A DNA stretch of 64,000 nt from assembly GCF_024749045.1 (NCBI RefSeq), contig NZ_CP087184.1, positions 3,162,001 to 3,226,000 of the forward strand, given 5' to 3'. Both the position numbers and the translations under genes were made by a program. Positions 1-64,000 of the stretch are shown in pieces. The DNA is from Pseudomonas sp. B21-028. Its GTDB lineage: Bacteria > Pseudomonadota > Gammaproteobacteria > Pseudomonadales > Pseudomonadaceae. The first letter of the stretch is position 1. The number at the start of each line of letters is the position of its first letter. Under the pieces are notes generated by a model. The model worked only from the letters and a program-made list of their open reading frames with translations, had not been told where the DNA came from and made no database searches.

Positions 1-129
1 CCAGAAAAATAGCGTCAGAATTGAAAAGTTAGTGGCTAGATGATATCAATGTCGCCATTTCCAAACCCATGATCCCTTGTAGCGGCCGTACCCAGGAAGG
101 ACCGCAGATTTGCATACAGGAAGCTTTGC

Positions 130-3100
130 ATGCCTAGCCCACTTGGTTATTCATCTGTTTCATCGGCAATACTGACGGGCAATGCGCAAGTCGACAGCTT
201 GATCTATGGCACCTATTGGAAGGGGGCTTGGACGAGCGGAGCTTTCTCCACATCCCTGACGTACAGCTTCATGGGCACCGGCTCCTACTTCACCCAGTTC
301 TATACCGGTGAAAATGAATACAACTTCAGCTATGCCCTGGCTTCGGCACAGAAGACGGCCATCGTCAGTGCGCTAGGGAGCTGGAGCTCGGTGGCCAACA
401 TCAAGTTCACACAGGTCAGCGAAACTTTCAGCAAGGTTGGTGACTTGCGATTCGGTGGCTATTGGGGCATGGATGCCAGCACCGCAGCCTGGGCTTATAT
501 GCCCGGGGAGAACCCCGCGGCGGGCGACGTCTGGATCGGGCCTTCGACGCACAACACGGCCCCGGTCAAGGGCACCTACGATTACATGGTTTTTGCCCAT
601 GAAATCGGTCACGCGCTGGGTCTCAAGCACCCGTTCGACGCCGAGCCATCCAACGCCGCGGTACTGGCTGCCGAGTTCGATGACGTGCGGTATACCATCA
701 TGAGTTACAACAGCTCATATTCCTATCTGCCGACTACGCCCATGCTGTTGGATATTGCCGCTATCCAGAGTCTTTATGGCGCCAATACCCATTGGCAGAC
801 CGGGAACAACACCTATCGCTGGGCTACCGGCCAGTCGGTTTTCGAGACGATCTGGGATGCTGGCGGCAATGACACGATCGATGCCAGTAACCAGGCGGCA
901 GCGGTCCGTATCGACCTGAATGAAGGCGAGTTCAGCAAAATAGGCAAGGTGTTCCTGAACCTGGATACTCTGACAGCCTTTAACGAAGGACTGGCGATTG
1001 CTTATGGCACCAAAATAGAAAACGCCATCGGTTCGGCGCATAACGATACTTTGATAGGTAACGGGCTGGATAACGTTCTCAACGGTCTGGGTGGCGCGGA
1101 TACGCTGAATGGCGGCGCCGGCAACGACACTTATGTGGTCGACAATCCCGGTGACACGATCATCGAAGAAAGCACCTCGTTTATGGAAGTCGACAGTGTC
1201 CTCTCGTCCGTCAGCTACTCCCTGGGCAGCAACGTGGAAAACCTCACGCTGACAGGTTCGGCCGCTATCAACGCTACGGGTAATGCTCTGGACAACCGCC
1301 TTACCGGTAACGCGGGGGCCAATACCCTGAATGGTGGTGCCGGCACCGACACTCTGGACGGTGGAACAGGGCAGGACAAGCTGATCGGCGGTGCGGGGAG
1401 TGACACTTATATCGTCGATAACCTCGGCGACACGGTCGTCGAACTCGTCGACGAGGGTCAAGATCTGATTCGTACCTCGGTAAGCTATACCTTGTCGGCC
1501 AATGTCGAGGGCGGCCAGTTGCTTGGCACTGCTGCCCTCAACCTTGTCGGCAACGCGCTGAACAACAGTCTGGCCGGCAACAGCGCCGCCAACGTGCTCA
1601 ATGGCCTGGGCGGCGCGGATACGATGATCGGCGGGGCAGGCAACGACACCTACGTGGTCGACAACATCGGGGACAGGATCACCGAGGCGGGTGCTTCGCT
1701 CACGGAAATCGACAGCGTCCTATCGTCTGTCAGCTACACGCTGAGCAGCAATCTGGAAAACCTCACATTGACCGGCGCGGCCTCTGTCAATGCTACCGGC
1801 AATGCGCTGAACAACCGCATCACCGGCAACACGGGGGCCAACATCCTGGACGGTGGCGCAGGCATCGACACCCTGATCGGCGGGGCCGGCAACGACACCT
1901 ACGTGGTCGATAACCTCAAGGATGTAGTCAGCGAAACCAGCACCCTGGCGAGCGAAGTCGATACCGTACGCTCGTCGGTGAGCTGGACCCTGGGCGCCAA
2001 CCTGGAAAACCTCACGCTGACCGGCACCGCCGCGATCAACGGCACCGGCAACACCCTGGGCAACGTATTGACCGGCAATGCCGGCAACAACGTACTCAAT
2101 GGCGGAGCCGGGCGGGATACGCTGATCGGTGGTGCGGGGAATGACACCTACCTTGTCGACAACCTCGGTGACACGATCACCGAGCTCGCGGATGAAGGCC
2201 GCGATCTGGTGCGTACCTCGGTCAGCCACACCTTGTCGACCAACGTCGAAGATGGCCTGCTGCTAGGTGTTGCCGCTATCAACCTTTTCGGTAATGCCTC
2301 GAACAACAGTCTGGTCGGCAACAGCGCCGCCAACGTGTTGAGTGGCCTGGACGGTGCGGACATCCTGGACGGGGGCGCGGGTATCGATACCCTCATCGGC
2401 GGTACCGGCAACGACACGTATATCGTCGACAACCTGAAGGACGTCATCAGCGAAACCAGTACCCTGGACAACGAAATCGACACCGTGCGTTCTTCGGTGA
2501 GCTGGACACTGGGCGCCAATTTGGAAAACCTCACGCTGACGGGTGTCACCGCGATCAACGCTAGCGGCAACGCCCTGGGCAACGTGCTGAGCGGCAACAG
2601 CGCCGCCAACGTGCTCAATGGCCTGGGCGGCGCGGATACGATGATCGGCGGGACAGGCAACGATACCTACGTGGTCGACAACATCGGCGACACGATCACC
2701 GAAGCAGGTGCGTCGCTTACGGAGATCGACAGCGTCGTGTCGTCCATCAGCTACACCCTCGGTACCAATCTGGAAATCCTGACGCTGACCGGGACGGGTA
2801 GTCTCGACGGTACCGGCAATGCCCTGAACAACCGTCTCACCGGCAACACGGGCGCCAACGTCCTGGACGGCGGCGTCGGCATCGACACCCTGATCGGCGG
2901 GGCCGGCAACGACACCTACGTGGTCGATAACCTCAAGGATGTAGTCAGCGAAACCAGCACCCTGGTGAGCGAAGTCGATACCGTACGCTCGTCGGTGAGC
3001 TGGACCCTGGGCGCCAACCTGGAAAACCTCACGCTGACCGGCACCGCCGCGATCAACGGCACCGGCAACGCCCTGGGCAACGTATTGACCGGCAATGCCG

Positions 3101-4029
3101 GCAACAACGTACTCAATGGTGGAGCCGGGCGGGATACGCTGATCGGTGGTGCGGGGAATGACACCTACCTTGTCGACAACCTCGGTGACACGATCACCGA
3201 GCTCGCGGATGAAGGCCGCGATCTGGTGCGGACCTCGGTCAGCCACACCTTGTCGACCAACGTCGAAGATGGCCTGCTGCTAGGTGTTGCCGCTATCAAC
3301 CTTTTCGGTAATGCCTCGGACAACAGTCTGGTCGGCAACAGCGCCGCCAACGTGTTGAGTGGTCTGGACGGTGCGGACATCCTGGACGGGGGCGCGGGTA
3401 TCGATACCCTTATCGGCGGTACCGGCAACGACACGTATATCGTCGACAACCTGAAGGACGTCATCAGCGAAACCAGTACCCTGGACAACGAAATCGACAC
3501 CGTGCGTTCTTCGGTGAGCTGGACATTGGGCGCCAATTTGGAAAACCTCACGCTGACGGGGGTCACCGCGATCAACGCTACCGGCAACGCCCTGGGCAAC
3601 GTGCTCACCGGCAACGCCGCCAGCAACACGCTGAACGGCGGTGCGGGTAACGATCAACTTGACGGCGGCGCGGGCAATGACCTGTTGATCGGCGGCATTG
3701 GCGCCGACACCCTGAGCGGTGGCGCCGGAGCTGACCGTTTTGTGTTCAGCGCGTTGAACGAGCTGGGTATTGGCGATGCTCGCGATGTCATCCTGGATTT
3801 CAGCAGACTCCAGGGCGATAAGCTTGACCTGTCGAAGCTGGATGCCAATATCCTGGCCACAGGGATCAGCAAATTCAGCTTCATCGATTCGGCCGACTTT
3901 AGCGGCGCAGGGCAATTGCGCTTCGTCGATCATGTGCTTTCCGGCAATATCGACGGCAATCTGGGGGCAGATTTCGAGATTCAACTGGTGGGTGTCAACA
4001 CCTTCAGCGCCAACGATCTGCTTGCCTGA
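130..4029 (+). CDS. Serralysin-like RTX metalloprotease with ten long C-terminal repeats
   Basis: 1,299-aa predicted secreted zinc endopeptidase. The N-terminal ~230 residues form an M10/serralysin-type catalytic domain: HEIGHALGLKH at 157-167 (zinc ligands H157, H161, H167; catalytic E158) and a Met-turn IMSY with M191 and Y193. From about residue 320 there are ten units, each with a G-G-x-G-N/S-D-T-Y core and glycine/aspartate-rich calcium-binding turns, then a final GGAGADRFVF block as in the M10 C-terminal domain. There is no N-terminal signal peptide; it ends in a hydrophobic ...NDLLA tail, which suggests type I secretion. An AGGAAG ribosome-binding site lies at 118-123. Repeats 3-6 are copied as repeats 7-10. 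No transporter gene adjoins it in this window; it might use AprDEF or genes further upstream. The substrate is unknown. Family is sure; role as protease versus adhesin is inferred. Confidence 0.88.
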   Translation: MPSPLGYSSVSSAILTGNAQVDSLIYGTYWKGAWTSGAFSTSLTYSFMGTGSYFTQFYTGENEYNFSYALASAQKTAIVSALGSWSSVANIKFTQVSETFSKVGDLRFGGYWGMDASTAAWAYMPGENPAAGDVWIGPSTHNTAPVKGTYDYMVFAHEIGHALGLKHPFDAEPSNAAVLAAEFDDVRYTIMSYNSSYSYLPTTPMLLDIAAIQSLYGANTHWQTGNNTYRWATGQSVFETIWDAGGNDTIDASNQAAAVRIDLNEGEFSKIGKVFLNLDTLTAFNEGLAIAYGTKIENAIGSAHNDTLIGNGLDNVLNGLGGADTLNGGAGNDTYVVDNPGDTIIEESTSFMEVDSVLSSVSYSLGSNVENLTLTGSAAINATGNALDNRLTGNAGANTLNGGAGTDTLDGGTGQDKLIGGAGSDTYIVDNLGDTVVELVDEGQDLIRTSVSYTLSANVEGGQLLGTAALNLVGNALNNSLAGNSAANVLNGLGGADTMIGGAGNDTYVVDNIGDRITEAGASLTEIDSVLSSVSYTLSSNLENLTLTGAASVNATGNALNNRITGNTGANILDGGAGIDTLIGGAGNDTYVVDNLKDVVSETSTLASEVDTVRSSVSWTLGANLENLTLTGTAAINGTGNTLGNVLTGNAGNNVLNGGAGRDTLIGGAGNDTYLVDNLGDTITELADEGRDLVRTSVSHTLSTNVEDGLLLGVAAINLFGNASNNSLVGNSAANVLSGLDGADILDGGAGIDTLIGGTGNDTYIVDNLKDVISETSTLDNEIDTVRSSVSWTLGANLENLTLTGVTAINASGNALGNVLSGNSAANVLNGLGGADTMIGGTGNDTYVVDNIGDTITEAGASLTEIDSVVSSISYTLGTNLEILTLTGTGSLDGTGNALNNRLTGNTGANVLDGGVGIDTLIGGAGNDTYVVDNLKDVVSETSTLVSEVDTVRSSVSWTLGANLENLTLTGTAAINGTGNALGNVLTGNAGNNVLNGGAGRDTLIGGAGNDTYLVDNLGDTITELADEGRDLVRTSVSHTLSTNVEDGLLLGVAAINLFGNASDNSLVGNSAANVLSGLDGADILDGGAGIDTLIGGTGNDTYIVDNLKDVISETSTLDNEIDTVRSSVSWTLGANLENLTLTGVTAINATGNALGNVLTGNAASNTLNGGAGNDQLDGGAGNDLLIGGIGADTLSGGAGADRFVFSALNELGIGDARDVILDFSRLQGDKLDLSKLDANILATGISKFSFIDSADFSGAGQLRFVDHVLSGNIDGNLGADFEIQLVGVNTFSANDLLA
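1576..3609 (+). repeat. 1,017-bp tandem duplication inside the RTX gene
   Basis: Copy A is 1576-2592 and copy B 2593-3609, an offset of exactly 1,017 bp (339 codons, in frame). Both copies and the following sequence start at a GGCAAC junction. Each copy encodes four RTX-type units. The last three units (from 1864 and 2881) are almost identical in DNA, while the first is clearly more diverged. Confidence 0.9.
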
Positions 4030-4049
4030 GCGATCGGCTTATGAGTCAT

Positions 4050-4180
4050 TGTGGCGAGGGGATTTATCCCCGCTGGGCTGCGCAGCAGCCCTAAAACCTG
4101 CTAGCTCAGTGTTTCAGGTTAATCGCGTCGACTGCTTTGGGGCTGCTGCGCAGCCCGCGGGGATAAATCCCCTCGCCACA
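4050..4180. repeat. Long palindromic repeat (GTGGCGAGGGG family)
   Basis: The left arm begins GTGGCGAGGGGATTTATCCC and the right arm ends with its inverse complement, with GCTGCGCAGC-type inner arms. It lies 20 bp after the RTX gene stop and could protect or end that transcript. The same family occurs at 30099, 42935, 43190, 43445, 54814, 61308 and 63722. Confidence 0.9.
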
Positions 4181-4278
4181 AAATAATTCAGCCAGCCTGT
4201 CGATTTCGTTCTATACCGTTCGACTAACCCTCGAGCCGCTACTAGAACGGCTTATCCCATTCCCCAGGAGATAAGACC

Positions 4279-4704
4279 ATGCGATTTTTGGTGATCGTCA
4301 AAGCCAGCCCGGAGTCGGAAGCCGGGGAAATGCCCAGTGAAGCGTTGCTGACCGCCATGGGCGCCTATAATGAGGAGCTGGCCAAGGCCGGGGTGATGCT
4401 CGCGGCTGAAGGCCTGCACCCCAGTGCCAAGGGCGTGCGCGTACAGTTTTCCGGCAAGAACCGCACCGTCGTCGACGGCCCCTTCGCCGAAACCAAAGAG
4501 TTGGTCGCCGGCTTCTGGATCTTCCAGGTCCAGTCGCTGCAAGAAGCCATCGACTGGGTCAAGCGTTGTCCGAACCCGATGATCAGCGACAGCGAGATCG
4601 AAATCCGCCAGATCTTCGAAATGGAGGATTTCGGCGAAACCTTTACCTCCGATCTACGCGAGCAGGAAGAGCGTATTCGAGCGCAAATGCCCAATCAATC
4701 GTGA
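4279..4704 (+). CDS. YciI (YCII-domain) family protein
   Basis: 141-aa small soluble protein of the YCII superfamily. It has the family's opening pattern (MRFLVIVKAS), a central strand around FAETKELVAGFWIFQV, and the terminal block with conserved WVKRCPNP. Members are dimeric ferredoxin-like folds of mostly unknown function, some thought to act on small chlorinated or oxidised compounds. An AGGAG site at 4266-4270 fits the chosen start. The next gene, 24 bp downstream with its own AGGAG, is a VOC protein. YciI and PhnB-like genes are often neighbours, sometimes with an ECF sigma factor, but no sigma factor is present here. Confidence 0.85.
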   Translation: MRFLVIVKASPESEAGEMPSEALLTAMGAYNEELAKAGVMLAAEGLHPSAKGVRVQFSGKNRTVVDGPFAETKELVAGFWIFQVQSLQEAIDWVKRCPNPMISDSEIEIRQIFEMEDFGETFTSDLREQEERIRAQMPNQS

Positions 4705-4728
4705 AACCTGACAACAGGAGATCCGACC

Positions 4729-5136
4729 ATGAGAATCATTCCTTACCTGACCTTCAACGGTAACTGCAAGGAAGCCTTTGCGCTGTACAAGGATGTGCTG
4801 GGCGGCGAGCAGTTTTCCATGACCTTTGCCGAAGCGCCTGAAGAAACGGGCATGCCCAAGGACAACAACCTGATCCTGCATACCTGCCTGACCGTAGGCG
4901 ATTTCAGCCTGATGGCTTCCGATTGCCCGCCGGGCCAGCCATACCGCAAGCCGCAGGGCGTGTCGGTATCCCTCAATGTCGACAGCGTGGCCGAGGCCGA
5001 GCGACTGTTCAATGGCTTGAGCGCCGGTGGCAGCGTGCACATGCCATTGGCGAAGACATTCTGGGCGGAACGCTTCGCCATGTTCGAAGACCGTTTCGGG
5101 ATTGCCTGGATGGTCAACTGCGAGGGTGCGAAGTAG
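4729..5136 (+). CDS. VOC family protein, PhnB-like
   Basis: 135-aa vicinal-oxygen-chelate fold protein of the PhnB/3-demethylubiquinone methyltransferase-like group. It opens MRIIPYLTFNGNCKEAFALY, where aligned sequences start their first beta-alpha-beta module, and ends with the family's RFGIAWMVN motif. Acid and histidine residues that bind metal in VOC enzymes are partly present, but no substrate can be assigned. An AGGAG site at 4716-4720 supports the start. It is probably co-transcribed with the YciI gene. It is followed within 20 bp by the convergent end of the LacI-family gene, with no clear terminator between them. Confidence 0.86.
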   Translation: MRIIPYLTFNGNCKEAFALYKDVLGGEQFSMTFAEAPEETGMPKDNNLILHTCLTVGDFSLMASDCPPGQPYRKPQGVSVSLNVDSVAEAERLFNGLSAGGSVHMPLAKTFWAERFAMFEDRFGIAWMVNCEGAK

Positions 5137-5155
5137 CGGCGAGCGGGGTGTCGAT

Positions 5156-6148
5156 CTATATCGATGCCCTGATCACCAACGGGCAATCCACTGGCTGGCT
5201 GCCCGTGACCTCTAGCGTTTCGATCAGGTGCCGGGCGGCCTGGCGGCCGATTTCGTAGTACGGCAGTTGCACCGTGGTCAGGGGCGGGATGAACAGCTCG
5301 GCGATGCCGATCATGTTGTCGTAGCCGAGCACGGCCACATCGCCGGGAATCTTCAGGCCACGGCCCAGCAGCAGTTGATAGGCACAAAAGGCAATGCGGT
5401 CGTTGCCGCAGATCAGGATGTCGAACTCGGGGCGACCGTCGACGATGTGCCGGTCAAGGATGGCGGCCGTTTCACCGTAGGCATCGTGATCGGAAAGGTC
5501 GTATTGCAGCAATGCTTCCGGGGGCAGCCCGAATGCCTGGCAGGCACGCTGCAGGCCGGCCTGTCGCAGGCCCCAGGCAACGCTGCGCTTTGGCAGATTG
5601 ATGCACAGGGGGCGCCGATAGCCCTGGCTCAAGGCGTGATGCACGGCGCGATGCTGGCCGCTCTCGTCATCGGGCACGTAACTGACCAGGCGACTGTCAT
5701 CCTCCAGGCAGTTGGCGAGCACCAGCGGCTTGCTCTTCAAACGCTCGGGAATGCTCACCTGGCGCAACCCCATGGCACTGAAGATCAACCCGTCGGGCCG
5801 GTGCGAGAGCATCAGGTCGATGTCCTGGTCAGTGGGCGGGTTGTTCAACAGGTTGAGAATGAAGACGTTCCAGCCTGCTTGCTGCGCGGTCTGTTCGATG
5901 GACAGCAGCAGCTCGACCGCGAAGGGGGTGGTCGCCGTGTCCAGGGCGAACACGCCGATGGTCCGTGCCTGGAGGTTGTCGCCGCGCATTCTGCGTGCCG
6001 ACAGGCTCGGTACGAACTGCAGCTCATCAATGGCGCGACGCACTCGCTGAAGGGTTTCGGCGCTCAGTTTTTCCGGATTGTTGAGCGCTCTGGAAACCGT
6101 CATCAGGGACACGCCGGCCAGCTGTGCAACGTCTTTCACTGAAGTCAT
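5156..6148 (-). CDS. LacI-family repressor of the sucrose/fructoside locus
   Basis: 330-aa transcriptional regulator. The N-terminal helix-turn-helix (SVKDVAQLAGVSLMTVSRAL, residues 3-22) and hinge are classic LacI, followed by a periplasmic-binding-protein-like effector domain (GVFALDT near 70, DILICGNDRIAF near 235, GYDN near 274). It is the last gene of the minus-strand sugar operon, 72 bp after the GH32 gene. It probably represses that operon by binding the palindrome GTTAACGTTAAC at 12036-12047. The inducer, perhaps sucrose, fructose or a derivative, is inferred from the neighbouring invertase. No obvious Shine-Dalgarno is seen; a hairpin lies just upstream of the start. Confidence 0.88.
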   Translation of the reverse strand: MTSVKDVAQLAGVSLMTVSRALNNPEKLSAETLQRVRRAIDELQFVPSLSARRMRGDNLQARTIGVFALDTATTPFAVELLLSIEQTAQQAGWNVFILNLLNNPPTDQDIDLMLSHRPDGLIFSAMGLRQVSIPERLKSKPLVLANCLEDDSRLVSYVPDDESGQHRAVHHALSQGYRRPLCINLPKRSVAWGLRQAGLQRACQAFGLPPEALLQYDLSDHDAYGETAAILDRHIVDGRPEFDILICGNDRIAFCAYQLLLGRGLKIPGDVAVLGYDNMIGIAELFIPPLTTVQLPYYEIGRQAARHLIETLEVTGSQPVDCPLVIRASI

Positions 6149-6159
6149 GCGAGGTGGGG

Positions 6160-6176
6160 CCCGTCAGGTTGACGGG
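6160..6176 (-). promoter_or_regulatory. Hairpin just upstream of the LacI gene start
   Basis: A perfect 7-bp stem (CCCGTCA/TGACGGG) with a 3-nt loop sits 11 bp upstream of the repressor ATG, between it and the GH32 gene. There is no U-run, so it is not a clear terminator. It may limit translation or read-through into the repressor gene. Confidence 0.35.
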
Positions 6177-6220
6177 CAATCATGACACAGGCTCCGGGCT
6201 TCTCGCGACTTCGGTGGCGT

Positions 6221-7744
6221 TCATAGCCAGGCTGATCCCAGGGGCCATGCCCTGGGAATGGAGACGCGCCCGCCGGTCCCGCTGGCCAGCAACTTCACCC
6301 CCAGGCTGTCGGAGCGGGGATAGAGGCGGCTGCTGAGGCTGAAGCGTCCGTTCAGGTCAAACACCTCGATGGACGAACGATCAAGAAACACGCGCAATTG
6401 CAACTGCTCCAGCGCCGGGTCTATCGGCACACTGCGCTGACCACCGACTTGCGCACCCGAACGGCTGCGATCCAGCACCAGGCGCTGCAATGCCCCATCG
6501 TAGTAGAGCAGGGTTTGTTCAGTGTTTTCGTCATCGGTGCTGCAGCGCAAGGCGACACCCAGGTGACCGTCGGTGCAGCCGGGCAGGTCCAGGTGCACCA
6601 GGATTTCGAGCCGGTCGCCGCTGATGTGCGACACCTCCTGAGTGCCCGAGCCGGCCCATGGCGGTGTGCCTGGAAGCGGCGCCTGGCGCAAGGCCGTCAA
6701 CTCCCGCGCCGGGAACACGCGCAGGCGATCGGCATGCAGCTCAAGCTCGCGGGGCAGGCCGAGCATGCCGCACCAGTGATGCGCCTGGCTCGGCATCGGG
6801 CTCTCCCACATGTCGAGCCACGCCCACACCAGGCGTCGGCCGTCGGCGGCCTCCAGCGTTTGTGCGGCGTAGAAGTCATGGCCGTTATCCAGTTCGATGA
6901 AGGGGCCGCCGGTGAAGTGCCATTCGCTGTCGAGCCGGCCTACCCGGTAGCCGGTCTGGTACTTGTTGAGCCGTTCGTAACCCTCGGGGTGCATGCCTTG
7001 GGGGGAGTACAGCAGCACATCGCGCCCATCCAGTCGAAACAGATCCGGGCACTCCCACATATAGCCGTCGCCTTCCTCGCCTTGGTCGACATAATCGAGG
7101 AACTCCCAGGCGTGCAGATCAACTGAGCGATACAACGGCAGCAGCGGCCTGTCGCCCAGGCGTGCGCCGGCAATCAGGTACCAATGGTCGTCCTGCTTCC
7201 AGACCTTGGGATCACGAAAGTGCATGATCGTGTCCGCGGGTGGGTGTTCGATCACCGCGCCATGCTTGATGAAGTGGATGCCGTCGGTACTGGTAGCCAG
7301 GCACTGGACTTGCCGGATCAGGCGTTCGTCCCCCACATCCCCCAGCCAGGTATGCCCGGTGTAGACCAGCGCCAAGGTGTCCCCGCACACCACCGCACTG
7401 CCGGAAAAGCACCCGTCGCGGTCGAAGTCGTCGCCCGGTGCCAGGGCAATGGGCAAGTGCTGCCAATGGACCAGGTCAGCGCTCTTGGCATGACCCCAAT
7501 ACATGGGGCCCCATTTTGCTTCGAAGGGGTGGTGTTGATAGAACACATGGTATTCGCCCCGAAAGTACACCACCCCGTTAGGGTCATTCATCCAGCCCGC
7601 AACAGGGGCAAGATGATAGGCGGGTCGATAATCCTGGATGACGCGGGACAGGCCGTCGAGCAGCGCCTGCTGCGCATGTTCGAGGGCCGGGGACAGGGTT
7701 GCTGGGGACATAAGTGCGTTCATGGTAGTCAAAGACAAGGTCAT
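6221..7744 (-). CDS. GH32 beta-fructosidase (sucrose hydrolase/invertase)
   Basis: 507-aa glycoside hydrolase family 32 enzyme cleaving terminal beta-fructofuranosyl bonds (sucrose or short fructans). All three catalytic signatures are visible: WMNDPNG with nucleophile D54, RDP with D178 as transition-state stabiliser, and EC with acid/base E231. A five-bladed propeller is followed by a beta-sandwich from about residue 360 with the SIEVFDLNGR motif. No signal peptide is present, so it acts in the cytoplasm. Its ATG overlaps the stop of the upstream ABC ATPase gene (ATGA, 7741-7744). Because uptake is by an ABC system and not a PTS, the likely substrate is free sucrose and not sucrose-6-phosphate. 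Confidence 0.92.
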   Translation of the reverse strand: MTLSLTTMNALMSPATLSPALEHAQQALLDGLSRVIQDYRPAYHLAPVAGWMNDPNGVVYFRGEYHVFYQHHPFEAKWGPMYWGHAKSADLVHWQHLPIALAPGDDFDRDGCFSGSAVVCGDTLALVYTGHTWLGDVGDERLIRQVQCLATSTDGIHFIKHGAVIEHPPADTIMHFRDPKVWKQDDHWYLIAGARLGDRPLLPLYRSVDLHAWEFLDYVDQGEEGDGYMWECPDLFRLDGRDVLLYSPQGMHPEGYERLNKYQTGYRVGRLDSEWHFTGGPFIELDNGHDFYAAQTLEAADGRRLVWAWLDMWESPMPSQAHHWCGMLGLPRELELHADRLRVFPARELTALRQAPLPGTPPWAGSGTQEVSHISGDRLEILVHLDLPGCTDGHLGVALRCSTDDENTEQTLLYYDGALQRLVLDRSRSGAQVGGQRSVPIDPALEQLQLRVFLDRSSIEVFDLNGRFSLSSRLYPRSDSLGVKLLASGTGGRVSIPRAWPLGSAWL

Positions 7745-8880
7745 AGGGCGCCTGCGGGTGCCGGGCGCAGGGGCACGCCATCGGGCAGGGTTTCAAGGGC
7801 GTGGCGCTTCAAGGCCGTTCCGTCGGCATCGAACAGGTGCAGGTTGTCGGTTTCCAGGCGCAGCTTGACCCGGTCGCCGATCTGCCAGCCAGCACTCACC
7901 TCGCACCGACAGATCAGCGGTTCGTCCTGGCCGGTATCGACATGCACATAGGTTTCGCTACCGAGGTATTCGATGCCGGTCACGACCACGCCGACGGATC
8001 CTGGCGCGGCTTCCAGCGTCACGTGTTCCGGACGAATCCCCAGGCTCAGTTGGGTATCCGCCGCGAGGCCGGAGCTGTCGAAGGGCAGGGATGCCTTGCC
8101 CAGCACGAAGCTTTCAACCAGGCTGGTTTCCCCTGGCGCATGCAGAAACGCTGGAAGAAAATTCATCCTGGGCGAGCCCAGGAAACCGGCGACAAAGCGG
8201 CTGGCCGGTCGCTCGTAGAGTTCACGCGGCGAGCCGACCTGTTCGATGCGGCCACCGTTGAGCACGACAATCTTGTCGGCCAGGGTCATCGCCTCGACCT
8301 GATCGTGGGTGACGTAGATCACGGTCGAACCCAGCCGAGCGTGCAACCGGGCGATTTCGTTGCGCATCTGCACCCGCAGGGAGGCATCCAGGTTGGACAG
8401 CGGTTCATCGAACAACAGGATGTCCGGCTCCCTGGCCATGGCCCTGCCCATGGCCACCCGCTGACGCTGTCCGCCCGACAACTCCTTTGGTTTGCGTTGC
8501 AGGAGCTTGTCCAATTGCAGGATCTGCGCGGTTTTCAACACGCGCTCACGCAGGCTGGTCTTTTCGGTCTTGGCCAGTTTGAGCCCGAAGCTGATGTTGT
8601 CGTAGACGGTCATGTGCGGGTACAGCGCATACGACTGGAACACCATGCCGACGCCACGCTCGCGGGGCTCCAGGTCGTTGACCCGACGTCCGTCGATCAG
8701 CAGGTCGCCGGCGCAGATCGAGTCCAACCCGGCGATCAGGCGCAGCAAGGTCGATTTTCCGCAACCGGACGGGCCGACGAACACCACGAACTCACCCGCC
8801 GCGATGTCCAGGCTGACGTTGCGCAGAATACGCGCGCCGCCTAATTGTTTGTTCACGTTATCCAGCTTCAATTTGCTCAC
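7741..8880 (-). CDS. Sugar ABC transporter ATPase (MalK/UgpC-like)
   Basis: 379-aa ATP-binding subunit of a CUT1-type carbohydrate importer. It has Walker A GPSGCGKST with K42, a Q-loop near FQSYALYPHM, the ABC signature LSGGQRQR, Walker B DILLFDEP and the H-loop YVTHD. The C-terminal ~130 residues form the OB-fold regulatory (TOBE) domain typical of MalK/UgpC, including LSLGIRPEHV. It energises the two membrane proteins encoded immediately upstream and lies 27 bp after the second permease gene. The final codons overlap the GH32 start, which points to translational coupling of uptake and hydrolysis. Confidence 0.92.
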   Translation of the reverse strand: MSKLKLDNVNKQLGGARILRNVSLDIAAGEFVVFVGPSGCGKSTLLRLIAGLDSICAGDLLIDGRRVNDLEPRERGVGMVFQSYALYPHMTVYDNISFGLKLAKTEKTSLRERVLKTAQILQLDKLLQRKPKELSGGQRQRVAMGRAMAREPDILLFDEPLSNLDASLRVQMRNEIARLHARLGSTVIYVTHDQVEAMTLADKIVVLNGGRIEQVGSPRELYERPASRFVAGFLGSPRMNFLPAFLHAPGETSLVESFVLGKASLPFDSSGLAADTQLSLGIRPEHVTLEAAPGSVGVVVTGIEYLGSETYVHVDTGQDEPLICRCEVSAGWQIGDRVKLRLETDNLHLFDADGTALKRHALETLPDGVPLRPAPAGAL

Positions 8881-8907
8881 GATGGGGTTCCTTGTCTTTA
8901 TGGGGCG

Positions 8908-9750
8908 TCAGCCCTTCAACGCGCCGGCAGTGAGTCCGGAAACGATCCGGCGTTGGAAGATCAGCACCAGGATGACCAGTGGGACCGTGACCAGCACCGA
9001 CGCCGCCATCAACAGCCCCCAGGGCAGTTCATGGGAGCTGCCGCCGGAAATCAGAGCGATGGCCACCGGTACCGTGCGTTGGGTGTCTGTCAGGGTGAAG
9101 GTCAGGGCGAACAGGAATTCGTTCCAGGCCGCAATGAAAGCCAGCAGGCCGGTGGTGACCAGGGCCGGCCAGAGCAGGGGCAGCAGCACGCGGGTCAGCG
9201 TGACCCACGGCGAAGCGCCGTCCATGATTGCCGCTTCCTCCAGTTCGTGGGGCAGTTGTCCCATGAACGTCGTCAGCACCCAGACGGTGAAGGGCAGGGT
9301 GAAAATCGTGTAGCTCAGGATCAGCGCCCAAGATGTGTTGTAGAGGCCCAGGGCACGTATCACCTCGAACAGCCCCGACAGTACGGCAACCTGAGGGAAC
9401 ATCGACACACCGAGAACCAGCATCAATACCGTGCCACGGCCACGAAATTTCACCCTGCCCAATGCGTAGGCAGCCGTCAGGCTGAGGAACAGCGCCAGCG
9501 CGACCACGCACAGCGAAACCACCAGCGAATTCCCGATCGCCCGCAGGAACGAGGCTTGCTGGAGTACGGCGGCATAGTTGGAAAAGTCCGGGTTGTCGAT
9601 CCAGTAGTTCACCTGGAACAAGGCCGTGGACGACTTCAGCGACGTGACGATGGCGTAGTAGAAAGGGAAGACCGCATACAGCAGCAGGATCCCGATCAGG
9701 CACCAGAAGCCGAGGCGCAACAGCGCTTTCTTCAGTAGTCGCCGGTTCAT
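8908..9750 (-). CDS. Sugar ABC transporter permease (MalG-like)
   Basis: 280-aa inner-membrane permease of the CUT1 sugar importer. About six membrane segments are seen, starting with FWCLIGILLLYAVFPFYYAI, and the EAA-loop that contacts the ATPase reads LEEAAIMDGASPW. The open frame extends further upstream, but that extension only re-reads the preceding gene in another frame and is arginine/proline-rich. The start at 9750 forms an ATGA overlap with the stop of the MalF-like gene and gives the usual MalG length. It pairs with the upstream permease to form the translocation channel. Confidence 0.92.
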   Translation of the reverse strand: MNRRLLKKALLRLGFWCLIGILLLYAVFPFYYAIVTSLKSSTALFQVNYWIDNPDFSNYAAVLQQASFLRAIGNSLVVSLCVVALALFLSLTAAYALGRVKFRGRGTVLMLVLGVSMFPQVAVLSGLFEVIRALGLYNTSWALILSYTIFTLPFTVWVLTTFMGQLPHELEEAAIMDGASPWVTLTRVLLPLLWPALVTTGLLAFIAAWNEFLFALTFTLTDTQRTVPVAIALISGGSSHELPWGLLMAASVLVTVPLVILVLIFQRRIVSGLTAGALKG

Positions 9751-10709
9751 GAGCGGACCTCCATCTGGCGGCGCCCGAGGTACAGATAGACGATGGCGAT
9801 CACCGCAACCACGAGGAACAGCAGGCTGGAGGCGGCGCTGCCGTAGCCGACGTCCTGGAATTCCACCAGGTGCTGGCGGGCGTAGACCGACATGCTCATG
9901 GTGCTCGAAGAATTCGAGGTCAGCACATAGATGACATCGAACACCCGCAAGGCGTCGAGAATGCGGAAGATTGCCGCCACCAGCAGCGCCGGCAACAGCA
10001 GTGGCAGAGTGACCCGCCAGAACACTTTCAACGGGTGGATGCCGTCGACTCGGGCGGCTTCGTAGCAGTCGCCCGGCAACATCTGCAAGGCCGCCAGCAT
10101 CAACAACGTGACGAAAGGGACGGTCTTCCAGACGTCGACGATAATCACCGCCCACATCGACAGTTGCGCATCTGCGGTCCAGGCCAGGGGCGCGTCAATC
10201 AGCCCGAGGCCCAGCATCAGGTGATTGATGATGCCGAACTGGTCGTTGAGCATCCATGACCAGATCTTCGCCGAGACGATGGTCGGAATCGCCCAGGGAA
10301 TCAGGATCAACGCCCGCACCAGGGCGCGCCCGGTGAAGTTGATGTTCAGCAACAGCGCCACCAGCAGCCCCAGGACCATTTCCAGTCCCACGGACACCAC
10401 GGTGAAGTGCAGGGTGTTGCGCACCGCGTTCCACCATTGCGGGTCCACCAGCACGCCGGACCAGCCGGAGCCGCTGTAGAACAGATAATTGCTCAAGCCG
10501 ACAAAGGTGCCACCGCTGGTGTCCGCGAGGCTGGCATCGGTCAGGCTGAACCAGAACGTACGCAGCAGCGGCCAGGCCGCCACCAGGGTCAGGCACAGCA
10601 GCATCGGCGCCAGGAACAGCCAGGCAGCGCGTACTCGACGACGTTGTATCGGCGTTTCCCGGGCGGGCAGGTGCTCGGCGCAGGGCGCGTGGGCAGAAGA
10701 GACAGACAT
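9747..10709 (-). CDS. Sugar ABC transporter permease (MalF-like)
   Basis: 320-aa inner-membrane permease of the same importer. A short cytoplasmic N-terminus is followed by a first membrane helix (AWLFLAPMLLCLTLVAAWPL) and about five further helices. The EAA-type coupling loop reads YEAARVDGIHPLK near residue 215. It is shorter than enteric MalF, as is usual for MalF-like proteins of CUT1 systems. The gene lies 21 bp downstream of the binding-protein gene and overlaps the next permease by four bases. Confidence 0.92.
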   Translation of the reverse strand: MSVSSAHAPCAEHLPARETPIQRRRVRAAWLFLAPMLLCLTLVAAWPLLRTFWFSLTDASLADTSGGTFVGLSNYLFYSGSGWSGVLVDPQWWNAVRNTLHFTVVSVGLEMVLGLLVALLLNINFTGRALVRALILIPWAIPTIVSAKIWSWMLNDQFGIINHLMLGLGLIDAPLAWTADAQLSMWAVIIVDVWKTVPFVTLLMLAALQMLPGDCYEAARVDGIHPLKVFWRVTLPLLLPALLVAAIFRILDALRVFDVIYVLTSNSSSTMSMSVYARQHLVEFQDVGYGSAASSLLFLVVAVIAIVYLYLGRRQMEVRS

Positions 10710-10730
10710 GGTGATTTCCTTCCTTGTGGC

Positions 10731-12005
10731 TTACCAGTTCCGGCGTTTGATACGTGTGAGTTCGCTTTCCAGGTCGGCCAGCGCCTGATCGACCGGCAAC
10801 TCTCCGGCCAGTACGCCGTGGACCTGATCGAAGAACGCATTGGAGACCCGTGGGTAGCGGGCGGCAGTGATGGCGGCGGGGCGCATGACCCCGTCGTTCA
10901 GGATGCTGTGCAACTGGTTGTAGTACGGCATGGCCGCGAGCAGCTCGGGGTCTTGGTAGAGCGACTCGATCACCGGGTTGTAGGCGCCTACCAGCGCACG
11001 ATGCTTCTGTTGTTGGGCGCTGGTCAGGTAGCCCACCAGCTCCGCGGCCAGCTTGGGCCTGGCGCTGTAGCGCGATACCGCCAGGCCCCAGCCGCCGAGG
11101 GTGGAGGCGTGGCTGCCGGTCGCGCCGCCACGGGGCAGGGGGGCGACCCCGACCTTGTCCTTCACCGCACTGTCCGGACTTTGCACCAGGGCCCAGGCAT
11201 ACGGCCAGTTGCGCATGAACAGCGCATTACCCGACTGGAATACCCCGCGTCCTTCCTCTTCGGTGTAGTTGAGCACGCCACGGGGGGAAATATCGCCCAC
11301 CCAGCTTTTTGCCAGGGTCAACGCAGTGCGTGCGGCCTGGTTGTTGACCACGATGTCGCCTTGTGGATTGACCAGGCCGCCGTCCGGTTGACTGCTGATC
11401 CACTCCAGCGCGTTGCACGTCAGCCCCTCGTAGGCTCGTCCCTGAAAGACATAACCCCATGCGTTGGCGTTCCCGGCGTTGCGCTCTGCCTGTTGCACAT
11501 CCCTGGCGGTGGCGGTCATTTCTTCCCAGGTCTGAGGGACCGGCTTGTTGTACTTATCGAGCAAGTCCTTGCGGTAATACAACAGTCCCGAGTCGGTGAA
11601 CCACGGCATCGTGACCAGCCGCCCATTTACCGTGGCGTTATCCACCTGGGCCTGGAAGTAGCCTTGGGTCGCGTTGGCGGGGAGCACCTCGCGCAAGTCC
11701 ATCAAATGACTGGCCAACATCCCCGGCCAGACCATATCGATCTGGATGATGTCGATGTCGCTGGACTGGGCACTGAGAATCTGCTGGTAGAACGACAACC
11801 GTTCGGTTGCCGAGTTAGGCGTGGACACCACGTCGACGCTATGGCCGGTCTGTTTCGACCAGGCCTCGACAGCCTCTTTGCACAGTTGCAGCTCCGCACC
11901 CACCGCACCGCAGGAGATCGTCAGATCGGCTGCGCTGCAAAGGCTGGGAAGTCCGGCAAAAGCGCTGAACAGTGCCGCTGGAAGGAGCGATTTGAGTCGT
12001 TTCAT
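10731..12005 (-). CDS. Sugar ABC transporter periplasmic binding protein
   Basis: 424-aa extracellular solute-binding protein of the MalE-like family 1. The Sec signal peptide begins MKRLKSLLPAALFSAF and probably ends near CSAA|D. The mature part has the family signature around NVVSTPNSATERLSFYQQ-like residues and MPWFTDSGLLYYRKDLLDKY. The start at 12005 was chosen over an upstream in-frame ATG because the latter would begin inside the promoter/operator and mask the signal peptide; AAAGAGG lies just before the chosen ATG. First gene of the operon, 22 bp downstream of the -10 hexamer. The ligand is likely sucrose or a related fructoside, inferred from the GH32 gene. Confidence 0.9.
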   Translation of the reverse strand: MKRLKSLLPAALFSAFAGLPSLCSAADLTISCGAVGAELQLCKEAVEAWSKQTGHSVDVVSTPNSATERLSFYQQILSAQSSDIDIIQIDMVWPGMLASHLMDLREVLPANATQGYFQAQVDNATVNGRLVTMPWFTDSGLLYYRKDLLDKYNKPVPQTWEEMTATARDVQQAERNAGNANAWGYVFQGRAYEGLTCNALEWISSQPDGGLVNPQGDIVVNNQAARTALTLAKSWVGDISPRGVLNYTEEEGRGVFQSGNALFMRNWPYAWALVQSPDSAVKDKVGVAPLPRGGATGSHASTLGGWGLAVSRYSARPKLAAELVGYLTSAQQQKHRALVGAYNPVIESLYQDPELLAAMPYYNQLHSILNDGVMRPAAITAARYPRVSNAFFDQVHGVLAGELPVDQALADLESELTRIKRRNW

Positions 12006-12026
12006 AAAGCCCTCTTTATTTTTGTT

Positions 12027-12055
12027 TTTATAAAAGTTAACGTTAACATCTCCAA
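12027..12055 (-). promoter_or_regulatory. Sigma-70-type promoter of the sugar uptake operon
   Basis: Reading the minus strand, a -35 TTGGAG (12055-12050) and a -10 TATAAA (12032-12027) are separated by exactly 17 bases. The spacer contains the LacI-type palindrome, so repressor binding would directly exclude RNA polymerase. Confidence 0.7.
12036..12047. promoter_or_regulatory. LacI-family operator GTTAACGTTAAC
   Basis: A perfect 12-bp palindrome with central CG, the hallmark of LacI/GalR-family operators. It lies between the divergent binding-protein and porin genes and within the promoter spacer. Most likely the site of the repressor at 5156-6148; it could control both directions. Confidence 0.78.
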
Positions 12056-12152
12056 ATGTAGCAGCGTATTTGCGATGAGGCATCCTTTTTTTCGGGGAAT
12101 CTGACAATTAGCCCTCCGTGGAAAACAGGTCGATCGCGAGACAGAACAATAA

Positions 12153-13739
<1,587 letters not shown>

Positions 13740-13755
13740 GACCTCATCCGGGCTG

Positions 13756-13822
13756 ACTGTGGGGCGTCGTTCTTATGGCGGGAGTTTGCTCTCCCTTGTC
13801 ACAAGAAATGGCGCCCCACAGT
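13756..13822. terminator. Inverted repeat between convergent porin and ABC exporter genes
   Basis: An 11-bp perfect inverted repeat (ACTGTGGGGCG at 13756, CGCCCCACAGT at 13812) encloses a smaller GGGAG...CTCCC hairpin at about 13780-13795. It lies between two convergent genes and may work as a bidirectional terminator, although there is no long T-run. Confidence 0.4.
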
Positions 13823-13838
13823 GGCGGCAGAGTCATCC

Positions 13839-15692
13839 CTATACCATGGCCTCGGCGACCCCCTGATCCTCGCCCAGAAATCCACCGCTCTGATGCTGCC
13901 ACAGCCGCGCATAAGTCCCGTTTTTCGCCAGCAGTTCGGCGTGGGTGCCTTGTTCGATGATGCGCCCGTCATCCATGACAATCAGCCGATCCATCGCCGC
14001 GATCGTGGATAGTCGATGGGCAATGGCGATGACCGTCTTGCCCAGCATCATTTCATCGAGGCTTTCCTGGATGGCGACTTCGACTTCCGAGTCCAGGGCG
14101 CTGGTGGCCTCGTCCAGCAACAGGATCGGGGCGTTCTTGAGCATCACCCGGGCGATGGCGATGCGTTGGCGCTGGCCGCCGGATAACTTGATGCCGCGCT
14201 CGCCCACCAGGGTGTCATAGCCGGTGTGACCCTGGCGGTCGCTCAACTGGCTGATGAATCCGTCGGCCTGGGCATTGGCCGCGGCCCTGCGGATCTGTGC
14301 TTCGGTCGCATCCGGACGGCCATAGGCGATGTTGTCGCGAATGGAGCGGTGGAGCAGGGAGGTGTCCTGGGTGACCATGCCGATGGCGCTGCGCAGGCTG
14401 TCCTGGGTGACGTGGGCGATGTTTTGCCCGTCGATGCGAATCTCACCGCTGTCCACGTCGTAGAAACGCAGCAGCAGGTTGATCAGCGTGGATTTGCCGG
14501 CGCCGGAACGACCCACCAGGCCGATTTTCTCCCCTGGACGAATATTCAGGCTCAGTCCATCGAGCACTTGGCGTTCGCCGCTGTAGTTGAAGCTCACATT
14601 GTCGAACGTCACCGCGCCGCCGGAGGGCACCAGCACGCCGGCATCCGGCGCATCCTGCACCTTGGGACCACGGGTCAAGGTGTCCATGCCATCTTGCACG
14701 GTGCCGATGCTTTCGAACAACGAGGTCATCTGCCACATGATCCAATGGGACATGCCGTTGATACGCAACGCCATGGCCGTGATCGCCGCCACCGCCCCGG
14801 TGCCGACTTCGCCCTGGTGCCAAAGCCATAAGGCATAGCCGCCTGCGCCAAGGATCAGTCCTACCACCAGCGCCTGATTGACGATCTCGAACTGGCTGAC
14901 CAGGCGCATCTGGCGAAAGCCGGTGTGCTTGAAATCCTCCATCGCCGCGCGCGCGAAGTGCGCTTCCCGCTTGGAGTGCGAGAACAGCTTCACGGTGGTG
15001 ATGTTGGTGTAGGCATCCGAAATGCGCCCGGTCATCGAAGACCGGGCATGGGCCTGTTCTTGCCCGACTTGCCCCAGGCGCGGCACGAAATACAGCATGG
15101 CCAGCCCGAACAGCACGATCCAGGCAATGAAAGGCAGCATCAGCTTCAAGGCGAAGCCGCCGGCCAGCGCGATGATCGCGATGAAGTACACCCCGATGCC
15201 GGGGGCGATTTCGATCACGGTGAACAAGACTTCGCGCACGGCCAGTGCGGTCTGCATGACCTTGGTTGTGACCCGGCCGGAGAACTCATCGGAAAAGAAC
15301 GAAAGGCTCTGCCGCAGCATCAGGCGATGGAAATCCCAGCGCAGTCGCAACGGCAAATTGATCGCCAATATCTGGTGCTGCACCATGGTCCGCAGCGCCA
15401 CCAGCCCGATGCTGGTGACCAGGACGATGCCGATACCCCATAGCACCCGGCTTTCCTGCCCCTGCGCATCACCGCCGGCCTGCCAGGTCGAGAGCAAGTC
15501 CACGACCTGGCCAAGGAAAGAAAACAGCCAGGCCTCATAGATCGACACACCGGCGCTCAGCAGCGCAAACACCAGGATATAGCCCCGGGCGCCCCGGGTG
15601 CAGGCCCACAGGAACCGCGTCAGGCCAACCGGTGGCGGTGGTGCTTCATCGGGCGGGAAGGGGTCGAGTCTTCGTTCAAACACACGAAGCAT
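13839..15692 (-). CDS. ABC exporter, fused membrane and ATPase domains (MsbA-like)
   Basis: 617-aa half-transporter of the MsbA/LmrA exporter type. Six membrane segments lie in the first ~330 residues (for example YILVFALLSAGVSIYEAWLF and IAIIALAGGFALKLMLPFI). The C-terminal nucleotide-binding domain has Walker A GRSGAGKST, signature LSGGQRQR, Walker B ILLLDEATSALD and the H-loop IAHRLST. It should form a homodimer exporting lipids, drugs or peptides; substrate unknown. It is a lone gene, with no accessory HlyD or TolC gene beside it. The terminal residues are hydrophilic and carry no extra domain. Confidence 0.88.
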   Translation of the reverse strand: MLRVFERRLDPFPPDEAPPPPVGLTRFLWACTRGARGYILVFALLSAGVSIYEAWLFSFLGQVVDLLSTWQAGGDAQGQESRVLWGIGIVLVTSIGLVALRTMVQHQILAINLPLRLRWDFHRLMLRQSLSFFSDEFSGRVTTKVMQTALAVREVLFTVIEIAPGIGVYFIAIIALAGGFALKLMLPFIAWIVLFGLAMLYFVPRLGQVGQEQAHARSSMTGRISDAYTNITTVKLFSHSKREAHFARAAMEDFKHTGFRQMRLVSQFEIVNQALVVGLILGAGGYALWLWHQGEVGTGAVAAITAMALRINGMSHWIMWQMTSLFESIGTVQDGMDTLTRGPKVQDAPDAGVLVPSGGAVTFDNVSFNYSGERQVLDGLSLNIRPGEKIGLVGRSGAGKSTLINLLLRFYDVDSGEIRIDGQNIAHVTQDSLRSAIGMVTQDTSLLHRSIRDNIAYGRPDATEAQIRRAAANAQADGFISQLSDRQGHTGYDTLVGERGIKLSGGQRQRIAIARVMLKNAPILLLDEATSALDSEVEVAIQESLDEMMLGKTVIAIAHRLSTIAAMDRLIVMDDGRIIEQGTHAELLAKNGTYARLWQHQSGGFLGEDQGVAEAMV

Positions 15693-15789
15693 TGTGGTCT
15701 CCGAAAGGGGTGAGTTGAGAAGATTCTACCCTGAGACCTTAGTTCAAAGCTTTTCGCCGGAATGCGCACGAGTCAGGGCGAAGGGCGTT

Positions 15790-16665
15790 CTATCCATTCA
15801 GAACCAGCGACATGTCCGGGTATCTGTCGCACATGAAATCGACAAAGGCGCGAACCTTGGGCGCAGCCAGGCGCCTGGAGGTATGCAAGATCCACAGCGC
15901 AGGCTCCGCCCCCGATACCGTGCCCCACTGAACCAACTCGCCACGCGCCAGCTGATTCCAGGCAATGGATTGTGGGATCAGTGCTGCACCGCCCCCGGCG
16001 ATAGCTGCATCGCGGACCATCAGGAACGAAGAGAAACGCAGTTTCGGGATCGGTTCCAGGATCAACTGCCCTTCGTCGAGACTCCACCGGGTGGGCTGGA
16101 AAGTCGTCGTCACGATGCCGGGGACGGATCTGACTGCGCCGGACGCTGGCTTGGGGATTCCAGGTGCGGCCACGACCACCAGCCGGTCCCTGGCGAAACA
16201 TCGTCCGACCAGATTGCTATCCGGGCTCGGGTTGATCCGGATCGCGACGTCGAACTGTTCTTCCACGAGGTCCACCGCGCGATCCTCCGCCGTGACTTCA
16301 AGCTGGACTTCCGGGTAGGCCGCGCAGAACTCGGCGCCAATGCGGCCCATCGCGAGTTGGGAAAACAAAACCGGGGCCGCCACCCGCAAGTATCCACGGG
16401 GTGTCGAAACGCCCTCGCGTGCCGCCGTCATGGCTTCGGAGACTTCACTCAGCAGGCCTTCCGTTCGCGACATCAGCCTCTCGCCGGCTTCGGTCAGCTT
16501 CAGGCCGCGAGCACTGCGCTCGATCAGCCTGACGCCCAGTTGTTCTTCAAGCTCGCTGATATGCCGCGACAAGGTGGCTTTGGAAATGCCGCTCGCGCGG
16601 CTTGCCTTCCCCAGTCCCCCATGGGTTGCGACGAGGATGAAATCGGACAGTGAGTTCAGGTTCAT
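15790..16665 (-). CDS. LysR-family transcriptional regulator
   Basis: 291-aa LysR-type regulator. The N-terminal winged helix-turn-helix (SLSDFILVATHGGLGKASRA, about residues 4-23) is followed by the SKATLSRHISELEEQLG recognition region and an effector domain (GYLRVAAPVLF near 90). The start at 16665 gives the standard LysR N-terminus; the in-frame extension to 16761 runs into the divergent gene's leader. It is transcribed away from the NmrA-like reductase gene 123 bp distant and most likely regulates it. It is of the CrgA/AaeR-like group by its LLSEVSEAMTAAREG linker. Confidence 0.88.
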   Translation of the reverse strand: MNLNSLSDFILVATHGGLGKASRASGISKATLSRHISELEEQLGVRLIERSARGLKLTEAGERLMSRTEGLLSEVSEAMTAAREGVSTPRGYLRVAAPVLFSQLAMGRIGAEFCAAYPEVQLEVTAEDRAVDLVEEQFDVAIRINPSPDSNLVGRCFARDRLVVVAAPGIPKPASGAVRSVPGIVTTTFQPTRWSLDEGQLILEPIPKLRFSSFLMVRDAAIAGGGAALIPQSIAWNQLARGELVQWGTVSGAEPALWILHTSRRLAAPKVRAFVDFMCDRYPDMSLVLNG

Positions 16666-16788
16666 GGTGTTCCATATATGAAACGAGGTTTCTGGATTTT
16701 GTGATCTTTGTTTCCTGAGTGCAACGGAATACTTTCTCTTCGTCGTCTTCTCAAGGCCCATCAGACACCTACTGCAGGAGATTCAAAC

Positions 16789-17658
16789 ATGAGCATTCTC
16801 GTTATTGGTGCCACCGGCACTGTTGGTTCCCTCGTTACCCAGGGCCTTGTCAGCGCGGGCGCCGAAGTCAAGGCGCTGGTGCGCCAGGCAGGCAAGCGCG
16901 ATTTCCCCGTAGGTGTCACTGAAGTCGTCGCCGACCTCTCCGACGTCGCTTCGATGCGTGTCGCGCTGTCCTCGGTACGTACGCTGTTTCTGCTCAACGC
17001 CGTGACACCCGATGAGGTGACCCAAGCCCTCATCACGCTGAACCTCGCTCGGGAGGCGGGCATCGAACGCATCGTCTACCTGTCGGTTATTCACGCCGAC
17101 ACGTTCACTAACGTTCCGCATTTCACCGGCAAGCACACGGTTGAACGAATGATCGAAAACCTCGACATCCCCGCGACCATCCTGCGTCCGGCTTACTTCA
17201 TGCAAAACGAACACATGGTCCTGCAGACGATCCAGAATTATTCGATCTACCCGATGCCGATCGGCTCAGCGGGCGTTTCGATGATCGATGTTCGTGACAT
17301 CGCCGACGTGGCCGTTGCGGAGCTGCTGCGACGCGACAAGGCACCTTCTGCTCTGGATCGGGTGACGCTGGAGCTTGTTGGGCCCCAGGCACTCACCGGT
17401 GCCTCCGTGGCGAAGATCTGGAGCTCGGCCCTGGGGCGTGAAATCGCCTACGGCGGTGATGATGCAGCGGCCTTCGAAGGACAACTGGCTGCGTACGGCC
17501 CCAGCTGGTTGGCGTATGACATGCGCCTGATGATGGAGGGTATCCAGGCGTTCGGCATGCAGGCGCCTGAAGGAACCGTGGAGCGGCTGCAGGCCCTCAT
17601 CGGGCATCCGCTGCGTACTTATGAAGACTTCGTGCGCGAGGCGCTTGCCGGGGCATAG
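16789..17658 (+). CDS. NAD(P)H-binding reductase, NmrA/atypical SDR family
   Basis: 289-aa Rossmann-fold protein with the dinucleotide motif GATGTVG at residues 8-14. NmrA-like features include the LVRQAGKRD stretch after beta-2, YLSVIHADTF, and the substrate-side HTVERMIE segment. These proteins are NADPH-dependent quinone or azo reductases, or redox-sensing regulators; the substrate is not evident. The start at 16789 has CAGGAG at 16775-16780. It is divergent from a LysR gene, a standard autogenous regulator-target arrangement. A GC-rich hairpin follows its stop. Confidence 0.85.
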   Translation: MSILVIGATGTVGSLVTQGLVSAGAEVKALVRQAGKRDFPVGVTEVVADLSDVASMRVALSSVRTLFLLNAVTPDEVTQALITLNLAREAGIERIVYLSVIHADTFTNVPHFTGKHTVERMIENLDIPATILRPAYFMQNEHMVLQTIQNYSIYPMPIGSAGVSMIDVRDIADVAVAELLRRDKAPSALDRVTLELVGPQALTGASVAKIWSSALGREIAYGGDDAAAFEGQLAAYGPSWLAYDMRLMMEGIQAFGMQAPEGTVERLQALIGHPLRTYEDFVREALAGA

Positions 17659-17669
17659 GGAGTCACAAC

Positions 17670-17690
17670 GGGGGCAGGTGTTGCCCCCTT
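17670..17690 (+). terminator. Hairpin terminator after the NmrA-like gene
   Basis: A 7-bp GC-rich stem (GGGGGCA/TGCCCCC) with a 5-nt loop follows the stop codon by 12 bases. Only TT follows the stem, so intrinsic termination is plausible but weak. Confidence 0.5.
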
Positions 17691-17760
17691 CGTGGCGTCA
17701 GCCTCTTGAAAAGTGATCTGCCACTAGAACCTCCCTCTTCAATTGGCCGCCGGGGCCACT

Positions 17761-17813
17761 ACAGCCCTCTGCTCAGCGATTCAAATGAGGGCTGTCTCTT
17801 TGTTACAGCCCTC
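17761..17813. terminator. Three-armed alternative hairpin between convergent genes
   Basis: ACAGCCCTC occurs at 17761-17769 and again at 17805-17813, with its inverse complement GAGGGCTGT at 17787-17795. The middle arm can pair with either side, giving a 17-nt or a 9-nt loop. The first hairpin is followed by CTCTTTGTT. It lies 24 bp past the permease stop, on the convergent side, and is likely a bidirectional terminator. Confidence 0.5.
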
Positions 17814-17836
17814 CAGCGCAGAGGCCCCGTTAGAGC

Positions 17837-19252
17837 TCAACCGAATTGACTGGCCGATTCAACTGCGCTTTCACGCTTCCTCCTACGTGTTAACTGATAA
17901 GCAATTGCCAGCCATATGAACCACCCCGGCATGACCAACAGGGCAACGCGAGTGTCAGGTCTTAATGCCAGCAGGCAGAGAACGAAGCCCAGAAAAGCCA
18001 TTGAGAACCATGCCATTGGGACGCCGCCTGGCATCTTGTAAGCAGATTTGGCATGAAGCTCAGGACGCTTTTTGCGGTAGGCAATGTAAGACGCGAGAAT
18101 GGTCGACCAAGTGAAGATCACCAGAATCGCTGACACGGTGGAAACGATGGTGAATGCCGTCATGACTTCCGGAACGATGAACAGCACGAGCACACCCAGC
18201 AGCATCAATAGTGTAGTGAAGGCCAGGCTCAGCAGAGGCACGCTGTTGCCCGATAGACGCCGAAAAATACCCGGAGCGTTGTCCTGATTCGCCAACCCGA
18301 ACAGCATGCGGCTCGATGAAAATACGCCGCTGTTGGCCGATGAGGCCGCCGAGGTCAGAACCACGAAGTTGACGATACCGGCCGCTGCGGGGAACCCGGC
18401 GACGAGGAACAGTTCGACAAAAGGGCTTTTGACGGGGGAAACCTGTTGCCACGATGTCACGGCAATAATGCAGGTCAGCGCGAGGACGTAGAACAGGATG
18501 ATCCGCAGCGGAATGGAGTTGATGGCTTTGGGCAGGGTCTTCTCCGGCGAGCGGGTTTCGGCGGCGGCGGTGCCGATCAGCTCGGTGCCGGCGAAGGAGA
18601 AGATCGCCATTTGAAATCCGGCGAAGAAGCCAAGCAAGCCGTTAGGGAAAGCCGCCTGTTTGTCTATCAGGTGACTCAGGGATGCGGTGACGCCACTGGG
18701 GGAAACGAAGGCGCTGGCAATCAGCACGATGCTGACGCCGATCAGGGTCACGACGGCAATGATCTTGATGATCGCGAACCAGAACTCCACCTCACCGAAT
18801 AGCCTGACCGTGAGCACGTTCAAGGCGAACAGTGTCGCCAGCATGCCGACGGCGGGTATCCACGCCGGCACATCGGGGAACCAGTACTGGAAGAATCCGC
18901 CGACCACGACGGCGTCGCCGATCACCGCTACGCTCCAGCTCAGCCAGTACGACCAGCCGAGAAAGAACGCCGCGCGCGGGCCGAGGTAGGCGCCGGCGAA
19001 GTCGGCAAAGGTTTTGAAGTTGAGGTTGGACAGAAGCATTTCGCCCATGGCACGCATGACGAAAAACACGAACAGACCGATGATCATGTAGATGAGGATG
19101 ATCGACGTCCCGGAGAGGGCGATAATCTTCCCGGAGCCCATGAACAGGCCGGTCCCGATGGCACCGCCCATGGCCATTAACTGGATGTGGCGATTGCTGA
19201 GCGTGCGCTGCAGCGCGGGCTGTTCAAGCAGCCCGGAAGGGTTCGATTTCAT
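17837..19252 (-). CDS. Amino-acid permease, CycA-like (APC family)
   Basis: 471-aa inner-membrane transporter with about 12 helices. It opens with the amino-acid transporter signature HIQLMAMGGAIGTGLFMGSG (residues 22-41). Long stretches recall the D-serine/D-alanine/glycine permease CycA, for example FGEVEFWFAIIKI, AAETRSPEKTLPKAINSIP and FVVLTSAASSANSGVFSSSR. It imports a small neutral or D-amino acid by proton symport; exact substrate unproven. AAGAGG lies 7 bases before the ATG. It follows the ornithine cyclodeaminase gene by 141 bp on the same strand, suggesting a shared amino-acid catabolic unit under the divergent Lrp-type regulator. Confidence 0.88.
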   Translation of the reverse strand: MKSNPSGLLEQPALQRTLSNRHIQLMAMGGAIGTGLFMGSGKIIALSGTSIILIYMIIGLFVFFVMRAMGEMLLSNLNFKTFADFAGAYLGPRAAFFLGWSYWLSWSVAVIGDAVVVGGFFQYWFPDVPAWIPAVGMLATLFALNVLTVRLFGEVEFWFAIIKIIAVVTLIGVSIVLIASAFVSPSGVTASLSHLIDKQAAFPNGLLGFFAGFQMAIFSFAGTELIGTAAAETRSPEKTLPKAINSIPLRIILFYVLALTCIIAVTSWQQVSPVKSPFVELFLVAGFPAAAGIVNFVVLTSAASSANSGVFSSSRMLFGLANQDNAPGIFRRLSGNSVPLLSLAFTTLLMLLGVLVLFIVPEVMTAFTIVSTVSAILVIFTWSTILASYIAYRKKRPELHAKSAYKMPGGVPMAWFSMAFLGFVLCLLALRPDTRVALLVMPGWFIWLAIAYQLTRRRKRESAVESASQFG

Positions 19253-19393
19253 TACAAAACCTCTTGATTTTATGTTTTTGAGTTTTGGCAGAAAGTAGGT
19301 GTCGAGCGTTCTTGTTAGAGAGACAACGGCTAATCAAACGATGCCTGGAGGGTGAATGGCCCCTCGCCAAGTGGCAAAGGCGGCCATTACCGA

Positions 19394-20446
19394 TCAACTG
19401 ACGGTGCGTAGACGCGAGGCTTTGGCCGGTGGCGGATCGAGCAGTTGGAAGAGATTTTTGATGTTGGCCGGCGTCGGGACCAGGTGGACGCGCTGGCCGA
19501 TTTGCTGTGCCTGAGCCAGGTCGTTGAGATAGCGCAATGACGAAAAGTCTTCCAAGGCAAAGCCCACCGAATCAAACACCGTCACCTGCATATCGTTTTC
19601 GCGTCCGGCCACTTCGCCTTGCACAATCCGGAAAAACTCGATCACCGGGGAATCGGCTTCCAGTTGCTGAATGTCGCCTTCAATGCGGGTTTGCGGTTCG
19701 AACTCGACGATGACCCGGGCGTTGCGCAGGATGTCGGCGTGTAGTTCGGTTTTACCCGGGCAATCACCACCGACCGCATTGATGTGCATGCCGGGCTCGA
19801 TCATCTCGGGCGTCAGAATGGTTGCGTAGGCTTTGTCGGCGGTGACTGTGGTGACGATGTCCGCGCCCTTGACCGCGTCCTTCACCGAGCTGGCCAGAAT
19901 CACTTCGATGTTCGGGAACGCCGCGAGGTTGTGTTTCAGTTTGAAGGACGCTTCTTGATCAATATCGAAAATGCGGATTTCGTTGATGCCCAACATTTCA
20001 TGAAAGGCCAGCGCCTGAAATTCACTTTGGGCACCGTTGCCGATCAGGGCCATCGAGGTCGCGCCGGGGCGAGCCAGCGATTGCGCGACCAGCGCGGAGG
20101 TGGCTGCGGTGCGCACAGCGGTGGTCAGGGTGAGTTCGCTGAGCAGGGTGGGATAGCCACTCTGCACATCCGCCAGAAGTCCGAAGGCCATGACCGTCAG
20201 TAAATTCTGCTGGCCGTTGTTGGGGTGGCCGTTGACGTATTTGAACGAGTACTGCTGGCCATCGTCGGTCGGCATCAACTCGATCACGCCGTCTGTTGAG
20301 TGGTTGGCCGTGCGCGGTGATTTATCAAACTGCGCCCAGCGTGCGTAGTCGGCTTCGATGTAGCCCGCCATTTCGCGGATGGCGCGGCGGATACCGACTT
20401 GGGTGAACAGGCGTGCAGCATCATCGACATCTATAAAAAGCGTCAT
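19394..20446 (-). CDS. ocd: Ornithine cyclodeaminase
   Basis: 350-aa member of the ornithine cyclodeaminase/mu-crystallin family. Ornithine cyclodeaminase converts L-ornithine to L-proline and ammonia using bound NAD+. The Rossmann motif GNGAQSEFQA (about residue 139) and the catalytic segment around AVGGDCPGKTEL with an aspartate match the true ornithine enzymes and not the alanine dehydrogenase branch. The start at 20446 is preferred over 20470 because GGAG lies at the right distance before it. It is 50 bp downstream of the acetylpolyamine deacetylase gene and likely co-transcribed, so products of polyamine or arginine breakdown could flow to proline. That link is inference. Confidence 0.86.
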   Translation of the reverse strand: MTLFIDVDDAARLFTQVGIRRAIREMAGYIEADYARWAQFDKSPRTANHSTDGVIELMPTDDGQQYSFKYVNGHPNNGQQNLLTVMAFGLLADVQSGYPTLLSELTLTTAVRTAATSALVAQSLARPGATSMALIGNGAQSEFQALAFHEMLGINEIRIFDIDQEASFKLKHNLAAFPNIEVILASSVKDAVKGADIVTTVTADKAYATILTPEMIEPGMHINAVGGDCPGKTELHADILRNARVIVEFEPQTRIEGDIQQLEADSPVIEFFRIVQGEVAGRENDMQVTVFDSVGFALEDFSSLRYLNDLAQAQQIGQRVHLVPTPANIKNLFQLLDPPPAKASRLRTVS

Positions 20447-20496
20447 GTTCTTATTCTCCGATCCAGACATTGAAAGGCTGTAGAGCGCGGGGTGGC

Positions 20497-21531
20497 TCAG
20501 TTGCGTTTGCTCTCGAAACCGTGCAGTACGTTGACGGCATTGATGCCGATTTCATCGACCATGTAGCCGCCCTCCATCACGAACAGGGTCGGGCAGCCGA
20601 CGCTCGCGATCAGTTCACCGATGCCAATGAAGTCGTCACTTTCCAGCAGGAAGTGACTGATGGGATCGTCCTTGAACGTGTCGACTCCCAAGGAAATCAC
20701 CAGCACTTCAGGCGAGAACTGCTGGAGTTTTTTGCAGGCGTGGAGCAGGGCGTTGCGGTAGCCCTCCCAGGTGGTGTTTTTCGGCAGGGGATAGTTGAGG
20801 TTGTAACCCTCGCCGGCACCCGCGCCGACTTCGTGGCTGTAACCCGAGAAGTACGGGTAGGACACCGCCGGTTCACCGTGCAGCGACACGAACATGACGT
20901 CGCTGCGCTGATAAAAAATGTTCTGCGTGCCGTTGCCGTGATGGAAGTCGACGTCCAGCACCGCGACACGTTTGGCGCCCTGGGTGATGGCCTGTTGCGC
21001 GGCAATGGCGGCGTTGTTGAGGTAACAATAACCGCCCATGTATTCGCGCGCGGCGTGATGGCCAGGCGGGCGGCACAGGGCGAAGGTACTGTCGTGGCCT
21101 TCATCGAGCAGGGCCAGGCCGGTGAGGGCGATATCGGCGCTGGTTTTTACGGCTTGCCAGGTCGTCGCCGTAATGGGTGAGCCGGCGTCCATGGCATAGA
21201 AGCCGAGCTTGCCGTCGATGAACGTTGGCACCTCTTCGCCGGCCAGATCGCGCACCGGCCATACCAACGGCAAGGCGTCGTGAGTGCGACCGGTTGCGCA
21301 CCATTCGCTCCAGGCATTTTCCAGAAAACTGACGTAGCGCTCGCTGTGCGCGTTGACGTAACACGAGCGGTCAAAAGCGCGCGGTTCGATGATCTGACCA
21401 AGGCCGACCTGTTTGACGCGGTTGTGCACCGTGTCGGCCCGACTCGGCTGTTCGAAAGACGGTTTGAGCACGCCGTCTTTCAATTCGGTGCCGTGGTGCA
21501 ACCGGTGGGAATCACTGAAAACTGTAAACAT
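20497..21531 (-). CDS. Histone-deacetylase-family acetylpolyamine amidohydrolase
   Basis: 344-aa arginase-fold zinc hydrolase of the class II HDAC/acetylpolyamine amidohydrolase group. Visible active-site elements are the RPPGHHA histidine dyad, zinc ligands in DVDFHHGNGT, the third ligand in SLGVDTFKDDP, and the catalytic tyrosine in EGGYMVDE. Length and opening (MFTVFSDSHRLHHG) match bacterial acetylpolyamine amidohydrolase, which removes acetyl groups from acetylputrescine or related polyamines. The start at 21531 has GGA at good spacing; 21540 is possible. It is the first gene of the minus-strand unit with ornithine cyclodeaminase and the CycA-like permease, and divergent from an Lrp-family regulator. 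Confidence 0.88.
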   Translation of the reverse strand: MFTVFSDSHRLHHGTELKDGVLKPSFEQPSRADTVHNRVKQVGLGQIIEPRAFDRSCYVNAHSERYVSFLENAWSEWCATGRTHDALPLVWPVRDLAGEEVPTFIDGKLGFYAMDAGSPITATTWQAVKTSADIALTGLALLDEGHDSTFALCRPPGHHAAREYMGGYCYLNNAAIAAQQAITQGAKRVAVLDVDFHHGNGTQNIFYQRSDVMFVSLHGEPAVSYPYFSGYSHEVGAGAGEGYNLNYPLPKNTTWEGYRNALLHACKKLQQFSPEVLVISLGVDTFKDDPISHFLLESDDFIGIGELIASVGCPTLFVMEGGYMVDEIGINAVNVLHGFESKRN

Positions 21532-21650
21532 TCTGCGCATCCGTTAATGTGAGCCAGTGCAAATATTCTGTTCCGGCCTGGCTGCACTTTCTTTGCTTTG
21601 TTTTCGTGGTTCAGTGGATTATTCGGGCATTTTTACTCAGGGGTGGCGTC

Positions 21651-22151
21651 ATGCAGAAAAAAATATCCAAGCGCATCAGTCTCGATGAAACCGATCTGGC
21701 CATTCTTGAGTTGTTGCAGGAGGACGCGAACATTTCCAATGCCGAACTCAGTGAACGGCTGTCGTTGAGCCTTACTCCGTGCTGGCGACGGCGCAAGCGA
21801 ATGGAGGAGGCGGGTGTCATCAAGGGCTATCAAGCCAACCTTGATCGGCGAATGCTCGGGCTGGATATCATGGCATTCGTGCACATTCGCTTTTCCACCC
21901 ATGCCGATCACGCTCCGGACGCCTTCGAGGCCGTGATTGCGCAATTGCCAGAGGTACTGGCCTGCCACAAGATCACCGGAGATGCCGACTACGTACTTCA
22001 AGTGTTAGCCGAGGATCTTGATAGCTATAGCGACTTTATCGAGCAAGTGCTGAGGCGCCAGGTCGGTATCGCGTCCATTCAGTCGAGTCTGGCTCTGCGC
22101 GAAGTCAAAGCGGGTAGCCGTATGGCCATACCCAAATTGAGCAAGGATTGA
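21651..22151 (+). CDS. Lrp/AsnC-family transcriptional regulator
   Basis: 166-aa feast/famine regulator. The N-terminal helix-turn-helix (LDETDLAILELLQEDANISN, then LSERLSLSLTPCWRRRKRME) is followed by the RAM ligand-binding domain, including the conserved AxHKITGDADYVLQV-type segment near residue 110. The reading frame is open further upstream, but the start at 21651 gives the standard N-terminus. It is divergently transcribed from the deacetylase/ornithine cyclodeaminase/permease genes across 119 bp. It is therefore a likely activator of that catabolic unit in response to an amino-acid ligand. Confidence 0.9.
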   Translation: MQKKISKRISLDETDLAILELLQEDANISNAELSERLSLSLTPCWRRRKRMEEAGVIKGYQANLDRRMLGLDIMAFVHIRFSTHADHAPDAFEAVIAQLPEVLACHKITGDADYVLQVLAEDLDSYSDFIEQVLRRQVGIASIQSSLALREVKAGSRMAIPKLSKD

Positions 22152-22266
22152 ATTTCGGACGTTCTGGGCTGAACAAGGCGCTAAAACCGGAATCAGGCAG
22201 TTTGCCTCGCTTGACTACCCATTGGACCTAAGCTTTCTGCGACAGCTCCACAATCGCTACGGATCG

Positions 22267-22302
22267 ATAATGGCCTCCACACTGCCGGCGTGAGGCCATT
22301 AT
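22267..22302. repeat. Perfect 11-bp inverted repeat (ATAATGGCCTC)
   Basis: ATAATGGCCTC at 22267-22277 and GAGGCCATTAT at 22292-22302, with a 14-nt loop. No T-run follows on either strand. Function unknown; it could be a terminator remnant or a protein-binding site. Confidence 0.55.
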
Positions 22303-22463
22303 ATTGCTCATCAGATAGCGCCGATGGAGAAGCGGTTTTCCTTGCCATACAGCCGGTACTTCAAGCCAGCACTTGGAAGGGGATTTGCCGACCTTGCTCG
22401 ACGCCCTCATCTCCAATAGTCGTGGAATTCATTGGATTCGGGCAGGCGACAGTGGACTGAAAT

Positions 22464-22510
22464 TTCCAATAACTACTTGTTATAAAACAGTTTTATGGAA
22501 TTTATTGGAA
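22464..22510. terminator. Nested AT-rich palindrome after the LysR gene
   Basis: TTCCAATAA at 22464-22472 pairs with TTATTGGAA at 22502-22510, and inside it ATAAAA (22482-22487) pairs with TTTTAT (22491-22496). It begins 6 bp past the stop of the minus-strand LysR gene, so a terminator role is plausible, though the AT-rich stem is weak. Confidence 0.45.
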
Positions 22511-22515
22511 CTCCA

Positions 22516-23430
22516 TTACAGGCTATCGGGGTCGCCGAAAAACATCTGAATCCGCGACCGCAACCAGCGTTCCCCCGGGTCATTGTCCTGGGACCCACGC
22601 CAAGCCATGTGCAGTTCAAAGCTGCGCACCGGAATCGGAGGGTCTTCGGCGCGCACGCCGCCGGCGGCGGTCAGCGCGTCGGCGGTGTAGTCGGGGACGG
22701 TGGCGACGATGTCCGTGCCTGCCAGCAGGGTGCTCAGGCCATTGAACTGCGGCACTGCCAATACCACATGGCGCTTGCGACCGAGTTTTTCCAACTCTTC
22801 ATCAATGAAGCCGCTCAGGTCGCCCGCGAAGGACACCAGGGCATGGGGGCGCGCGCAGAATTCGTCCAGGGTCAGTTGGCCCGGCGCGGTATCGGCCCGC
22901 AGCACCTTGGGCGAGCTGCGGCGCAGGACCTTGCGCTTGGCGTTGGCCGGCAGGTCGTCGGTGTAGCTGACGCCGATGGAGATTTCGCCGGACGCCAGCA
23001 GGCTCGGCATCAGGATGTAGTTGACCCGGCGCACCACCAGCACGATGCCGGGGGCTTCGGCGCGCAGGCGCTTGAGCAGCATCGGCAGCAGGGCGAATTC
23101 GGCGTCGTCCGACAGGCCGATGCGAAACACCGAGGTGCTGGTGGCCGGGTCGAATTCCGCCGCGCGGCTGACCGCCGTGGAAATCGAATCCAGGGCAGGA
23201 GAGAGCAGGGCGAAGATTTCGATCGCCCGGGCCGAGGGTTCCATGCTGCGGCCAGTGCGCACGAACAGCGGGTCATCGAACAGGCTGCGCAGGCGCGACA
23301 GCGCGGCGCTGATGGCCGGCTGGCCGAGGAACAATTTCTCGGCGGCGCGGGTCACGCTGCGTTCATGCATCAGTGTTTCGAATACGATCAACAGGTTCAG
23401 GTCGACACGACGCAGGTCATTGCGATTCAT
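22516..23430 (-). CDS. LysR-family transcriptional regulator
   Basis: 304-aa LysR-type regulator. It opens MNRNDLRRVDLNLLIVFETL, the usual start of the DNA-binding domain, with the recognition helix around LFLGQPAISAALSRLR. The effector domain starts near SVFRIGLSDDAE and belongs to the NodD/LeuO-like branch (VRTGRSMEPSARA). The start at 23430 is preferred over the longer frame to 23508, which has no leader of its own. It is transcribed divergently from the quinone reductase-like gene 256 bp away and may control it. Confidence 0.87.
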   Translation of the reverse strand: MNRNDLRRVDLNLLIVFETLMHERSVTRAAEKLFLGQPAISAALSRLRSLFDDPLFVRTGRSMEPSARAIEIFALLSPALDSISTAVSRAAEFDPATSTSVFRIGLSDDAEFALLPMLLKRLRAEAPGIVLVVRRVNYILMPSLLASGEISIGVSYTDDLPANAKRKVLRRSSPKVLRADTAPGQLTLDEFCARPHALVSFAGDLSGFIDEELEKLGRKRHVVLAVPQFNGLSTLLAGTDIVATVPDYTADALTAAGGVRAEDPPIPVRSFELHMAWRGSQDNDPGERWLRSRIQMFFGDPDSL

Positions 23431-23686
23431 CTGGGGTCCTGGCAGATTCGGCGAGCTTGACGTGAGCGGCCATATGCGAACAATGACCGACATGAATCTT
23501 ACGGGCAAAGGCTGGTACTCTGCACTGGCTAAATGATTTTTTGTAGGATTTGCCCTACAGGGCTGATTGATTTTCTTGCTGCGGAATCAATGACAGGCAT
23601 GTCGACTATTAATAGCCACTGATGGTCTTGGGTACAAAGCCCGGATAGAGTTCATGGCATTAGAGGTTACTTTGACGAGGTTTGCG

Positions 23687-24712
23687 ATGTCCCGCACGAT
23701 CCGTTTTCACAAGTTTGGTGGTGCCGAGGTGCTCAAATGCGAAGAGCAGCCGGCGGCTCTTCCTGCGCCAGGAGAAGTGCAGGTCCGTGTCGAAGCGATC
23801 GGCATCAGTTGGCATGACACCTTGTGGCGCCAGAACCTGGCGTCGTCCCAGGCCCGCCTGCCTTCCGGCCTGGGCCATGAAATGGCCGGCGTGGTGACGG
23901 CGGTCGGCGATGGTGTCGACGATCTGGTCGTGGGTGACAAGGTCGCCAGCTTTCCCGCACAAAGCGCGAACGATTATCCGGTGTACGGTGAGATCATCGT
24001 GCTGCCGCGCACCGCGCTGACCCGATATCCCGATGTCTTGAGCCCGATCGAAGCCGCGGTGCACTACACGCCGCTGCTGGTCGCTTATTTTGCCTACGTT
24101 GACCTGGCACGGGTCAAACCCGGGCAGTTCGCCCTGGTCACCGATGCCAGCCATTGCGCCGGCCCTTCCTTCGTACAGCTCGGCAAGGCGCTGGGTGTAC
24201 GGGTGATCGCGGCCACCAAGACCGCCGACGAGCGTGAGTACCTGTTGTCCCTGGGGGCCGAGAAAGTCATTGTCACGGAAGAGCAGGATTTGCTCATGCA
24301 AATCAACAAGCTCACCGACAATCGTGGCGTCGACGTGGTGTTCGACGGCCTGGGCGGGCCGCAGATGTCACTGCTCGGCGATGTCCTGGCTCCACGAGGC
24401 AGCCTGGTCTTGTATGGCCTGCAAGGGGGGAACCAGACACCGTTCCCGGCCTGCGCGGCGTTCCAGAAGAACATTCAGTTCTTCGTGCATTGCATCGGCA
24501 ATTTCACCGGCAAGCCGGAACTGGGCATCATCCAGGACCAGGTGGCGCTGCAGCGGGCCTTGCGCGATATCAACCAACTGACTGCCGACCGCGTCCTGTT
24601 GCCACTCAAGACCCGGGTCTTTCCGTTCAACGAGTTTGTCGAAGCTCACCGTTACATGGACGAATGTCCTTGCCGTGAGCGCGTTGCCCTTCAGGTCGTC
24701 GACCCCGCCTGA
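23687..24712 (+). CDS. Zinc-type alcohol dehydrogenase/quinone oxidoreductase family protein
   Basis: 341-aa medium-chain dehydrogenase/reductase. The N-terminal GroES-like domain opens SRTIRFHKFGGAEVLKCEEQ, and GLGHEMAGVVTAVGDGVDD is the conserved family signature. The cofactor domain has a Rossmann strand around ALVTDASHCAGPSF and VRVIAATKTADERE, suggesting NADPH. Catalytic zinc ligands typical of alcohol dehydrogenases are not evident, so it is better seen as a zinc-free NADPH:quinone reductase-like enzyme. ACGAGG lies 6 bases before the ATG. Adjacent LysR gene is the likely regulator. Substrate unknown. Confidence 0.85.
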   Translation: MSRTIRFHKFGGAEVLKCEEQPAALPAPGEVQVRVEAIGISWHDTLWRQNLASSQARLPSGLGHEMAGVVTAVGDGVDDLVVGDKVASFPAQSANDYPVYGEIIVLPRTALTRYPDVLSPIEAAVHYTPLLVAYFAYVDLARVKPGQFALVTDASHCAGPSFVQLGKALGVRVIAATKTADEREYLLSLGAEKVIVTEEQDLLMQINKLTDNRGVDVVFDGLGGPQMSLLGDVLAPRGSLVLYGLQGGNQTPFPACAAFQKNIQFFVHCIGNFTGKPELGIIQDQVALQRALRDINQLTADRVLLPLKTRVFPFNEFVEAHRYMDECPCRERVALQVVDPA

Positions 24713-24930
24713 CGCCTGTCTTGCGCAAGAGTCATCGTCCTTGGCTCTTGCGCTGCCTTCTGGCCTGATCGGGCCATTCTTCCTTTCCTCCTGCTTCAGC
24801 ATGTGTCCGTGCCCGCCAGCCCGTTCACGACGACTCCGTTTACTCTGCCGGCAACTGAACTGGTTTTTGCCCTCAATCTGTATCTTCTAATCATTATTGA
24901 AGTCCTGATAATTGAATGCTGGTTTTCAGC

Positions 24931-24940
24931 TCAAGGAAGA
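24931..24940 (+). promoter_or_regulatory. Perfect RsmA/RsmE-type motif at the orphan gene RBS
   Basis: TCAAGGAAGA matches the published consensus (A/U)CANGGANG(U/A) at every position and overlaps the AAGGA ribosome-binding site of the 94-codon gene at 24945. Translational repression by RsmA/RsmE proteins would be expected if the GGA is exposed in a loop. Confidence 0.6.
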
Positions 24941-24944
24941 AGTC

Positions 24945-25229
24945 ATGGCTCAATACATGTTTCCAGAAAGGCTTGATCCCTTAATGTCTGTTCAAGATGC
25001 TTCAGGCGTTAATGGAGGCAAGGTCTTCTATCGACTATCGGAAAAGCAGTATGGGGTAACCGGTCAATTGAAGTTCAGCAAGTTCTTTATTTCTCGTACT
25101 CATTGTCTGTGGGACGTTGTCGGAATTCTCCTAGGACGCAACGCGGGGTGCGCAGAGCCCAATGATTTTGCGGCTTTCAGGCTTTGGCGCAAAGGGCGGC
25201 AGTCGACGCCCTATGTATGTGTCAAATAA
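24945..25229 (+). CDS. Orphan 94-aa hypothetical protein
   Basis: Small protein not recognised. The start at 24945 is supported by AAGGA at a spacing of 8; the frame remains open upstream but has no second ribosome-binding site. It is mildly basic, with aromatic-rich segments (KVFYRLSEKQYGVT, FSKFFISRTHCLW), one short hydrophobic stretch (LWDVVGILLG) and two cysteines. No signal peptide or clear transmembrane helix is evident. The surrounding DNA is more AT-rich than its neighbours, which hints at a recently acquired or lineage-specific gene. A perfect Rsm motif on its ribosome-binding site suggests Gac/Rsm control. It could still be a non-coding frame; codon use is not strongly biased. Confidence 0.5.
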   Translation: MAQYMFPERLDPLMSVQDASGVNGGKVFYRLSEKQYGVTGQLKFSKFFISRTHCLWDVVGILLGRNAGCAEPNDFAAFRLWRKGRQSTPYVCVK

Positions 25230-25359
25230 TTACGGCGAGCAAAGCCCGAACGTATTGCTAATACTCTTCGCAGTAGTGAAATAAGACTTCCAGCCGAACG
25301 CGTCGCGCGATCACGTGGCTGGGTGCGGCACTGATATTTGAACTTCCAGGTAAATGGTT

Positions 25360-26850
25360 ATGAGCGCAATTCATGAGCAGGCAATGATTCACGTGTATCA
25401 ACAGATACTGCAGCGGCTGTTGGGTTTTTATTCTCGCGCGGAGCGTACGGCGTTGCAGCTTTTGATCCAGCGTTTGATCGTCGCCGCTGGTGGCATTGAG
25501 CGGATCGGTGACTACCGTGTACTGACGGTCCTGAACGGGAGCCGGGACAGCTTTTACGTACTGACGGCCCTGAGAGCCGCCCAACTGAGCATCGCCGGCA
25601 GGAATCCCGTGACCTTCGACCTGCGTGTCGCCACGCCGCGGTTGAGCGAGACCACCCAGGCGACCCTGGAAAACATTCATCGCTGCTACAGCGCGCTGTT
25701 CGTCTACGACGACCCCCGGGTGGAGCTGCTGATGGCGGATAACCGCGAAGTGGTGCCGTTCAACCACCGGCAGCCATTGTCGGTGGCCGGGCATGAGTCC
25801 AACCGCATGGACATGCTGGTCCTGGGCCACCTTCGCTCGGTCGACAGCCCTCTGGAGATCGGCGATGACGGCTACCTGGCCATGGCGGAGTTCTACCGCC
25901 ACATGGCACGTTGGGAGGCAGGGGTGGATTCCCTGGTCAGCAGCGATACGCCGCGCCAGCAGAAACAGTTCATGGCGGGCCTGCGGCGTGCCACCCGCAA
26001 GATTGGCCTGGGTATCGACACCACTCACACCTTCGACAATCTGTTTGCGCAACTCGATACCCTGGGGGGCGATCTCTATCGGCACTTCTACGGGGTTCAA
26101 CGCCTCGGCGCGTGGAAACCCGAGGGCTGTTTCGAGGCCTGTCGGCGGGTAGGGCACATCGGCATCGATGACCTGATCGTCGATCGCTGCGAAGAGATGA
26201 ACTGGCTGCTGTTCAGCGAGTTTCTGAGAATACGGACTGACGACCTGATCGCCTCGGCGCCGGAAAACGAATACCTCGGCCCGCTGCTGTCGGCCCATTT
26301 GCATGGGTTGCAAGCGGCGTGCCTGCAAGGACGCAGTTACGAAGCGGGCTACGGGGATTATGTGCAGCGGGCAATCATGATCATGCACCGCAAGCAACTG
26401 CCGGAACACGTCTGTGAGCAGGCCCGGGAACTGTTCGGTCCGCCTTCGGCCATTGCGGAGCGCCGTGCCCAGGCCACCGCCGAGGCGCAAACGAGCCTGG
26501 GGCTCAACGAGACGCAACTGGTGTGCATGGTGTTCGCGCCCTTTGTCGAGAGGGGCGCGGGGCTGGAGCATTTCCTGCGTTGTTGCCACCCCGGCATGCT
26601 GGTGGCGATGCCGGACCTGCACAAGGCCATGCAGGGCGCGACAGTCGCTGATCAGGTGGCGCAATGGATGGTCGATGTCAGCGGCCTGTCGATCGACATG
26701 CTCGGCAGGCTCTATGGGGCGAGCGTAGCGTTACCGGAATACGAAAACACCCTGGGAACCGACCCGCAACAGGCTGTCGACAACGCCGATACCGAAGCGC
26801 CCGGGCTGCTGGGTCGCGATGGCCTGCGCGAAGGCTCGGGCAGATATTGA
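25360..26850 (+). CDS. Conserved-looking 496-aa protein of unknown function
   Basis: Long GC-rich frame with normal Pseudomonas codon bias, so a real gene, but the family was not recognised. The protein is soluble, with no signal peptide or transmembrane helix, and largely alpha-helical by composition (many L/A/R/E heptads). It has His/Cys/Asp-rich patches (FYRHMARWEAG, LRCCHPGMLVAMPDLHKAM) but no known catalytic motif. The last 35 residues are acidic and disordered-looking. ATG 25360 has AGG ten bases upstream; 25354 is an alternative start. It is 96 bp upstream of a same-strand MocR-type regulator, and the two may be functionally linked. Confidence 0.75.
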   Translation: MSAIHEQAMIHVYQQILQRLLGFYSRAERTALQLLIQRLIVAAGGIERIGDYRVLTVLNGSRDSFYVLTALRAAQLSIAGRNPVTFDLRVATPRLSETTQATLENIHRCYSALFVYDDPRVELLMADNREVVPFNHRQPLSVAGHESNRMDMLVLGHLRSVDSPLEIGDDGYLAMAEFYRHMARWEAGVDSLVSSDTPRQQKQFMAGLRRATRKIGLGIDTTHTFDNLFAQLDTLGGDLYRHFYGVQRLGAWKPEGCFEACRRVGHIGIDDLIVDRCEEMNWLLFSEFLRIRTDDLIASAPENEYLGPLLSAHLHGLQAACLQGRSYEAGYGDYVQRAIMIMHRKQLPEHVCEQARELFGPPSAIAERRAQATAEAQTSLGLNETQLVCMVFAPFVERGAGLEHFLRCCHPGMLVAMPDLHKAMQGATVADQVAQWMVDVSGLSIDMLGRLYGASVALPEYENTLGTDPQQAVDNADTEAPGLLGRDGLREGSGRY

Positions 26851-26946
26851 GGGGGGCGGTTTGACGGCTTCACCCACCTTGTATCCGGCCGCAGCTGCCG
26901 GTGTGCCGCCGCGGCCGGTCGCGGCCCATCCCACGGGTCTGAAGCT

Positions 26947-28344
26947 ATGAAGGGCTCGCGGGAAACGGATTTCGCCTACCAGGCGGTCTATCGCTACCTG
27001 ACGGCCCTGATCAGCGAGTTGGGTAGCGAGGCCCGGGTTCGACTGCCGTCGTTACGGCAACTGGCCGACCGGTTGAACGTGTCGATTTCTACTATCCAGT
27101 ACGCCTATTCGCTGCTGGAAAAGGAAGGGCGGGTCTACTCGATTGCCAAGTCCGGCTATTACGCGCTGCCAGTGCCCAGTGTGGTCGCCCTGGGCGGCGG
27201 TGACGATCTGCTCGAGACGCTCTACGTCAATGCGCGGCGTCCAGGCATGCTGGTGCTCAGCGCGGATGAACCGGCGTCGATGCAACCCCTGGACAGCCCG
27301 CTGTTGCTGCTCGAGCGCGAGCTTTTGCGCCAATACCCACGGGTCTCCCAGATGCCTTTGCAGTCCTGGGGAGAGCTGGAACTGCGCGCTGCCCTGGCGG
27401 CCCGTTACACCTCCTCGCCGGCGCGCTGCTGGAAGGCCGATGACGTGTATATCGGTGCCGATCTGCGTGGCGTGCTGGAGATCCTGATCGCCGTGCTGGG
27501 GCTCAGGGGGGCCACGGTATTGATCGAATCGCCCTGCGACTGGATGATCCTGCGCTTGCTGCAAGCCGCCGACGTCAAGGTTATCGAGCTTCCGTTGTTG
27601 GCGGATGGCGGCATCAGTCTCGAGCAACTGGAGCAACTCCTGCAGAGCGAAACCGTGCGCCTGGTGGTGCTGTCGTCGGTGTTGAGCATGCCGAGAGGTA
27701 CGCACATTCCCGAAGGCAACCGCCGCGCCGTGGCGGGTTTGCTGCAGGTGCACGGTACCTGGGTACTGGAGAACGACAGCTACACGGACCTGGTGTTCGA
27801 AACCGGGGTCGTGCCTTTTCGCGACCTGCTCGACCCGGACCGCCTGATCGTCTATTCCACTTTCGAAAAAACCATTGGCCCGGAAGCGCCGTATGGTTAT
27901 GTCCTGTCGCGTCAGTTGACCCTGCTGTTGCAGCGGCATTTCCTGCTGCGCGCGTTTCGGTTATCGCCTATTCGGCAGAAGGCCATCGCACGCTTGTACA
28001 GCAGCGGACGGATCGATCAGCATTTGCTGGTGTTGCGACGGTTGTTGCGGGAAAGCGCGACCTCGACGACGCAATTGCTACGGGAGCGGCTGGGGGACAG
28101 CCTGCAATGGGCTGAAGCCCAGGGAGGCGCGACGATCTGGATTCGATCGTCACGGCGGGTAGACCTGCGACAGGTTTTTCAGCGCTTGCTGGCCCAGCGC
28201 ATCGTCATCGCCCCTGGCGAACTGTTCAGTATCCAAGGGCTTTATACCCAGCATTTACGCATCACGCATGCCTTGAGTGGGGTCGCCGACCTGGATCCCG
28301 CGCTCTGCGCGCTGGCCGATGCGTTGCGGCTTGAGCAATCGTGA
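26947..28344 (+). CDS. MocR-type GntR regulator with aminotransferase-like domain
   Basis: 465-aa fusion of a GntR winged helix-turn-helix (residues 6-75; LPSLRQLADRLNVSISTIQY) to a fold-type I PLP-dependent aminotransferase-like domain. The PLP lysine is probably K308 in STFEKTIGP, followed by a GYVLS segment; the N-D-S-Y motif near residue 278 is also typical. MocR proteins sense amino acids or PLP adducts and regulate nearby genes. Possible targets are its own promoter, the unknown 496-aa gene upstream, or phosphoglucomutase downstream. The ribosome-binding site is weak. A small hairpin (GCGATGG/CCATCGC, 28350-28370) follows the stop. Confidence 0.88.
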   Translation: MKGSRETDFAYQAVYRYLTALISELGSEARVRLPSLRQLADRLNVSISTIQYAYSLLEKEGRVYSIAKSGYYALPVPSVVALGGGDDLLETLYVNARRPGMLVLSADEPASMQPLDSPLLLLERELLRQYPRVSQMPLQSWGELELRAALAARYTSSPARCWKADDVYIGADLRGVLEILIAVLGLRGATVLIESPCDWMILRLLQAADVKVIELPLLADGGISLEQLEQLLQSETVRLVVLSSVLSMPRGTHIPEGNRRAVAGLLQVHGTWVLENDSYTDLVFETGVVPFRDLLDPDRLIVYSTFEKTIGPEAPYGYVLSRQLTLLLQRHFLLRAFRLSPIRQKAIARLYSSGRIDQHLLVLRRLLRESATSTTQLLRERLGDSLQWAEAQGGATIWIRSSRRVDLRQVFQRLLAQRIVIAPGELFSIQGLYTQHLRITHALSGVADLDPALCALADALRLEQS

Positions 28345-28434
28345 GAAGGGCGATGGATCGAACCCATCGCGCCACTGTCGAACTGTCAGTAAACTGCATC
28401 CCATTTCCCAAGCCACTCCATCCAGAGGTTTTGC

Positions 28435-30081
28435 ATGACAGTCAGTCCATTTGCGGGCAAGCCGGCACCGGCAGAGTTGTTGATCGATATCCCGCGACTG
28501 GTGACGGCCTATTACACCGGCCGGCCCGATGCCTCGGTTGCGACCCAGCGTGTGGCTTTCGGCACCTCCGGCCACCGTGGCAGTTCCTTCGACCTGGGGT
28601 TCAACGAATGGCACGTACTGGCCATCAGTCAGGCCATCTGCCTGTACCGTGAAGCCCACGGAATCGATGGGCCGCTGTTCGTCGGTATCGACACCCATGC
28701 GCTCTCTACCCCTGCCGGAGCCAGTGCGCTGGAAGTACTGGCCGCCAATGGCGTGACCGTGATGATCGCCGAAGGCGACGAATACACTCCGACGCCGGCG
28801 GTTTCCCACGCGATCATTTGCTACAACCGGGGGCGCACCACGGGCCTGGCGGACGGTATCGTCATCACGCCATCCCATAACCCGCCGCAAAGTGGCGGCT
28901 ACAAGTACAACCCTACCAACGGTGGTCCGGCCGATACCCATATCACCAAGTGGATCGAAGCCAAGGCCAACGAACTGCTGGCCAACCAGTTGACCGGCGT
29001 CAAGCGCATCAGCTACGAGCAGGCCCTGAAGGCCGATACCACTCACCGTCACGACTACCTCAACACCTATGTGGCGGACCTGGTCAATGTCATCGATTTC
29101 GATGCCATCCGCGCCGCCGGGTTGCGCCTGGGCGTCGACCCGCTGGGCGGCGCGGGTGTGCGCTACTGGCCGGCCATCGCCGAGCATTACCGGCTTGACC
29201 TGGAGGTGGTGAACACTCAGGTGGATTCGACGTTCCGCTTCATGACAGTCGACTGGGACGGGCAGATCCGCATGGATCCTTCTTCCAGCCATGCCATGCA
29301 GGGGCTGATCGGCCTGAAGGAGCGTTTCGACGTGGCCTTCGCCTGTGACCCGGATCACGACCGCCATGGCATCGTGACGCCGTCTGGTGGCCTGCTGGCA
29401 CCGAACAACTACCTGGCGGTATCCATCGACTACCTGTTCCAGAACCGTCCGCAATGGCGCGCCGATGCCGGCGTCGGCAAGACGGTGGTCAGCAGCGGGC
29501 TGATCGACCGCGTGGCCAGGCGCCTGGGGCGTCGTCTCTATGAAGTGCCGGTTGGCTTCAAGTGGTTCGCCGATGGTCTGTTCGACGGCTCCCTGGGGTT
29601 CGGCGGTGAGGAAAGCGCCGGTGCTTCGTTCCTGCGCAAGGACGGCGGTGTATGGAGTACCGACAAGGACGGCCTGATCCCGGCGTTGCTGGCAGCTGAA
29701 ATGACCGCTCGCACCGGTCGCGACCCAAGCCAGGCCTACCGCGCCCTGACGAACGAATTGGGCGAGCCGTTCTCGGTACGCGTCGATGCGAAGGCGACTC
29801 CGCAGCAGAAGGCATTGCTGAGCAAACTCTCACCGGACCAGGTCGCGTCTACTCAGCTGGCCGGTGAGCCGATCCAAAGCATTCTCAGCCACGCGCCGGG
29901 CAACGACCAGGCCATCGGCGGCCTGAAGGTCATGACCGAAAACGGCTGGTTCGCGGCGCGTCCGTCCGGTACCGAGGACATCTACAAGATCTACGCCGAA
30001 AGCTTCCTTGGCGACGAGCACCTCAAGCAGTTGGTGAGCGAGGCGCAGACCCTGGTGGATGGTGCTATCAGCGGCAAGTGA
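28435..30081 (+). CDS. pgm: Phosphoglucomutase (alpha-D-glucose-phosphate specific)
   Basis: 548-aa enzyme interconverting glucose-1-phosphate and glucose-6-phosphate, linking glycolysis with glycogen, trehalose and nucleotide-sugar synthesis. The phosphoserine loop TPSHNPP carries S147. The metal loop is CDPDHDRHG, the sugar-binding loop is [13 protein letters not shown], and the phosphate-binding C-terminal loop is [12 protein letters not shown]. Length matches E. coli Pgm (about 546 aa) and is longer than the AlgC-type phosphomannomutases. It stands alone, with its own leader after the MocR gene, and is followed 18 bp after its stop by a long palindromic repeat. Confidence 0.95.
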
Positions 30082-30098
30082 TACCAACACTGCACTCT

Positions 30099-30204
30099 GT
30101 GGCGAGGGGATTTATCCCCGCTGGGGTGCGAAGCGCCCCAAAATCTCTTTGGTCGGAGGTTTTGGATCGCTAAGCGACCCAACGGGGATAAATCCCCTCG
30201 CCAC
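30099..30204. repeat. Long palindromic repeat (GTGGCGAGGGG family)
   Basis: Complete copy with both outer arms, inverse complements of each other. It lies between pgm and the helicase gene and may stabilise the pgm mRNA end. Confidence 0.9.
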
Positions 30205-30337
30205 TAAAAGGCTACGCAATATTAGATGGACCTTTCACTTCATCGCCTAACCCCATGACTTACAAGCTTTTGGGTGGCACTCCTCGGCAAATACAGACAC
30301 CATAGGGCCATGGTTCTGAACACCGGAGTCCCAAAGC

Positions 30338-32806
30338 GTGCCGCAACACTCTCCCGATCTTCCTCCTGAGCTGCTTCCCCTGGCGCAGATGCCGCTGCTC
30401 AAGCGTCTGGTCGCCCGCTTCTTTGGTCATGGCCTGACACGTCTGCGCGCCCAACACCGGGCTTCCTGGCTACATGGACAGGCCGATGGTTTTCGCAGCG
30501 GCCATACCGCCGGCTTCGATTATGGCTTCAAGGAGGGCAAGGCCGAGGGCTTGGAAGAGGGGCGTCAGGTCTTGTTGATCCGCGACTTCCGCAGCACGGA
30601 ACACCCGGCCCCTAAAGTGGACGACCTGCTCTTCGACGACTGGCGCCTGCCATTGACCCCCGAACTCAAGAAGCGCGTGAAAGCCGATGTCGCCCGATTG
30701 CTGCCGGCCCATGCACAACCCAGTGCTGCACAGTGGAAGATGATCTTCAGTGATACGCCTTCTACCTCGGTGGTTGCCGGAGCGGGTGCGGGCAAGTCCA
30801 CGACCCTGGTGCTGCGCATCGTGCTGCTGTCCCATTACCTGGGCTTCGAACTGGACTCGATGACCGTGGTGACGTTCACCCGGGAGTCGCGCAAGGACTT
30901 CATCCAGAAGCTGATCGAGGTCTTTGCCTTGTGGGGGCGAGCGGTCAGCCCCAAGGAAGCGCGCGACCTGGTGCGGACCTTCCATTCGCGCATCTTGCCC
31001 ATGGTCCGCAGTTTGCCGGGCTTCGAGCGGCTTCAGGCCTTCGAAACCCTGAGCCATCGTACGGGAACGGGCGATGACGACGCCGACGGCAATCCGTTCG
31101 ACTTGCGTATCAACGACGCCCAGCGTCAGCAGCTCAACGCCTGTTACCACCGTCTTTATCAGCGTGACGAGCGTTTTCGCGAGCTGATCAAGCCGCTGTC
31201 CCGGCACGCTTTTCAGCTCAAGGAGCTGGAGCGTGACCACCCTGACGTGCAAAAGCGCGTAGCCGTGACCGAACTGGCTGCCCAGCGCGATGAAGAGCTG
31301 TGCGATGCCATCGAGGATTTGTGGTTTCGCGCCGGCGCATGGCCGATCAAGGGCGTCGAGCCCAAGCGTCAGACATTCGAGATCAACGGTTCGACATTCC
31401 ATTGTCATGGTTACATCCCATCCCTGGATGCGTGGGTGATGCTGGGGTTCGATTCCCGGGAGGATGCCCGTCTGAGTCGCCCAGGCGCGCGGCTGAGTCT
31501 CCGTGCGGAATGGGCGGTCAAGCGCACCCTGTTTCAAGCTTTCTATCGTAAGCCATTGATTTGGATAGAAAGCTATGAGAGTTCGAAACGCTTGCTCGCC
31601 TCACTGGCCGGGGATGCCAGTGCCGGGCCGGGCTTCGACTATAAGGTCAAGGGAGAGCTGGGTTCGGCGCCGTTGCTGGATTGCTTCGTCGCGGCAGCGG
31701 GTTTTATCGAGAACCTGGGCCTGGATGTCCCGGATGCCATAGGGCGGATGAGTTTCGCCCAGGATGACCCCGATCGGTACTTTTTCGAGGCATTGAGCCG
31801 CTATTGGCGGGCGTTCGAAGACCATCTGCTCGACCAGTCGCCTCCCGTCATGACCTATAACCGTATGTTTGCGCTGTTCAGCGAGCACTCGCCGGAAAAC
31901 TTCAAGTTGCTGGGCGATGCGCTGCTCAGGCCCATGTCACATCTGATGATCGACGAATTTCAGGACGTTTCTCCGCAGATCGTCTCCTGGCTTCGCGCAA
32001 CCCTTAGAGAAGTGCGGCGTCGGGGGGCGGCGATGCACGTGGGACGCGGCGCGCACCATTCCTCCTTGTTGTGTGTTGGTGACGATTGGCAGTCGATCTA
32101 TGGCTGGCGCGGCAGTTCGCCGAGCTATTTCATGGCGTTCAACCAGCAATTCCCTTCGCCGGCAACGACGCGGGTGATGCTCACCGACAACTACCGCAGT
32201 CATCAGCACATCATTGATGCGGCCGAGCATATTGTTCGGTCGGCGGCTGCCATCCCTGGCAAAAAGGCCAAGGCCGGCGGTAAATCCACATTGCTGAGCC
32301 CGGTCAATGTGCTGGATCGGGACGATGAAGGCCTGGCGCGACGGCTGGACGAGCATTATCGCAAAGGGGATTCGATCTTGATGTTGTATCGAAAAAGTAG
32401 CGATAAGTCACTGATAGAAAAGTATATTCAGTCAACAGTTAATGTAGATTCTAGCTTGCCCTATGAAGCGAGGCGCCTGAGGCAGATGACCTATCACAGC
32501 GCCAAGGGGCTCCAGGCTGATGCGGTGTTCTTGTTGGGCGACTGTCAGCATTTGACCCGTTCACCTTACAAAAATCAGGTCTATCGAATGGCCGGGCTGG
32601 GTCAGGACGGTGACGCCGAGCCGTACGACACGGCGCAAAGGGACGAGATCCTGCGCCTGGCCTACGTGGGCATCACCCGGGCGGTGCAGCATTGCTACTG
32701 GTACGTGGATGAGCCGGACAGCCAGGCCGCCAATGGGCCCAAGGCTTCGGACCGTATCGACAAGGGCAAACCGTACTTCGTTGACCATCGTCGCGCCCGC
32801 GGTTGA
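30338..32806 (+). CDS. UvrD/Rep-like superfamily 1 DNA helicase, unusual type
   Basis: 822-aa ATP-dependent helicase. Motifs in order: Walker A GAGAGKST with K153, motif Ia VVTFTRESRKD, Walker B/DEXQ LMIDEFQDVSP, motif III GDDWQSIYGWRGS, motif IV LTDNYRSHQHI, motif V YHSAKGLQADAVF and motif VI YVGITRAVQHCYW. Unlike UvrD, Rep or PcrA, it has a charged ~135-residue N-terminal region before Walker A, with the repeat-like DGFRSGHTAGFDYGFKEG segment. The large insertion between motifs Ia and II (residues ~200-520) is also distinct. It starts with GTG, with CCGGAG upstream. It is an isolated gene flanked by palindromic repeats. The role, such as recombination repair or phage defence, is not established. 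Confidence 0.85.
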   Translation: MPQHSPDLPPELLPLAQMPLLKRLVARFFGHGLTRLRAQHRASWLHGQADGFRSGHTAGFDYGFKEGKAEGLEEGRQVLLIRDFRSTEHPAPKVDDLLFDDWRLPLTPELKKRVKADVARLLPAHAQPSAAQWKMIFSDTPSTSVVAGAGAGKSTTLVLRIVLLSHYLGFELDSMTVVTFTRESRKDFIQKLIEVFALWGRAVSPKEARDLVRTFHSRILPMVRSLPGFERLQAFETLSHRTGTGDDDADGNPFDLRINDAQRQQLNACYHRLYQRDERFRELIKPLSRHAFQLKELERDHPDVQKRVAVTELAAQRDEELCDAIEDLWFRAGAWPIKGVEPKRQTFEINGSTFHCHGYIPSLDAWVMLGFDSREDARLSRPGARLSLRAEWAVKRTLFQAFYRKPLIWIESYESSKRLLASLAGDASAGPGFDYKVKGELGSAPLLDCFVAAAGFIENLGLDVPDAIGRMSFAQDDPDRYFFEALSRYWRAFEDHLLDQSPPVMTYNRMFALFSEHSPENFKLLGDALLRPMSHLMIDEFQDVSPQIVSWLRATLREVRRRGAAMHVGRGAHHSSLLCVGDDWQSIYGWRGSSPSYFMAFNQQFPSPATTRVMLTDNYRSHQHIIDAAEHIVRSAAAIPGKKAKAGGKSTLLSPVNVLDRDDEGLARRLDEHYRKGDSILMLYRKSSDKSLIEKYIQSTVNVDSSLPYEARRLRQMTYHSAKGLQADAVFLLGDCQHLTRSPYKNQVYRMAGLGQDGDAEPYDTAQRDEILRLAYVGITRAVQHCYWYVDEPDSQAANGPKASDRIDKGKPYFVDHRRARG

Positions 32807-32832
32807 GAAGTGAGCTGGGTGCCTGGAAGATC

Positions 32833-32928
32833 GCCATCGCGAGCAGGCTCGCTCCCACAAGGTCCCGGGGGGGGCTTCAGCAAATCTGTTCATCAAGCCC
32901 CTGTGGGAGCGAGCCTGCTCGCGATAGC
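32833..32928. repeat. Facing pair of REP elements (TGTGGGAGCGAGCC family)
   Basis: An inverted unit at 32833-32859 and a direct unit at 32902-32928 face each other and enclose 42 bp. This is the typical Pseudomonas REP doublet, located just after the helicase gene. Confidence 0.88.
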
Positions 32929-32966
32929 GCGTGACGGCTAGCCACATATTTCGAAACAGCGCCCAC

Positions 32967-32993
32967 AAAAAAGCCCACGACCGTGGGCTTTTT
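32967..32993. terminator. Strong bidirectional rho-independent terminator
   Basis: A perfect 9-bp stem AAGCCCACG/CGTGGGCTT is flanked by six A and followed by five T. It ends both the minus-strand DUF1652 gene (stop 3 bp away) and read-through from the helicase side. Confidence 0.85.
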
Positions 32994-32995
32994 AC

Positions 32996-33274
32996 TCAGG
33001 AGGCGAATCGCCTCAAACCAACCGGTGGTACGAAGGCTTCCAGCTCGGCTTCCACCGCTTCGATTATTCGCTCCACGTCAGGGGCGTTCATCACGGTCGC
33101 GCAGGGGATGCCTGCAATCGCGATCATGGTTTCGCCGCTGGCACGGTCGAACAACCGGGCGACCATGCTGCCCGGCGCATCCATACTGGCCTCGAAGCCC
33201 ATTGGATGGAAATGCCAGCGCATCAGCTGGCAAGCGTTGGGAAACGTAACCTTGCTGAACGATCCTTTATTCAT
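32996..33274 (-). CDS. DUF1652 family protein
   Basis: 92-aa small soluble protein of the DUF1652 family found mainly in pseudomonads. The family pattern includes an N-terminal FPNACQLMRWHFHPMGF stretch (with RWHF), a central RASGETMIAIAGIPC block, and a C-terminal helix rich in glutamate (VERIIEAVEAELEAF). No catalytic residues are evident. Function unknown; several paralogues per genome are usual. A strong terminator abuts its stop codon and a plausible AAGAAGG ribosome-binding site precedes the start, so the gene appears to be a single transcription unit. Confidence 0.85.
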   Translation of the reverse strand: MNKGSFSKVTFPNACQLMRWHFHPMGFEASMDAPGSMVARLFDRASGETMIAIAGIPCATVMNAPDVERIIEAVEAELEAFVPPVGLRRFAS

Positions 33275-33466
33275 CTGTTGCCCACCTTCTTCATCAAGCG
33301 CTTCCGTTTGCTCTTGTCAGGAAGGAAGAGCCATCATGGCCCTACCAGTGAGAGTTAAAAATAGCACCTGATAATGAAAGTCATGTGGCTTTTTTCAGTC
33401 CGTTTTGCGATTGGTTCACTTTTTTTGATCTGCATCATGACTTAACGGCCAATGCTCAGAGTGCCA

Positions 33467-34930
33467 TCACCCTTTGCCCGACGAAGGCTGGTGGCCCCTC
33501 AACGGCTCTGGCGCACGGTATTGCAGGGCGATGAACAGGGCCAGGACTACCATCGATAAAGCGGCGATGAAGGTGAAGTGCAGGCCGTTTGCGACCTCCC
33601 CGGGGCTGGCGGCAGAGACGCCGTTGGTCGGTAATGCGGATGCGAATACCGCGCCGAGCACCGATGCGCCGGTAAAGAAACCCAGGTTGCGCGACAGGTT
33701 GAGCAACCCGGCAATGACGCCGCGCTTCTGCGCGGGAACGTCCGTCATCACGGCCGTGTTGTTGGCGGTCTGGAACAATGCGTAGCCCAACGTGGTGACT
33801 ACGATGGCCATGACATAACCGCCCACGCCCAACGCCGGTGACAGCAGCGTCAGCATCGAGCAGCCCAGTACCATGGTTGTCAACCCGACAAGCCGCATGG
33901 GGCGCACGCCGAACCGATCCGTGAGGCGCCCGGCAGGCACGCCGGCCAATGCGGCAACGCAGGGACCGACGGCCAGCACCAACCCCACCAGCGTGGTCGG
34001 CAGTCCAAGGCTGATAGACAAATAGAAAGGCCCTATCAGCAGCGTCGCCATCATGACGGTCGCCACCAATGCACTCGTCGCCAAACCCGAAACCAGCAGC
34101 CGGTCGCGGAACAATGCCAGGGGGATCAGCGGTGACGTCACACGGCGCTGAGCCAGGACGAACAGCCCACCGCCGAGGATTGCCACCAGCAGCAAGGCGA
34201 GATTGATTCCGCCAAAGCTGCCGCGTCCCAAAGTCATGGCCAGTGCATAAGCGCCCAGTGCCGTCGCCAGCAGCACCGTGCCGGTGATATCGAAGCCGGG
34301 TCTTTCGGCATGTGCCGGGGGGCGATGGATAGGCAAGGAGCGCCAGGCCAACAACCACGTCAGCAGTCCGAGGGGTACGTTGATCAGGAAGATGGCGTGC
34401 CAGCCGAAGACGCTGACCAGCGTACCGCCGAGCGAGGGCCCCAGAGCAGTGCCCACCGCTGACAGTGTGGCCAGCAAGCCCATGGCGCGACCGGTGCGGT
34501 CCTTGCCGACCGTTTCGCCGACCAGGGCCAGGGTCAGGGTCATCATGACGGCCGCTCCCAGGCCTTGCAGCGTCCGGCCCGCGATCAACAGCTCCAAGGA
34601 AGGGGCGAACCCGCACAGGACGGACGCCAGGGTGAACAACAAAATCCCGGCCAGCAGCAGTTGCCGACGTCCAACCAGGTCTCCCAGGCGTCCGACGCTG
34701 ACAATCAGGGTGGAGATCGCCAGCAAGTAAGCCAGCACCACCCATTGGACCGCCTGGAAGGAGGCGCTGAACGCTTCGGCCAAGGCAGGCAGGCCGACCG
34801 TGGCGACGCTGGTACCCAGCGAGGCCAGCAGGGTTGCAAGGGCAAGGCTGGTCAACGCCCAGCGTGCCGAGGTGGCTTGGGGTGCGCCGGTAATCTCCGG
34901 CGGGCAAGGTTGCGTACTGACGGGTTTCAT
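33467..34930 (-). CDS. MFS exporter, EmrB/QacA (DHA2)-like
   Basis: 487-aa major facilitator with about 14 hydrophobic segments. Motif A-like GRLGDLVGRRQ follows the second helix, and motif C-like residues (LGPSLGGTLV) occur in helix 5, typical of drug:proton antiporters. It exports hydrophobic toxins, dyes or antibiotics by proton exchange; the substrate is unknown. ATG 34930 is preferred over 34942 because GGAG lies six bases before it. It is divergently transcribed from a LysR gene across 130 bp, the usual arrangement for an inducible efflux pump. No membrane-fusion or outer-membrane partner is adjacent. Confidence 0.88.
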   Translation of the reverse strand: MKPVSTQPCPPEITGAPQATSARWALTSLALATLLASLGTSVATVGLPALAEAFSASFQAVQWVVLAYLLAISTLIVSVGRLGDLVGRRQLLLAGILLFTLASVLCGFAPSLELLIAGRTLQGLGAAVMMTLTLALVGETVGKDRTGRAMGLLATLSAVGTALGPSLGGTLVSVFGWHAIFLINVPLGLLTWLLAWRSLPIHRPPAHAERPGFDITGTVLLATALGAYALAMTLGRGSFGGINLALLLVAILGGGLFVLAQRRVTSPLIPLALFRDRLLVSGLATSALVATVMMATLLIGPFYLSISLGLPTTLVGLVLAVGPCVAALAGVPAGRLTDRFGVRPMRLVGLTTMVLGCSMLTLLSPALGVGGYVMAIVVTTLGYALFQTANNTAVMTDVPAQKRGVIAGLLNLSRNLGFFTGASVLGAVFASALPTNGVSAASPGEVANGLHFTFIAALSMVVLALFIALQYRAPEPLRGHQPSSGKG

Positions 34931-35060
34931 TCTGTTCTCCATTTGCGACTCGCAAAAACTGGGCTGTCAGAACAGTACGCTGGGGCATAACATGGCGGAA
35001 GACGCAGCAGTTGCACTTTATAGCTGCATAGAACGCCACCTATCAGCCCAAGGCCTGATC

Positions 35061-35975
35061 ATGTCCATTCCCGATCTCAACCTGTTGGTCACCCTTGACG
35101 TATTGTTGGCGGAAGGCAGCGTCGCCCGGGCGGCCCAACGGCTGCGGCTCAGTCCTTCGGCGATGAGCCGGGCGTTGGCGCGCTTGCGGGAAACCACCGG
35201 TGACCCGCTGTTGGTGCGGGCCGGGCGAGGGTTGGTTGCCACGCCCCGAGCCCTGGAGTTGCGCGAGCTGGTCAGTCAACTGGTACAGGACGCCCAGACG
35301 GTGCTGCGTCCGGTCCAGGCCCCGGACCTGCGGCGCTTGAGTCGGACCTTTACGCTGCGCACCCGGGAAGGGTTCGTTGAAAACTTCGGGGTCGATCTGA
35401 TTGCCCGCATCGGCGAAGAGGCGCCCGGTGTCCGGATGCGTTTCGTGGACAAGGCTGACAAGAGCAATAAGGCATTACGCGAGGGGACCGTGGACCTGGA
35501 AACCGCTGTAGTGGACAAGGACACCCGCCCGGAGCTGCGCACCCAGGCGTTGTTCGTCGACCGTTTCATCGGTGTGGTTCGCCTGGAGCACCCACTGGCC
35601 CAGGCCGAGATGACCGCTGCCGCTTATGCGGCGGGTGGGCACATTGATGTCGCGCTGCGCGACCTCGACCACGGTCCCATCGACCGGGCTTTGGCTTCCT
35701 TGGACCTGACGCGCGAGATCATCACCACTGTCCCGGGGTTCTCCACGGCGCTGGGGCTCGCGCGGTCCAGCGACCTGGTCGCCAGTGTGCCCGAACGCTA
35801 TACCACCCGCCTGCGTAGCGGCCTGTACAGTTTTGCGCTGCCGTTCCCGGTGCCGGCGTTCACGATTGCCATGCTCTGGCATCCAAGAATGGATGCCGAT
35901 CCGGTGCACCGCTGGCTGCGGGGTTGTTTGCGGGAGGTTTGCGCGCGCAACACCGAGGAACAAATAGGCCACTAG
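35061..35975 (+). CDS. LysR-family transcriptional regulator
   Basis: 304-aa LysR-type regulator. The N-terminus begins MSIPDLNLLVTLDVLLAEGS with the helix-turn-helix RAAQRLRLSPSAMSRALARL. The effector domain (FTLRTREGFVENFGVDLIAR) belongs to the same NodD/SyrM-like branch as the LysR protein at 22516-23430. The frame continues upstream to 34800 over the divergent exporter, but the start at 35061 gives the standard domain boundary; ATG 34992 is a less likely alternative. It is the probable regulator of the MFS exporter. Confidence 0.87.
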   Translation: MSIPDLNLLVTLDVLLAEGSVARAAQRLRLSPSAMSRALARLRETTGDPLLVRAGRGLVATPRALELRELVSQLVQDAQTVLRPVQAPDLRRLSRTFTLRTREGFVENFGVDLIARIGEEAPGVRMRFVDKADKSNKALREGTVDLETAVVDKDTRPELRTQALFVDRFIGVVRLEHPLAQAEMTAAAYAAGGHIDVALRDLDHGPIDRALASLDLTREIITTVPGFSTALGLARSSDLVASVPERYTTRLRSGLYSFALPFPVPAFTIAMLWHPRMDADPVHRWLRGCLREVCARNTEEQIGH

Positions 35976-36296
35976 TTCATATTAATTAATAGCATTTCAC
36001 TGGCAGTTAGTTGCTGGAAGAGCGACGAGCGACATAGGGCGATATTTAATATTTAAATAGGATTTTGTCCGACAATTTTGGGTCTTGACGCTGTACTGCC
36101 TGTATTAACTGGGCGGACGCCTAGTGCTCTGCTCGGTGTCCGAGTTGCTGTTGAGAGGGCTCAAAAAAATCGCTAGACGTTTGATTTCGAATTGTGTCAG
36201 TTTTCTTGCGTCCTCAATTGGGCGAGTGATAGGACGATCTCGCCAGAGATTGCCTGTCTGAAAAAACTGTTCCATTGCAAACAAGGAAGTGTGTTT
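35976..36296. other. Gene-free leader of the protease operon
   Basis: 321 bp, distinctly more AT-rich than the flanking genes, between the LysR stop and aprA. It should hold the aprA promoter, but no convincing sigma-70 hexamer pair at 16-18 bp spacing was found. The last 16 bases contain the Rsm motif and ribosome-binding site. An 83-codon minus-strand frame here was rejected. Confidence 0.6.
36281..36290 (+). promoter_or_regulatory. Perfect RsmA/RsmE-type motif at the aprA RBS
   Basis: ACAAGGAAGT matches the consensus (A/U)CANGGANG(U/A) at all ten positions and overlaps the AAGGAAG ribosome-binding site of aprA. In pseudomonads, exoprotease expression is known to depend on the Gac/Rsm cascade, which agrees with direct translational control here. 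Confidence 0.78.
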
Positions 36297-37754
36297 ATGT
36301 CGAAAGTCAAAACCAGCACTATTGATTCCGCCGAACAACTCCTCTGGGCACCGCAATCATTGGCCGAACCGAGTAGTGCGTTCAACCGGATCAATAGTTT
36401 CAGCCATCAATACGACCGTGGCGGCGATCTCACCGTCAATGGCAAGCCGTCGTACTCAGTGGACGAGGCGGCCACCCAATTGCTGCGCGACGGCGCGGCG
36501 TATCAGGACAGGGACGGCAGCGGCAAGATCGAGCTGACCTATACCTTTCTTACCTCCGCATCTTCGAGCACCATGAACAAGCACGGGATCAGCGGTTTCA
36601 GTCAGTTCAGCGCCCAGCAGAAGGGCCAGGCTGCGCTGGCCATGCAATCCTGGGCGGACGTGGCCAATGTCACCTTTACCGAGAAGAGCAGCGGTGGCGA
36701 CGGGCACATGACCTTCGGCAACTACAGCGGCGGCCAGGACGGCGCAGCGGCGTTCGCCTATCTGCCGGGGACTGGCGCCGGCTATGACGGGACGTCCTGG
36801 TACCTGATCAACAGCAGCTACACCCAGAACAAGAACCCGGACCTGAATAATTATGGCCGGCAGACCCTGACCCACGAAATCGGCCACACCCTGGGCCTGG
36901 CGCATCCTGGCGACTACAACGCCGGCGAAGGCAGCCCGACCTACGATGACGCCACGTACGGCCAGGACACCCGCGGCTACAGCGTCATGAGCTACTGGAG
37001 CGAAAGCAACACCGACCAGAACTTCAGCAAGGGCGGCGTCGAAGCCTATTCCTCGGGCCCTTTGATGGATGACATCGCGGCGATCCAGAAGCTCTACGGT
37101 GCCAACACCAGCACCCGTACCGGTGACACCACTTACGGTTTCAATTCCAACGCCGGCCGCGACTTCCTCAGTGCTTCTTCCTCGTCGGACAAGGTGGTGT
37201 TCTCGGTATGGGACGCGGGCGGTCGCGATACCCTGGACTTCTCCGGTTTCACCCAGAACCAGAAAATAAACCTCAATGACGCCTCGTTCTCCGACGTTGG
37301 CGGCATGGTGGGCAACGTCTCCATCGCCCAGGGCGCCACCATCGAAAATGCCATTGGCGGGTCGGGCAGTGATTTGCTGATCGGCAACGAAGTGGCCAAC
37401 GAGCTCAAGGGCGGCGCCGGCAATGACATCCTCTGGGGGGGCGGCGGTGCGGACAAGCTGTCGGGCGGTTCGGGTGCCGACACGTTTGTGTTCGCCGCGA
37501 GCTCCGATTCGCGGCCGGGTGCCACGGATCAGATCCTCGACTTCGTCAGCGGCCTGGACAAGATCGACCTGACCGGTATCACCAATGGCGCGGGCCTGCA
37601 CTTCGTGAATGCGTTTACCGGTGCGGCGGGCGATGCGGTGCTGTCGACATCGGGTGGCAACAGCTTGTTGTCGGTGGACTTCTCCGGGCATGGCGTGGCC
37701 GATTTCCTGGTCAGTACCGTCGGACAGGCAGCGGTTTCGGACATCGTGGCCTGA
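36297..37754 (+). CDS. aprA: Alkaline metalloprotease AprA/AprX (serralysin)
   Basis: 485-aa secreted zinc protease of the M10B serralysin family. Zinc motif [11 protein letters not shown] (H193, E194, H197, H203) and Met-turn VMSYW with M231 and Y233. After a long catalytic domain come RTX repeats ([31 protein letters not shown]) forming the calcium beta-roll, and a C-terminal type I secretion signal ending VSDIVA. A short N-terminal propeptide replaces a Sec signal. The start at 36297 has AAGGAAG nearby. It degrades proteins outside the cell, is exported by AprDEF and is neutralised in the periplasm by AprI, all encoded downstream. A strong hairpin separates it from aprI. Confidence 0.97.
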
Positions 37755-37761
37755 ACCACGC

Positions 37762-37842
37762 CGTAGGAGCTGGCGAAGCCTGCGATCTTTTTTCGCTCAT
37801 TTGAGCCACGAATGAAGATTGCGGGCTTCGCCAGCTCCTACG
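37762..37842. repeat. Third-type palindromic repeat between aprA and aprI
   Basis: CGTAGGAGCTGGCGAAGCC at 37762 is inverted at 37816-37842 (GGCTTCGCCAGCTCCTACGG), with a short AT-rich loop containing TTTTTTC. It resembles the GTAGGAGCTGGCGAAGCCTGC repeats of Pseudomonas and differs from the other two families. It likely tunes transcript levels between the protease and the rest of the operon. Confidence 0.8.
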
Positions 37843-37856
37843 GGATCTTTGTTGGA

Positions 37857-38303
37857 ATGGACAAGATGGGTAAAAAATTTACGCCCTGTAGCTTCCCGGC
37901 AACCGCCTGGTTACTCGCTACGCTGATGTTGTTTTCTGGAGAAGTCGCCATGGCGCGCAGCCTGTTGTTAGCAGAACCCTCGCAGTTGGCCGGTCAGTGG
38001 CGTGCCGTCCTGGCAGGCCCGCAGGACACCGCGCAAACCCAGGCGTTGCAGGACAAGCCGTCGAATGTCTGCGTGATCGAACTCAAGGCGGACCAGACCG
38101 TGGGTGGGCAAACCGATTGCCTGGGTCACTGGCTCGGGGATGAGCCGGTGCATTGGTTTCCGGAACCCGATGGTCTTTCGCTGCTTGGCAAGCAAGATGC
38201 CAGAGTTCATCTGGGGCTCCGTCAGGGCCAGCATTATCAAGTCAATTTGAAGTCGGGATTGAGCGTTACGCTCGAGCGCGATATCCAAGAGAGCGCACGT
38301 TAA
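37857..38303 (+). CDS. aprI: Periplasmic alkaline protease inhibitor
   Basis: 148-aa Inh-family protein that binds the serralysin active site in the periplasm, guarding the cell against prematurely active AprA. Signal peptide up to about VAMA|RSLL; the mature N-terminal SLLLAEPSQLAGQW is the segment that enters the protease cleft in the family. Two cysteines (NVCVIEL and QTDCLG) form the usual disulphide of the eight-stranded barrel. ATG 37857 or 37866 is chosen, as the longer frame to 37812 would begin inside the palindromic repeat. It lies between aprA and aprD, the standard position. Confidence 0.9.
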   Translation: MDKMGKKFTPCSFPATAWLLATLMLFSGEVAMARSLLLAEPSQLAGQWRAVLAGPQDTAQTQALQDKPSNVCVIELKADQTVGGQTDCLGHWLGDEPVHWFPEPDGLSLLGKQDARVHLGLRQGQHYQVNLKSGLSVTLERDIQESAR

Positions 38304-38441
38304 CGTATTCGTACGGCCTGGGCCTGTTTACCCGTATCCAAGCGCGCTTGTTCGAACGAGCGCGCACTTTGGTGTGTTCAGGTTCAACTAATAAAAGATT
38401 GGCGAGTTCGAGAGTTCGCCAACTCTATGGCAAAGCCAAGA

Positions 38442-38451
38442 GCAGGGAAGA
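38442..38451 (+). promoter_or_regulatory. Near-perfect Rsm motif at the aprD RBS
   Basis: GCAGGGAAGA has the full CANGGANG core and final A of the consensus, with only the first base (G instead of A/U) differing. It overlaps the ribosome-binding site of aprD, four bases before ATG. Confidence 0.5.
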
Positions 38452-40230
38452 ATGATGAAAAGGGCAAAGACCGCCGCTGCGGTGCCGCTGTTCAAGGCGC
38501 TGGGCGATTATAAAAATATCCTGCTCAGTGTCGGTTGTTTTACCGCATTGATTAATGTCCTGATGCTTGCGCCTTCCATTTACATGCTCCAGGTATATGA
38601 CCGTGGATTGTCATCGCAGAACGAGACCACCCTGGTGATGTTGTCGTTGATGGTGGTGGGGTTCTTTGTCTTCATCGGGCTGCTGGAAATGGTGCGCAGT
38701 TTCATTGTCATCCGTATCGGCAGCCAGTTGGAAAGGCGTTTCAACCTTCAGGTCTACAAGGCCGCGTTCGAGCGCAACCTGCTCCAGGGCGAAGGCAACG
38801 CCGGACAGTCCCTGGGTGACTTGACCCATCTGCGCCAGTTCGTCACCGGCCCGGCATTGTTTGCCTTCTTCGATGCCCCCTGGTTCCCGGTCTATCTGTT
38901 GGTGATCTATCTGTTCAACGTCTGGCTGGGCGTGTTCGCCAGCATCGGCACGCTGTTGCTCATCGGCCTGGCATGCCTGAACGAGGTCATGACCCGAAAA
39001 CCATTGGCGCAGGCCAGCGGCTACTCGCAACAGTCCGGTCAACTGGCTACCAGCCACTTGCACAACGCCGAATCGATCCAGGCCATGGGCATGCTCGATG
39101 CGCTGCGCAACCGCTGGTTTGCCGTGCACTCGCGCTTTCTCGGTCTGCAGAACCAGGCCAGCGACACCGGTGCGGTCATCAGTGCCTTCAGCAAGGCCTT
39201 GCGCCTGTGCCTGCAATCGCTCGTGCTGGGGTTGGGGGCGCTGCTGGTGATCAAGGGCGACATGACCGCCGGGATGATGATTGCCGGCTCGATCCTGATG
39301 GGCCGGGTATTGAGCCCCATCGATCAATTGATTGCCGTGTGGAAGCAGTGGAGCGGCGCGAAGCTGGCTTATCGTCGTCTCGATGCGCTGTTGCAAGCCT
39401 ATCCGCCCCAGGACGATACGATGCCGTTGCCACCGCCCAAGGGCCAGGTGAGTTTCGAGCAGGTCAGCGCCGGACCGCCGGGGCAGCGCCAAGCGACATT
39501 GCATCAAGTGAGTTTCAGCCTCGCTACCGGCGAGGTGCTTGGGATCCTGGGCGCCTCGGGCTCCGGCAAATCCACCCTGGCCCGCGTGCTGGTGGGCGTA
39601 TGGCCGATCCTCGGTGGCGCGGTGCGCCTGGACGGCGCCGATATCCATCGCTGGAACCGCGACCAACTCGGCCCATACATCGGCTACCTGCCCCAGGACA
39701 TCGAGCTGTTCAGCGGCAGCATCGCCGAGAACATTGCCCGCTTTCGCGAGGCCGACCCGCAGAAAATCGTCGCTGCCGCGCAGCAGGCCGGGGTGCATGA
39801 GCTGATCCTGCGCATGCCCCAAGGCTACGACACGGTACTGGGGGAGGACGGTTGCGGATTGTCCGGTGGGCAGAAGCAACGGGTCGCCCTGGCTCGGGCC
39901 CTGTACGACCGGCCGAGCCTGGTGGTGCTCGACGAGCCCAACTCCAACCTCGATACCGTCGGCGAGGCGGCACTGGCCAGTGCCATCGCGCAGCTCAAAG
40001 CCCAGGGCACCAGCGTTGTGCTGGTGACCCATCGCTCTTCGGCACTGGCCCAGGCCGACAAGTTGCTGGTGCTCAACGAAGGTCGCCTGCAAGCGTTCGG
40101 ACCGAGCCAGGACGTGCTGCGGGCGCTGTCCGGCCAGCCGGAAACCCCGCGGGACAAACCCCAGTCGACGCCCAACGGCTTGAGCATGAGCCGTCAGTAC
40201 CAGGCCGCCGGCAAGCCCGGCAACGCATGA
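38452..40230 (+). CDS. aprD: Type I secretion ATPase/permease
   Basis: 592-aa inner-membrane ABC transporter of the AprD/PrtD class, energising one-step export of RTX proteases and lipases. About six transmembrane helices occupy residues 20-290 (SVGCFTALINVLMLAPSIYM first). The nucleotide-binding domain has Walker A GASGSGKST with K373, ABC signature LSGGQKQR, Walker B LVVLDEPNSNLD and VTHR. There is no C39 or C39-like domain at the N-terminus, as expected for protease exporters that recognise the substrate C-terminus. It overlaps aprE by four bases (ATGA). A frame of 493 codons on the opposite strand is a shadow. Confidence 0.96.
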   Translation: MMKRAKTAAAVPLFKALGDYKNILLSVGCFTALINVLMLAPSIYMLQVYDRGLSSQNETTLVMLSLMVVGFFVFIGLLEMVRSFIVIRIGSQLERRFNLQVYKAAFERNLLQGEGNAGQSLGDLTHLRQFVTGPALFAFFDAPWFPVYLLVIYLFNVWLGVFASIGTLLLIGLACLNEVMTRKPLAQASGYSQQSGQLATSHLHNAESIQAMGMLDALRNRWFAVHSRFLGLQNQASDTGAVISAFSKALRLCLQSLVLGLGALLVIKGDMTAGMMIAGSILMGRVLSPIDQLIAVWKQWSGAKLAYRRLDALLQAYPPQDDTMPLPPPKGQVSFEQVSAGPPGQRQATLHQVSFSLATGEVLGILGASGSGKSTLARVLVGVWPILGGAVRLDGADIHRWNRDQLGPYIGYLPQDIELFSGSIAENIARFREADPQKIVAAAQQAGVHELILRMPQGYDTVLGEDGCGLSGGQKQRVALARALYDRPSLVVLDEPNSNLDTVGEAALASAIAQLKAQGTSVVLVTHRSSALAQADKLLVLNEGRLQAFGPSQDVLRALSGQPETPRDKPQSTPNGLSMSRQYQAAGKPGNA

Positions 40231-41561
40231 GCAAGGATCGCGACATGACCCTCGAACACACTCGACTCCCCGAGCCTCCCGAACGTGACGCCGGTTTCTT
40301 CATGCGCATGGGCTGGGCCCTGGCGATCCTTGGCGCTGGCAGCTTCTTTACCTGGGCCAGCCTGGCCCCGTTGGACCAGGGCATTCCCGTGCAGGGCACG
40401 GTGGTGGTTTCCGGCAAGCGCAAGGCCGTGCAATCGATGAGCAGCGGCATGGTCAGCCGGATCCTGGTGCGTGAAGGCGAAGCGGTCAAGCAAGGGCAAC
40501 CACTGTTTCGCCTGGACCAGACCCAGGCCGCGGCGGATGTGCAATCGCTGCAAGCCCAATACCGGATGGCCTGGGCCAGCCTGGCGCGCTGGCAAAGCGA
40601 GCGGGACAACCTGGCGCAAGTGAGTTTCCCGAGCGCGTTGAGCCAGGACCCGGACCCGCGCCTGGCGTTGGTGCTCGAAGGCCAGCGACAACTGTTCAGC
40701 AGCCGTCGCGAAGCCTTCGCCCGGGAACAAGCCGCATTGCGCGCCAGCATCGACGGCGCCACCGCGCAATTGGCGGGGATGCGTCGGGCCCGTGGCGACC
40801 TGACGGCCCAGGCCGACTCCCTGCGCCTGCAACTGGGCAACCTGCAGCCCTTGGCGGATAACGGCTATATCCCGCGCAACCGCCTGCTGGATTATCAACG
40901 GCAACTGTCCCAGGTGCAGCAGGAACTGGCGCAGAACAGCGGCGAAAGCGGCCGGGTGGAGCAGGGGATCGTCGAATCTCGGCTGAAGCTGCAACAACAC
41001 AGCGAGGAGTACCAGAAGGAGGTTCGCAGCCAACTGGCCGAGGCCCAGCTCAAGAGCGAAACCTTGCAACAGCAACTCACGTCGGCCGGGTTCGAGCTGC
41101 AACACAGCGAGATCCTCGCCACCGCCGATGGCATCGCCGTCAACCTGGGGGTGCACACCGAGGGCGCGGTGGTGCGCCAGGGCGACACGTTGCTGGAGAT
41201 CGTGCCCCAAGGCACCCGGCTGGAGGTGGAAGGGCACCTGCCGGTGAACCTGATCGACAAGGTCGGTATCCATCTGCCGGTGGACATCCTGTTTACCGCC
41301 TTCAACCAGAGCCGCACGCCGAGGGTGGCGGGGGAGGTCAGCCTGGTCTCCGCCGACCAGATGGTCGATGAAAAAACCGGTACGCCGTACTACGTGCTGC
41401 GCAGCAGCGTGGGCGATGCGGCGCTGGAAAAACTCAATGGCCTGGTGATCAAGCCCGGGATGCCGGCGGAAATGTTCGTGCGCACCGGCGAGCGCTCGCT
41501 GCTCAACTATCTGTTCAAACCGCTGTTCGACCGGGCCGGCTCTGCGTTGACCGAGGAATAA
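40227..41561 (+). CDS. aprE: Type I secretion periplasmic adaptor
   Basis: 444-aa HlyD/AprE-family membrane-fusion protein bridging AprD to the outer-membrane AprF. A single membrane helix near residues 25-45 (FFMRMGWALAILGAGSFFTW) is followed by a lipoyl-like half-motif VVVSGKRKAVQSMSSGMVS. A long coiled-coil hairpin (about 95-280) follows, then the beta-barrel with the second lipoyl half (IVPQGTRLEVEG). The start at 40227 overlaps the aprD stop; ATG 40245, with AAGGA in front, is an alternative giving 438 aa. The C-terminal region holds the conserved MVDEKTGTPYYVLR segment. Confidence 0.94.
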   Translation: MSKDRDMTLEHTRLPEPPERDAGFFMRMGWALAILGAGSFFTWASLAPLDQGIPVQGTVVVSGKRKAVQSMSSGMVSRILVREGEAVKQGQPLFRLDQTQAAADVQSLQAQYRMAWASLARWQSERDNLAQVSFPSALSQDPDPRLALVLEGQRQLFSSRREAFAREQAALRASIDGATAQLAGMRRARGDLTAQADSLRLQLGNLQPLADNGYIPRNRLLDYQRQLSQVQQELAQNSGESGRVEQGIVESRLKLQQHSEEYQKEVRSQLAEAQLKSETLQQQLTSAGFELQHSEILATADGIAVNLGVHTEGAVVRQGDTLLEIVPQGTRLEVEGHLPVNLIDKVGIHLPVDILFTAFNQSRTPRVAGEVSLVSADQMVDEKTGTPYYVLRSSVGDAALEKLNGLVIKPGMPAEMFVRTGERSLLNYLFKPLFDRAGSALTEE

Positions 41562-41574
41562 GGATGTCCGGTGT

Positions 41575-42912
41575 ATGAAGTGTTTCTACGGGTTGGCACT
41601 GCTGGCCGCTTCAACTTGCAACCATGCCTGGGCCATGGGGCCGTTCGAATTCTACGAACAAGCCCTGCGTAACGACCCGGTCTATCTCGGGGCGATCAAG
41701 GAACGCGACGCGGGCCTGGAGAATCGCGCCATCGGCCGCGCCGGGCTGCTGCCGCACCTGGGCTACAGCTACAACAAGGGCCGCAACCAGTCCAAGGTCA
41801 CTTACCTCAATGATCGCGGCGCCAGCCAGCATGACGATCGCAACTACAGCAGTTATGGCTCCAGCCTGACCCTGCAACAGCCGCTGCTGGACTACGAGGC
41901 TTACGCGGCCTATCGCAAAGGTGTGGCGCAGGCGCTGTTCGCCGATGAAAACTTCCGCGGCAAGAGCCAGGAGTTGCTGGTGCGGGTGCTGAGCCATTAC
42001 ACCCAGGCGCTGTTCGCCCAGGACCAGATCGACATTGCCCAGGCCAAGAAGAAGGCTTTCGAACAGCAGTTTCGCCAGAACGAGCATCTGTTTCGTCAGG
42101 GCGAAGGCACCCGCACCGATATCCTCGAGGCCGAGTCGCGCTACGAGCTGGCCACCGCGGAAGAAATCGAAGCGCACAACGAACAGGATGCCTCCCTGCG
42201 TAAGCTGGGTTCGCTGATCGGCGTGCCCACCCTGGCGATCGGTGACCTGACGCCGTTGAACGAAAGCTTCCAGACCTTCGCCTTGCAACCCGCCGGTTTC
42301 GATACCTGGCATGAACTGGCCGTGAGCAACAACCCCAGCCTGGCTTCCCAGCGCCAGGCCGTGGATGTTGCGCGCTACGAGGTGGAGCGCAACCGCGCCG
42401 GACATCTGCCCAAGGTCAGCGCCTACGCGACGATGCGCCAGAACGAGTCGGAAAGCGGCAACACCTACAACCAGCGCTACGACACCAACACCATTGGCCT
42501 GGAAGTCAGCGTGCCCTTGTATGCCGGCGGTGGCGTCTCGGCCTCGACCCGCCAGGCCAGCCGCACCATGGAACAGGCCGAATACGAGCTGGATGCCAAG
42601 ACCCGGGAAACCCTGATCGAACTGCGCCGGCAGTTCAGCGCCTGCGTGTCGGGGGTGAACAAGCTACGGGCCTACCAGAAAGCCCTGGCCTCCGCCGAAG
42701 CACTGGTGGTGTCGACCCGGCAAAGCATTCTTGGCGGCGAGCGGGTCAACCTTGACGCGCTCAACGCCGAGCAACAGCTCTACACCACCCGCCGCGACCT
42801 CGCCCAGGCCCGCTACGACTACCTCATGGCCTGGGTCAAATTGCATTACTACGCCGGCACGTTGGGGGAACAGGACCTGGCGAAAGTGGATGAGGCATTT
42901 GTAACCCGCTGA
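41575..42912 (+). CDS. aprF: Type I secretion outer-membrane channel (TolC family)
   Basis: 445-aa outer-membrane efflux protein forming the exit duct of the AprDEF exporter. A signal peptide spans residues 1-20 (ends CNHAWA). It contains two OEP repeats with long helices (for example DIAQAKKKAFEQQFRQNEHL) and a terminal segment TLGEQDLAKVDEAF. AAGGATG precedes the ATG and itself resembles an Rsm site with one change (ATAAGGATGT, 41558-41567). The last 39 codons are duplicated twice downstream in a 255-bp tandem array, without affecting this intact copy. Length is normal for AprF/PrtF. Confidence 0.94.
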   Translation: MKCFYGLALLAASTCNHAWAMGPFEFYEQALRNDPVYLGAIKERDAGLENRAIGRAGLLPHLGYSYNKGRNQSKVTYLNDRGASQHDDRNYSSYGSSLTLQQPLLDYEAYAAYRKGVAQALFADENFRGKSQELLVRVLSHYTQALFAQDQIDIAQAKKKAFEQQFRQNEHLFRQGEGTRTDILEAESRYELATAEEIEAHNEQDASLRKLGSLIGVPTLAIGDLTPLNESFQTFALQPAGFDTWHELAVSNNPSLASQRQAVDVARYEVERNRAGHLPKVSAYATMRQNESESGNTYNQRYDTNTIGLEVSVPLYAGGGVSASTRQASRTMEQAEYELDAKTRETLIELRRQFSACVSGVNKLRAYQKALASAEALVVSTRQSILGGERVNLDALNAEQQLYTTRRDLAQARYDYLMAWVKLHYYAGTLGEQDLAKVDEAFVTR

Positions 42913-43560
42913 TCCATTGACCGGGCAGGCCTTTGTGGCGAGGGGATTTATCCCCGTTGGGTCGTGCAGCGAACCGAAGGCTGGCGACTGCTTTGCAGTC
43001 GAACGGGGATAAATCCCCTCGCCACGGGAGCCAGTGCTAGCCACAGGACCGACCTTGCCATGGCCCGCTAGGACTACCTCATGGCCTGGGTCAAATTGCA
43101 TTACTACGCCGGCACGTTGGGGGAACAGGACCTGGCGAAAGTGGATGAGGCATTTGTAACCCGCTGATCCATTGACCGGGCAGACCTTTGTGGCGAGGGG
43201 ATTTATCCCCGCTGGGTCGCGCAGCGAACCGAAGGCTGGCGACTGCTTTGCAGTCGAACGGGGATAAATCCCCTCGCCACGGGAGCCAGTGCTAGCCACA
43301 GGACCGACCTTGCCATGGCCCGCTAGGACTACCTCATGGCCTGGGTCAAATTGCATTACTACGCCGGCACGTTGGGGGAACAGGACCTGGCGAAAGTGGA
43401 TGAGGCATTTGTAACCCGCTGATCCATTGACCGGGCAGACCTTTGTGGCGAGGGGATTTATCCCCGCTGGGTCGCGCAGCGACCCCAAGACTGGCGACTG
43501 CTTTGCAGTCGAACGGGGATAAATCCCCTCGCCACGGGAGCCAGTGTTAGCCACAGGAAT
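42796..43560. repeat. Three tandem 255-bp units made of aprF 3' end plus palindrome
   Basis: Units at 42796-43050, 43051-43305 and 43306-43560 repeat with an exact 255-bp period. Each contains the last ~39 codons of aprF, its stop, and a GTGGCGAGGGG palindrome (42935-43025, 43190-43280, 43445-43535). In units two and three, codon TAC became TAG, and a 28-codon fragment MAWVKLHYYAG... remains without a reading context. The stretch 42913-43628 holds no other gene. Because 255 is divisible by 3, the minus strand gives a false 296-codon frame. Confidence 0.93.
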
Positions 43561-43628
43561 CAGGGCAATGGCCGGTTGGACTCTTCATTTTGCATTTGTT
43601 CCAACAACAAAAAGAGAGGCAGCAACAC

Positions 43629-45479
43629 ATGGGTATCTACGATTACAAGAACCTCGGCACCACCGAGTCCAAGGCATTGGTCAGCGATGCAATGGCGATC
43701 ATGCTGTATTCCTACCACAACCTCGACAACGGCTTTGCTTCCGGGTACCAGCACAATGGCTTCGGTGCCGGTCTGCCGGCGACCCTGGTCACGGCATTGC
43801 TGGGCGGCACCGATTCCCAGGGAGTGATTCCTGGCGTGCCGTGGAATCCCGATTCGGAAAAGCTTGCCCTGGAAGCGGTGCAAAAAGCCGGCTGGACACC
43901 CATCAGTGCCTCGCAACTGGGCTATGCCGGCAAGGTGGATGGCCGCGGAACGTTCTTTGGCGAGAAGACCGGCTACACCACCGCGCAAGTGGAGATCCTT
44001 GGCAAGTACGACGCCGAGGGTCACCTGCAGGAAATCGGCGTGTCGTTTCGTGGCACCAGTGGCCCCCGGGAAAACCTGATCACCGACTCCATCGGCGATG
44101 TGATCAACGACCTGATGGCCGCCCTGGGGCCCAAGGACTATGCGAAAAATTACGTCGGTGAAGCCTTCGGCAACCTGCTCGGGGATGTCGCGAAGTTTGC
44201 CCAGGCCCACGGCCTGACGGGCAAGGACGTCCTGGTCAGCGGTCATAGCCTGGGCGGGTTGGCGGTCAACAGCATGGCGGACTTGAGCGCGGACAAGTGG
44301 TCGGGGTTCTACAACAGCGCCAACTACATTGCCTATGCCTCACCGACCCAGAGCGGCACCGACAAAGTGCTGAACATCGGCTATGAAAACGATCCGGTCT
44401 TCCGGGCGCTGGACGGCTCGACCTTCAACCTGGCGTCGGTGGGCGTGCACGATGCGCAACAGGATTCGGCCACCAACAACATCGTCAGCTTCAACGACCA
44501 CTACGCGTCGACGGCCTGGAACATGTTGCCGTTTTCCATCCTCAACATCCCCACCTGGATCTCCCACCTGCCCACCGGTTATGGCGATGGCATGGGACGG
44601 ATCATGAACTCGGCGTTCTACGACCTGACCGAAAAAGACTCCACCATCATCGTTGCCAACCTGTCGGACCCGGCGCGGGGCGATACCTGGGTGCAGGACC
44701 TCAATCGCAATGCCGAGTCCCACACCGGCAGCACCTTCATCATTGGCAGCGACCAGGCGGATCTGATCCAGGGCGGCCAAGGCACCGATTACCTGGAAGG
44801 CCGCGCCGGCGACGATACATTCCGCGACGGCGGTGGCTATAACGTGATCCTGGGTGGGCAGGGCGCCAACAGTCTGCACCTGCAGCAGTCGGTGAAGAAT
44901 TTCAGCTTCGCCCATGACGGGGCCGGCACGCTGTACGTGCGTGATGCCCACGGTGCGATCAGCATCACCCGCGACATCGGTACGCTGGTCAGCCAGGAGC
45001 CCGGATCGCTCTGGGGATTGTTCAAGGATGAGGTGAGCCACAGCGTCACCGCCAACGGTCTGGCAGCCGGGGGCAACCTGACGGCGTATGCGTCATCGGC
45101 CAGTGGCAGCGCGGCTGACGATACCCTGGTGGCGCGGGCGACGGGGGACTGGCTGTTCGGCCTGGACGGTCGCGACCGGCTGGTGGGCGGTGCCGGGAAC
45201 GACACTTTCGTCGGCGGTTCGGGCAATGACCTGATGCAATCGGGTGGCGGCAACGACACCTTCATCTTCAACGGCGCGTTCGGCCAGGACCGGATCAGCG
45301 GTTACGACGGCGGGGACAAGTTGGTGTTCATTGGCGTACAGGGGGCCGGGGCGGATTTTGACTACAGCCAGCACTTGTCGCAGGTGGGCGCCGATACGTT
45401 GCTCACGGTTGGCGACAATTCCGTGACCTTGGTGGGAATAGGGCTGGGGCAGGTTGGGGACGGCATCGTGTTCGCCTGA
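43629..45479 (+). CDS. Secreted RTX lipase/polyurethanase (family I.3)
   Basis: 616-aa extracellular triacylglycerol lipase of family I.3, very similar in pattern to Pseudomonas polyurethanases PueA/PueB. The nucleophile elbow GHSLGG carries S207, as in TliA-type lipases. The N-terminal lid region and the conserved GVSFRGTSGPRENLITDSIG block are present. RTX repeats occur in two groups (about 370-410, and 510-560 with GGAGNDTFVGGSGNDLM). Calcium stabilises the beta-roll, and the C-terminus ends GIVFA, a type I signal recognised by AprDEF. The insert between RTX groups marks the longer PueA type instead of the ~476-aa TliA. The start at 43629 gives the canonical MGIYDYKNLGT. No autotransporter genes (prtAB) lie between aprF and this gene. 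Confidence 0.95.
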   Translation: MGIYDYKNLGTTESKALVSDAMAIMLYSYHNLDNGFASGYQHNGFGAGLPATLVTALLGGTDSQGVIPGVPWNPDSEKLALEAVQKAGWTPISASQLGYAGKVDGRGTFFGEKTGYTTAQVEILGKYDAEGHLQEIGVSFRGTSGPRENLITDSIGDVINDLMAALGPKDYAKNYVGEAFGNLLGDVAKFAQAHGLTGKDVLVSGHSLGGLAVNSMADLSADKWSGFYNSANYIAYASPTQSGTDKVLNIGYENDPVFRALDGSTFNLASVGVHDAQQDSATNNIVSFNDHYASTAWNMLPFSILNIPTWISHLPTGYGDGMGRIMNSAFYDLTEKDSTIIVANLSDPARGDTWVQDLNRNAESHTGSTFIIGSDQADLIQGGQGTDYLEGRAGDDTFRDGGGYNVILGGQGANSLHLQQSVKNFSFAHDGAGTLYVRDAHGAISITRDIGTLVSQEPGSLWGLFKDEVSHSVTANGLAAGGNLTAYASSASGSAADDTLVARATGDWLFGLDGRDRLVGGAGNDTFVGGSGNDLMQSGGGNDTFIFNGAFGQDRISGYDGGDKLVFIGVQGAGADFDYSQHLSQVGADTLLTVGDNSVTLVGIGLGQVGDGIVFA

Positions 45480-45855
45480 TTCATGCACTGACCCCTGATC
45501 TCTGTGGGAGCCGAGCTTGCTCGCGATAGCGGTGGACCTGCCTGCATCAATGTTGAATGTGCCACCATCGCGAGCAGGCTCGCTCCCACATTGTCCGGCG
45601 GTGACTGTGATTGCGTGATCACCGCAGATCCCCTGTGGGAGCGGGCTTGCCCGCGAAGGCGGCAGTACCGTCAATCTTTAAGTGACTGGTTCACCGCGTT
45701 CGCGAGCAAACTCGCTCCCACATTATCCGGCGGTGACTGTGATTTCGTGATTACCGCAAATCCCCTGTGGGAGCGAGCCTGCTCGCGATGGCGGTAGTGC
45801 AGTCGCAAATGATGTCAGCTATGCCATCGTCATCCCCGGCAAGCCCAAAAGATAA
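45480..45855. other. 376-bp gene-free cluster of REP elements
   Basis: This stretch holds five REP units of the TGTGGGAGC family: 45503-45530, 45562-45590 (inverted), 45634-45660, 45698-45722 (inverted) and 45766-45793. A 50-bp spacer (TCCGGCGGTGACTGTGATT...) recurs at 45595 and 45727, so part of the cluster is itself a tandem copy. No gene is seen. It separates the lipase from a convergent lipoprotein gene. Confidence 0.9.
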
Positions 45856-46080
45856 TCAGTCTTCCTTGCGAATCGTCGCCACGTCGTCGGCGCGCACCCG
45901 GACCTTCTTGCCGGCGATGTCTTCGAACTCGTAGAACCCGTCGGACGTGCGGGTATTGGGGGTGTCCTTGGTCAAATACTGGGTTCCGTTCTGCAAGGTC
46001 ACGACGGTCGGCGTCGAGCAACCGGCCAGCGCCAGGAGCGCTGCGGCAGCCAAAGGCAGGCCCAGAAATCTGATGTTCAT
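45856..46080 (-). CDS. YgdI/YgdR-type small lipoprotein
   Basis: 74-aa outer- or inner-membrane lipoprotein. A lipobox LALAGCST, with the acylated cysteine at about residue 21, follows a short hydrophobic signal. The mature SH3-like part contains the YgdI/YgdR signature TLQNGTQYLTKDTPNT and FYEFEDIAGKKVRVRADDV. Function unknown; the family is widespread and often stress-related. ATG 46080 is preferred over 46086 because GAGAGG sits seven bases before it. Confidence 0.88.
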   Translation of the reverse strand: MNIRFLGLPLAAAALLALAGCSTPTVVTLQNGTQYLTKDTPNTRTSDGFYEFEDIAGKKVRVRADDVATIRKED

Positions 46081-46281
46081 ATCCATACCTCTCGATCAAA
46101 GGACGCGGCTCATCCGGCCGCGCCATCACTGTAATCAACCGCCATTGGTCCCGCTTACTGTAGGAAAGTTCATCGTCTACCACGGGATTTCGCCTTTTAA
46201 TTGAACGAACCACTCATCCTTTGCAGTTGCCCGAGCCGTCCGTAGCTGGTATCTGTACGCATAACCAGTACTCCAGCATCC

Positions 46282-47949
46282 GTGGCGCTTCTTCCCGTGA
46301 CAGCCAACGTTCTCGACGATCCCTTTTACTACCTGAACAATTTCCAGCAGGTGCTTGCCTGGCTGACGCAACGCTATGCCGACGTGCTCAGCCTCGAGGA
46401 GCAGCGGTTCATCGACGACTTCACCTCCTTGCCTCGCTCGTCCCAGGGGTTGCTGGTGCGCATGGTGATGCGCAAGGGCTTGCGTTTTCGCCACAGCAAA
46501 TTGAATTACCTGGAAATCGGCGAAATTGGCGCGGCGGTCGAGCCGCTGCTGGTCCTGGGCTGGGTCCAGGACCAGCAGCCCTTGAACCTTGTCGAACTGT
46601 TCGAGGTGCTGCTCAAGCCGGAAATCATCCTGTGTCTCGGCCACCTGATCGAACGCCCCAAGGCAAAAAAGACCGAGTGGCTCCAGGCCTTGGGTGATCG
46701 CCTGGACGAAGCACAGTCATTCAATCAATGGTGTCCACAACTGGAAGACCGGTTGTACAGCCTGACGATCATGGAAACCTGCGACCGGCTGCGGCTGATG
46801 TTCTTTGGCAACCTCTATCAGGACTGGTCGGAGTTCGTGCTGGCGGACCTGGGTATCTTCACCTATGAAGCCGTGGCGTTCAGCGCCGAATCCCGAGGCT
46901 TGCGCAGCCGTCAGGATGTCGATGCCTGTCTGTCCCTGCACGATTGCCAGCAGCGTTTCGAAGCCGGCGAGCCGCTGGAGGACATCGTCGCCCAAGTCAA
47001 TGCACTGGCCCTGGACAACCCATGGCTGGAGCGGCGCCGGGGCAAGTTGTTGTTCCAGATCGGCCAGCACGCCGAACGCATCGGCGATTTTGCCCAGGCC
47101 CTGTGCATCTATCGCGAGTGCACCTACCCCGGCGCACGGTTGCGGATGATTCGCGTGCTGGAGCGCATCGGCGAGTACGCCTTGGCCCTGGAACTGGGGG
47201 AAATGGCTGCCCGTGCGCCGGAAAACGCCGCTGAAACCCAGGCATTGCTCAGGGTTCTGCCACGTTTGCAGCGCAAACTGGGCGGGCCGCCGGTGCCCCG
47301 TGCCGTGGCCCGCGAGGTGGAGCGGCTGGACCTGTACCTGCCTCGTGTCGATCCGGCCCTGTCGGTGGAGTATCACGTCCAGGCCCATTTGCACGATGAG
47401 ACCGCCCCGGTGCATTACGTCGAGAACAGCCTGATCAATTCACTGTTCGGCCTGTTGTGCTGGCCGGCTATTTTCGCACCGTTGCCGGGGGCGTTTTTCC
47501 ATCCGTTCCAGCGCGGTCCGGTGGACCTGCTCAACGAGGATTTCCCTGTCCGCCGCGCCGAGCTGTTCGCGGCCTGCTTCGCGGAACTTGACGACGGGCG
47601 CTATCGGGACACCATTGTCCGGCGCTATGCGGAGAAATGGGGCATCCAGTCGCCTTTCGTGTTCTGGGGCGCAGTGTCCGAAGAACTGCTGCATCAGGCA
47701 CTCGATTGCCTGCCGGCCGAACACCTCAAGCACTGGTTCAATCGGCTGCTGCTGGACATCAAGGCCAACCGTGCCGGCATGCCGGACCTGATCCAGTTCT
47801 GGCCGCAGCACAAGGCTTATCGCATGATCGAGGTCAAAGGCCCCGGCGATCGCCTGCAGGACAATCAATTGCGCTGGCTGGCGTTCTGTCACGAGCACCG
47901 GATGCCTGTTGCGGTCTGCCATGTGCAATGGATGGAGCAGGGCGCATGA
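46282..47949 (+). CDS. FAN1-type VRR-NUC structure-specific nuclease
   Basis: 555-aa nuclease resembling bacterial FAN1, which incises flap DNA and interstrand-crosslink-derived structures. The C-terminal VRR-NUC domain has the PD-(D/E)XK residues D502 (GMPDLIQFW), E517 and K519 (MIEVKGPGD), then the QLRW helix. The first 400 residues contain helical, TPR-like repeats (for example ERIGDFAQALCIYRECTYPG). An SAP-like DNA-binding segment may lie near the N-terminus (PRSSQGLLVRMVMRKGLRF). It starts with GTG 46282; GTG 46297 is possible. Its stop overlaps the start of the downstream helicase (ATGA), so the two are coupled. Confidence 0.88.
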   Translation: MALLPVTANVLDDPFYYLNNFQQVLAWLTQRYADVLSLEEQRFIDDFTSLPRSSQGLLVRMVMRKGLRFRHSKLNYLEIGEIGAAVEPLLVLGWVQDQQPLNLVELFEVLLKPEIILCLGHLIERPKAKKTEWLQALGDRLDEAQSFNQWCPQLEDRLYSLTIMETCDRLRLMFFGNLYQDWSEFVLADLGIFTYEAVAFSAESRGLRSRQDVDACLSLHDCQQRFEAGEPLEDIVAQVNALALDNPWLERRRGKLLFQIGQHAERIGDFAQALCIYRECTYPGARLRMIRVLERIGEYALALELGEMAARAPENAAETQALLRVLPRLQRKLGGPPVPRAVAREVERLDLYLPRVDPALSVEYHVQAHLHDETAPVHYVENSLINSLFGLLCWPAIFAPLPGAFFHPFQRGPVDLLNEDFPVRRAELFAACFAELDDGRYRDTIVRRYAEKWGIQSPFVFWGAVSEELLHQALDCLPAEHLKHWFNRLLLDIKANRAGMPDLIQFWPQHKAYRMIEVKGPGDRLQDNQLRWLAFCHEHRMPVAVCHVQWMEQGA

Positions 47950-50276
47950 CCCCGGAACCGGCCTACAGCATCGCCGTGCGGGCGTTATGCGAGTTCACCG
48001 CCAAGACCGGTGACCTGGACCTGCGCTTCACCCCATCGCCCACGGCACTGGAAGGCATCGTTGGCCACCGCACCGTGGCATCCCGGCGCAACGAGACGTA
48101 TCAGGCCGAGATCAGCCTCGAAGGCCGCTACCGGAGCATGCGGGTCAAGGGACGGGCCGACGGCTACGACCCGGACCGCAACTGTGTCGAGGAGGTGAAG
48201 ACCTATCGCGGCGATCTGTCCAGGCAGCCGGCCAATCATCGCCAGTTGCACTGGGCCCAGGCGAAGATCTACGGCTGGCTGATGTGCCAGAAGCTGCGCC
48301 TGCCGCGCATCGACGTGGCGCTGGTGTATTTCGACATCGTCAGTGAGAAGGAAACCTGCCTGACGCAAGGCTTCGAGGCGACGCAGCTCGAAGCCTTCTT
48401 CGAACAGCAGTGTGCGTCGTTCCTGGCCTGGGCCGAACAGGAAATGGCCCATCGGCAGGCGCGCAATGCCGGCGCACAAGCGCTGGCCTTTCCCCACGCC
48501 GGCTTCAGGCCGGGACAGCGGCATCTGGCCGAGTCGGTGTTCAAGGCTGTCAGTACCGGGCGCTGCCTGATGGCCCAAGCGCCCACCGGCATCGGCAAGA
48601 CCGTTGCTACGCTGTTCCCGATGCTCAAGGCACTGGCGCCGCAGCAACTGGACAAGGTGTTCTTTCTCACGGCCAAGACGCCGGGGCGCAAGCTGGCGCT
48701 GGATGCGGCGCGAGTGATCGCCCAGAGCGCGCCGTCGATGCCGTTGCGGGTTCTGGAAATGGTCGCCAGGGACAAAGCCTGTGAGCATCCGGACAAGGCC
48801 TGCCACGGCGAATCCTGTCCGCTGGCCCGTGGTTTCTATGATCGCCTGCCCGGCGCCCGCGAGGCCGCCAGCAAGGTCCCCTTGCTCGATCAGGCCGCGT
48901 TGCGCGAGATTGCGCTGGCCCATGAGGTGTGCCCGTACTACCTCAGCCAGGAAATGGCCCGCTGGGCCGATGTGGTCGTCGCCGACTACAACTATTATTT
49001 CGACTTCAGCGCCTTGCTGTTCGCCCTGGCCCAGGCCGATGGCTTGACGGTCGCGACCCTGGTGGACGAGGCCCATAACCTGGTGGAACGAGGGCGACAG
49101 ATGTACAGCGCGACCCTCGACCAGTCCACGCTGGCCGCGGTGCGCAAAACCGCTCCCGAGCCCCTGAAGAAGTCCTTGCAACGGGTCAGTCGCCAGTGGA
49201 ACGCCTTGCACGCGCCACAGGTGGCGACTTACCAGGCCTATGAAAAGCCCCCGGAGAAACTGCTCCAGGCGCTGTCCCTGTGCACTACCGCCATCGGTGA
49301 CTACCTCAACGACCATCCCCAGGGCCTCGACGGCGACCTGCAGGCGTTCTACTTCGAGGCCTTGCAGTTCGGTCGGGTGGCGGAATCGTTCAACGAGCAT
49401 TTCCTGTTCGACATCCATAAGCGTGAACTCGGTCGCCAGCGCAGCCTGTCCACCTTGTGCCTGCGCAACGTGGTACCGGCCGGTTTCTTGCGGCCAAGGC
49501 TCACGGCGGCCCGCAGCAGCGTGCTGTTCTCCGCCACCCTAAGCCCGCGGCATTACTACACCGACCTATTGGGCACGCCGGCGGACACGGTGTGGATCGA
49601 TGTGGAATCACCGTTCCATGCCGGGCAACTGGACGTTCAGGTCGTCAGTCGGATTTCCACCCGTTTTGCCCACCGCCAGGCGTCGCTGGAGCCGATCGTC
49701 GGGTTGATGGCACGCCAGTTCGGCGAGCGTCCCGGCAACTACCTGGCCTTTTTCAGCAGTTTCGATTACTTGCAACAGGTGGCCGGGCTGTTTGCCGAAC
49801 GGCATCCGGACATCGCCATCTGGAGTCAATCCCGGGGCATGGGCGAGGCGTCCCGGCAGGCCTTTCTCGAGCGGTTCATGGAACACAGCCAGGGCATCGG
49901 CTTCGCGGTATTGGGCGGTGCGTTCGGCGAGGGCATCGACTTGCCGGGCTCGCGGCTGATCGGCGCGTTCATCGCCACCCTGGGGCTGGCGCAGTTCAAT
50001 CCGGTCAACGAACAGATCAAGCAGCGCATGGCCGCGATCTTTGGCGACGGCTACGACTACACCTACCTGTATCCCGGCTTGCAGAAAGTCGTCCAGGCCG
50101 CCGGTCGCGTCATCCGCACCCAACAGGACCGGGGGGTGGTGATGTTGATCGACGACCGGTTCGGCGAGGCCCGGGTGCAGCACTTATTGCCGGGTTGGTG
50201 GTCTGTCAGTCAAGAACACCCTGCTGAACCTTGTGGGAGCGAGCCTGCTCGCGATTGCGGCGTTTCAGTCACTTAG
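47946..50276 (+). CDS. XPD/DinG-like helicase with N-terminal nuclease-like domain
   Basis: 776-aa SF2 helicase. Residues 1-180 resemble a Cas4/RecB-type PD-(D/E)XK nuclease (E83, K85 in EEVKTYRG; QLHWAQAKIYGWLM helix). The helicase has Walker A APTGIGKT (K218), a cysteine cluster (C...KACHGESCPLAR, HEVCPYY) consistent with an XPD-type Fe-S cluster, a DEAH box at 374-377, and C-terminal motifs GGAFGEGIDLPG and AAGRVIRTQQDRG. It follows the FAN1-like gene with a four-base overlap. Oddly, its last 15 codons (PCGSEPARDCGVSVT) come from a REP element into which the frame runs, so the C-terminus is repeat-derived. Unwinding plus cleavage of repair intermediates is inferred. Confidence 0.87.
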   Translation: MTPEPAYSIAVRALCEFTAKTGDLDLRFTPSPTALEGIVGHRTVASRRNETYQAEISLEGRYRSMRVKGRADGYDPDRNCVEEVKTYRGDLSRQPANHRQLHWAQAKIYGWLMCQKLRLPRIDVALVYFDIVSEKETCLTQGFEATQLEAFFEQQCASFLAWAEQEMAHRQARNAGAQALAFPHAGFRPGQRHLAESVFKAVSTGRCLMAQAPTGIGKTVATLFPMLKALAPQQLDKVFFLTAKTPGRKLALDAARVIAQSAPSMPLRVLEMVARDKACEHPDKACHGESCPLARGFYDRLPGAREAASKVPLLDQAALREIALAHEVCPYYLSQEMARWADVVVADYNYYFDFSALLFALAQADGLTVATLVDEAHNLVERGRQMYSATLDQSTLAAVRKTAPEPLKKSLQRVSRQWNALHAPQVATYQAYEKPPEKLLQALSLCTTAIGDYLNDHPQGLDGDLQAFYFEALQFGRVAESFNEHFLFDIHKRELGRQRSLSTLCLRNVVPAGFLRPRLTAARSSVLFSATLSPRHYYTDLLGTPADTVWIDVESPFHAGQLDVQVVSRISTRFAHRQASLEPIVGLMARQFGERPGNYLAFFSSFDYLQQVAGLFAERHPDIAIWSQSRGMGEASRQAFLERFMEHSQGIGFAVLGGAFGEGIDLPGSRLIGAFIATLGLAQFNPVNEQIKQRMAAIFGDGYDYTYLYPGLQKVVQAAGRVIRTQQDRGVVMLIDDRFGEARVQHLLPGWWSVSQEHPAEPCGSEPARDCGVSVT

Positions 50277-50319
50277 GGCTGACTGAACGACCGCAATCGC
50301 GAGCAGGCTCGCTCCCACA
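50232..50319. repeat. REP doublet overlapping the helicase 3' end
   Basis: Direct unit at 50232-50260 and inverted unit at 50291-50319 of the TGTGGGAGC family. The helicase frame reads through the first unit and stops at 50274-50276. Confidence 0.9.
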
Positions 50320-50411
50320 AGGGGATTTGCGTCGATTTCCATTTTTGCTCCCGCCGGTTGATAATTTCCCGAGGCAGGACCTGCTCCATACTTCACAAAG
50401 AATCTACACGG

Positions 50412-52355
50412 ATGCCCCGGCCAAAAATGCTTGAGAATAATCAGAAGACTGCCCGCATCAACGAGGAACAGCGTTTTCGGCTGCTGATCGACGCCGTGGT
50501 CGACTATGCCATCTACATGACCGACCCTACGGGCATCATCACCAGTTGGAACTCCGGTGCCCGGCGCTTCAAGGGCTATGAAGAGTCGGAGATCCTCGGC
50601 CAGCATTTTTCCCGTTTCTACACCGACCAGGACCGCGCCGCCGGCCTGCCGCAACGGGCACTGGACACCGCCCTGCGCGAGGGCCGTTTCGAAGGCGAGG
50701 GCTGGCGGGTGCGCAAGGACGGTACACTGTTCTGGTCCCACGTGGTCATCGACCCGATCATCGACAGCCAGAGCGGCGCCTTGCTTGGTTTTGCCAAGAT
50801 CACCCGCGACCTGACCGATCGCAAGATGGCCGAGGAAACCCTCAAGCAAAGCGAGCAGCAGTTCCGCCTGCTGGTACAGAGCGTCACCGACTACGCCATC
50901 TACATGCTCGATCCTGATGGGCAGGTGACCAACTGGAACCAGGGCGCGCAGCGGATCAAGGGGTATCTGCCGGCGGAGGCCATCGGCCGACATTTTTCGA
51001 TGTTCTACACCCCAGAAGACCGTGAAAATGGCGAGCCACAGCGCGCGCTAAGCGTCGCGGCAAGCGCCGGGCGCTTCGAGAAGAAAGGCTGGCGGGTGCG
51101 CAAGGACGGCACACGGTTCATGGCCCACGTGGTCATCGATGCGATCCGCAGCGACACCGGCACGTTGCTGGGATTTGCCAAGATTACCCGCGACATCACC
51201 GACGCCACCCAGGCGCAGTTGGCCCTTGAGCAGGCCCGTGAGGCGTTGTTCCAGTCCCAGAAGCTGCAGGCCATCGGTCAGCTCACTGGCGGCATCGCCC
51301 ATGATTTCAACAACCTGCTCACGGTGATCCTCGGCAACCTGGAGATCGTCCGCAAGCGCATGCCTGTCGACCCGAAAATTGCCCAATTGCTGGACAACGC
51401 AACCCAGGGCGCGCTGCGCGGTGTGTCGCTGACCCAACGGATGCTGGCCTTTGCCCGCCGCCAGAAGCTGACGTCCGAATCGGTCGAACTGGCGGCATTG
51501 GTGCAGGGTATCAGCGGCCTGTTGCAAAGCTCCATGGGCCCCTCGATCCACATCCAGACCGGTTTCGCCGATGCGTTGTCGCCGGTCCTGGCGGACGTCA
51601 ACCAGCTGGAGTTGGCCATCCTCAACCTGGCGACCAACGCCCGGGACGCGATGCCCCACGGTGGGCGCATCCTGATTGCGGCCGATGAACGACAGGCGAC
51701 CGGGGCGCCGGACAGGCCGGTGAAGCCCGGGCGGTACGTCTGCCTGTCGATCACCGATGAAGGCGAGGGCATGGATGAAGCGACGCTGGCCTCGGCCGTG
51801 GACCCGTTCTTCACCACCAAGGGTGTCGGCAAGGGCACTGGCCTGGGCTTGTCCATGGTGCATGGCCTGGCCGAACAATTGGGCGGCCGGTTGATCCTCA
51901 AGAGCCAGAAGGGCGTCGGCACCACCGCCGAGTTGTGGTTGCCGGTGGCTGATCACTCGGCGCCGGAGACGGTACCGGTCCAGGCGTCTGCGCCGTTGTC
52001 GACTCAGCAATTGTTGGTATTGGTGGTCGATGATGACAGTCTGGTGCTGACCAGCACCCGCCTGTTGATCGAAGACCTGGGGCACCGGGTGCTCTGCGCC
52101 CCGTCGGGGGCACAGGCGCTGGAATTGTACGAACGCAATCCGGACATCGACCTGGTGATCACCGACATGGCCATGCCGCAGATGGACGGGGCGCAACTGG
52201 CGAAGTTGCTGCGAGACCTGCAACCCACTTTGCCGGTCATTCTTGCCACCGGCTACGCCGAGCGGCTGGAAGGCTTCGCCACGCAACTGCCACGGCTGAC
52301 CAAGCCGTTCAAGCAGATTGACCTGGTGCAGGCCATTGGGCAGACGATGAAGTGA
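50412..52355 (+). CDS. PAS-PAS hybrid sensor histidine kinase
   Basis: 647-aa cytoplasmic hybrid kinase: two very similar PAS/PAC domains (residues ~20-135 and ~150-265, both with DYAIYM...D...G and WRVRKDGT), a HisKA dimerisation domain with phospho-acceptor H297 (GIAHDFNNLL), a HATPase domain (N box NLATNARDA; G1 DEGEGMDE; GKGTGLGLSMV), and a C-terminal receiver domain with phospho-aspartate D585 in VITDMAMPQMDG. No transmembrane helix is visible. PAS pockets suggest sensing of light, redox state, oxygen or a small ligand; no flavin-binding cysteine motif (NCRFLQ) was found. The start at 50412 is chosen over a TTG at 50358. Confidence 0.9.
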   Translation: MPRPKMLENNQKTARINEEQRFRLLIDAVVDYAIYMTDPTGIITSWNSGARRFKGYEESEILGQHFSRFYTDQDRAAGLPQRALDTALREGRFEGEGWRVRKDGTLFWSHVVIDPIIDSQSGALLGFAKITRDLTDRKMAEETLKQSEQQFRLLVQSVTDYAIYMLDPDGQVTNWNQGAQRIKGYLPAEAIGRHFSMFYTPEDRENGEPQRALSVAASAGRFEKKGWRVRKDGTRFMAHVVIDAIRSDTGTLLGFAKITRDITDATQAQLALEQAREALFQSQKLQAIGQLTGGIAHDFNNLLTVILGNLEIVRKRMPVDPKIAQLLDNATQGALRGVSLTQRMLAFARRQKLTSESVELAALVQGISGLLQSSMGPSIHIQTGFADALSPVLADVNQLELAILNLATNARDAMPHGGRILIAADERQATGAPDRPVKPGRYVCLSITDEGEGMDEATLASAVDPFFTTKGVGKGTGLGLSMVHGLAEQLGGRLILKSQKGVGTTAELWLPVADHSAPETVPVQASAPLSTQQLLVLVVDDDSLVLTSTRLLIEDLGHRVLCAPSGAQALELYERNPDIDLVITDMAMPQMDGAQLAKLLRDLQPTLPVILATGYAERLEGFATQLPRLTKPFKQIDLVQAIGQTMK

Positions 52356-52381
52356 TGGTGATCCCCTGTGGTAGAAGAACC

Positions 52382-52470
52382 TGTGGGAGCAAGGCTTGCC
52401 CGCGATACAGACACTGCGGTTTCTGAGAAGACCGCATCAGCTTCATCGCGGGCAAGCCTTGCTCCCACAG
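52382..52470. repeat. REP doublet (TGTGGGAGCAAGGCTTGCC type)
   Basis: Direct unit near 52382-52408 and inverted unit at 52445-52470. It lies between the histidine kinase and a convergent small membrane protein gene. Confidence 0.85.
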
Positions 52471-52502
52471 ATACCCTTGTCACAAAAGCCTACGTTCTCT
52501 GA

Positions 52503-52736
52503 CTATCCAGTGGTGTTCTTCCTGAACCCCCGCAGATTCATCGCACACAAGCAGAACTGCAACACAATCAACGCATACGCATCCGAATGCAGCCCCCAGA
52601 TGACCCACAGAACGTTGCTTGCCATGAAGCAACTGAAGCCCATCACCCGTCGTCGCGGCTGACGTGATCCGATCAGCCAGGCGGCGAGCACTGTCACCAC
52701 CATCGCCGGCCACTGCACCCATCCAAGATAATCCAC
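52503..52736 (-). CDS. Small membrane protein, SWEET/YgjV-like
   Basis: 77-aa protein with two or three transmembrane segments (WPAMVVTVLAAWLIG; FMASNVLWVIWGLHSDAYAL). Its pattern GFxxFxxSNxLWxxWG and the terminal NLRGFRKN recall the half-sugar-transporter/YgjV group of PQ-loop-like proteins, so small-solute transport is possible but unproven. A GTG start with GAGGAAA five bases upstream fits. Not essential-looking; no operon partner. Confidence 0.6.
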   Translation of the reverse strand: MDYLGWVQWPAMVVTVLAAWLIGSRQPRRRVMGFSCFMASNVLWVIWGLHSDAYALIVLQFCLCAMNLRGFRKNTTG

Positions 52737-52880
52737 ACAACTTTCCTCGAAGCCGTCGATGATCTAAAGACCCTCGTAGCGGGACGACGTTTCGTTGAAC
52801 CTGCGGTCCATTGGCTTGAACTTGCCTGGCGGCGCGATCATCCAACAGATTCGAATCATCACCGAGGGAAAACCCGCGCA

Positions 52881-53417
52881 ATGCCCCGAATCCTGACCAG
52901 CCAGAACCCGGAAGAAGAACTGACGGAACACCAGGCCAAGTTGTTCGGCTCCCCCAAGGAGCGACTGGATTTCTATCGTCGGGAGATCCAGTACGAAACC
53001 AGTATTCTGGCCAATCGTACCGATGCGTACCTGGCCGCCCAGTCGTTCCTGGTGATCGCTTTCGCCTCCTGCATGGCCAACCTGAACCCGGAGTGGGGCA
53101 AGTTGTTCACTTTGATCGTGCCGCCGTTCCTGGCCTTGCTGGGTTTCCTGAGCTCCCTCAACGCCTGGCCGGGCATTCGTGCCGCCTACGAGATCATCGA
53201 TCACTGGCATTTCAAACAGAGTGAGTTGCTGCGCTCCGAACCGATGATGGGCCTGGTCTATGACGAGTCGCCGCTGTTCAGTGAGCGGGAATCGACCCAC
53301 AAGGGCTACCGCAAGTCGCTGCTGTTTTCGGTGCGTACGCCGTGGATTTTTGCTGCGTTCTGGGTGTTGCTGGGGGTGTATTCGGTTTATATCCAGGTGA
53401 CCGACCCCGGGGCCTGA
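52881..53417 (+). CDS. Hypothetical membrane protein
   Basis: 178-aa protein, family not recognised. A charged N-terminal region (ELTEHQAKLFGSPKERLDFYRREI) is followed by three predicted transmembrane segments (QSFLVIAFASCMANL, FTLIVPPFLALLGFLSSL and IFAAFWVLLGVYSVYI). The region between the second and third helices is polar and could face the cytoplasm. A GAGGGAAA site precedes the ATG. It is convergent with the cation antiporter gene, with only 11 bp between stops, and no shared regulation is implied. Confidence 0.8.
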   Translation: MPRILTSQNPEEELTEHQAKLFGSPKERLDFYRREIQYETSILANRTDAYLAAQSFLVIAFASCMANLNPEWGKLFTLIVPPFLALLGFLSSLNAWPGIRAAYEIIDHWHFKQSELLRSEPMMGLVYDESPLFSERESTHKGYRKSLLFSVRTPWIFAAFWVLLGVYSVYIQVTDPGA

Positions 53418-53428
53418 GGCCCACCGAT

Positions 53429-54766
53429 CTAGCCTGATCGCTTATGGCGCTCATACCACGCCAGGGTCGGCTGGGTGCTCAAGCCGTGGACCAGGATGCT
53501 CAGGGCCACCACCGAGAGGGTGAGGTTGATACACAGGTTCGCCACCTCGGGTGGCAGGTGATGGTTCAAGGCAAAGAACAGGTAGAACAGACTGCCGATA
53601 CCGCGTATGCCGAACCAGCCGATCAGCAATCGTTGCGAGCGGTCCAGCAAGCGCCCCCAGGGCATCGCCAGCACACACAAGGGGCGAATGACGGCGAACA
53701 GCAGGGCGCCGATGGTCAGGGCCCGCCAGTCCCAGTGATTGGCCAGCACTACCCCGAGCAGGGTCACCAGAAACACTTCCATGGCGCGCTCCACCAGGCT
53801 GCCGAACGCGAGCATGTCGCCCATCATCACCCCGGCGGCCACCTGGCCGTCTTCCAGCGCCTCGGTGTCCCCCAGCACCGCTTGCCGAGGGGCAACAGTT
53901 TCGTGCCCCACCACCGGTTGCACCAGGTGTTCAGCCGGCGGCGAGTCCTGGTCGGTAGAGGCCACCTCGGCCTGGCGCAACCCCAATCCGGCGGCGAACA
54001 CCGAGAGAAAACCATAGCCCTGGACCGATTCGGCGGCGACATAGGCCAGCGCGATCAACGCCAGGGCCAGGTAATCGTTGGGCGACAGGGTGCTGTCGGC
54101 ATTCCGGATGCGCATCGACAAGGTCAGGCGACCAATGCCGCGGCCCATTGTGTAGCCGATCAGCAAGCCTGCCGGTACAGCCCACAGCACATTGCGCAAG
54201 GCCCACTCGGTGAGGAAACCGCCATCGCCGTCACGCAGCATCAGCAGGCCAAGGATCACGAACGGAAACGCCGTGCCGTCGTTCAACCCGGCCTCGCCGG
54301 ACAGCCCGAAACGCACCCGATCGTCATCCCGGGCATCGTTGACCTGCACCAGCGCCGCCAGCACCGGGTCGGTCGGGGCCAACATCGCGCCGATCAGCAA
54401 CGACACACCCCAACCGAGACCGAACAGATAATGCAGCGCCAGGCACAGGCCGGCGATGCTCAGGATCATTACCGGCCCGGCCAACCCGTAGGCCACGCGC
54501 CAGGTGCGGTCCTTGAAGGGCAGGCGCAATTTGAGGCCGCTGACGAACAGTGAAAACACCACGGCGATTTCAGTGAGGTGTTCCATCCAGGTCGTGGAGT
54601 CGCTGACGTCCAGCTTCAACAACCCCAGCCCGACCGGACCAATGGCGACGCCCAGTGCCAGGCACATCGCCGAAGTGGTCACCGGCATCCAGCGCAGGTA
54701 GGAAGAGGTCAGGGCCAGAGTCAGCAATACGGCACCGAGCACCGCAACCCACGCTGTGAAAATCAT
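53429..54766 (-). CDS. Cation:proton antiporter (CPA1/NhaP-like)
   Basis: 445-aa inner-membrane exchanger with about 12 helices. The CPA1 signature LLIGAMLAPTDPVLAALVQ (about residues 120-138) and the downstream GEAGLNDGTAFPFVILG block contain the aspartates that bind the cation and proton. It probably exchanges Na+ or K+ for H+, serving pH and salt homeostasis. ATG 54766 is chosen because AAGGAG stands five bases before it; the open frame continues ten codons upstream. An acidic cytoplasmic loop (STDQDSPPAEHLVQPVV) interrupts the later helices. A palindromic repeat lies upstream. Confidence 0.9.
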   Translation of the reverse strand: MIFTAWVAVLGAVLLTLALTSSYLRWMPVTTSAMCLALGVAIGPVGLGLLKLDVSDSTTWMEHLTEIAVVFSLFVSGLKLRLPFKDRTWRVAYGLAGPVMILSIAGLCLALHYLFGLGWGVSLLIGAMLAPTDPVLAALVQVNDARDDDRVRFGLSGEAGLNDGTAFPFVILGLLMLRDGDGGFLTEWALRNVLWAVPAGLLIGYTMGRGIGRLTLSMRIRNADSTLSPNDYLALALIALAYVAAESVQGYGFLSVFAAGLGLRQAEVASTDQDSPPAEHLVQPVVGHETVAPRQAVLGDTEALEDGQVAAGVMMGDMLAFGSLVERAMEVFLVTLLGVVLANHWDWRALTIGALLFAVIRPLCVLAMPWGRLLDRSQRLLIGWFGIRGIGSLFYLFFALNHHLPPEVANLCINLTLSVVALSILVHGLSTQPTLAWYERHKRSG

Positions 54767-55144
54767 TGGTGCTCCTTGGATAACCGCAACGCTCAACTGT
54801 TGGCCTCGCCCTTGTGGCGAGGGGATTTATCCCCGCTGGGGCGCGAAGCGACCCTAAACCAGTCAACTCAATCTGCTGGTACACCGCAGTGGCAGGTTTT
54901 AGGACTGCTTCGCAGCCCAGCGGGGCGGTGCGACGTTTCGCTAAATTCCCTCGCCACAAGGGTTGGCACTTACCCCCGGTTCTTCCATTCGAGAGCTCGA
55001 ACGAAGCGAGGGTTCCCATCACAACCGCATCGCCCCGTTTATCCGGCTGCATTTCAATTCGAGGGAATTTTTCGCCGCGTCCAGGGCTCTGCTCTGGAAG
55101 AGACGTGCTGATTCAGCGTCCTGCCAAGCACCCATGAGGCCCTT
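54767..55144. other. 378-bp gene-free region between divergent genes
   Basis: It holds a palindromic repeat (54814-54957) and then about 185 bp with no recognisable promoter pair, in front of the oxidase-methyltransferase-ligase-LigD operon. No gene is seen. Confidence 0.6.
54814..54957. repeat. Partly degenerate GTGGCGAGGGG palindrome
   Basis: The left arm is complete, but the right arm reads GCGGGGCGGTGCGACGTTTCGCTAAATTCCCTCGCCAC in effect: the GGGATAAATCCCC core is interrupted by an insertion of about 18 bp. It is a decayed or rearranged copy of the family. Confidence 0.85.
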
Positions 55145-56539
55145 ATGACTGCGCTGACTTCCCTTCACCGGCCCGCCACCGGGCGGCCGTTTACAGATCC
55201 GTTCACCGCCGCCGGGAACGTTCGCCAATGCTACGAGCGGCTGCTCCAGGGCCCGGACGATGCCGACCGGCAAGCCGTGGCCCAGGCCTATCTCCAGTCA
55301 TGCCTGGAGAAGACCGAGGCGCTGCCCCAGGAAATGCCCGACGACCCCATGGCCTTGCAAGCCTGGGTCGAGCAACACAGTGCCGGCGTGGCCCGGCAAT
55401 ACGGTGATTACCTGGAACGACGCAAGCACGGAGGCGCACGGGAGTTTTTCACCAGCAAGGCCCACGCCTTGTACTTCCTCCAGGCCGTCGCACCGACCAA
55501 GCTGGTGGACGGTGCCTGGCTGTATGGCGTGCTCAAGCACTGGCACGATCACCGCTTCGAAGGATTGCTGTCTACCTACCTGGAGGAGTTGGGCGACGGC
55601 GTCCCGGCGCTGAACCATGTGGTGATCTACCGCAAGCTGCTTGCCGAACACAGCTTGGCGGATACCCCGGACATCGACGACGAGCGTTACCTGCAAGGCG
55701 CGGTGCAACTTGCCCTGGGGTACGCCGGCGATGAATACCTGCCGGAAGTCATCGGCTACAACCTGGGCTACGAGCAACTGCCCCTGCATCTGCTGATCAG
55801 TGCCTATGAGCTGAGCGAACTGGACATCGATCCGTATTACTTCACCCTCCACGTGACCATCGACAACGCCAGTACCGGCCACGCCCACAAAGCCGTGCAA
55901 TCGCTGTTGCAACTGATGCCGATGGAAGCCGACCGCGAAGCCTTCTGGCGTCGGGTGACCCTGGGTTATCGCCTCAATGACCTGGGCCAGGGCAGCCGGG
56001 CGATCATCGAGTCGTTCGACCTGTATCGCGAAGTATTGGACATGCTCGAACGCAAACGCCCGTTCGGCCAGCACATGCACTCCGACTACTGCAAGTTCGA
56101 GGGCAAGACTGTCAACCAGTGGCTGGCGGCGCCGGGTCAACTGGAAGGCTTCCTCGACGCGCTGCAAGGCAAAGGCTGGATCCGGCGTCATGAGGACCCG
56201 CAAAACAGTCGGTTCTGGACCCTGATCGAAGGGGCCGGCGCGGCGATGTTCGGGGTGTTCAGCCCCTACGAAAAGCAGCTATTGCACGATTGGATCGCCG
56301 GTGACTGGCTGGAAAAGAGCACTCGTTCGACGCCCCGGCGCAACCATGGCGCCGCCGGCGAGTTACCCGCGCCGGCGGAAGATCCCGACGTGCAAAGCCT
56401 GCAGCAGGCGCTGCGTGGCCAGACGCCCGATGAGCAGATGCAGACCTTGATGCCCTGGCTCTCGGCTCGCTGCCACAGCCATCCGGCCGGGTTGCTGGCG
56501 ACCCGTCGGTTCATCGAACTCAAATCCGTACTTCGCTAG
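55145..56539 (+). CDS. Iron-containing redox enzyme, haem-oxygenase-like fold
   Basis: 464-aa protein of the haem-oxygenase-like family often annotated as iron-containing redox enzyme, a fold that includes non-haem diiron oxygenases and oxidases. Candidate metal-binding helices carry His/Glu/Asp: LKHWHDHRFEGLLSTYLEE near residues 120-138, YEQLPLHLLISAYELSELD near 205-225, and HVTIDNASTGHA near 238. No haem-oxygenase proximal histidine was confirmed, and the substrate is unknown. The first gene of a tight four-gene operon; its stop codon overlaps the AGGAG ribosome-binding site of the methyltransferase gene. The pairing with methyltransferase and YbdK-type ligase suggests a small-molecule modification pathway. 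Confidence 0.72.
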   Translation: MTALTSLHRPATGRPFTDPFTAAGNVRQCYERLLQGPDDADRQAVAQAYLQSCLEKTEALPQEMPDDPMALQAWVEQHSAGVARQYGDYLERRKHGGAREFFTSKAHALYFLQAVAPTKLVDGAWLYGVLKHWHDHRFEGLLSTYLEELGDGVPALNHVVIYRKLLAEHSLADTPDIDDERYLQGAVQLALGYAGDEYLPEVIGYNLGYEQLPLHLLISAYELSELDIDPYYFTLHVTIDNASTGHAHKAVQSLLQLMPMEADREAFWRRVTLGYRLNDLGQGSRAIIESFDLYREVLDMLERKRPFGQHMHSDYCKFEGKTVNQWLAAPGQLEGFLDALQGKGWIRRHEDPQNSRFWTLIEGAGAAMFGVFSPYEKQLLHDWIAGDWLEKSTRSTPRRNHGAAGELPAPAEDPDVQSLQQALRGQTPDEQMQTLMPWLSARCHSHPAGLLATRRFIELKSVLR

Positions 56540-56548
56540 GAGCCCTGC

Positions 56549-57550
56549 ATGAATCAGGAAGAACGCCTGTCCGAACCCGACCTGGCGCTGTTGCAGCTGG
56601 GCCGTCGGTTACAAGCCGACGGTTATCGCTTCATCACGCCAACGCCGCTGACCCATGAACGGGTCAACCAGCGGCCCGGAAACGAGCGTTCCAGGACATT
56701 GCGCGACGTGTTCGGTTGGTCGCGGCCATTTGCGCCGGGGCTGATTTCCGCCGACGAGCAGCGTCAACTGCAAGAAGCCGAGGTGCTGGAAGAGCGCCAG
56801 GGTCTGCTTCACAGCCGGGTGCGCTGGTCGAGCCTGGACGGCTTGCTGTTTGCCCATTCGGCATTCCCTACCCAGTCCAGTGATGCGGTATTTTTCGGGC
56901 CGGACAGCTACCGCTTCGCGCAACTGATCCATACCCATCTGCAACAAAACTTCACGGCGGTGCATCGGGCCGTGGACATTGGCTGCGGCGCCGGTGTCGG
57001 GGCGATCGTGATTGCCCGGGCCCGTCGCGAGGCCCAGGTGCTGGCTCTGGACATCAACCCGCTGGCCCTGCGCCTGAGCGCGGTCAACGCCGCGTTGGCC
57101 GAGGTGGGCAATCTCGAGATCGCCCACAGCGACCTGCTGCAGAACGTGGACGGCCAATTCGACCTGATCGTCGCCAACCCGCCGTACATGGCCGATCCGG
57201 CGGAGCGTGCCTATCGTGACGGTGGTGGCGCCCTCGGCGCCGGGCTGTCGTTGCGGATTGTCGAGCAGGCGTTGCCCCGTCTTACGCCGGGCGGCTCGCT
57301 GGTGCTCTACACCGGTGTGGCGATGGTCGATGGTCGCGATCCGTTCCTGGAGGCGTTGGGAACGTGGCGCGATTCGCCGGATTTTGGCTGGACCTACAAG
57401 GAACTCGACCCGGACGTCTTTGGTGAAGAACTGCTGACGCCGGGTTATCGGGACGTGGAAAGGATCGCCGTGGTGGCGTTGGTGGTAACCCGCATCGGCG
57501 CGGGAATCGGAGGGATTGTCGATGAACAGGCGTCTGAAGTTCGGCATTGA
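56549..57550 (+). CDS. Class I SAM-dependent methyltransferase
   Basis: 333-aa methyltransferase. Motif I DIGCGAGVGAIVIA (about residue 144) binds AdoMet, and the NPPY motif at residues 210-213 is the amine-methylating signature of N6-adenine and HemK/RsmC-type enzymes. The first ~110 residues form an extra N-terminal domain (RRLQADGYRFITPTPLTHERVNQ). The target may be a nitrogen of a protein, RNA or small molecule. It begins 9 bp after the oxidase stop and overlaps the following ligase gene by 29 bp, so the two are co-transcribed. Confidence 0.85.
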   Translation: MNQEERLSEPDLALLQLGRRLQADGYRFITPTPLTHERVNQRPGNERSRTLRDVFGWSRPFAPGLISADEQRQLQEAEVLEERQGLLHSRVRWSSLDGLLFAHSAFPTQSSDAVFFGPDSYRFAQLIHTHLQQNFTAVHRAVDIGCGAGVGAIVIARARREAQVLALDINPLALRLSAVNAALAEVGNLEIAHSDLLQNVDGQFDLIVANPPYMADPAERAYRDGGGALGAGLSLRIVEQALPRLTPGGSLVLYTGVAMVDGRDPFLEALGTWRDSPDFGWTYKELDPDVFGEELLTPGYRDVERIAVVALVVTRIGAGIGGIVDEQASEVRH

Positions 57551-58685
57551 AGAAGAATATTTCATCACCGACTTGCAAACCCGCTGTATGCCCGGTCAAC
57601 CGTCCGAGGCCGCGGTGGCCGAATGCCGGATCGAGCTGGGCAAGCATTTCGCCCATGAAATGTTCCAGAGCCAGGTCGAGGTGGCGTCGCCCATCTTTCG
57701 CAGCCTGCCCGAAGCCGCCGACTACCTGACCGAGGTGCGCGCCGGGCTGACCCGACGTTTGGCGCCTCATGGCCTGGGGCTGCTCAGCGCCGGCTCTCAC
57801 CCCATGGCGACCCAGAGTTTGCAGCCCACCGATGAGTTGCATTTCCAGCAACTGTTCGACGACTACCAGCGGGTGGCCCGGCGCAGTGTGCTGTCGGGTC
57901 TGCATGTGCACGTTGAGGTCCCGGCCGACCGGGATCGGATACGGGTGATGAACGAGGTCTTGCCCTGGCTGCCGATGTTTCTCGCGCTGAGTGCTTCCTC
58001 ACCGTTCTGGAACGGCGCGTATAGCGGCTTCAGCAGCTATCGCCAGGTCGCCTGCGATGAGTGGCCGCGCATGGGCGTCCCGGAGTTTTTCGAAGACGAA
58101 ACGGCGTTTGCCGAATACGTCTACTTACTCATGCGCACCGGCTCGATTCGCCAGGCCAGCGATTGCTGGTGGGTCATTCGACCTTCCTCGCATTTCCCCA
58201 CCCTGGAAATGCGCATCTGCGATGCCTGTCCACGGATCGATGATGTCCTTTGCCTGGTCTCGCTGTTTCGCCTGATGGTGGCCCACGCCATTGCCCAACC
58301 CAAGCCCGGGGCGCGCTACAGCCAGACGTCCCAGTGGATCCTCAAGGAAAACCGCTGGCGGGCCAAGCGCCACGGGATCCTGGCGGAATTCATTATCGAG
58401 GGGCAGGAGCAGCCGATGCTCATCGGTGAATGGCTGACCCTGGCCGAACAGACCTTTGGTGAAACGGCCGCGGCCCTCGGGGTCAGCGACGTGTTCAAGC
58501 AGGCGCGGCGGATCGTGCAGGAAGGCACCAGTGCCGACCGGCAAGTGGTCCTCTACGAGCAAGGGTTGCTGCTGGGGGATACGCCTGTCCAGGCCCTGGG
58601 CCGGGTCGTCGATCAACTGGTATCGGAAACGGCCGGGCTGCCCGTGGCCGGTCCGACGCTACAGCAAGCGGCAGGTGGCCGATGA
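57522..58685 (+). CDS. ybdK: Carboxylate-amine ligase YbdK family (glutamate-cysteine ligase type 2)
   Basis: 387-aa ATP-dependent ligase of the GCS2/YbdK family. The opening FGIEEEYFITDL contains the conserved acid triad binding magnesium-ATP; LHVHVEVPADRD, RPSSHFPTLEMRICDACP and WILKENRWRAKRHG are also family blocks. E. coli YbdK has weak gamma-glutamylcysteine ligase activity; in other pathways relatives join glutamate to amines. The start at 57522 has GGAGGG at correct spacing; a TTG at 57516 is less likely. It overlaps the methyltransferase gene and has an ATGA overlap with ligD, so all four genes are probably one transcript. Confidence 0.9.
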   Translation: MNRRLKFGIEEEYFITDLQTRCMPGQPSEAAVAECRIELGKHFAHEMFQSQVEVASPIFRSLPEAADYLTEVRAGLTRRLAPHGLGLLSAGSHPMATQSLQPTDELHFQQLFDDYQRVARRSVLSGLHVHVEVPADRDRIRVMNEVLPWLPMFLALSASSPFWNGAYSGFSSYRQVACDEWPRMGVPEFFEDETAFAEYVYLLMRTGSIRQASDCWWVIRPSSHFPTLEMRICDACPRIDDVLCLVSLFRLMVAHAIAQPKPGARYSQTSQWILKENRWRAKRHGILAEFIIEGQEQPMLIGEWLTLAEQTFGETAAALGVSDVFKQARRIVQEGTSADRQVVLYEQGLLLGDTPVQALGRVVDQLVSETAGLPVAGPTLQQAAGGR

Positions 58686-61282
58686 CCAGCAAGAACCTCG
58701 ATGACTACAACCGCATGCGTGATTTCGCCGCCACCCCGGAGCCGGCGGCGAAGCGCTCGCGCACATCGAAGAAAACCGCCCACGCCTTGCAGTTCTGCAT
58801 TCAGAAACACGATGCCTCGCGGCTGCATTATGACTTTCGCCTGGAACTGGACGGCGCCCTGAAGAGCTGGGCGGTGCCCAAGGGACCGAGCCTGGACCCC
58901 AAATCCAAGCGCCTTGCGGTGCATGTCGAAGACCATCCGTTGGATTACGCGACGTTCGAGGGCAGCATTCCCGAAGGTCATTACGGCGCCGGCGATGTCA
59001 TCGTCTGGGATCGAGGCGTGTGGATTCCCCAGGACGATCCCCATGAGTCCTACGAAAAGGGCCGGCTCAAGTTCGAGCTGCAAGGCGAGAAGCTGGCCGG
59101 CTTGTGGAATCTGGTCCGTACCCACATGCCGGGCAAGCAGGAACAATGGTTTCTGATCAAGCACCAGGACGACGCCGCCCGGCCCGAAAGTGAGTACGAC
59201 GTGGTTCAGGCAGAGCCGGACAGCGTGCTCAGCGACCGCACCATTGTCCCCAAGCGCCGTGGCAAAGCCGCCGCCAAAGCGGTGAAACAGCCGGATAAAA
59301 CCGCCAAACCCAGGTCATCGAAAAAACCTTCAAAAAACACCCTCAGCGGCGCGGTGGCCGGGCCGATTCCCGAGACGCTCAAGCCGGAGCTGGCGACCCT
59401 GGTGGAAAGCGCCCCCGACGGCGAATGGCTTTACGAAATCAAATTCGATGGCTATCGGGTCATGGCCCGCATCGAAAACGGTGATGTACGCCTGATCACC
59501 CGCAACGGCCACGACTGGACCCACAAGTTGCCCAGCCAGGCCGAGGCCCTCGCCGGGCTCGGACTTGAGTCGGCCTGGCTGGACGGGGAAATGGTGGTGG
59601 CCAACGAACAGGGCGTGCCGGATTTCCAGGCCCTGCAAAACGCCTTCGACGCCGGCAGCAGCGGCAAGATCGCCTATTACCTGTTCGACCTGCCGTATCT
59701 CAATGGCATGGACCTGCGCAAAGTGCCGGTGGAGCAGCGCCGGGCTGCGCTGGCGGCGGTGCTGGAGGGCAACGAGGATCCGTTGTTGCGTTTCTCCGAT
59801 GCCTTCGCGGAGACCCCTGAGGCGTTGCTCAACAGCGCCTGCCAGATGAAGATGGAAGGGCTGATCGGCAAGCGCGCAGGCAGTGCCTATGTGTCCCGGC
59901 GCAGCAGCGACTGGATCAAGCTCAAATGCAAGAACCGCCAGGAATTCGTGGTGGTCGGTTTCAGCGAGCCCAAGGGTGCCCGCAGTGCTTTCGGCGCGTT
60001 GCTGCTGGGGCTGCATGACGCCGACAGCGGCGAACTGCGCTATGCCGGCAAGGTCGGCACCGGGTTCAACGAAACCACCCTCAAGAGCATCCACCAGCAG
60101 CTGCTGCCCCTGGAGACGAAAAAAGCGGCCGTGGTCAATCCACCCACCGGCTACGAAGCCAAGGGCGTGCACTGGCTCAAACCGACGCTACTGGCCGAAG
60201 TGGCGTATGCCGAGATGACCAAGGAAGGTTCGGTGCGCCATGCGGTGTTCCATGGTTTGCGCAGCGATAAACCGGCCAAGGAAATTACCCAGGAGCGCCC
60301 GAAAGCCGTGGACAAGCCAGCAGAAGTCGCAAAAAAAACGGCCAAGTCCACGACGAAAGCCAAGGGCAAAGCAACACAGGCCCCGGCGATGGACGGCAAG
60401 GTGCGGATCACTCACCCCGAGCGGGTCATCGACGCCACCAGCGGCACCACCAAACTGCAACTGGCCGAGTATTACGCCAGCGTCGCCGAGTTCATTCTGC
60501 CGGAGCTGGCCGAGCGTCCGGTGGCGCTGGTGCGGGCGCCGGACGGGATCGCCGGCGAGCTGTTCTTCCAGAAGAATTCCGAGCGCCTGGCGATTCCCGG
60601 GATTACCAGCCTGGACAAGGCCCTGACCGGGCAGCCGGTGATGATCATCAATAACGCCGAGGCGCTGATCGGCGCGGTGCAGATGAGCACGGTGGAGTTG
60701 CACACCTGGAACGCCACCGCCGTCGACCTGGACAAGCCGGATCGTTTCGTCCTCGACCTTGATCCGGACCCGGCGTTGCCGTGGAAAAGCATGGTGGAGG
60801 CGACCCAGCTGACGTTATCGGTGCTCGATGAACTGGGCCTCAAGGCATTTCTCAAGACCAGCGGCGGCAAGGGCATCCATGTGGTGGTGCCGCTGACGCG
60901 CAAACTCGGCTGGGACGAGGTCAAGGGATTCAGCCATGCCATTGTCAGCCACATGGCGAAGCTGCTGCCGGATCGCTTCTCCGCGGTGTCCGGGCCGAAG
61001 AACCGCGTCGGACGGATCTTCATCGACTACCTGCGCAACGGCCTCGGCGCCACCACTATCTGCGCCTACGCCGTCCGCACCCGGGAAGGGTTGCCGGTGT
61101 CGGTGCCGATCTTTCGGGAGGAGGTGGCGGAGCTCAAAGGGGCAAATCTGTGGAATGTGCACAACGTCCACGAGCGCCTGGCGGAGGTGGGTCACGAACC
61201 CTGGGCCGACCTGAAGAAAACCCGCCAGAGCATCACGGCCGACATGCGTCGGCGGATCGGGATGAAGAAAACCGATAAATGA
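58682..61282 (+). CDS. ligD: DNA ligase D (NHEJ polymerase-ligase-phosphoesterase)
   Basis: 866-aa multifunctional enzyme of bacterial non-homologous end joining. Domains in Pseudomonas order: N-terminal 3'-phosphoesterase (residues ~35-165; H43, H49 and D51 correspond to its active-site residues), ATP-dependent ligase (about 230-540; nucleotidyl lysine K254 in EIKFDGYR), a lysine-rich linker (KKTAKSTTKAKG), and a C-terminal primase-like polymerase with metal aspartates D692 and D694 in LDLDPD. It repairs double-strand breaks with the Ku protein, but no ku gene is in this window. Translationally coupled to ybdK (ATGA). Length is close to P. aeruginosa LigD (840 aa). Confidence 0.96.
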   Translation: MTSKNLDDYNRMRDFAATPEPAAKRSRTSKKTAHALQFCIQKHDASRLHYDFRLELDGALKSWAVPKGPSLDPKSKRLAVHVEDHPLDYATFEGSIPEGHYGAGDVIVWDRGVWIPQDDPHESYEKGRLKFELQGEKLAGLWNLVRTHMPGKQEQWFLIKHQDDAARPESEYDVVQAEPDSVLSDRTIVPKRRGKAAAKAVKQPDKTAKPRSSKKPSKNTLSGAVAGPIPETLKPELATLVESAPDGEWLYEIKFDGYRVMARIENGDVRLITRNGHDWTHKLPSQAEALAGLGLESAWLDGEMVVANEQGVPDFQALQNAFDAGSSGKIAYYLFDLPYLNGMDLRKVPVEQRRAALAAVLEGNEDPLLRFSDAFAETPEALLNSACQMKMEGLIGKRAGSAYVSRRSSDWIKLKCKNRQEFVVVGFSEPKGARSAFGALLLGLHDADSGELRYAGKVGTGFNETTLKSIHQQLLPLETKKAAVVNPPTGYEAKGVHWLKPTLLAEVAYAEMTKEGSVRHAVFHGLRSDKPAKEITQERPKAVDKPAEVAKKTAKSTTKAKGKATQAPAMDGKVRITHPERVIDATSGTTKLQLAEYYASVAEFILPELAERPVALVRAPDGIAGELFFQKNSERLAIPGITSLDKALTGQPVMIINNAEALIGAVQMSTVELHTWNATAVDLDKPDRFVLDLDPDPALPWKSMVEATQLTLSVLDELGLKAFLKTSGGKGIHVVVPLTRKLGWDEVKGFSHAIVSHMAKLLPDRFSAVSGPKNRVGRIFIDYLRNGLGATTICAYAVRTREGLPVSVPIFREEVAELKGANLWNVHNVHERLAEVGHEPWADLKKTRQSITADMRRRIGMKKTDK

Positions 61283-61307
61283 ACTGGGGATAGGGGATCG
61301 GGCTTCT

Positions 61308-61399
61308 GTGGCGAGGGGATTTATCCCCGCTGGGCTGCGCAGCGGCCCTAGAATCTTAGGGCCGCTTCGCGCCCCAGCGGGGATAAATCCCCTCGCCAC
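61308..61399. repeat. Long palindromic repeat (GTGGCGAGGGG family)
   Basis: Complete copy with both arms, 26 bp after the ligD stop. Its inner arms (GGGGCGCGAAGCGGCC-type) form a second short stem. It separates ligD from the convergent Yip1-family gene. Confidence 0.9.
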
Positions 61400-61431
61400 A
61401 GAAGCGTCCGGCGCAGGATCCCATCGGCTGA

Positions 61432-62043
61432 TCAACCCACCGGAAACCGCAGGTATTCCGGCTGCAACACGTTGAACCACAGCAGAATCATCTCCACCAG
61501 CATGGTCACCAATACCAGCAACCCAACCCCCCAGACACTCGCCGAATACAACAGCCCCTGTTCTTTCTTGACGCTCATGAACTTGGGCAGGCCGATAAAC
61601 AGCAGGTAGGTCGAATAAGCCGAAGCGACGAGCAATACGGCCACCGCCAGCCAGCGGCTGGGGTAAAGCCCGGAAAGCCCGGCCAGGAAGTACGGTGTGG
61701 CGGTATAGGCGGCAAAGCCGATGCACTGGTTGACGGTCGGGCGTGCCTCGAAGGTGCGGGACATCCAGCGAATGAATAAACCCATGAGCGCCACGCCGGC
61801 GACGATGGTCAGGTACAGCAGGACGCACAGTTGCAGTGCGCTGGCGGCAGTGAGCCGTACCGTTTCGTTCTCGGCCAGGCTCCAACCGGTCCAGGTGGTG
61901 CCGATGAACAGGCACACCGCCGGAATCAGGGCCAGCAACAGCAAGTGGCCGAGGTAATGGCGCGGGTGGGCCTGTTCTTCTTCGCGGATGTCCTGCCAGG
62001 CGAATTCGGGATGTGTGAACAGTTTGACGAAAGGTGCGGACAT
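61432..62043 (-). CDS. Yip1-domain integral membrane protein
   Basis: 203-aa inner-membrane protein of the Yip1/YIPF family (five transmembrane segments). It opens with the family pattern LFTHPEFAWQDIREEEQ, followed by hydrophobic helices (LLLLALIPAVCLFIGTTWTG, VLLYLTIVAGVALMGLFIRW, YTATPYFLAGLSGLYP and others). Bacterial members have no settled role; membrane organisation is possible. A short minus-strand leader precedes the start, which is divergent from the CinA-like gene. It is typical in length. Confidence 0.88.
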   Translation of the reverse strand: MSAPFVKLFTHPEFAWQDIREEEQAHPRHYLGHLLLLALIPAVCLFIGTTWTGWSLAENETVRLTAASALQLCVLLYLTIVAGVALMGLFIRWMSRTFEARPTVNQCIGFAAYTATPYFLAGLSGLYPSRWLAVAVLLVASAYSTYLLFIGLPKFMSVKKEQGLLYSASVWGVGLLVLVTMLVEMILLWFNVLQPEYLRFPVG

Positions 62044-62210
62044 GACGACCTCCTGATCAAGTCAGCCTCAGCGTGAGGCCCTTATGGGTTTGAGGCGCAG
62101 GATTGGAGGACGGTTTCATTTATTTGTCGCGGCGCGCCGGGAAGCGATTGGAGGGAATGAATCCAAGCGGCAGGGGTCAACCCATCAGCATCCCGGAAGG
62201 ACTTCGCACC

Positions 62211-62711
62211 ATGACTGTCGCCCGTACCCTGGTTGATTACCTGCGAGACCATGACTTGCGCCTGACCACGGCTGAATCCTGTACCGCTGGCCAGATCGTT
62301 ACGCTGCTGGCCGAAGTGCCGGGCAGCGGTTCACTGATCGAAAGCGGTTACGTAGTGTATTCCCCCGAGGCGAAACAACGGTTGCTGGGCGTGAACCCGC
62401 GAACCATTGACACCTTCAACCTCACCAGCCGCGAAGTGGCGGAGGAGATGGCCCTCGGCGCCTTGCACGATGCCAATGCCAACGTGGCAGTGGCGACCAC
62501 AGGGATCCTCGGGCCGGACGACATGGACGGCATTCCCGCCGGCACCGTGTGCTTTGCCTGGGCCTTCCAGCTCAATGGCAAGCGGGCGCTGTTCAGTCGC
62601 CAGGAGCGCTTTTTCGGGGCGCGCGGGCAGGTGCAGTTGTGGGCCGCCGAGCATGCGCTCCTGCAACTGCGGCACTTTCATCAGCGAGCCCTGGCGGGTG
62701 AGTACCGATAG
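62211..62711 (+). CDS. pncC: Nicotinamide-nucleotide amidase, CinA-C/PncC family
   Basis: 166-aa stand-alone CinA C-terminal domain. PncC deamidates nicotinamide mononucleotide to nicotinate mononucleotide, recycling NAD by-products from DNA ligation. The fingerprints are TTAESCTAGQIVTLLAEVPG (residues ~21-40), a GYVVYSPEAKQRLLGV segment, and TTGILGPDD. It starts at 62211 with CGGAAGG upstream; the longer frame to 62103 lacks a ribosome-binding site. Neighbouring ligD makes a link to NMN plausible only in a loose sense, since LigD uses ATP. Confidence 0.88.
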   Translation: MTVARTLVDYLRDHDLRLTTAESCTAGQIVTLLAEVPGSGSLIESGYVVYSPEAKQRLLGVNPRTIDTFNLTSREVAEEMALGALHDANANVAVATTGILGPDDMDGIPAGTVCFAWAFQLNGKRALFSRQERFFGARGQVQLWAAEHALLQLRHFHQRALAGEYR

Positions 62712-62720
62712 GACGGCCTC

Positions 62721-63236
62721 ATGAGCAACCACACCGAGCCGGAAGACTTCCGCAGCCGCGAGTTTCCAGTCCGTGAAGACATGGCGTATCAGCTCAAGGT
62801 CTGGCGGTTCGAGCGGGTCGGCTGGTATGGGCTGGTGCTGTTGGTGATCCTGACTTTGCTGGGTCTGTTTTCCCGTGGTCCGTTGAGCTCCCGTGAGGTG
62901 CAGAGCCCCGATGGTCGGCTGGGGATCAAGTACGAGTTGTTTCATCGCAATGGTTCCACCAACGCCATGATCCTTCATCTCAAGGGGCCGCCCGATGCGG
63001 TGCTGGAGGTGGAGTTGGGCGGCGACTGGCTGGAGGGCTTCGACGTGCAGGCGCTGCAGCCCCAGCCCGTGCGTTCGGCGAGCGTGGGGCAGGGGATGAA
63101 GATGTGGGTCCAGGCGGATGCCGAGGGTACGGCGAGCCTGTATCTCTCACTGGTCAGCACCGGGCTGGGGACTTATCACAGCCGTGTCGCCATGCCCGGC
63201 AGCGCGGTCAGTTTCGATCAATTCATATTTCCTTAG
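62721..63236 (+). CDS. Hypothetical protein with one transmembrane segment
   Basis: 171-aa protein, not recognised. One membrane helix at about residues 34-52 (GWYGLVLLVILTLLGLFSRG) and a C-terminal ~115-residue domain rich in beta strands, probably periplasmic (LGIKYELFHRNGSTNAMILH; GLGTYHSRVAMPGSAVSFDQ). A short N-terminal cytoplasmic tail (SREFPVREDMAYQLKVWRFE) is charged. It is 9 bp downstream of the CinA-like gene and 7 bp upstream of the DUF421 gene, so the three are probably one operon. Confidence 0.82.
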   Translation: MSNHTEPEDFRSREFPVREDMAYQLKVWRFERVGWYGLVLLVILTLLGLFSRGPLSSREVQSPDGRLGIKYELFHRNGSTNAMILHLKGPPDAVLEVELGGDWLEGFDVQALQPQPVRSASVGQGMKMWVQADAEGTASLYLSLVSTGLGTYHSRVAMPGSAVSFDQFIFP

Positions 63237-63243
63237 GTGACCT

Positions 63244-63693
63244 ATGGACTCCGTACTACGCGCCGCCGCGATGTACCTGGCCTTGATGGTGCTGTTCAAG
63301 ATCGCCGGCCGCCGCTCCCTGGCGGACCTCACCACGTTCGACTTCGTGCTGTTGATGATCATTGGCGAGGCGACCCAGCAGGCGCTGCTGGGGGATGATT
63401 TTTCGCTGACCAACGCGCTGATGGTGATCGTCACGCTGATTGCCATCGATGTGGGTTTGTCGCTGCTCAAACAACGCTCCCAATGGGTGTCGCGATTGGT
63501 CGACGGCGGTCCGACCGTCATTGTCGAGGACGGCCGGATCCTCAAGGGCCGCATGCGCCATGCCCGACTGGTGGAAGCCGACATCATGGAAGCGGCGCGC
63601 TCGAGCCAGGGCATCGAAACCCTGGAGCAGATCAAGTTTGCGATTATCGAGCGCAATGGGAAGATTTCGGTGATTGCCAAGGAGTCGTCCTGA
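63244..63693 (+). CDS. DUF421 (YetF-like) membrane protein
   Basis: 149-aa protein of the DUF421 family. Three transmembrane helices near the N-terminus (RAAAMYLALMVLFKIAG, DFVLLMIIGEATQQALL, ALMVIVTLIAIDVGLSLL) are followed by a cytoplasmic alpha/beta domain with VEDGRILKGRMRHARL. Homologues are involved in spore or stress envelope functions in Bacillus, with the activity unknown. Overlap with the preceding hypothetical gene is nil but spacing is just 7 bp, which suggests co-transcription. Confidence 0.9.
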   Translation: MDSVLRAAAMYLALMVLFKIAGRRSLADLTTFDFVLLMIIGEATQQALLGDDFSLTNALMVIVTLIAIDVGLSLLKQRSQWVSRLVDGGPTVIVEDGRILKGRMRHARLVEADIMEAARSSQGIETLEQIKFAIIERNGKISVIAKESS

Positions 63694-63721
63694 GCAGCAA
63701 CCATAATGCGCGGAGCTTTTT

Positions 63722-63813
63722 GTGGCGAGGGGATTTATCCCCGCTGGGGCGCGAAGCGGCCCTAAGATCTTGGGGCTGCTGCGCAGCCCAGCGGGGATAA
63801 ATCCCCTCGCCAC
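63722..63813. repeat. Long palindromic repeat (GTGGCGAGGGG family)
   Basis: Complete copy located 28 bp after the DUF421 stop and 18 bp before the convergent SDR gene end. Confidence 0.9.
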
Positions 63814-63831
63814 AAAAGAATTCACCAGGAT

Positions 63832-64000
63832 TCAGAGGATCGGCTTGCCCCCCGTGATCCCATACCGTGACCCGGAGATATAGCTCGACTCATCCGACGC
63901 CAGCAGCACATAGATTGGCGCCACTTCCACCGGTTGGCCCGGGCGGCCCAAGGGCGTCTGGGAACCGAAGTTCTGCACCTCTTCCTCAGGCATGGTCGCG
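63832..64000 (-). CDS. Short-chain dehydrogenase/reductase, C-terminal part (cut by window)
   Basis: Only the last 55 codons are in the window. The visible C-terminus, with GRPGQPVEVAPIYVLLASDE, SSYISGSRYGITGG and ending GKPIL, is typical of glucose-dehydrogenase/YhdF-like SDR enzymes of the general stress type; catalytic Tyr-Lys and the cofactor site lie outside. The stop codon is at 63832-63834. The gene starts beyond 64000. Confidence 0.85.
   Translation of the reverse strand, partial: ATMPEEEVQNFGSQTPLGRPGQPVEVAPIYVLLASDESSYISGSRYGITGGKPIL

What the first reader, a model, noticed from the sequence alone, without database searches (positions are those of the whole stretch)
55145..61282. 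Coupled operon: haem-oxygenase-like iron enzyme, methyltransferase, YbdK ligase and DNA ligase D
The four genes are joined by overlaps or a stop-overlapping ribosome-binding site (9-bp gap, 29-bp overlap, ATGA). Haem-oxygenase-like diiron enzymes and YbdK ligases occur in small-molecule pathways, so a dedicated biosynthetic or detoxification unit may be co-expressed with non-homologous end joining, perhaps in stationary phase or under oxidative/desiccation stress. The product of the first three genes is unknown.
Basis: inference. Interest (0 to 1): 0.72.

Follow-up and report, generated by a model that had tools for sequence, protein, structure and literature searches.

The report
Stress-protection genes joined to DNA-repair ligase
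A Pseudomonas seems to make a relative of a recently described drought-and-oxidation protection protein, two companion enzymes and a DNA-break repair ligase from one gene unit, which hints that the protein helps to make an unknown protective molecule.

Summary
The four-gene unit is real: 9-nt gap, 29-nt overlap, ATGA. Its core is the first two genes: in 119 Pseudomonas genomes the haem-oxygenase-like enzyme (HDO) and the methyltransferase (MT) occur in the same 70, side by side. YbdK is optional: 33 of 119, all HDO-positive, 26 within 5 kb of HDO. HDO occurs in 70 of 88 Ku-positive and 0 of 31 Ku-negative genomes; 37 of 70 carry LigD or Ku within 12 kb, in several gene orders. The HDO resembles, over residues 63-459 of 464 (42% identity), an A. 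baumannii protein with E143, H153 and H232, the numbering of DtpC, an HDO published in June 2026 that protects dried cells. There it sits with katE; one relative carries HDO, MT, YbdK, LigD and KatE in one island. My reading: a "protect and repair" stress operon in which HDO-MT(-YbdK) most likely makes a protective small molecule. Against this, the two A. baumannii-complex-like genomes sampled lack the MT.

The parts
55065..55091 (+). promoter-like element GAATTTTT-N14-CTCTG, ending 53 nt before the HDO start codon; it resembles an ECF/AlgU-type promoter (recalled consensus, not tested)
   Evidence: Only match to GAATTTTT-N13-15-CTCTG in the window (0.01 expected from shuffles). The close form GGAATTTT-N14-16-CTCTG has one exact match in the 6.49 Mb genome. 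With at most one mismatch the element lies upstream of HDO in 75 of 77 loci with adjacent LigD and 9 of 44 other loci.
55102..55120 (+). small leader hairpin or operator-like inverted repeat GACG...CGTC (weak)
   Evidence: Predicted in a 26-sequence alignment: three pairs invariant, one pair A-U in 17, G-U in 7 and G-C in 2, a fifth pair broken or gapped in 3
55145..56539 (+). HDO: haem-oxygenase-like iron enzyme of the DtpC type; aligned ligands E148, H158, H236, further candidates E210, D240, H246; C-terminal part very weakly like a winged helix (E 0.087)
56549..57550 (+). class I SAM methyltransferase with NPPY motif and an N-terminal region of about 110 aa before the methyltransferase domain
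57522..58685 (+). YbdK-type carboxylate-amine ligase (GCS2 family)
   Evidence: PRK13515 and TIGR02050 above curated cut-offs; similar to E. coli YbdK 1r8g
58682..61282 (+). LigD, NHEJ ligase with 3'-phosphoesterase, ligase and polymerase domains
   Evidence: the genome's second LigD match (covering query residues 193-863 only) and its only Ku match lie 96-99 kb upstream of HDO
54809..54962 (.). REP-like palindromic repeats upstream of the operon (the name REP is recalled)
   Evidence: Repeats D1, I2, I3, I4
61302..61405 (.). REP-like inverted repeat (49-nt arms) just after the LigD stop codon; possible transcription end
   Evidence: Repeat I1; no T-run terminator reported there

Best explanation
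The window holds a stress operon that couples damage prevention to damage repair. Gene 1 is a Pseudomonas member of the DtpC family, an O2-activating dimetal enzyme (inferred from family and aligned residues) that limits endogenous oxidative damage in dried or resting cells (shown by others for A. baumannii DtpC, inferred here). Gene 2 is its NPPY methyltransferase partner (partnership shown by co-occurrence and adjacency, substrate inferred). Gene 3, in some lineages, adds an amino-acid ligation step. Together the first genes most likely build or modify a small protective molecule, such as an N-methylated, possibly gamma-glutamylated redox buffer or iron binder (inferred). Gene 4, LigD, takes no part in that chemistry but is made from the same message, so that strand-break repair is present when the cell recovers (co-transcription inferred from spacing).
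For: HDO and MT in the same 70 of 119 genomes, adjacent in 70 of 70; YbdK only in HDO-positive genomes, 33 of 33; HDO in 70 of 88 Ku-positive against 0 of 31 Ku-negative genomes, and LigD or Ku within 12 kb in 37 of 70; NHEJ linkage changes at least 8 times on a quick HDO tree; junction geometry conserved; a conserved upstream element. In 19 of the 24 genomes with HDO-adjacent LigD this is the only LigD found at E 1e-100. Residues whose mutation abolished DtpC protection are conserved. katE linkage in Acinetobacter-type loci and in L134. The DtpC paper leaves three mechanisms open, one of them small-molecule biosynthesis; two companion enzymes of small-molecule type favour that one. In Pseudomonas sp. 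J380 a 1380-nt gene annotated 'iron-containing redox enzyme family protein' rises 2.19 log2 under iron limitation with katE, dps and sodA (PMC8069873, passages); its length fits this family, its sequence was not seen.
Against: The two A. baumannii-complex-like genomes in the sample (G827, G831) have HDO-katE but no MT at E 1e-20, and DtpC protects in A. baumannii, so the MT seems dispensable there. In that family 2 of 11 MT genomes have no HDO, and of the 9 with both the two lie 15 kb, 22 kb and over 1 Mb apart in 3. YbdK is absent from the 11 HDO-positive genomes of that family at E 1e-20. L045, L133, L135, L137 and L139 have no MT within 6 kb of HDO. LigD or Ku was not seen within 12 kb in 33 of 70 genomes; for 20 of the 70, LigD was on another contig. 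The co-occurrence counts are not corrected for the genome tree. No enzyme activity, structure or transcript was seen.
Confidence: 0.5

Rival explanations
1. The HDO protects by itself, by slowly consuming O2 or peroxide or by holding iron. MT and YbdK are accessory and do not form a pathway with it.
For: DtpC protects in A. baumannii; the two A. baumannii-complex-like genomes sampled lack the MT, and YbdK is absent from the 11 HDO-positive genomes of that family. The DtpC authors keep iron sequestration and ROS scavenging open.
Against: HDO and MT adjacent in 70 of 70 Pseudomonas genomes, and both present in 9 of 11 HDO-positive genomes of the Acinetobacter-type family, within 2.5 kb in 6 of these 9; characterised HDOs mostly act on fatty or amino acids (review PMC13108848, section 4 read).
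Confidence: 0.25
2. Only shared stress control: genes of one stress regulon are clustered, and enzymes of unrelated pathways are co-transcribed with LigD.
For: Neighbours change between lineages (LigD, Ku, KatE, a short-chain dehydrogenase, a KGG protein), and YbdK linkage changes at least 11 times on the tree.
Against: It explains the LigD link well but not the constant HDO-MT pairing in Pseudomonas across different surroundings.
Confidence: 0.15
3. The MT acts on a macromolecule (protein glutamine or asparagine, RNA or DNA), perhaps on the HDO itself or on a repair or translation protein, and no small molecule is made.
For: Best profile match in the PDB is HemK/PrmC (E 6.9e-17); sub-threshold matches to Eco57I and N6-adenine methylase models in a relative; a PADLOC match to mad2 (1.3e-20 over 139 residues).
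Against: Single-sequence search ranks 7rc3-type (recalled as AerE) and gentamicin N-methyltransferase chains first; it scores far below the PrmC, PrmB, PrmA and RsmC curated cut-offs.
Confidence: 0.1

Closest known systems
DtpC of Acinetobacter baumannii (PMC13232832; abstract, sections 3, 6, 10 and passages read)
   Same: Similar over residues 63-459 of 464 (42%, 168 of 402 columns, to A. baumannii protein P0145); E143, H153 and H232 present at those numbers in A. baumannii proteins P0137 and P0145 and aligned with E148, H158, H236 here; both in gene units with stress genes
   Different: Operon partner katE there, MT, YbdK and LigD here; the paper's main text does not contain the word methyltransferase; no phenotype known here. 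The DtpC entry itself was not retrieved: identity rests on residue numbers and the HDO-katE order.
HDO superfamily (SznF, UndA, CADD, FlcD, FlcE, AetD, PolF, MboA)
   Same: PF14518 domain and the core E-x9-H ... H-x3-D pattern
   Different: No solved HDO matched well by sequence (best 9pfw, E 0.87); sixth ligand candidate H246 lies 6 residues after D240, where SznF and CADD have 3 (recalled); extra C-terminal region
Bacterial NHEJ (Ku and LigD)
   Same: LigD with its three domains; Ku elsewhere in the genome
   Different: In the 24 genomes with HDO-adjacent LigD, Ku was within 12 kb in none; LigD is the last gene of an HDO-MT(-YbdK) unit
YbdK/GCS2 carboxylate-amine ligases
   Same: Above curated cut-offs
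   Different: Its partners suggest a dedicated substrate; none known
NPPY N-methyltransferases (PrmC/HemK, gentamicin N-methyltransferase, 7rc2-type)
   Same: SAM-binding core, NPPY motif, extra N-terminal region
   Different: Far below the curated equivalog cut-offs listed

Membership tests
HDO (haem-oxygenase-like dimetal oxidases) | PF14518 domain | tested here: met
   94.4 bits, cut-off 28.9; 35 of 35 aligned relatives match
HDO (haem-oxygenase-like dimetal oxidases) | three His and three carboxylate metal ligands | tested here: inconclusive
   E148, H158, E210, H236, D240 and H246 are invariant or nearly so in 35 sequences, but assignment to metal sites needs a structure
HDO (haem-oxygenase-like dimetal oxidases) | seven-helix haem-oxygenase fold | not tested
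HDO (haem-oxygenase-like dimetal oxidases) | dimetal cofactor that activates O2 | not testable with these tools
DtpC family | sequence similarity over most of the protein and the three residues needed for protection | tested here: met
DtpC family | co-transcribed katE | tested here: not met
   Partner here is MT-YbdK-LigD. katE follows HDO in 4 of 6 fetched HDO loci of the Acinetobacter-type family (L157, L170, L171, L172; not L173, L174) and lies near it in L134
DtpC family | protects dried cells | not testable with these tools
   -
YbdK carboxylate-amine ligase | curated family score | tested here: met
   PRK13515 418.8 against 371; TIGR02050 315.5 against 176.4
LigD (NHEJ) | phosphoesterase, ligase and polymerase domains | tested here: met
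LigD (NHEJ) | Ku in the genome | tested here: met
   Ku at G000:C1:3120549-3121082
PrmC release-factor methyltransferase | curated score 199.1 | tested here: not met
   71.9 bits

The most novel reading that the evidence does not exclude
HDO, MT and YbdK form a three-enzyme route to an unknown metabolite (an oxidised, N-methylated, gamma-glutamylated amino acid acting as redox buffer or iron trap) that shields DNA in dry or starving cells. DtpC of Acinetobacter performs its first step, and many Pseudomonas bind this route to the NHEJ ligase in one message.
Probability: 0.3. Interest if true: 0.85.

Novelty: new variant of a known kind. Interest (0 to 1): 0.62.

Why it matters
DtpC was reported in June 2026 as an HDO tied to desiccation and oxidative stress, by its authors' account the first, with three possible mechanisms and none chosen (PMC13232832). 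The gene context found here, a methyltransferase partner that is constant in Pseudomonas and an optional amino-acid ligase, favours the small-molecule mechanism and names the enzymes and gene removals to test, in harmless laboratory pseudomonads. It also shows a recurrent physical link between such a protectant and the NHEJ machinery.

Tried and rejected
Considered and rejected: (1) a fixed four-gene unit: YbdK and LigD are variable. (2) A phage-defence unit: PADLOC gave four methyltransferase models for the MT (best mad2, 1.3e-20 over 139 residues) and nothing for the other three proteins. (3) The MT as PrmC, PrmA, PrmB or RsmC: far below curated cut-offs. (4) A known RNA in 54700-61700: no Rfam match at gathering scores. 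(5) A conserved RNA hairpin in the leader: a short stem with one compensated pair, too little to claim. (6) RpoS control: no test available; the upstream element looks more like an ECF-type site, but that consensus is recalled. (7) A broken LigD in G019 and G114, whose matches fall into two pieces: both pieces lie in one open frame, so this is an alignment split.

Led nowhere: literature searches for the cluster (no papers; papers on other subjects, listings only); single-sequence and profile searches for solved HDO relatives; structure prediction, for which the HDO job was still unfinished and the MT job was not accepted, so no fold search was run.
Full report
Observation. The four ORFs and their junctions are as described, and the families of YbdK and LigD are confirmed with curated models, those of HDO and MT at domain level. 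The LigD has its 3'-phosphoesterase, ligase and polymerase domains. A simple scan found no sigma-70-like promoter in 54700-61600, where 1.1 would be expected by chance. Among the window and 80 named loci the junctions hardly vary: HDO to MT 8-13 nt in 74 of 75 measurable loci, MT to YbdK -29 in 19 of 19, YbdK to LigD -4 in 18 of 19, and MT to LigD -7 to +15 in 53 of 54 where YbdK is absent.

Which genes belong together. One scan of named genomes gave 182 relatives of the HDO, of which the best 80 were kept, all titled Pseudomonas. YbdK lies between MT and LigD in 18 of the 80, corrugata/brassicacearum-type loci (L002-L018, L081). Of the other 62, 54 read HDO-MT-LigD (in L041 and L070 some parts matched only in part); L024 lacks LigD, L045 lacks the MT, L077-L080 have HDO-MT without LigD, and L020 and L030 end at a contig edge. 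In an even sample of 119 Pseudomonas genomes: HDO 70, MT 70 (the same genomes, at most 221 nt from HDO), YbdK 33 (all within the 70), LigD 86 (69 of the 70 HDO genomes), Ku 88 (all 70, a partial match in G075). YbdK lies within 5 kb of HDO in 26 of 33: 18 downstream on the same strand, 8 in another orientation. HDO is within 12 kb of LigD in 33 of 70, of Ku in 13, of either in 37; for 20 of the 70, LigD was on another contig. By simple genome-size arithmetic about one of 70 would be expected by chance (my estimate, not a call). Fisher tests on presence give 3e-16 (Ku) and 2e-15 (LigD) but ignore common descent.

Independent arrangements. Regions from 32 HDO loci and 8 others (YbdK, LigD or Ku loci) were fetched and annotated. 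The arrangements are: HDO-MT-(YbdK)-LigD; HDO-MT-gap-LigD (L123, L124); HDO-MT-YbdK with Ku and an oppositely directed LigD (L110, L111; L112 without YbdK); HDO-MT with Ku alone (L128); and in another genus (L134) LigD, YbdK, HDO, MT and KatE with a short-chain dehydrogenase within about 12 kb. On a quick tree of 121 HDO rows (LG+G4, 41 of 117 inner branches weak) NHEJ linkage changes at least 8 times, MT linkage 5, YbdK 11 and KatE 2; 5 rows were undetermined for NHEJ, 1 for MT and 3 for YbdK. These counts cannot tell gain from loss. Beyond Pseudomonas the family is rare: 17 of 398 genomes of the phylum sample and 13 of 293 of the order sample, both including Pseudomonas.

Link to DtpC. A literature search on HDO names found PMC13232832: DtpC of A. 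baumannii, an HDO co-transcribed with katE, protects dried cells, limits H2O2 and desiccation-induced mutation, and needs E143, H153 and H232 (abstract and sections 3, 6, 10 read). A. baumannii proteins P0137 and P0145 carry these residues at these numbers. The window HDO aligns with P0145 over residues 63-459 (42%), with E148, H158 and H236 in the matching columns. I did not retrieve the DtpC record itself. In six fetched HDO loci of that family KatE follows HDO in four: L157 and L172, with the MT convergent behind katE, and L170 and L171 (G831, G827), where the dehydrogenase stands directly behind katE and there is no MT; L173 and L174 have no katE in the stretch. In 81 genomes of the family HDO occurs in 11, MT in 11, both in 9; the two HDO genomes without MT are G827 and G831, the two MT genomes without HDO are G788 and G807; where both occur they lie within 2.5 kb in 6 of 9. 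YbdK occurs in 1 of 81 and in none of the 11. This is the strongest result against an obligate pathway.

Regulation. The element GAATTTTT-N14-CTCTG lies at 55065-55091. With at most one mismatch it stands upstream of HDO in 75 of 77 loci with adjacent LigD and 9 of 44 others; simple shuffles of the same upstream pieces gave this 2 times in 2420. These loci are related, so part of the conservation is common descent. The close form GGAATTTT-N14-16-CTCTG has a single exact match in the whole genome. The element is also present in L080 and L024, which have HDO-MT without LigD, so it belongs to HDO-MT rather than to LigD; it is not found in the putida-type loci L110-L112 or the Acinetobacter-type loci. 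It resembles the AlgU/ECF consensus as I recall it; no test of the sigma factor was possible. In Pseudomonas sp. J380 a 1380-nt gene annotated as iron-containing redox enzyme rises with katE, dps and sodA under iron limitation (PMC8069873, passages); its sequence was not seen.

Role of LigD. In 19 of 24 genomes with HDO-adjacent LigD it is the only LigD found at E 1e-100; in none of the 24 was Ku within 12 kb. In the window's own genome a second LigD match (query residues 193-863 only) lies next to Ku, 96-99 kb upstream of HDO.

Mechanism. Shown: pairing, linkage, conserved residues, conserved geometry and upstream element. Inferred: dimetal oxygen chemistry, methylation of a small substrate, optional ligation, shared transcript, stress timing. 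The DtpC paper leaves iron sequestration, ROS scavenging and small-molecule biosynthesis open. A SAM methyltransferase that is constant in Pseudomonas and an optional GCS2-type ligase point to the third, while the lack of the MT in the A. baumannii-complex-like genomes keeps the first two alive.

Novelty. No paper found links this HDO family with a methyltransferase, YbdK or LigD (searches; open-licence PMC only; most hits seen as listings). DtpC, HDOs, YbdK and LigD are each known; the combination is new to me.

Check. 

Noticed in passing
L134 1257-13634: One island with a short-chain dehydrogenase, LigD, YbdK, HDO, MT and KatE in another genus of the family: it bridges the Pseudomonas (NHEJ) and Acinetobacter (katE) contexts.
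   Followed up: yes
L139 9173-10597 (G475, second HDO copy): Divergent HDO paralogue in which several metal-ligand positions are replaced (LKNLGDG...NQ for LEELGDG...NH; ASA for GHA): probably not a dimetal enzyme.
   Followed up: no
window 54809-54962 and 61302-61405: REP-like palindromes of one family bracket the operon; the downstream one starts 20 nt after the last base of the LigD stop.
   Followed up: partly
G000:C1:3118236-3121082 (outside the window): A second LigD match (665-aa open frame, query residues 193-863) next to the genome's only Ku match.
   Followed up: no
L157 1324-1827 (and similar ORFs at L170 12560-13039, L172 5585-6049): A short CinA-family protein (PF02464 shown for L157 only) lies divergent to HDO in Acinetobacter-type loci; an ORF similar to it (26% identity) follows the window operon at 62103-62711. 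Possibly coincidence.
   Followed up: no
window 55102-55120: Short inverted repeat in the HDO leader with one compensated pair; could be an operator or an RNA hairpin.
   Followed up: partly
L045 9380-9446: The MT is missing and LigD follows HDO after 65 nt, although HDO and LigD look intact: a natural HDO-LigD pair without MT.
   Followed up: no
window 52881-53417: 178-aa membrane protein, weakly like the 8xMP family (24.8 bits, cut-off 30), conserved upstream of the operon in the corrugata-type loci together with an antiporter of the Na_H_Exchanger family.
   Followed up: no
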